The notes below the pieces were generated by a model. The model did not search any database. It saw only the letters and a program-made list of their open reading frames with translations, and was not told the DNA's origin. A DNA stretch of 17,853 nt from Acanthamoeba lenticulata (Eukaryota; Discosea; Longamoebia; Acanthamoebidae): positions 1-17,853 of the forward strand of contig NAVB01000217.1 of assembly GCA_002179805.1 (NCBI GenBank), written 5' to 3'. Positions 1-17,853 of this stretch are shown in pieces (the stretch's first letter is position 1; each line of letters opens with the position of its first letter). The translations under genes were made by a program, and so were the position numbers.

Positions 1-527
1 TTTTACAAGGCTTACAAAATTTAAAAAACCAACTTGTACAACAAAAGAATGGGTTTAGCAAATCACCAAAAATGCAACACAAGTACAAAGTATGTTTTAA
101 TGCTAAAAAGAGAAAATGATTTGAAAAAACTGATTTTGAAGGAGGAAAAAATATATATAATTTTAAAAAACCAAATTTTATGTTTATGTAAATGTTTCAA
201 ACTTTTTTGCAAAATATTGGGACTTATTATGATCAATTTGGGTGATTTTTGTTTTTTTAATTTTAAAAAATTATATAATATATCATTACTTATCTTTGCA
301 AGGTTTTTTTGTAGTTATTTTGAATATTTGTTATGTTGTATCAACATGGTAAAAGCAAGATAAAATATTTTTTTTTTTTAAATCCAAACTTATATTTGTT
401 GCCTTCGAAGTAGTTTCGAGGTTGGTGCTATAATAATTCAATAATATTTTATTTTTATTACTTGACAAGAAGAAAAAGTTGATGATGTTTTAAAATTTAA
501 TGTGGATAAAAACTAAATCTATCAGCA
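1..527. other. A+T-rich block without a credible gene
   Basis: This stretch is dominated by A and T, with many short T and A runs, unlike the G+C-rich genes that follow. The only longer open frame (34-363, +) encodes a Lys/Ile/Leu/Phe/Cys-rich product of the kind expected from chance reading of A+T-rich DNA, and I see no domain in it. The composition changes abruptly at the tRNA-Pro gene at 528. It could be an ordinary intergenic spacer, a decayed mobile element next to a tRNA gene, or an organelle-derived insertion. The sequence alone does not decide. Confidence 0.6.
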
Positions 528-598
528 GGCGCCGTAGTTAAGTGGTAAAATTCTCGCTTAGGGTGCGAGAGGCCCCGGTTCGATTCCGGGCGGCGCCC
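528..598 (+). tRNA. tRNA-Pro (anticodon AGG)
   Basis: A full cloverleaf can be drawn. The acceptor stem is GGCGCCG (528-534) with CGGCGCC (591-597) and discriminator C598. The anticodon stem is CTCGC/GCGAG with loop TTAGGGT, giving anticodon AGG at 560-562. The T stem is CCCGG/CCGGG around TTCGATT (579-585). The anticodon arm resembles that of typical eukaryotic tRNA-Pro. No intron is present. A Pol III terminator follows directly. Confidence 0.95.
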
Positions 599-603
599 CA
601 TTC

Positions 604-608
604 TTTTT
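604..608 (+). terminator. Pol III terminator of tRNA-Pro
   Basis: A run of five T residues lies 6 nt after the tRNA-Pro 3' end, the usual Pol III stop signal. Confidence 0.75.
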
Positions 609-696
609 GCTCACCATAAAATATCAGGTTACCCACCTAGTCTTTGTCCTCATTCGCAATGCGCAACCAAGAAAATAGAAATCAAAACGATGAGCG

Positions 697-713
697 AAAA
701 AAAAGAAAAAAAA
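697..713 (-). terminator. Pol III terminator of tRNA-Ser
   Basis: Two runs of eight A on the + strand (697-704 and 706-713) read as T8-C-T8 on the minus strand. They start 14 nt beyond the 3' end of tRNA-Ser, giving a strong double Pol III stop. Confidence 0.7.
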
Positions 714-726
714 GCAAAGACCAAGT

Positions 727-808
727 CGACAACGGCAGGATTTGAACCTGCGCGGGGAGACCCCAGTAGATTTCGAGTCTACCGCCTTAACCACTCGGCC
801 ACGTTGTC
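727..808 (-). tRNA. tRNA-Ser (anticodon CGA)
   Basis: On the minus strand this is an 82-nt class II tRNA. The acceptor stem is GACAACG/CGTTGTC with discriminator G (727). The D arm contains GCCGAGTGGTTAAGG. The anticodon loop is CTCGAAA with anticodon CGA (complement of 773-775). A long variable arm built on a TGGGG/CCCC-type stem identifies Ser, and the T loop is TTCAAAT. No intron is seen. It decodes UCG, a codon used often in the G+C-rich genes nearby. Confidence 0.95.
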
Positions 809-874
809 CGCCTATCGATTATAAGGAAAATAATTGATCCATACATATGAGTGATCGGCAGAAAAACACACAGC

Positions 875-880
875 AAAAAA
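875..880 (-). terminator. Pol III terminator of tRNA-Asn
   Basis: Six A on the + strand (T6 on the minus strand) lie 4 nt beyond the tRNA-Asn 3' end. Confidence 0.7.
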
Positions 881-883
881 CAA

Positions 884-956
884 CTCCCCGGGCAGGGTTC
901 GAACCTGCGACCTCACGGTTAACAGCCGTGCGCTCTACCAACTAAGCTACCGAGGA
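884..956 (-). tRNA. tRNA-Asn (anticodon GTT)
   Basis: On the minus strand the acceptor stem is TCCTCGG/CCGGGGA (one T-G pair) with discriminator G (884). The D loop is AGTTGGTA. The anticodon stem is CACGG/CCGTG with loop CTGTTAA, giving anticodon GTT (complement of 921-923). The T arm is GCAGG-TTCGAAC-CCTGC. It is 73 nt long with no intron. The methyltransferase gene on the same strand ends 132 bp upstream of it. Confidence 0.95.
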
Positions 957-1088
957 CCTCTGTAAGAAGTAGTTGTCGTCTTAAAACGATCTCGGCCGCC
1001 AGCAGCTTCGCCAAGGTAATGAGGACTTGCTTTGTCCCAGATTCTTGTTGTCTCATGCAGAGCTAGTTCACATTTTTTGTGCGCGTTC

Positions 1089-2240
1089 TTATGGGCGCAG
1101 CCTGGCGCGGACAAGTGTGTGCCACCCAAGCTCTCGCTCCAGTTGTCGAAAGGTACTTTCGTCCACATCCTGATAAACAATGTTAATTAGAGCTGAATTG
1201 AGAGCTGCTTATGCGGACACACCTTCCAGTAGTCCTCCTTGACATAGCAATGTTGCTTGTACTGGTCTATCTTCCACGGGAATATGTGATCCTTACTCAT
1301 ATTGATGATTTCAAAGCCCTCCAACAAGTGTCGAACTTCGTCAAAAGTGTAGGTAAAAGTCACGGGGCAGCCTGTATAAAGCTTGTGAGCATGGAGAACT
1401 GTTGTGAAACTGCTGCCTATGTGAACCTGTCTGGGCTTCTGAGTAGCGGGCAATGAGTTGATCCATCTTGGAAAAGTCCCACTCCCCAGTCTCCTTCATG
1501 AGGAAGAAGAGCTTAAAGCTCACCTTGGAGTAGAGCATTATCCTGCCCATGGGAGAAATAAGACCTTGTGGCGTGAGATTTACATGGTTGTGGGGCAGGT
1601 TGCACCTCAACTCCCCGGTTGGCTTGAGCAACCGCCTGATGTGGTGCACGACTCGCTCAGGGTGGGGCGTGTGGTGGATCACCCCAAAGGACCACACGAG
1701 ATCAAACTGCGCCGTTCCTTCTGGCAGAACCTGCAGGTTGTGAGCTGACGGATGGAGGAGGTTGGGCGTGAACGTTACCTTATCAAGATCTTCGGCATTG
1801 GCGTGTAGGAAGGTAGCTTCCAGGCCGTAGACCTCAAAGCGCTTGCGCGCGAGCTCAAGACTGGCTCGCGACAGTTCGACCACAGTCAGCTCGGCACCGT
1901 GGCGGGCGAAGTTCACACTCTCTGTGCCCAGCCCGCATCCTATCTCCAGAACCCTAGTACATTACATAAGAATAACCGATGCTCAATGGTACTATTTTAA
2001 GGTCTAGTTGACGTACCTTTTACCCTTCCACTCGGAGAAGGAGGCGAAGGCAGGGATATGCGGCTCCACAAAGTACTTTCGACGCTCGACTTCGTCGAAG
2101 TAGACACGGCTCCCTCGTTGCGCCTGAGAGTGAAATAGATTGCAAGGCCGCTTGTCCCAGTACTCCTCCACCAGCTCGATAGGAACACAAGCAAAGTCGG
2201 CCTTGGGGAGGCCGTCCTCGAGCGGCTTGAATTCGTCCAT
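1089..2240 (-). CDS. Class I SAM-dependent methyltransferase, 6 exons
   Basis: Exons (minus strand): 2240-2017, 1953-1779, 1730-1606, 1542-1427, 1371-1223, 1169-1089. Joined they give 289 aa with all phases consistent. Introns are 48-63 nt and GT-AG. Residues 76-87 ([12 protein letters not shown]) are the SAM-binding glycine loop, ELS at 101-103 is the acidic end of strand 2, and [17 protein letters not shown] (142-158) is the usual motif II/III region. The opening part (EYWDKRPCN, then [17 protein letters not shown]) and the ending ELGWHTLV recall a bacterial-type methyltransferase family, recalled from memory. The substrate is unknown. The start is the first Met (MDEF) after a possible 5' intron ending at 2282. 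Longer N-termini from an ATG at 2533 cannot be excluded, because upstream donors do not give a clean phase. The introns at 1543-1605 and 1731-1778 are multiples of three without stops. Confidence 0.88.
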
Positions 2241-2742
2241 CCTTCTCTCTTGCGCTCGTCGCAGCGCCTTTTCTTTTTGTTCTACAACAACAAGGTTATT
2301 CCATAATAAGATTTTGGCGCGGGCGCAGCTCACGGGCACCTTAAGGAGTTGGAGGCGGCAAGGCGTTGGCTCAGGTGGCCATGGCGTCGTGTGCGGGCTC
2401 GAGAACGTGGAACGTGGCCGGCCAAAACTGCCGCGCTGAGCCCGCAAGTCGCTTGCGGGCTGGTGGCGTTTCCCGGAATTTGCGGGAAGAAGGCGGTGGC
2501 GAGTAGCGCGTTTGCTTCATCATCGTGGAGCACCAGCCGTCTCGGTCACCATCAGACGTTTCTTTGTTCCCCTTCCGCCGAGTTCTCTTCAAGACTTTGC
2601 AGTACAGACGAATCAGACTAACTCACGAGACAGAGGTGAAGTGCACTAGGGCCCCATGAGCACAAGCAACGCACTCTCAACAACTTACAGCAAACTGCTG
2701 CACAGCTTCATCCACCGCAAAGAAAAGAACAAAGACAAAGAC
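2241..2742. promoter_or_regulatory. Divergent intergenic region, methyltransferase / CBS gene
   Basis: About 500 bp separate the two divergent start codons. It is G+C-rich and should hold both promoters and 5' UTRs. On the plus side, GTGAAG at 2637 to TTACAG at 2690 has the form of a short 5'-UTR intron that would remove the out-competing ATG at 2656. On the minus side, an acceptor-like GTTGTAG precedes 2282. I see no clear TATA box. Promoter function is inferred from position only. Confidence 0.45.
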
Positions 2743-4276
2743 ATGGGCAACGTGGAGTCCAGGCCAGAGGGCGGCACGGCGATAGGGACGTGGCACACCA
2801 AGGCGCTCCCCGCCACGGTGGCAACTGCAGGCCAACTCGAGGCCGTGAAAAACCTCATTGAGAGCCGCACGCTGCAGAACGTGGTGAGGCTCGACAAGCC
2901 ACTCATATCTCTGGCCGCTACAGACGACCTGCACGAGTGCTTCAACCGTCTGGTGGAGTATGGCATCCACGGAGCGCCCGTCTACGAAGAGGTAGAAGTT
3001 GACAACGGGCTGGGCGGACGCCATAAGGTAAAGAAGTGGATCGGCCTGCTCGACTGGCGCGACTTTGTTCACTACGTCGTGGGATTCATCGATGGCACCA
3101 ACGTACGCTCGACATTCTCGCCTTGCTTTCTTGCACCTCTAGTAAACCTTCCACATCAGGCAAGCTCGTTAGTGGATCAGTCCGCCAGGAGCCTGGCCAT
3201 CGACCACCCGATGATGCCCGTCTTCGAGGATGTCTCTCTTCTGTCTCTACTTGCTGGTACTTCCTCCTCTCTTGTTATGCTGCTCCATCTAACAAACGTT
3301 TAAACGTTTAAACCTGGCAAAGGCTTTGGCCAACATGGCGTGCGTCGTCGGCCCGTCGTGGCCAAGGACGAACACGGGGAGCGTATCCTGGGCATGGTTT
3401 CGCAGCTCGACGTTATCCGCTGGCTTTCACAGCAGCGCAAGGAGCTCGCCCCGGCCTTCAGCTCTCTCTCCATCGAGCACGTCGTTGCGGTCTCACCTCT
3501 CCTCCTCCTCGTTCTTCGTCCTCCTTCTTCTTCTTGTTTCTTCGCTGACCTCTGGCCGTGTTTGTTCTCCAACAACAGAAGGAACAAACTGACCCACGCT
3601 TCAGCAAGCTGCGGCAGGTGTGTAGCGTCATGCGGGACACGCTGATGTCCGACGTCCTGCGGCTACTCGACCAATCCAGCCTCAACGGCGTCAGCGGTAC
3701 GTCGCTCGCTCCCTTGCTCCGACGAGGAGCTAGCGACTTGGGCTCATGCATGCTGACGTACGTTGCGGGGCCTCCGGCCAAACCTGGCAGTGGTGGACCA
3801 CGAGGGCAAGCTGGTGGCCAACATCAGCGTGAGCGATCTGCAGTACGTGGTGGAACGCGACCTCGATAACCTCTTCACCACCGTCGAGCATTTCCTCACG
3901 CGCGTGCCCCGGCGCCCCCTCATCACCTGCCCGCCCACCGCGACTCTTGTACGACCGCACCTCCGTTATTGGCCTTTCCTTCTTCAGGCGGCGTTCTCAT
4001 CATCGTCGTCGTCCTCGTTGGGCAGATGGAGGTCATCGACAAGCTGGCACAGTCGGGCGTGCACCGGATCTACGTCGTCAACCAAGGTGCTGCTTCTGCG
4101 TCGTCCTCGCTGAAGGTGGTGACGATGAGGTGATCTAACGAACCGATGGAACTGGATGGCGCTGTGCAGACGAGGAGCCCATGGCAGTGATCACGCTGAC
4201 GGACGTCATCAATGCGGTGATGCTGCTCGCCACCCACGACCCCGGCCTCCTGACCACCGACACCAGCGCCATGTGA
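2743..4276 (+). CDS. Four-CBS-domain protein, AMPK-gamma/SNF4-like, probably N-myristoylated
   Basis: Exons: 2743-3102, 3160-3256, 3323-3480, 3579-3696, 3791-3948, 4026-4086, 4170-4276. They sum to 352 aa plus stop, near the length of AMPK gamma-1. Four CBS units make two Bateman modules, at roughly 50-120, 135-190, 215-265 and 285-340. The fourth has SGVHRIYVV (His310, Arg311) and ITLTD (Asp329), matching in position the nucleotide-contacting His-Arg and Asp of AMPK gamma. The second has RRRPVV in place of His-Arg. I start at MGNVESR because it fits the N-myristoyltransferase signal (Gly2, Ser6). A longer start at 2656 would hide it, and that ATG may lie in a 5'-UTR intron. The third CBS unit is short at its core (NGVSVVDHEGK). 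The donor of the intron ending at 3578 is ambiguous (3481 or 3490). It could also be an SDS23-type or free-standing CBS energy sensor. Confidence 0.88.
3298..3313. repeat. Tandem GTTTAAAC palindromes in a CBS-gene intron
   Basis: The 8-bp palindrome GTTTAAAC occurs twice back to back inside the intron at 3257-3322. It lies 9-24 nt before the acceptor, so it overlaps the likely branch-point region. Such an A+T-rich 8-mer is rare in this G+C-rich setting. Confidence 0.8.
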
Positions 4277-4387
4277 GCGCGATCATCTCGTCCTTGATCC
4301 TGCGCACGTCTGTACAGAAGTGGCCACACCTTCCGCCACACCCTTTTCACTGCTCGATCACGGCACGGGGGCAAAACAAGAGCTTCG

Positions 4388-5586
4388 CTACTTGGCCAAG
4401 TGCGGTTGGTTGCACAGATAGGGAGGGAGGAACCCGTGCGCATGCTTGACCTCGTGTAGCCGTCGCCGGAGGCGCCTGGCGCGCTGGCGCCCGTCCTCGT
4501 CTTCTTCTTTTTCTTTGGAGACGAGCCTCCACCAAGCGTAGTTGGCGGCGTAGTACCGACGCCACAGCCCCGGATCGAGCGCGGCCTGCGGCATGGAGGA
4601 GGACGAGGACGAGGAGGCTCGGCGCTGGGCCGCGCGAGGCCGCATCTGGCGGACGAGACAACGCTCCACTCCAGCCTGGGTCTCCTCTCCTTGTGGTGGT
4701 CCCTCCAGGCTGGTCCAGGTGCGCAGCATGGGCCAGGCCAGGGCCTGCCATAGGGATGGACTGATCGACACCACGTTCCACTACATAAAGAGGAGGTGAG
4801 CACATGAAGTAGAAGACATGCCGAAGCGACCACTCAGTCTCGTACCTGCCGACAGACCAAGCCGGCACAGACCACGTCCTCGGCCGACAGATACGTGAAG
4901 ATGACCATCAACAGCTCTGGAGGGAGTGGAGCTGAGGGCAAGGATGGTGGATCTTGCGCCCTGCTAGCATCGGTGCAGCTGGCTCGCTGTCTGGCCTCCC
5001 ACACAGGGCGCATCTCCTCGACATCCACACGGTCGTCATCAGCGTTGCTATTGTACACGGGGTCGAGCTGATTGCGCTTGCCCATGAGCCTCAGGTAGAT
5101 GTCCCCAACAGACTGCTTTGGACTGACGGTCCGGTTAGTTCATGAAGCCATCAGCGACTCCTTCTTGGGGGGGGGGCAGTGGGTACAGGCGGGCGGAGGG
5201 TGTCCAGGTGATAACAACGTGTTTCATCTCGATCTTGTTGACACAGCACTCACAGCTGCGAGGGTGAAAGGAGACATCATAGCCTCGATAAGACTTGGTT
5301 TTCAACTTGTACTGTTCTGCCTGCAACCCAATGGCCCAGTGAGCTCAGCTCTTTGGGATAATGTAGAGAAAGAGAAGCGTGCCATTGTGTGGACGATCTT
5401 GCGAAGAAAGGCGTTTCGTGGAGCCAGGGTCAAGTGCTGTGCCCCTGGTTGGCGGTGCGGCCCTGTGGTCACCAATTCCCGTAACAACTGGTCTACACTA
5501 AACAGGAAGCTCGAGTGTGAGCGCAATGCACACTCGAGGAACTCTACTCCTCTGAACTGCTGCTGCTGTTGATGGTGGTGCTGCAT
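4388..5586 (-). CDS. F-box protein with R3H-like upstream region; frame break near 5327
   Basis: The well-supported part is 5122-4846 joined to 4780-4388 (intron 4781-4845). From the internal Met MGKRNQLD (5085), an acidic segment leads to an F-box at about residues 52-91 (LPPELLMVIFTYLSAEDVV, CRQWN, SPSLW). A Ser-rich tract, an aromatic LWRRYYAANYAWW segment and a basic tail follow, with the stop at 4388-4390. This suggests an SCF ubiquitin-ligase substrate adaptor. Upstream, a GT-AG intron (5123-5186, with a CTAAC branch point) joins an exon ending at 5187 in phase. Further upstream, 5586-5330 encodes an R3H-like region (RNAFLRKIVHTMARF, with Arg-x3-His) starting MQHHHQQQQQ. No canonical intron links this frame to the one beginning near 5326; one missing base would. 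It may be one gene with a frameshift or sequence error, or two genes. An R3H-F-box fusion is unproven. Confidence 0.6.
5510..5538. repeat. Perfect 10-bp inverted repeat, 9-nt loop
   Basis: CTCGAGTGTG (5510-5519) and CACACTCGAG (5529-5538) are exact reverse complements. They lie within the R3H-like coding segment. They could form a small hairpin in the RNA. No known element matches. Confidence 0.7.
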
Positions 5587-5683
5587 CCTCTGTTATGTGT
5601 GCTTCACTTCTTCTGCCTCTGTTTCAATTCAAAGCTTTCTTTTTGTCTTTACTCTCCGATTGGTCACTTTTGTTTCATTATTT
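5587..5683 (-). promoter_or_regulatory. Short promoter region of the F-box/R3H gene
   Basis: Only 97 bp separate the stop of the ABC gene from the ATG at 5586 on the same strand. The stretch is T-rich on the + strand. It carries one CCAAT box on the minus strand (complement of 5659-5663), about 73 bp before the ATG. Promoter role is inferred from position and this motif. Confidence 0.4.
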
Positions 5684-7255
5684 TTATGTTTTTTGTGAGC
5701 CAATCGAGCCGAGGACGAGCTCTCGATGGGGCTGGGATAAAAACGTACGCGCAAAGTCTGCCGCGTTGTATTGGAGGGGCGCCTCGAGGCCCACGCTGGC
5801 GAAGTAGGGCAACACGCCAGCGGCGCTGCCCGAGTAGACGATGTAGCCGCCCTCGGCCAGCAAGAGGACCTGGTTGAACCTGTTGTCGTTGGACATCGTG
5901 AAAACCATGACTTATTTTAATACGAATTTTGATTAAACAAATATTAAATATTAAATATTAAATTTGAAAAGCATCATGGGGCCGTAACGGTTTGGGGAAG
6001 AGACATACATCATGAACATGGCCGACGAGGGCTGGTGGATGGTGGTCACGACCGTGTGGCCGCTCTTGGCCAGCGTCTTGAGCGACACGATGAGGCCGAG
6101 CGATGTCGCGGCGTCGAGGCCCGATGTGGGCTCGTCGAGGAAGATCAGGGACGGGTTGCTCACGATCTCTGTCGCGATGTTGGTTCGCTTCCGCTCACCT
6201 CCCGACACACCTCTCTGCACCGTTCATGACCACCATGATCAGCGTCATCGTCTTCTCCATCACGAGGCCAGGCCGGAGAGCGAAATCTCGTCGACATGTG
6301 TGCTGGAAACGTACCACCCAACCACCGCCGACGATGGTGTTGGAGCAGCGCTGGAGGCCCAGCTCGGTGAGCACGTCTTCGACCTTCTCGCGCTTCTCCT
6401 TGAGGGACATCGACTTGGGCAGCTTGAGGTAGGCCGCGTCGGTGACGGTATCGCGCACGGTGATGCTCGGGAAGAAGATGTCGTCCTGCAGGACGTAGGC
6501 CATGCGGCGCTTGAACCGACGGCCGCGCACCTCCTCGCCATTGACCAGGACCTGGCCCGTCAGGTTGGACTTGATGCGCCGCGCCAGAACGTTGAGCAGC
6601 GTGGTCTGTGTTCACGCCAGGCCCGCCAAAGGCAACCCAGTGTGAGTAAGCGGCGGCCAAAAGAACGAAGCGGCCGCGGAATGGCGCCAAAAAGAAGAAC
6701 GAAAAGCGAAGGGGCAAGGTCCTGACCTTGCCGGAGCCGGTGGGTCCCATGATGGCAATGATCTCTCCGGCGCCCACCCGGCCGGAAATGTTGTTGAGGA
6801 TGGGCACCACCTGCAGACCACCAAGCGGGTGCGTGGTGAGGACCGTGGCTCAGAGCACAAGAAAGCGGAAACACGCCGTGTACCTTTTTTTTCTTGAGCA
6901 TGGTGGTGATCGAGGCGGGTATGGGCAGACGGAAGAGCAGCTTCAGAAGGAAGTTGGAGGGCGGTAGAGGGTAAACCACCGAGTAGTTGATGTTGCGCCA
7001 CTCGAGGTTGAGCTTGAGCTTGGGCGACTGCTTGGTGAACGGGACGGGCTGGTGGATCTTGGCATACTTGGACACGACGGCCGCTACGTCGGGGTCCACC
7101 GCGTCGTCATCGTAGGCCACCTCGCTGTCGAGTGCCTTGCCCTTCTCCGCGGCTATTTGCTCCTTGGCCAGCTGGTGCATCTGCACGCCATTGTTTTCCT
7201 CCTCATGCCCCAAGTCGGTGTCCGACGAGCTCGACGAGTGCTCCGAGTCGCTCAT
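5684..7255 (-). CDS. ABCG-type ABC ATPase domain, transmembrane domain missing
   Basis: Exons (minus strand): 7255-6884, 6810-6727, 6605-6315, 6214-6009, 5879-5684, giving 382 aa. The N-terminus is acidic and Ser-rich ([12 protein letters not shown]). The nucleotide-binding domain is intact: Walker A GPTGSGKT (146-153), Q-loop Gln192, signature VSGGERKR (252-259), Walker B IFLDEP (273-278), D-loop, and H-loop His309. [15 protein letters not shown] and the post-H-loop [14 protein letters not shown] are typical of White/ABCG transporters, which pump lipids or xenobiotics. Such half-transporters continue with about 300 aa of membrane domain. Here the frame instead ends 24 codons after NAADF, and the F-box gene starts 97 bp further on. 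A strong donor, GTACGT at 5748, sits at that point but no membrane-domain exon follows in the window. It may be a soluble ATPase, a truncated gene or a pseudogene. The intron at 5880-6008 is A+T-rich. Confidence 0.82.
5939..5959. repeat. Three tandem AAATATT heptamers
   Basis: Three exact copies of a 7-bp unit lie inside the A+T-rich intron 5880-6008 of the ABC gene. This is a simple microsatellite with no function implied. Confidence 0.85.
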
Positions 7256-7622
7256 CTCCTTGTGCGTACGCCTCGTGGCTAGCTTGTGCGGGAAGCTACG
7301 CAGCGCAGCTGTGTGCCGTGTGGCGTGAGACTCGGACAAATCAAACGTCTCAAGGGCAGTTTGGTTACATTGGCCATTCGTGGTACAACCGTCGGAAGTC
7401 CCCGCGCGGGCACTAGAGCATTGGTGGGGCCTTTTACACAACGCACAGCAAATATACTTCTAACCACCGAACGCGCTCACTTTCAGCTCTGGCGAATGGC
7501 CAGGTAAAGGCGGCCAGATCGCTCGGACTTTTTCCCTCTGCGCATCTTTCGCATGACTCTTCACAAACTGTCCTTTGCTGGAAAGAGTGAATTGCAAGAA
7601 AGAAAAGTAAAAGGGAAGGGAA
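7256..7622. promoter_or_regulatory. Divergent promoter region, ABC gene / DHX34
   Basis: About 367 bp lie between the two divergent start codons. Two ATTGG pentamers (7369-7373 and 7420-7424, CCAAT on the minus strand) and a purine-rich tract just before the DHX34 ATG are visible. The minus-strand frame continues upstream of 7255 to an ATG at 7441. That stretch looks non-coding in composition, so I place the start at MSDSE. Regulatory role is inferred from position. Confidence 0.4.
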
Positions 7623-10600
7623 ATGTGGCCTTTTCCCAAACACGAAATGGAGCGGAATGAGCAGGGGAGGGACAAGGAGGAGGTGGAGGACCGGCCGAAG
7701 CGGCGCCGCTCGCGCTCGCCCAGAGACAGAGGCAGGAAGCGCTCGAGGTCGTCTGAGCGAGCCGGCAGCGGCCGAGACGACGCGACACGCACGCGCGACC
7801 ACGATTCACGCCGACGTCGTTCTCGATCGAGGGAGAGAACCCAGGAAAGGCGGCACCACCACTCTCACCAACACTCCCACAGCGCCTCACGATCGCGGCC
7901 AAGAGAGCAGGACCTCGAGGCACGCCAGCAGTCCAAGCGGCACCGCGGCAGCAGCACAGACCGAGACCGCGGCCAGGACGAGGGGCGGGGGGAACCTACG
8001 CAAGAGCACGCCCGAAGCCGGCATGGGCACGACGTGCAGCAGCAGCAGTACAACGCGGCTGCCAGCGGCCAAAGCCCTGCCCTGGGTGTTGCTGGTGCCA
8101 CCAGCACCGAACCCTCGGGGGGCCGCGGGGGAGACGAGTGGCACCGGGCGTGGGACGACCTGCTGTTCTCGCCAAAGGACCTCTACCCCAAAGGCTCCAA
8201 GGCCTACCTCGACTTTCGAGGTGCGCTCGAGAACTTCAACCACCACTTAGGTAAACCATTTATATTCATCCTCTCCCTCGTCAGAGTTCTACCGCAAGTA
8301 CAAGCAGTTCGCCAGCAAGCAAGCCGAAGCGAGTGGCAAAGGAAATGATCAGAAGAAGAAAAAGGAGAGCAAGGAAAAGAAGGAGAAGAAGCGCGGGTCC
8401 TCGGGAGAAGAGGATCAGCACGGTGCCTCGACCGATGGCGCCACCAACCCGCTGGGCCTTCCCTCTCCCTACGACCAACGCTATCGGTACGCGCGCGCGC
8501 GCTTGATCTCGGCAGCCCGAGCACCGACGGGCATGTCGACACACGATGAGCTCACCGCGTTCACATGTGGACGTGCAGGGTCAACTTTGCCGTGTTGAGC
8601 GCCAGGGGGCCCGTCATGCTCAACGACCCGAGCTTCCAGGAGGTCAAGAAGGCCCTCTATCTCTACGAGGACTTTCGGCAGAAGGAAAAGGTGCCGTGCC
8701 TCTTGTTCCTCCTCGCCGTCGTACTCGTGGTCGTCATCATCGTCAATGCCGCGGTGAGATTCCTCACTCTCAGCTCTGCGCGCAGTTTGCCAAAATCCTC
8801 AAAATCCAGAGCGAGCGAGCGGCCTTGCCCATCGCCCAGTACCGCCAGGAGATCGTGGACGCCGTGGCGCGTCATCAGATCACGCTCGTCGCTGGTGACA
8901 CCGGCTGCGGCGTACGCTTCCGCCCCTCCTCGCCTCCCAACCCTGTGTCCTCTCTGGCTTGATGCCCGAGACGCTCAGCCTCGCGTGTGGTGCACAGAAA
9001 TCGACGCAGGTGTGCCAGTACCTGCTGGCGGCCGGGATTCGCAAGATCGGGTGCACGCAGCCGCGACGCATCGCCGCCATGTCCCTCTGCAAGCGCGTCG
9101 CCTTTGAGACACTCAATGTGCGTCCGCCTACTTGGGCGGGGAGAGGCACACGTCATCAAGAGGAGCTCTTCTCACACGCGCTTGCTAAATCGGTGTGGAA
9201 TGTCAGGAATACGGCTCGCGCATCGCATACCAGATCCGGTTCGAGTCATCCAAGACGCTCGCCACCGATGTGGTCTTTCTCACCGAGGGCGTCCTCCTGC
9301 GGTGCGCCCGTTTCACCCAATCGGGTTTCAAACAAGACTTGCCTCACGCGCTCAACGCACACACGTACGTGCACATGCGCAGACAACTGGCGGGCGACCC
9401 GCTGCTGATGGACTACAACGTGCTGATCATGGATGAAGTCCACGAACGGCACGTCCACGCCGACTTCCTGCTGGGCCTCCTGCGCGAGCTCGTCGTCAAG
9501 CGAACCGACCTCAAGCTCGGTAGCCCTTTGCCTCTTTCGCTTGTCCCCGTGCAACTGGAGGTCATTAACTTGATTCATGAACACACGGCCTTGCGTCGCC
9601 TTTTGTGTCGTCTCGGCAGTGCTGATGTCGGCGACCATCAATCTGGAGCTCTTCTCGGCCGCCTTCCCGGGGGCGCCCGTCATCCGGGTGCGTGACGGGC
9701 GCCCAAGCGTCCCTCCTCGGACGGGCGTGCTGCTGCCTGGCGGGCTCACGTGTGGCGTGTTCAGGTGCCCGGCCGCATGTATCCGGTCGACGTCGAGTAC
9801 ATCCCGCTGCCCGAGGACCAGCTCCTGTACAAGGACATTGCCAAGGCCACCGCCGAGACGCCCACCTCCACCTCTGAAGCGCCCGCCCCCGACGGTTTGT
9901 CGATTTTCGTTAAACTCTTATTTTTACTTTTGAGTTATTCTGAAAGTTTCAATTTATTGATTTTATTTCGAAATGAATTGGCTATTGATTGAGAGGGGGG
10001 GGGGCGTACAGTGGCGCGACCGCTGCCCAAGGCAGGCGGGCAGATCAACCCGAAGCCCTACCTGGCCATCATGCAGCGCATCGACGAGCAGTTCCCGCAG
10101 GAGGAGCGAGGCGACCTGCTGGTACCGGCCTCCACTCCCGCCCCCGCCTCCCTCTCTTCCACACGAAACGGCCCGGCCCTCGCGGACTTGGAGCCAATGG
10201 AGGGCCTCAGGGTCGGCTGACGCTCGGCGGAGAACGCCCCGGGTGCAGATCTTTGTGAGCGGCATGAATGACATCATGTGCCTGGCTGAGGAGATGCGCG
10301 CCTACGCGGCGACGACGCGGCGATGGATCATCCTCCCGCTCCACTCGGCCCTGTCCGTCGACGACCAGGAGAAGGTATTTGACCCGGTCGAGGAGGGCGT
10401 CCGCAAGTGCATCATCTCCACCAACATCGCCGAGACCGCCGTCACCATCAACGGCATCCGCTTCGTCATCGACTCTGGTCGCGCACGCTCTTCTCTTCTG
10501 CTGTGTCTCAGCTGACGTCAGCATGACGCACATGCTGACGTCAGCGGCTTGTCCGTGTGTGTGGGCGAGGGCAACAGGTAAGGTGAAGGAGATGGGCTAC

Positions 10601-13600
10601 GACGCAGAGACCAAGATGTCCTCGCTCCAGAGCTTTTGGATCTCGCGCGCGTCGGCCGAGCAGCGCAAGGGCCGCGCCGGGCGCACGGGCCCGGGCGTGT
10701 GCTACCGCCTCTACTCGCAGGAGATCTACAACTACCTTCTGCCCTACTCGGTCCCCGAGATCCAGCGCATCCCGCTCGAGTCGGTACGCACAGCCAAAGA
10801 GGCATTTTTGGGATTCCGTTGCTGCATTCCGGAAGCTCACGCTCGGCTCGGCGCAGATCATACTGCAGATGATCGCGATGGGGGTGCGCGACCCGCGCGA
10901 GTTCCAGTTTATCGAGCGGCCATCTGATGACAAACTTGAGGCCTCCCTCTTCAACCTCCAGCAGCATCAAGGTGAACTCCTTCTCAACTTCTTCTCTTCT
11001 TCCTCCTCTGGTCTCAATAGAGGCTGACGTGGAATGCTTGGAATGTTGCTTCCCACAGCCATCACAGTCGGGCGGGACATGACCTACACGTTGACGCCTC
11101 TGGGCGGGATGCTCGCCCAGCTGCCGGTGGACATTCCCGTGGGCAAGATGCTCGTCCTGGGCTCCGTACCGATCCGCCTCCTCTCCTCTCCGGCGCTGCA
11201 CTCCACGCGTCGTCCGCTCACGCGTGAGCACCTCTGCTCGTGTGCGTCGCGTTTGTGGGGGAACGACAGCTGTTCCACATCTTGGACCCAGTGCTGACCA
11301 TGGCGGCCGCGCTCACGGTCCAGTCGCCCTTTGTCATGCGCGGCAACTTTGATTCCACCGTACGGTCCCGACTCACCCCGCGTCGGCACTCGCCTCTCTC
11401 TTGGGCCTAAACATGTTTTGATGATCTGTTGCGCGAGAAGGCCCGGCATGAGTTTGACTCGCCGCACGGCGATGCTTTCACGCTCCTCAACCTGTTCGAC
11501 CAGTGGCTCAAGATCAAGACCACCAAGCCTCGCGTACGGGCAGGCCCCCAACCACACACATAGACACACACACGCGTGCGTGCGCACGCACTCAACGTTG
11601 ATGGTGGTTGTGGTCGTGGTGGTGATGGTGGGTATGCGCGGGAGGCAGGCGTCGCGGGGCTGGTGCAAGGCGCACTCTGTAGAGGAGCAGCGCATGTACG
11701 AGATCGCTAAGCTCAAGGGCCAGTTCCGCGACATTCTCCTCGACAACGGCCTCCTCGCCCCCGACGACGACGACGACGGTGGGTATGATGACGACAACGT
11801 TGGTGGCGATGGCCGTCGTCGCGGCGGTGGTGGCCGTCATCACCAGGCACCGGCGGCTGGAGGTGGGCGGTGGGAGGAGCAGCGCGACAGGCGACGGCGA
11901 GACGTGGCCCGCAAGCGTCGCCAGCTTCGCCTGCTCCAACGCGAGCGCGAGAGCGCACGGAAGCGCCGCGTCCTCCGGTTCGACGAAGAGCTCGAACAGC
12001 AGCAACAGCAGCAACAGCAGCAGCCCGAAGGCGGCGAGAACAAGGCGGCCCCCGCTGCGGAGAAGGGCGAGGGCGAGGACGAGCTGGACATCCGGGAGCT
12101 GGACTTTATGCTGACACACGACCTGGACAAGCTGAGCCGCGACTCGGCGCGCGAGCTCTCGCTCCACGACGTCAACCTCCTCAAGGTCATCCTCGCCTCC
12201 GGTACACGAGTTCTTCCTCGCGCCGACAACAGTTTGATCGTCCTTGCTGACCTCCTTGTCATCATCAACGTTAACGTCCTCGTGAACGGGGGAGCAGGGC
12301 TGTACCCGAACGTGGCGGTGGCGGACGAGCTCAACGCGGTGAGGCGGGACAGCGACCAGCTGTTCCACACGCGGTGGAAGGAGTTCATGGTGCTGCACCC
12401 GACCAGCGTGTTCGGGGGCGTGATCGATGCGGCGCAGCAGATCACGACGGCCGACCTGCTCGCCTACGTGTCGCTCCTGGAGACCAACAAGCCCTACGTC
12501 GTCAACGTCACGCGCTGCCCCGCCCTCCACATCCTCCTCCTCTTTGCCAACACCAGTACGTCATTTCTCCCTTTTCCAAATGATTTTGAAATTGTTTTGA
12601 GATATGTTTCGAAATTCTAAACCTGTTTGGGCGCTCTCCAGTCGACACGACGGCGGACTGCACGCGGCTGGCCATCGACAACTGGCTCGAGATCGAGCTC
12701 AGCGGCGCCAAGTACGCTCCCTCTCAACCCGGCCCTGTGCCGCATGGCTCACACCTCGTGATGGCGTCAATCGCTGGACCGCCCACCCCAGGATGGGCGA
12801 GCGGGTGCTGCTGGTGATCCACCAGCTGCGGCTGCTCCTCCACAACTTCCTCCACCAGAAGCTGGCCAACAAGCGCAGGCGCCCGAAGCACCGCCGCAAC
12901 GACGCCCGGACCGGGGAGGCCGAGGGCGAGGAAGAGGAAGCGCTCGTGCCAGACGACCTGCGCGACACGCTCGAGGCCCAGGGCCTCGCTGACGACGATG
13001 GCGACCCGACGCTGGCGCAGCCGCCGCCGCCCAATGTGCCGCCGGTCATCGCCCGCATCCACCGAGAGAGCCGCGACCACAGCATCACCTGCGACGAGGA
13101 CCAGCTCGCCGGTATCGTCATTTATTTTTATATTATTGATAATAATAATAATTTTTATTCTATTTGGTTAATTATATAATTTATATATTCGAATATCTAT
13201 AAGAAATTATATAATTAAAAACATTTTTTAAATGTGCATTTTCTATTTATTAGGCAAGCTGGCCGAGTTTTTGGACACGGCCATCGCGTTCAAGATGAGC
13301 CGCATCAAGCCCTCCGAATTTCACGCGATGTTCTTCACCGTGGCCAGCGCCACCACGGCCGATGAGGCCCAGGCCGCCAGCCGGGCCAAGGACGCCATGG
13401 AGGAGCTCGAGGGTGAGCACGTCCCCTTCCCCTTTCCCTTCACGCTCAGCCGCGGGCGCGTGCCGCGCTCACACGAGCTGATGTGGGCGCGCGTGTGGCA
13501 CACGTGCAGCGATCCGGGCGAGGGAGCACGCCGACTTTGAGTCCACGAAGGGCGGGTGGCGGGTCAACGCCTACCTGCGCTACGGGAGCCTCCGCCAGCA

Positions 13601-14063
13601 CAAAACCATCGCGGCGGGCTTCACCGGCACCCACCTCCGCAAACACTGGAAGTTCGGCCCCCAGTCCCTCTCCCTTCCCCCTTCTTCCTTGTTGTTGGGC
13701 GACGATGCGATGCGCTGATCGGCGGCGTGCGATGATCGCAGGTGCGAGACGTGCGGCGAGAATTTCATATTCGGGCTGGAGGACATCGCCGCCCACCAGA
13801 CCCAGTGCGGCGCCGGCAGCGCGCGGCAGCGGCTCGACGCGATGGCCCACCAGGTCGACGCCGAGGCCAACGTGGCGGCGGCACGTCGCCTGGTCCAGGC
13901 CTCCGAGTCGAAAGGCAAGGAAAAGCCCACCGACGGACCCGAGGAACTGCCTCTCGATAGCGACCGCGGGTGGCTGTGTGATGTGTGCCAAAAGCGCTTC
14001 GCTATGACCCCCATCCAGATCCTCAAGCACAAGAGGAGCCACGCAGCTGCTTTGTCCTCTTGA
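7623..14063 (+). CDS. DHX34: DHX34-like DEAH-box RNA helicase, 23 exons, 1458 aa
   Basis: Exons: 7623-8220, 8285-8486, 8579-8690, 8786-8911, 8998-9117, 9207-9301, 9383-9519, 9620-9687, 9765-9894, 10012-10121, 10249-10477, 10578-10783, 10857-10971, 11059-11165, 11270-11359, 11438-11533, 11649-12201, 12298-12555, 12642-12711, 12792-13111, 13254-13412, 13510-13663, 13742-14063. All phases agree. The N-terminal ~130 residues are rich in RS/RD/RE. The helicase core has GDTGCGKST (341-349), DEVH (435-438), SAT (467-469) and [10 protein letters not shown] (671-680), then HA2/OB regions (QIILQM-type and [12 protein letters not shown]). A basic stretch with nine Gln (about 954-962) follows, then [10 protein letters not shown]. 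Two zinc fingers close the protein: C1353/C1356/H1370/C1374 and C1431/C1434/H1448/H1452. The order and many motifs match human DHX34, a nonsense-mediated decay factor that acts with UPF1. The second finger has the same C-x2-C-x13-H-x3-H spacing. ATP-dependent RNA remodelling is expected. Confidence 0.95.
9895..10011 (+). other. A+T-rich intron of DHX34 ending in a G10 run
   Basis: This intron (GTTTGT...TACAG) is A+T-rich over its first 95 nt and then switches to ten consecutive G (9995-10004) just before the acceptor. Its flanks are strongly G+C-rich exons. Frame and family conservation require its removal. Confidence 0.85.
10511..10545. repeat. Perfect 15-bp inverted repeat with two TGACGTCA sites
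   Basis: GCTGACGTCAGCATG (10511-10525) and CATGCTGACGTCAGC (10531-10545) are exact reverse complements around ACGCA. Each arm contains the 12-bp palindrome GCTGACGTCAGC, whose core TGACGTCA is the classic CRE/bZIP binding site. It lies in the DHX34 intron 10478-10577. The same 12-mer recurs at 17782-17793. Confidence 0.9.
13112..13253 (+). other. Longest A+T-rich DHX34 intron
   Basis: This 142-nt intron (GTATCG...TTATTAG) is almost entirely A and T after its first 8 nt, including an ATA/ATT-rich microsatellite around 13136-13152. Exons on both sides are G+C-rich. Splicing here restores the frame (GCC-G / GC-AAG). Confidence 0.88.
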
Positions 14064-14120
14064 CTTTTGTTTCCATGGACAACAAGAGAGACAACAAAAG
14101 CGAAGGAAGGACTTTACCAA

Positions 14121-16475
14121 TCAAAAAACACCTGCTCGCACAAGGTCCAGGGCCTGGTCAACGGACTCCTCGAGGCTGTGGCCCGGGATGCTGCGGAAGT
14201 ACTCGGGCCGACACTGCGGCATGCGCTCCGGGTTGTTGATCCACGTGTTCCACAAGGCCGACACCTTCTTGTAGGTGTTGTCGATGAAGAAGTGCGGCCG
14301 CCCAGTGAGCATGGCTGTGATGGTGCCGTGCAGGCGATCGGAGACCGACGCTCGGCCGGCCGTGATTGCCTTGTTGGCCCAATCCGTGTAGAACATTGCC
14401 CGCCACTCGGGATCGAGACTCTTCTCATTGAAGTGTGTCGAAGGGTAATGAGGCGCCATGGGTTGCCAATCGTGCATGAACACTCCAAGTTGATCTCGGG
14501 TCTTGGCCTCAGCGTAGCGCTTCAGCGCCACCTTGTTGCTCTCCTTGTCCAAGCGCGCCTGCAGGCTCACGTTGAAGGGCGCCTCGGTGTAAAGCGGCAT
14601 GAGGGGTCCAAGAACAAAAGCCATGTCCGGCACGAGATGCACTCGATCGGGTGGGATGCCAGCCCCCAAAAACTGGTCATACGTAGGCTGGTCTCGTGCG
14701 CACACGTGGCAGTCAGAGTGGTTGGCGATGTAAGACAGCCCATCAACGGCGTTGAACTCTGGGGAGAAGTGGCTGCTCTGCGGAAGGATGATCAAGCGAT
14801 TGTTGGGGTACTGCGCGCACATGTATCTGCGGAATTCATCATGTTTGGGGTACAGGTTCCCGATGTTGCCGCCTCCATGAAGCAAGATGACCGTATTGGG
14901 CGTAATCTTGGCCAAAGGTGCAGCGGCGTTGTCAGGGGTGACTGCCTGGGGAAGAAGCCCCACTTGAGACAAAAAGCGCAGCTCCCCCAGAGTGATGACG
15001 CTATCTCCGAGGTTTTGATGGGACGGCGTGTCGAGCAGAACCACGGGGGAGCCAGGAGGCACGAGCTCCAAGAGAGAGCGCAGCACACGGTCATGCAAGG
15101 CTTGGAGACATCCTCGTCGTAGCGCTTCGCACTGGACAGGGCCAAGCTCGATGCTCCTGGACAAGATGTCCAGCTGGCGACTGTCCAGTTTTGCTAAGCT
15201 GCCATCGCGCGGCAAAGGAGTCGATGGCTTGCTCCTGTGTTCGGGGCACAGGGTTTGGTGGTCTGACCGCTCGTTGTGGTGGGGGGCGATGGTGAAGGAC
15301 TGGCTGACGACATTGGTGCTCGCGGCAAGGAGCACCACGATGGCAGCCACAACCGCCACCGCGGTCAGGCCCATCACAAGCCTCGAATTGAGTTGAGAGC
15401 TCTGCTGAGCGGGGGAGACCTGGTGCGATGTGTTCTTGAAGTAGTTGTAGAGCATGGCACCACACACGGTCATCGCGATGCCCAGCACGCCGACAAGGTC
15501 CACACTCGTCCGGAACCAAAAGATCGAGAGCAGGATGATGACGACCCTCTTGAGCACGTTGAGCGTCGAGTGCGTGATGATCGACAAGCGTCCCAGCAGG
15601 GCAAACGACGCGCTGTTGTACGCAAAGTAAAAGAGCGCCATGCCTACCACTTGACCGGCCATGCGGCTCGCGCTCTCCTGGACCAAGAGGAGGCCAGCTC
15701 CCATGACGTCCACGAACTGGGACAGCAACTGGCTGTCCTCCACGACCAGCACGATGGGCGTCATGGTCACGGCCCCGATAAGCGACGTGAGAAAGAAGAG
15801 CTCCGTGCTGTCGGGCCGCTCCTTGTCCTGCTTGACGGCCTCTGTTTCGAGTTGCTTGGTGTAGAGATTGCGCAAGCAGAAGCACAGGTTGCTGACCAGG
15901 GCAAAGAGCACCGACAATCCGATGTGGCTTTGGTGCGTGCCTGTGCCGGAAGAGGAGGAGGAGAAGGAATAGAGGGCGATGCCGCCAGCCATGGGACCAA
16001 GGCATGCGAGGTAGCGGCTCCAGCCCAGCCAGCCGTTGCGGTTCCCGTGGAGCCATGCCAGCGCGACTGCCGTGAGCGGCTCCAGAGCCTTGACCACATG
16101 CGCGAGGGGCACGCTGCCCAAGCAAATGCTGACGTTGGTGGCAATCGTGGCCAGCAGGTGGAGCACGGTCACGAGCCAGAACGTGCGGCTCCAGAGCAGT
16201 TCATTGTGTCTCGTTTTCTTCTTGGTCGGCCCGCCCGGCGAAGACGAGGGCGAGGCCGATGAACTGACGCCAGCAGCGGGCGGCGCAACCAGAAAAGTGA
16301 GTCCTTGCTGAAGGAGGGCAAAGATGGCCCCGCCGGCGAGCTGGAGACAGGTGAGCAGGAAGAGGAGATTGGGCCACTGGTCGGCCACCTCCTTGGCCAG
16401 CACGTTGGACACGCCTCCGCTAACCCACCAACTCGCCACCAAGACCACCGTCCACAATCCCGACGTCATCTTCAA
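14121..16475 (-). CDS. Phosphate/PEP-translocator-like transporter fused to polysaccharide pyruvyltransferase
   Basis: This is one uninterrupted 784-aa frame. Residues 1-350 are a drug/metabolite-transporter fold of the triose-phosphate translocator family, with about ten hydrophobic segments. HVVKALEP (126-133) carries the family His/Lys, and THSTLNVLKR (301-310) ends in the conserved Lys-Arg that binds phosphate. YN at 286-287 resembles the PEP-translocator branch (from memory). An extra membrane segment follows at about 366-386. Residues 470-784 are a polysaccharide pyruvyltransferase: HQNLGDSVI (486-494), LHGGGNIGNLY (532-542), RDQPTYDQF (594-602), PDMAF (616-620), SVSDRLHGTI (710-719) and IDNTYKK (731-737). 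The enzyme class moves enolpyruvyl from PEP to a glycan as a pyruvate ketal. Sequons at N585 (NHS) and N635 (NVS) fit a lumenal location. I infer Golgi PEP import coupled to glycan pyruvylation. The absence of introns is unlike most neighbours. It is convergent with DHX34, only 57 bp apart. Confidence 0.92.
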   Translation of the reverse strand: MKMTSGLWTVVLVASWWVSGGVSNVLAKEVADQWPNLLFLLTCLQLAGGAIFALLQQGLTFLVAPPAAGVSSSASPSSSPGGPTKKKTRHNELLWSRTFWLVTVLHLLATIATNVSICLGSVPLAHVVKALEPLTAVALAWLHGNRNGWLGWSRYLACLGPMAGGIALYSFSSSSSGTGTHQSHIGLSVLFALVSNLCFCLRNLYTKQLETEAVKQDKERPDSTELFFLTSLIGAVTMTPIVLVVEDSQLLSQFVDVMGAGLLLVQESASRMAGQVVGMALFYFAYNSASFALLGRLSIITHSTLNVLKRVVIILLSIFWFRTSVDLVGVLGIAMTVCGAMLYNYFKNTSHQVSPAQQSSQLNSRLVMGLTAVAVVAAIVVLLAASTNVVSQSFTIAPHHNERSDHQTLCPEHRSKPSTPLPRDGSLAKLDSRQLDILSRSIELGPVQCEALRRGCLQALHDRVLRSLLELVPPGSPVVLLDTPSHQNLGDSVITLGELRFLSQVGLLPQAVTPDNAAAPLAKITPNTVILLHGGGNIGNLYPKHDEFRRYMCAQYPNNRLIILPQSSHFSPEFNAVDGLSYIANHSDCHVCARDQPTYDQFLGAGIPPDRVHLVPDMAFVLGPLMPLYTEAPFNVSLQARLDKESNKVALKRYAEAKTRDQLGVFMHDWQPMAPHYPSTHFNEKSLDPEWRAMFYTDWANKAITAGRASVSDRLHGTITAMLTGRPHFFIDNTYKKVSALWNTWINNPERMPQCRPEYFRSIPGHSLEESVDQALDLVRAGVF

Positions 16476-16616
16476 GGACCCACACCCTCACCTCCTTCGT
16501 CCTGTGTCGTCCTCTTCAGGATTTGGGCAAGACTTTTTGTGTCGACGTTGCGGTGTAACTCCCTTGTAACGTAAAACTCCGGCAAGCGTCATCACCCGTG
16601 GAACACTGTGACGTGC
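16476..16616 (-). promoter_or_regulatory. Intergenic region upstream of the transporter-pyruvyltransferase gene
   Basis: This is 141 bp between the stop of the ankyrin gene and the ATG of the fusion gene, both on the minus strand. It must contain the 3' end of one and the promoter of the other. I see no TATA or CCAAT box. Function is assigned by position only. Confidence 0.35.
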
Positions 16617-17782
16617 TCAAGCGCGACGAGAACAGAGCTGGCCGCAGGTTTTGCAGTAGCCAAAGAGAAGACGGGCCGGGAGGTGGACCGACATGACGCC
16701 CGCGCAGTGGGGACAGTCCCGCCAGGCCTCGGCCAGCACCCGTGGCCCGCGCTTGCCGGCCGCCTTTTTTCGCTCGTCCTCCGCTTGTCGCCGCCGCTCC
16801 TGCGCTGTATTGTTGTTGTTGTCGTCGTCATTGTGGTGGCCGGCGTGAGCAGGAGGAGGAGGAGGAGGAGTCCAGAGGCTCGAGCATCATTATCATCATG
16901 TACCGAGGGCCGCCTGTTCGGCGAGCTCCTGCGTGATGGTGTCGAGGTTCTTGCCCATCACGTTCGTCCAGTAGCGATTGGCCCCGGCCGCCAAGAGGAA
17001 GCGCACGATCTCGTCGCGCTTGCGCCACGCCGCGAGCAGCAGCGCGGTCCACTGCAGTTGGAAAACAAAACGAAAGCGTAAGAGATGCGTGCGTTTATGC
17101 GCACGCGGCGTGTCATCATGATGCAGGGCCAGCGACCACACAACAAGAAGGGTCTTCGTCCGCACCTTGCCGTCAAACGAGACGAGTTCAAGGTCGGCGC
17201 CCATCTCGTCTACGAGGACGCGTACGGCCGCAACGTGGCCCTCGCGCGCGGCGAGCAAGAGAGGCGTGAAGCCCCAAAAGGGCTCTCGGGTGTCGACGAG
17301 CTCGTCCAGGCTGTGCGGCCTGGTGAGCACGTCGCTCCGGTTCCACAGCCGCAGCGCGTCGGTCCAGACCCTCTCGCCGCCGTCCTCTCTGACATCGGCG
17401 TCGCTGCTGGCGGTGGCGAGGGACTCAAAGGCGTGGCAAATGGCGCGTATGACCTCCACGTCGCCCATCTCGGCGGCTTTGCACAGCGGCGGGATGCCCT
17501 TGCCTGTCCCCAGTATGTTGAATAATTTAAGAAATGAATGAAAATTACAAATAAATATGAAATATTGAAAATAAATATGAAAAATGACCATAGGAGAGGC
17601 GGGGACCTCGGTCGCTGAGCGAAGCGCCTCGGAAGATGAGCTCGCGGATCACGCGGAGCAGCCGCAGGCGCACGGCGATGCTGAGTGCCGAGAGCGACGT
17701 ATAGGTCCCGGTCCCGCAGATGGCGTCGGGGTCGGCTCCCCGGGCCAGCAGCGCGACGGCTCCCTGCAGCAGGCCGTACACG
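16617..17782 (-). CDS. Ankyrin-repeat protein with C-terminal zinc ribbon (5' part outside window)
   Basis: Exons seen (minus strand): 17782-17607, 17503-17166, 17051-16904, 16804-16617, all phase-consistent. The gene begins beyond the right edge. An A+T-rich intron runs from 17783 to at least 17853. Ankyrin-type helices are clear: VALLARGADPDAI, PPLCKAAEMGDVEVIRAI, TPLLLAAREGHVAAVRVLV, TALLLAAWRKRDEIVRFLL followed by AAGAN. After the repeats, an Arg/Lys/Glu-rich linker leads to a zinc-ribbon-like end with CPHC and CKTC pairs plus a last Cys (CPHCAGVMSV, YCKTCGQLC). Ankyrins mediate protein contacts and the Cys pairs should bind zinc. The specific role is unknown. The intron 17052-17165 is 114 nt with no in-frame stop, so retention would insert 38 residues between two repeats. 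Confidence 0.82.
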
Positions 17783-17853
17783 CTGACGTCAGCAACTATT
17801 TTTTAATATTTATTATATTTATTATTTAAAAAGAATTGAATTAAATAAACAAA
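17783..17853 (-). other. A+T-rich intron running off the right edge
   Basis: The sequence turns almost pure A+T from about 17796 to the end. On the minus strand it ends in TGACGTCAG just before the ankyrin exon, so it reads as the 3' part of an intron. Its acceptor overlaps the third copy of GCTGACGTCAGC. Confidence 0.65.

Follow-up and report, generated by a model that had tools for sequence, protein, structure and literature searches.

An uninterrupted ATG-to-stop reading frame at 14121..16469 on the minus strand of a 17,853-nucleotide stretch of Acanthamoeba lenticulata DNA (contig NAVB01000217.1, or C197; the whole stretch is hereafter called the window) encodes a single 782-residue protein, P0001, in which a carrier of the triose-phosphate translocator (TPT) family is joined to a polysaccharide pyruvyltransferase. 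That one continuous protein joins the two halves is confirmed by the frame itself, by the two Pfam domains that it spans and by further fused copies, and the unbroken frame suggests that a single transcript runs across both. The sequence-only reading of the window had proposed such a frame, and in this it stands, but it had placed the upstream end at 16475, which is an in-frame TTG lying 6 nucleotides, i.e. two codons, upstream of the first ATG at 16469. The families to which it had assigned the two halves are borne out by PF03151 (TPT) over residues 8-342 (E 7.1e-39; 134.4 bits against a Pfam cut-off of 30) and by PF04230 (PS_pyruv_trans) over residues 486-731 (E 3.6e-23; 83.3 bits against 25.3).

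We consider it probable that this protein, consisting of a carrier, an extra helix and a Pvg1-type enzyme, functions in a Golgi-like membrane as a machine for glycan pyruvylation that feeds itself. Its carrier half would import phosphoenolpyruvate (PEP) from the cytosol in exchange for inorganic phosphate from the lumen, and the eleventh helix, giving one more membrane crossing than in a ten-helix carrier, would leave the enzyme hanging in the lumen, the working side of yeast Pvg1. There the enzyme would use the imported PEP to pyruvylate a terminal sugar; the likely product is a 4,6-ketal of galactose or of a comparable residue. The phosphate that the enzyme releases would serve the carrier as counter-substrate. 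Carriers of the plastid phosphate translocator (pPT) type are described as exchanging phosphate esters for phosphate (PMC6981301), and ketal-pyruvyltransferases as converting PEP and a sugar to a pyruvylated sugar and phosphate (PMC10435577); since the by-product of the one is the counter-substrate of the other, a single molecule could run PEP in and phosphate out.

The enzyme half and its family

The enzyme half occupies 14124..15059 on the minus strand (residues 471-782), with its Pfam match at 14277-15014. Alignment with S. pombe Pvg1 recovers the equivalents of all the key residues (all minus strand): Asp489 (15003..15005) matches the proposed catalytic Asp106 (PMC4872226), Arg592 (14694..14696) and Arg712-Leu713-His714 (14328..14336) match Arg217 and Arg337-Leu338-His339, which bind PEP (PMC4872226, PMC10435577), and Lys735 (14265..14267) matches Lys361, likewise implicated in PEP binding (PMC10435577). 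Seven functional residues are identical to those of Pvg1, including His168, the replacement of which is reported to widen acceptor use in the yeast enzyme (PMC4872226). The enzyme half is further predicted to adopt the two-domain Pvg1 fold, the same fold as PDB 5ax7 over 315 residues, and residues and modelled fold together point to a Pvg1-type PEP-dependent pyruvyltransferase. Pvg1p differs in being a separate protein of 401 residues (PMC10435577) with its own N-terminal membrane helix. In the fused protein the anchor would instead be the extra helix of the carrier.

Fission yeast splits the job of pyruvylation among Pvg1, Pet1 and Pet2, the last two of which we take to be TPT-family proteins, whereas here it falls to one chain. 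Pet1p and Pet2p are described as putative Golgi PEP transporters supplying the pyruvyltransferase (PMC4872226, PMC10435577), and it is by this reported role that we liken the fused carrier to these products of separate genes. The yeast biology invoked in the sequence-only reading is thereby confirmed, in that the same sources have the Golgi-resident Pvg1p depend on Pet1p and Pet2p for PEP.

In a tree of 72 enzyme rows, comprising 5 fused sequences, Pvg1, 26 database proteins and 40 of 80 bacterial loci (alternate loci, once L083 had been left out because of its long open frame), the fused enzymes form a single, long-stemmed clade (100/100), with no strongly supported sister. That group also includes P0005, a fragment of the enzyme alone from a contig of 1116 bases. 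Bacterial ketal-pyruvyltransferases (EpsO, CsaB and WbbZ types) are stand-alone, unlike the fused protein, and the stop-to-stop frame is at most 498 codons in 79 of the 80 bacterial pyruvyltransferase loci. The eightieth, L083, on a contig of a Bradyrhizobium MAG, has a pyruvyltransferase-like match within a 1045-codon stop-to-stop frame that is open at one end, and is perhaps another fusion. No stand-alone pyruvyltransferase was seen in the A. lenticulata genome, which was searched over 48.5 Mb in 1825 contigs. Mimivirus is reported to carry a polysaccharide with pyruvate groups and a putative pyruvyl transferase (PMC9614988); scans of viral contigs with the whole protein, with an alignment of the enzyme and with one of the carrier, weak scans resting on 1-6 short patterns, confirmed 0 of 9, 0 of 25 and 0 of 53 stretches, respectively. 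Elsewhere in the window, three of the eight neighboring frames scanned match Pfam, namely those at 16896-17591 (minus), 1341-1916 (minus) and 9973-10515 (plus), the domains being ankyrin repeats, a methyltransferase domain and a helicase C-terminal domain.

The carrier half and its cargo

The carrier half (residues 1-345; 15435..16469, minus strand), in which the Pfam TPT match covers 15444-16448, is predicted to form ten helices. The sole solved transporter matched by sequence was the Galdieria translocator 5y78, which was also recovered by profile, and 71 of the 225 residues aligned with it are identical. The VIA-align matches, a comparison that barely covered the carrier half, included no transporter. 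For pocket equivalents we assumed the residue numbering of GsTPT2 (e.g. K204, K362 and R363). In the resulting alignment K204, T188, R266, Y339, K362 and R363 are all retained and the F263 position is also Phe. The phosphate clamp of the pocket, as described for the A. thaliana TPT (PMC6981301), is represented by Lys127 (16089..16091, minus strand), equivalent to Lys204, and by Lys307-Arg308 (15546..15551, minus strand), equivalent to Lys362-Arg363.

The features that define a pPT are present as regards the Lys/Lys/Arg clamp and the pocket Tyr (K127, K307, R308 and Y284), and absent as regards the pocket His (AtTPT His184; H185 in GsTPT2), in place of which there is Thr108. Because this His is missing, the carrier may work like a pPT and yet is not to be filed as a plastid phosphate translocator proper. 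With the latter (TPT, PPT and GPT; Galdieria 5y78/5y79) it shares the Pfam domain and the clamp; it differs from them in the Thr for His185, the extra helix, the fused enzyme and the N-terminus, where a plastid targeting region would not fit, the first hydrophobic segment being residues 7-25 or 1-19 on the two scales used (the N-terminus of P0002, a fused relative, is longer). The helix pattern of the predicted model fits ten plus one, with pLDDT mostly below 60 and a mean of 41.6 for the carrier folded alone, so that the ten helices and their orientation are predictions from low-confidence models.

Six pocket positions are described as shaping specificity in this family, among which the bulk of AtTPT Phe262 is believed to exclude PEP, and in apicoplast and diatom carriers a small residue at that position goes with PEP transport (PMC6981301). 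The fused carrier has Phe197 there and not the small residue of the PEP-carrying forms. The small residue is a non-strict feature, because the diatom TPT2 is reported to transport PEP despite its Phe, with both its pocket His and Tyr changed (PMC6981301); the fused carrier shares the Phe with it, but only its His is changed, the Tyr being kept. As aligned, the pocket would speak for a phosphate ester as cargo and leaves PEP open.

TPT matches outside the fused loci were found at nine places in the genome, five of them above the cut-off. At the seven whose TM9 pair was read by eye, this pair is KG in three, KV in two, RK in one (C1140, where the register is uncertain) and KL in one, and in none is it KR, the pair carried by the fused genes. 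The two whose pairs were left unread, C597:627-950 and C161:29168-29488, are nearly identical weak matches below the cut-off, in frames unlike those of the other carriers, and possibly come from another organism.

These observations bear on an unlikely reading that nevertheless deserves some weight, according to which the carrier moves another phosphate ester (triose phosphate or 3-phosphoglycerate) or phosphate alone, serving mainly as phosphate exit and anchor, with PEP entering the lumen by a different carrier. Such a reading would accommodate the retention of Phe197, whose counterpart in the plant TPT is believed to keep PEP out, together with the unchanged pocket Tyr, but it sits poorly with three observations: every intact copy found joins the carrier to a transferase of the PEP type, the Thr that replaces His185 is smaller and should enlarge the pocket, and the seven of nine other TPT places read in the genome include no further carrier of the KR type. 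We infer that the fused carrier moves PEP.

The extra helix, the linker and the side of the membrane

Beyond the carrier, residues 364-384 (15318..15380, minus strand) form an eleventh hydrophobic segment, which is the highest Kyte-Doolittle peak in the whole protein (2.88) and over which the model places a helix at 353-390. This segment is present in all four fused frames that span it, and in all four the net charge flanking it is more positive on the carrier side. Both termini of a ten-helix relative, the mouse CMP-sialic acid transporter, are reported to lie on the same side, thought to be cytosolic (PMC6508934), and Pvg1 is described as a type II protein active in the lumen (PMC4872226). 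With an odd number of helices the enzyme half of the fused protein would end up in the lumen, presumably that of the Golgi. A glycosylation sequon at N633, common to P0001, P0002, P0003, P0005 and the second intact fused gene of the genome (on contig C1252) and found in 0 of the 26 other enzyme rows, is weakly consistent with a lumenal enzyme domain.

The linker that follows (residues 385-470; 15060..15317, minus strand) keeps an intact frame and is only loosely conserved in sequence: between P0001 and P0002 the extra helix is 14% and the linker 33% identical, the two least conserved parts of the protein. The divergence of the helix would fit a plain anchor; that of both parts leaves room for cleavage. 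It is thus conceivable, if improbable, that cleavage or alternative splicing in the linker yields two proteins that act separately, like Pet1 and Pvg1 in fission yeast, an idea with which the pLDDT below 50 of residues 384-416 would also agree. Against it, the reading frame continues across the linker in C197, C1252, P0002 and P0003, both indels that separate the C197 linker from that of C1252 are multiples of three, and a free carrier would have no obvious need of the extra helix. We favor a chain that stays whole.

TPT-like carriers and some nucleotide-sugar transporters share a Pfam family, and in the latter the TM9 Lys is followed by a residue other than Arg (subfamily names KT, KV/A/G and KD), a Lys-pair rule for which no support was found in the literature searched. 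This shared family and the Golgi setting might suggest a nucleotide-sugar transporter supplying the acceptor or its precursor, which we hold to be a still poorer prospect and have rejected: the Lys/Lys/Arg clamp and the KR pair are those of phosphate translocators, none of the seven other TPT-family genes read has the KR pair, and the only solved transporter matched is a triose-phosphate translocator.

Fused relatives and the meaning of the fusion

The second intact fused frame, on C1252, is 87% identical in protein to the window gene and lies in a different neighborhood, only short matches being found outside the gene when the DNA of C1252:8500-31900 was compared; a kinase-like frame, recognized by eye, lies directly downstream of it (L027:4730-5974, minus strand). 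The family also duplicates and decays: C141:5172-7266 (L028) is a decayed copy of both halves with several stops and frameshifts, and C462:32678-32930 (L029) is an N-terminal relic. A search of 5.8 billion proteins yielded two relatives among 7998 candidates scored, both fused, namely P0002 (827 residues, 43% identity, 99% coverage) and P0003 (713 residues, 45% identity, starting within the carrier). The corresponding carrier-only search scored 7995 candidates and gave a single partial relative, P0004, in a database that seems eukaryote-poor. After residue 319 (15510..15512, minus strand, in the window gene, which lacks the insert) the C1252 gene has a 75-nucleotide in-frame GT...AG insert (L027 near 2870-2944), probably an intron read through; P0002 and P0003 have an in-frame insert at the same place and may likewise be over-long.

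The length of the frame by itself is weak evidence in such GC-rich DNA, given that the longest open runs in 200 order-1 simulations with the composition of the fused gene averaged 314 codons and reached 712, against 784 for the fused frame. Homology, the GC content of codon positions 1, 2 and 3 (59/44/78%), the fused frame on C1252 and the two fused proteins elsewhere together leave no tenable case for chance or for a local error of assembly. That the fusion is an artefact of gene prediction or of a draft assembly in 1825 contigs has a negligible chance of being right, and was rejected in view of the two intact loci in different neighborhoods, the fused pseudogene and the fused proteins elsewhere, as was the idea of two genes read as one, since frame and domain order are conserved among the relatives.

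Comparison of the window gene with the C1252 gene gives a dN/dS of 0.32 for the whole protein, 0.16 for the carrier and 0.46 for the enzyme. The two halves are alike in synonymous divergence (0.24 and 0.20), which is what duplication as a single gene would produce. Within the enzyme, residues 601-782, which hold most of the PEP-binding residues, are conserved (0.23), and residues 471-600 (14670-15059) are nearly free to change (0.91), although Asp489 and Arg592, which lie in this fast-evolving part, are unchanged. The position of Pvg1 His168 is His in both paralogues and Pro in P0002 and P0003; this variability, together with the fast residues, suggests a change of acceptor. We tentatively propose, as a reading with a fair claim to attention but short of probable, that importer and transferase run a closed loop, PEP entering and phosphate leaving by the same carrier, and that the two paralogues share this donor machinery while their N-terminal enzyme halves diverge as if towards different sugar acceptors.

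Both domain families are known, but their fusion appears undescribed: no paper combining 'polysaccharide pyruvyl transferase' and 'triose-phosphate transporter' was found in the literature searched, in line with the earlier reader's knowing of no example. The networks of a 2019 pyruvyltransferase review were restricted to proteins of 250-600 residues (PMC6801904), and the 782-residue fusion would therefore have been filtered out. Likewise, no pyruvylated glycans of amoebae were described among the matches listed in the literature searches. The overall interpretation of the sequence-only reading is thus supported, with PEP as the cargo that we infer.

The cargo of TPT-like carriers of the secretory pathway is hard to assign. 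The fusion acts here as a 'Rosetta stone': it links this carrier with an enzyme of a type that uses PEP, and it lends support to the idea, based so far on fission yeast genetics, that carriers of this kind import PEP into the Golgi. Being a single gene, it lets PEP import, topology and pyruvylation be tested together, and it might be used to introduce pyruvylation into other cells in one step. For Acanthamoeba itself, the fusion predicts that pyruvylated glycans would be found in an amoeba.
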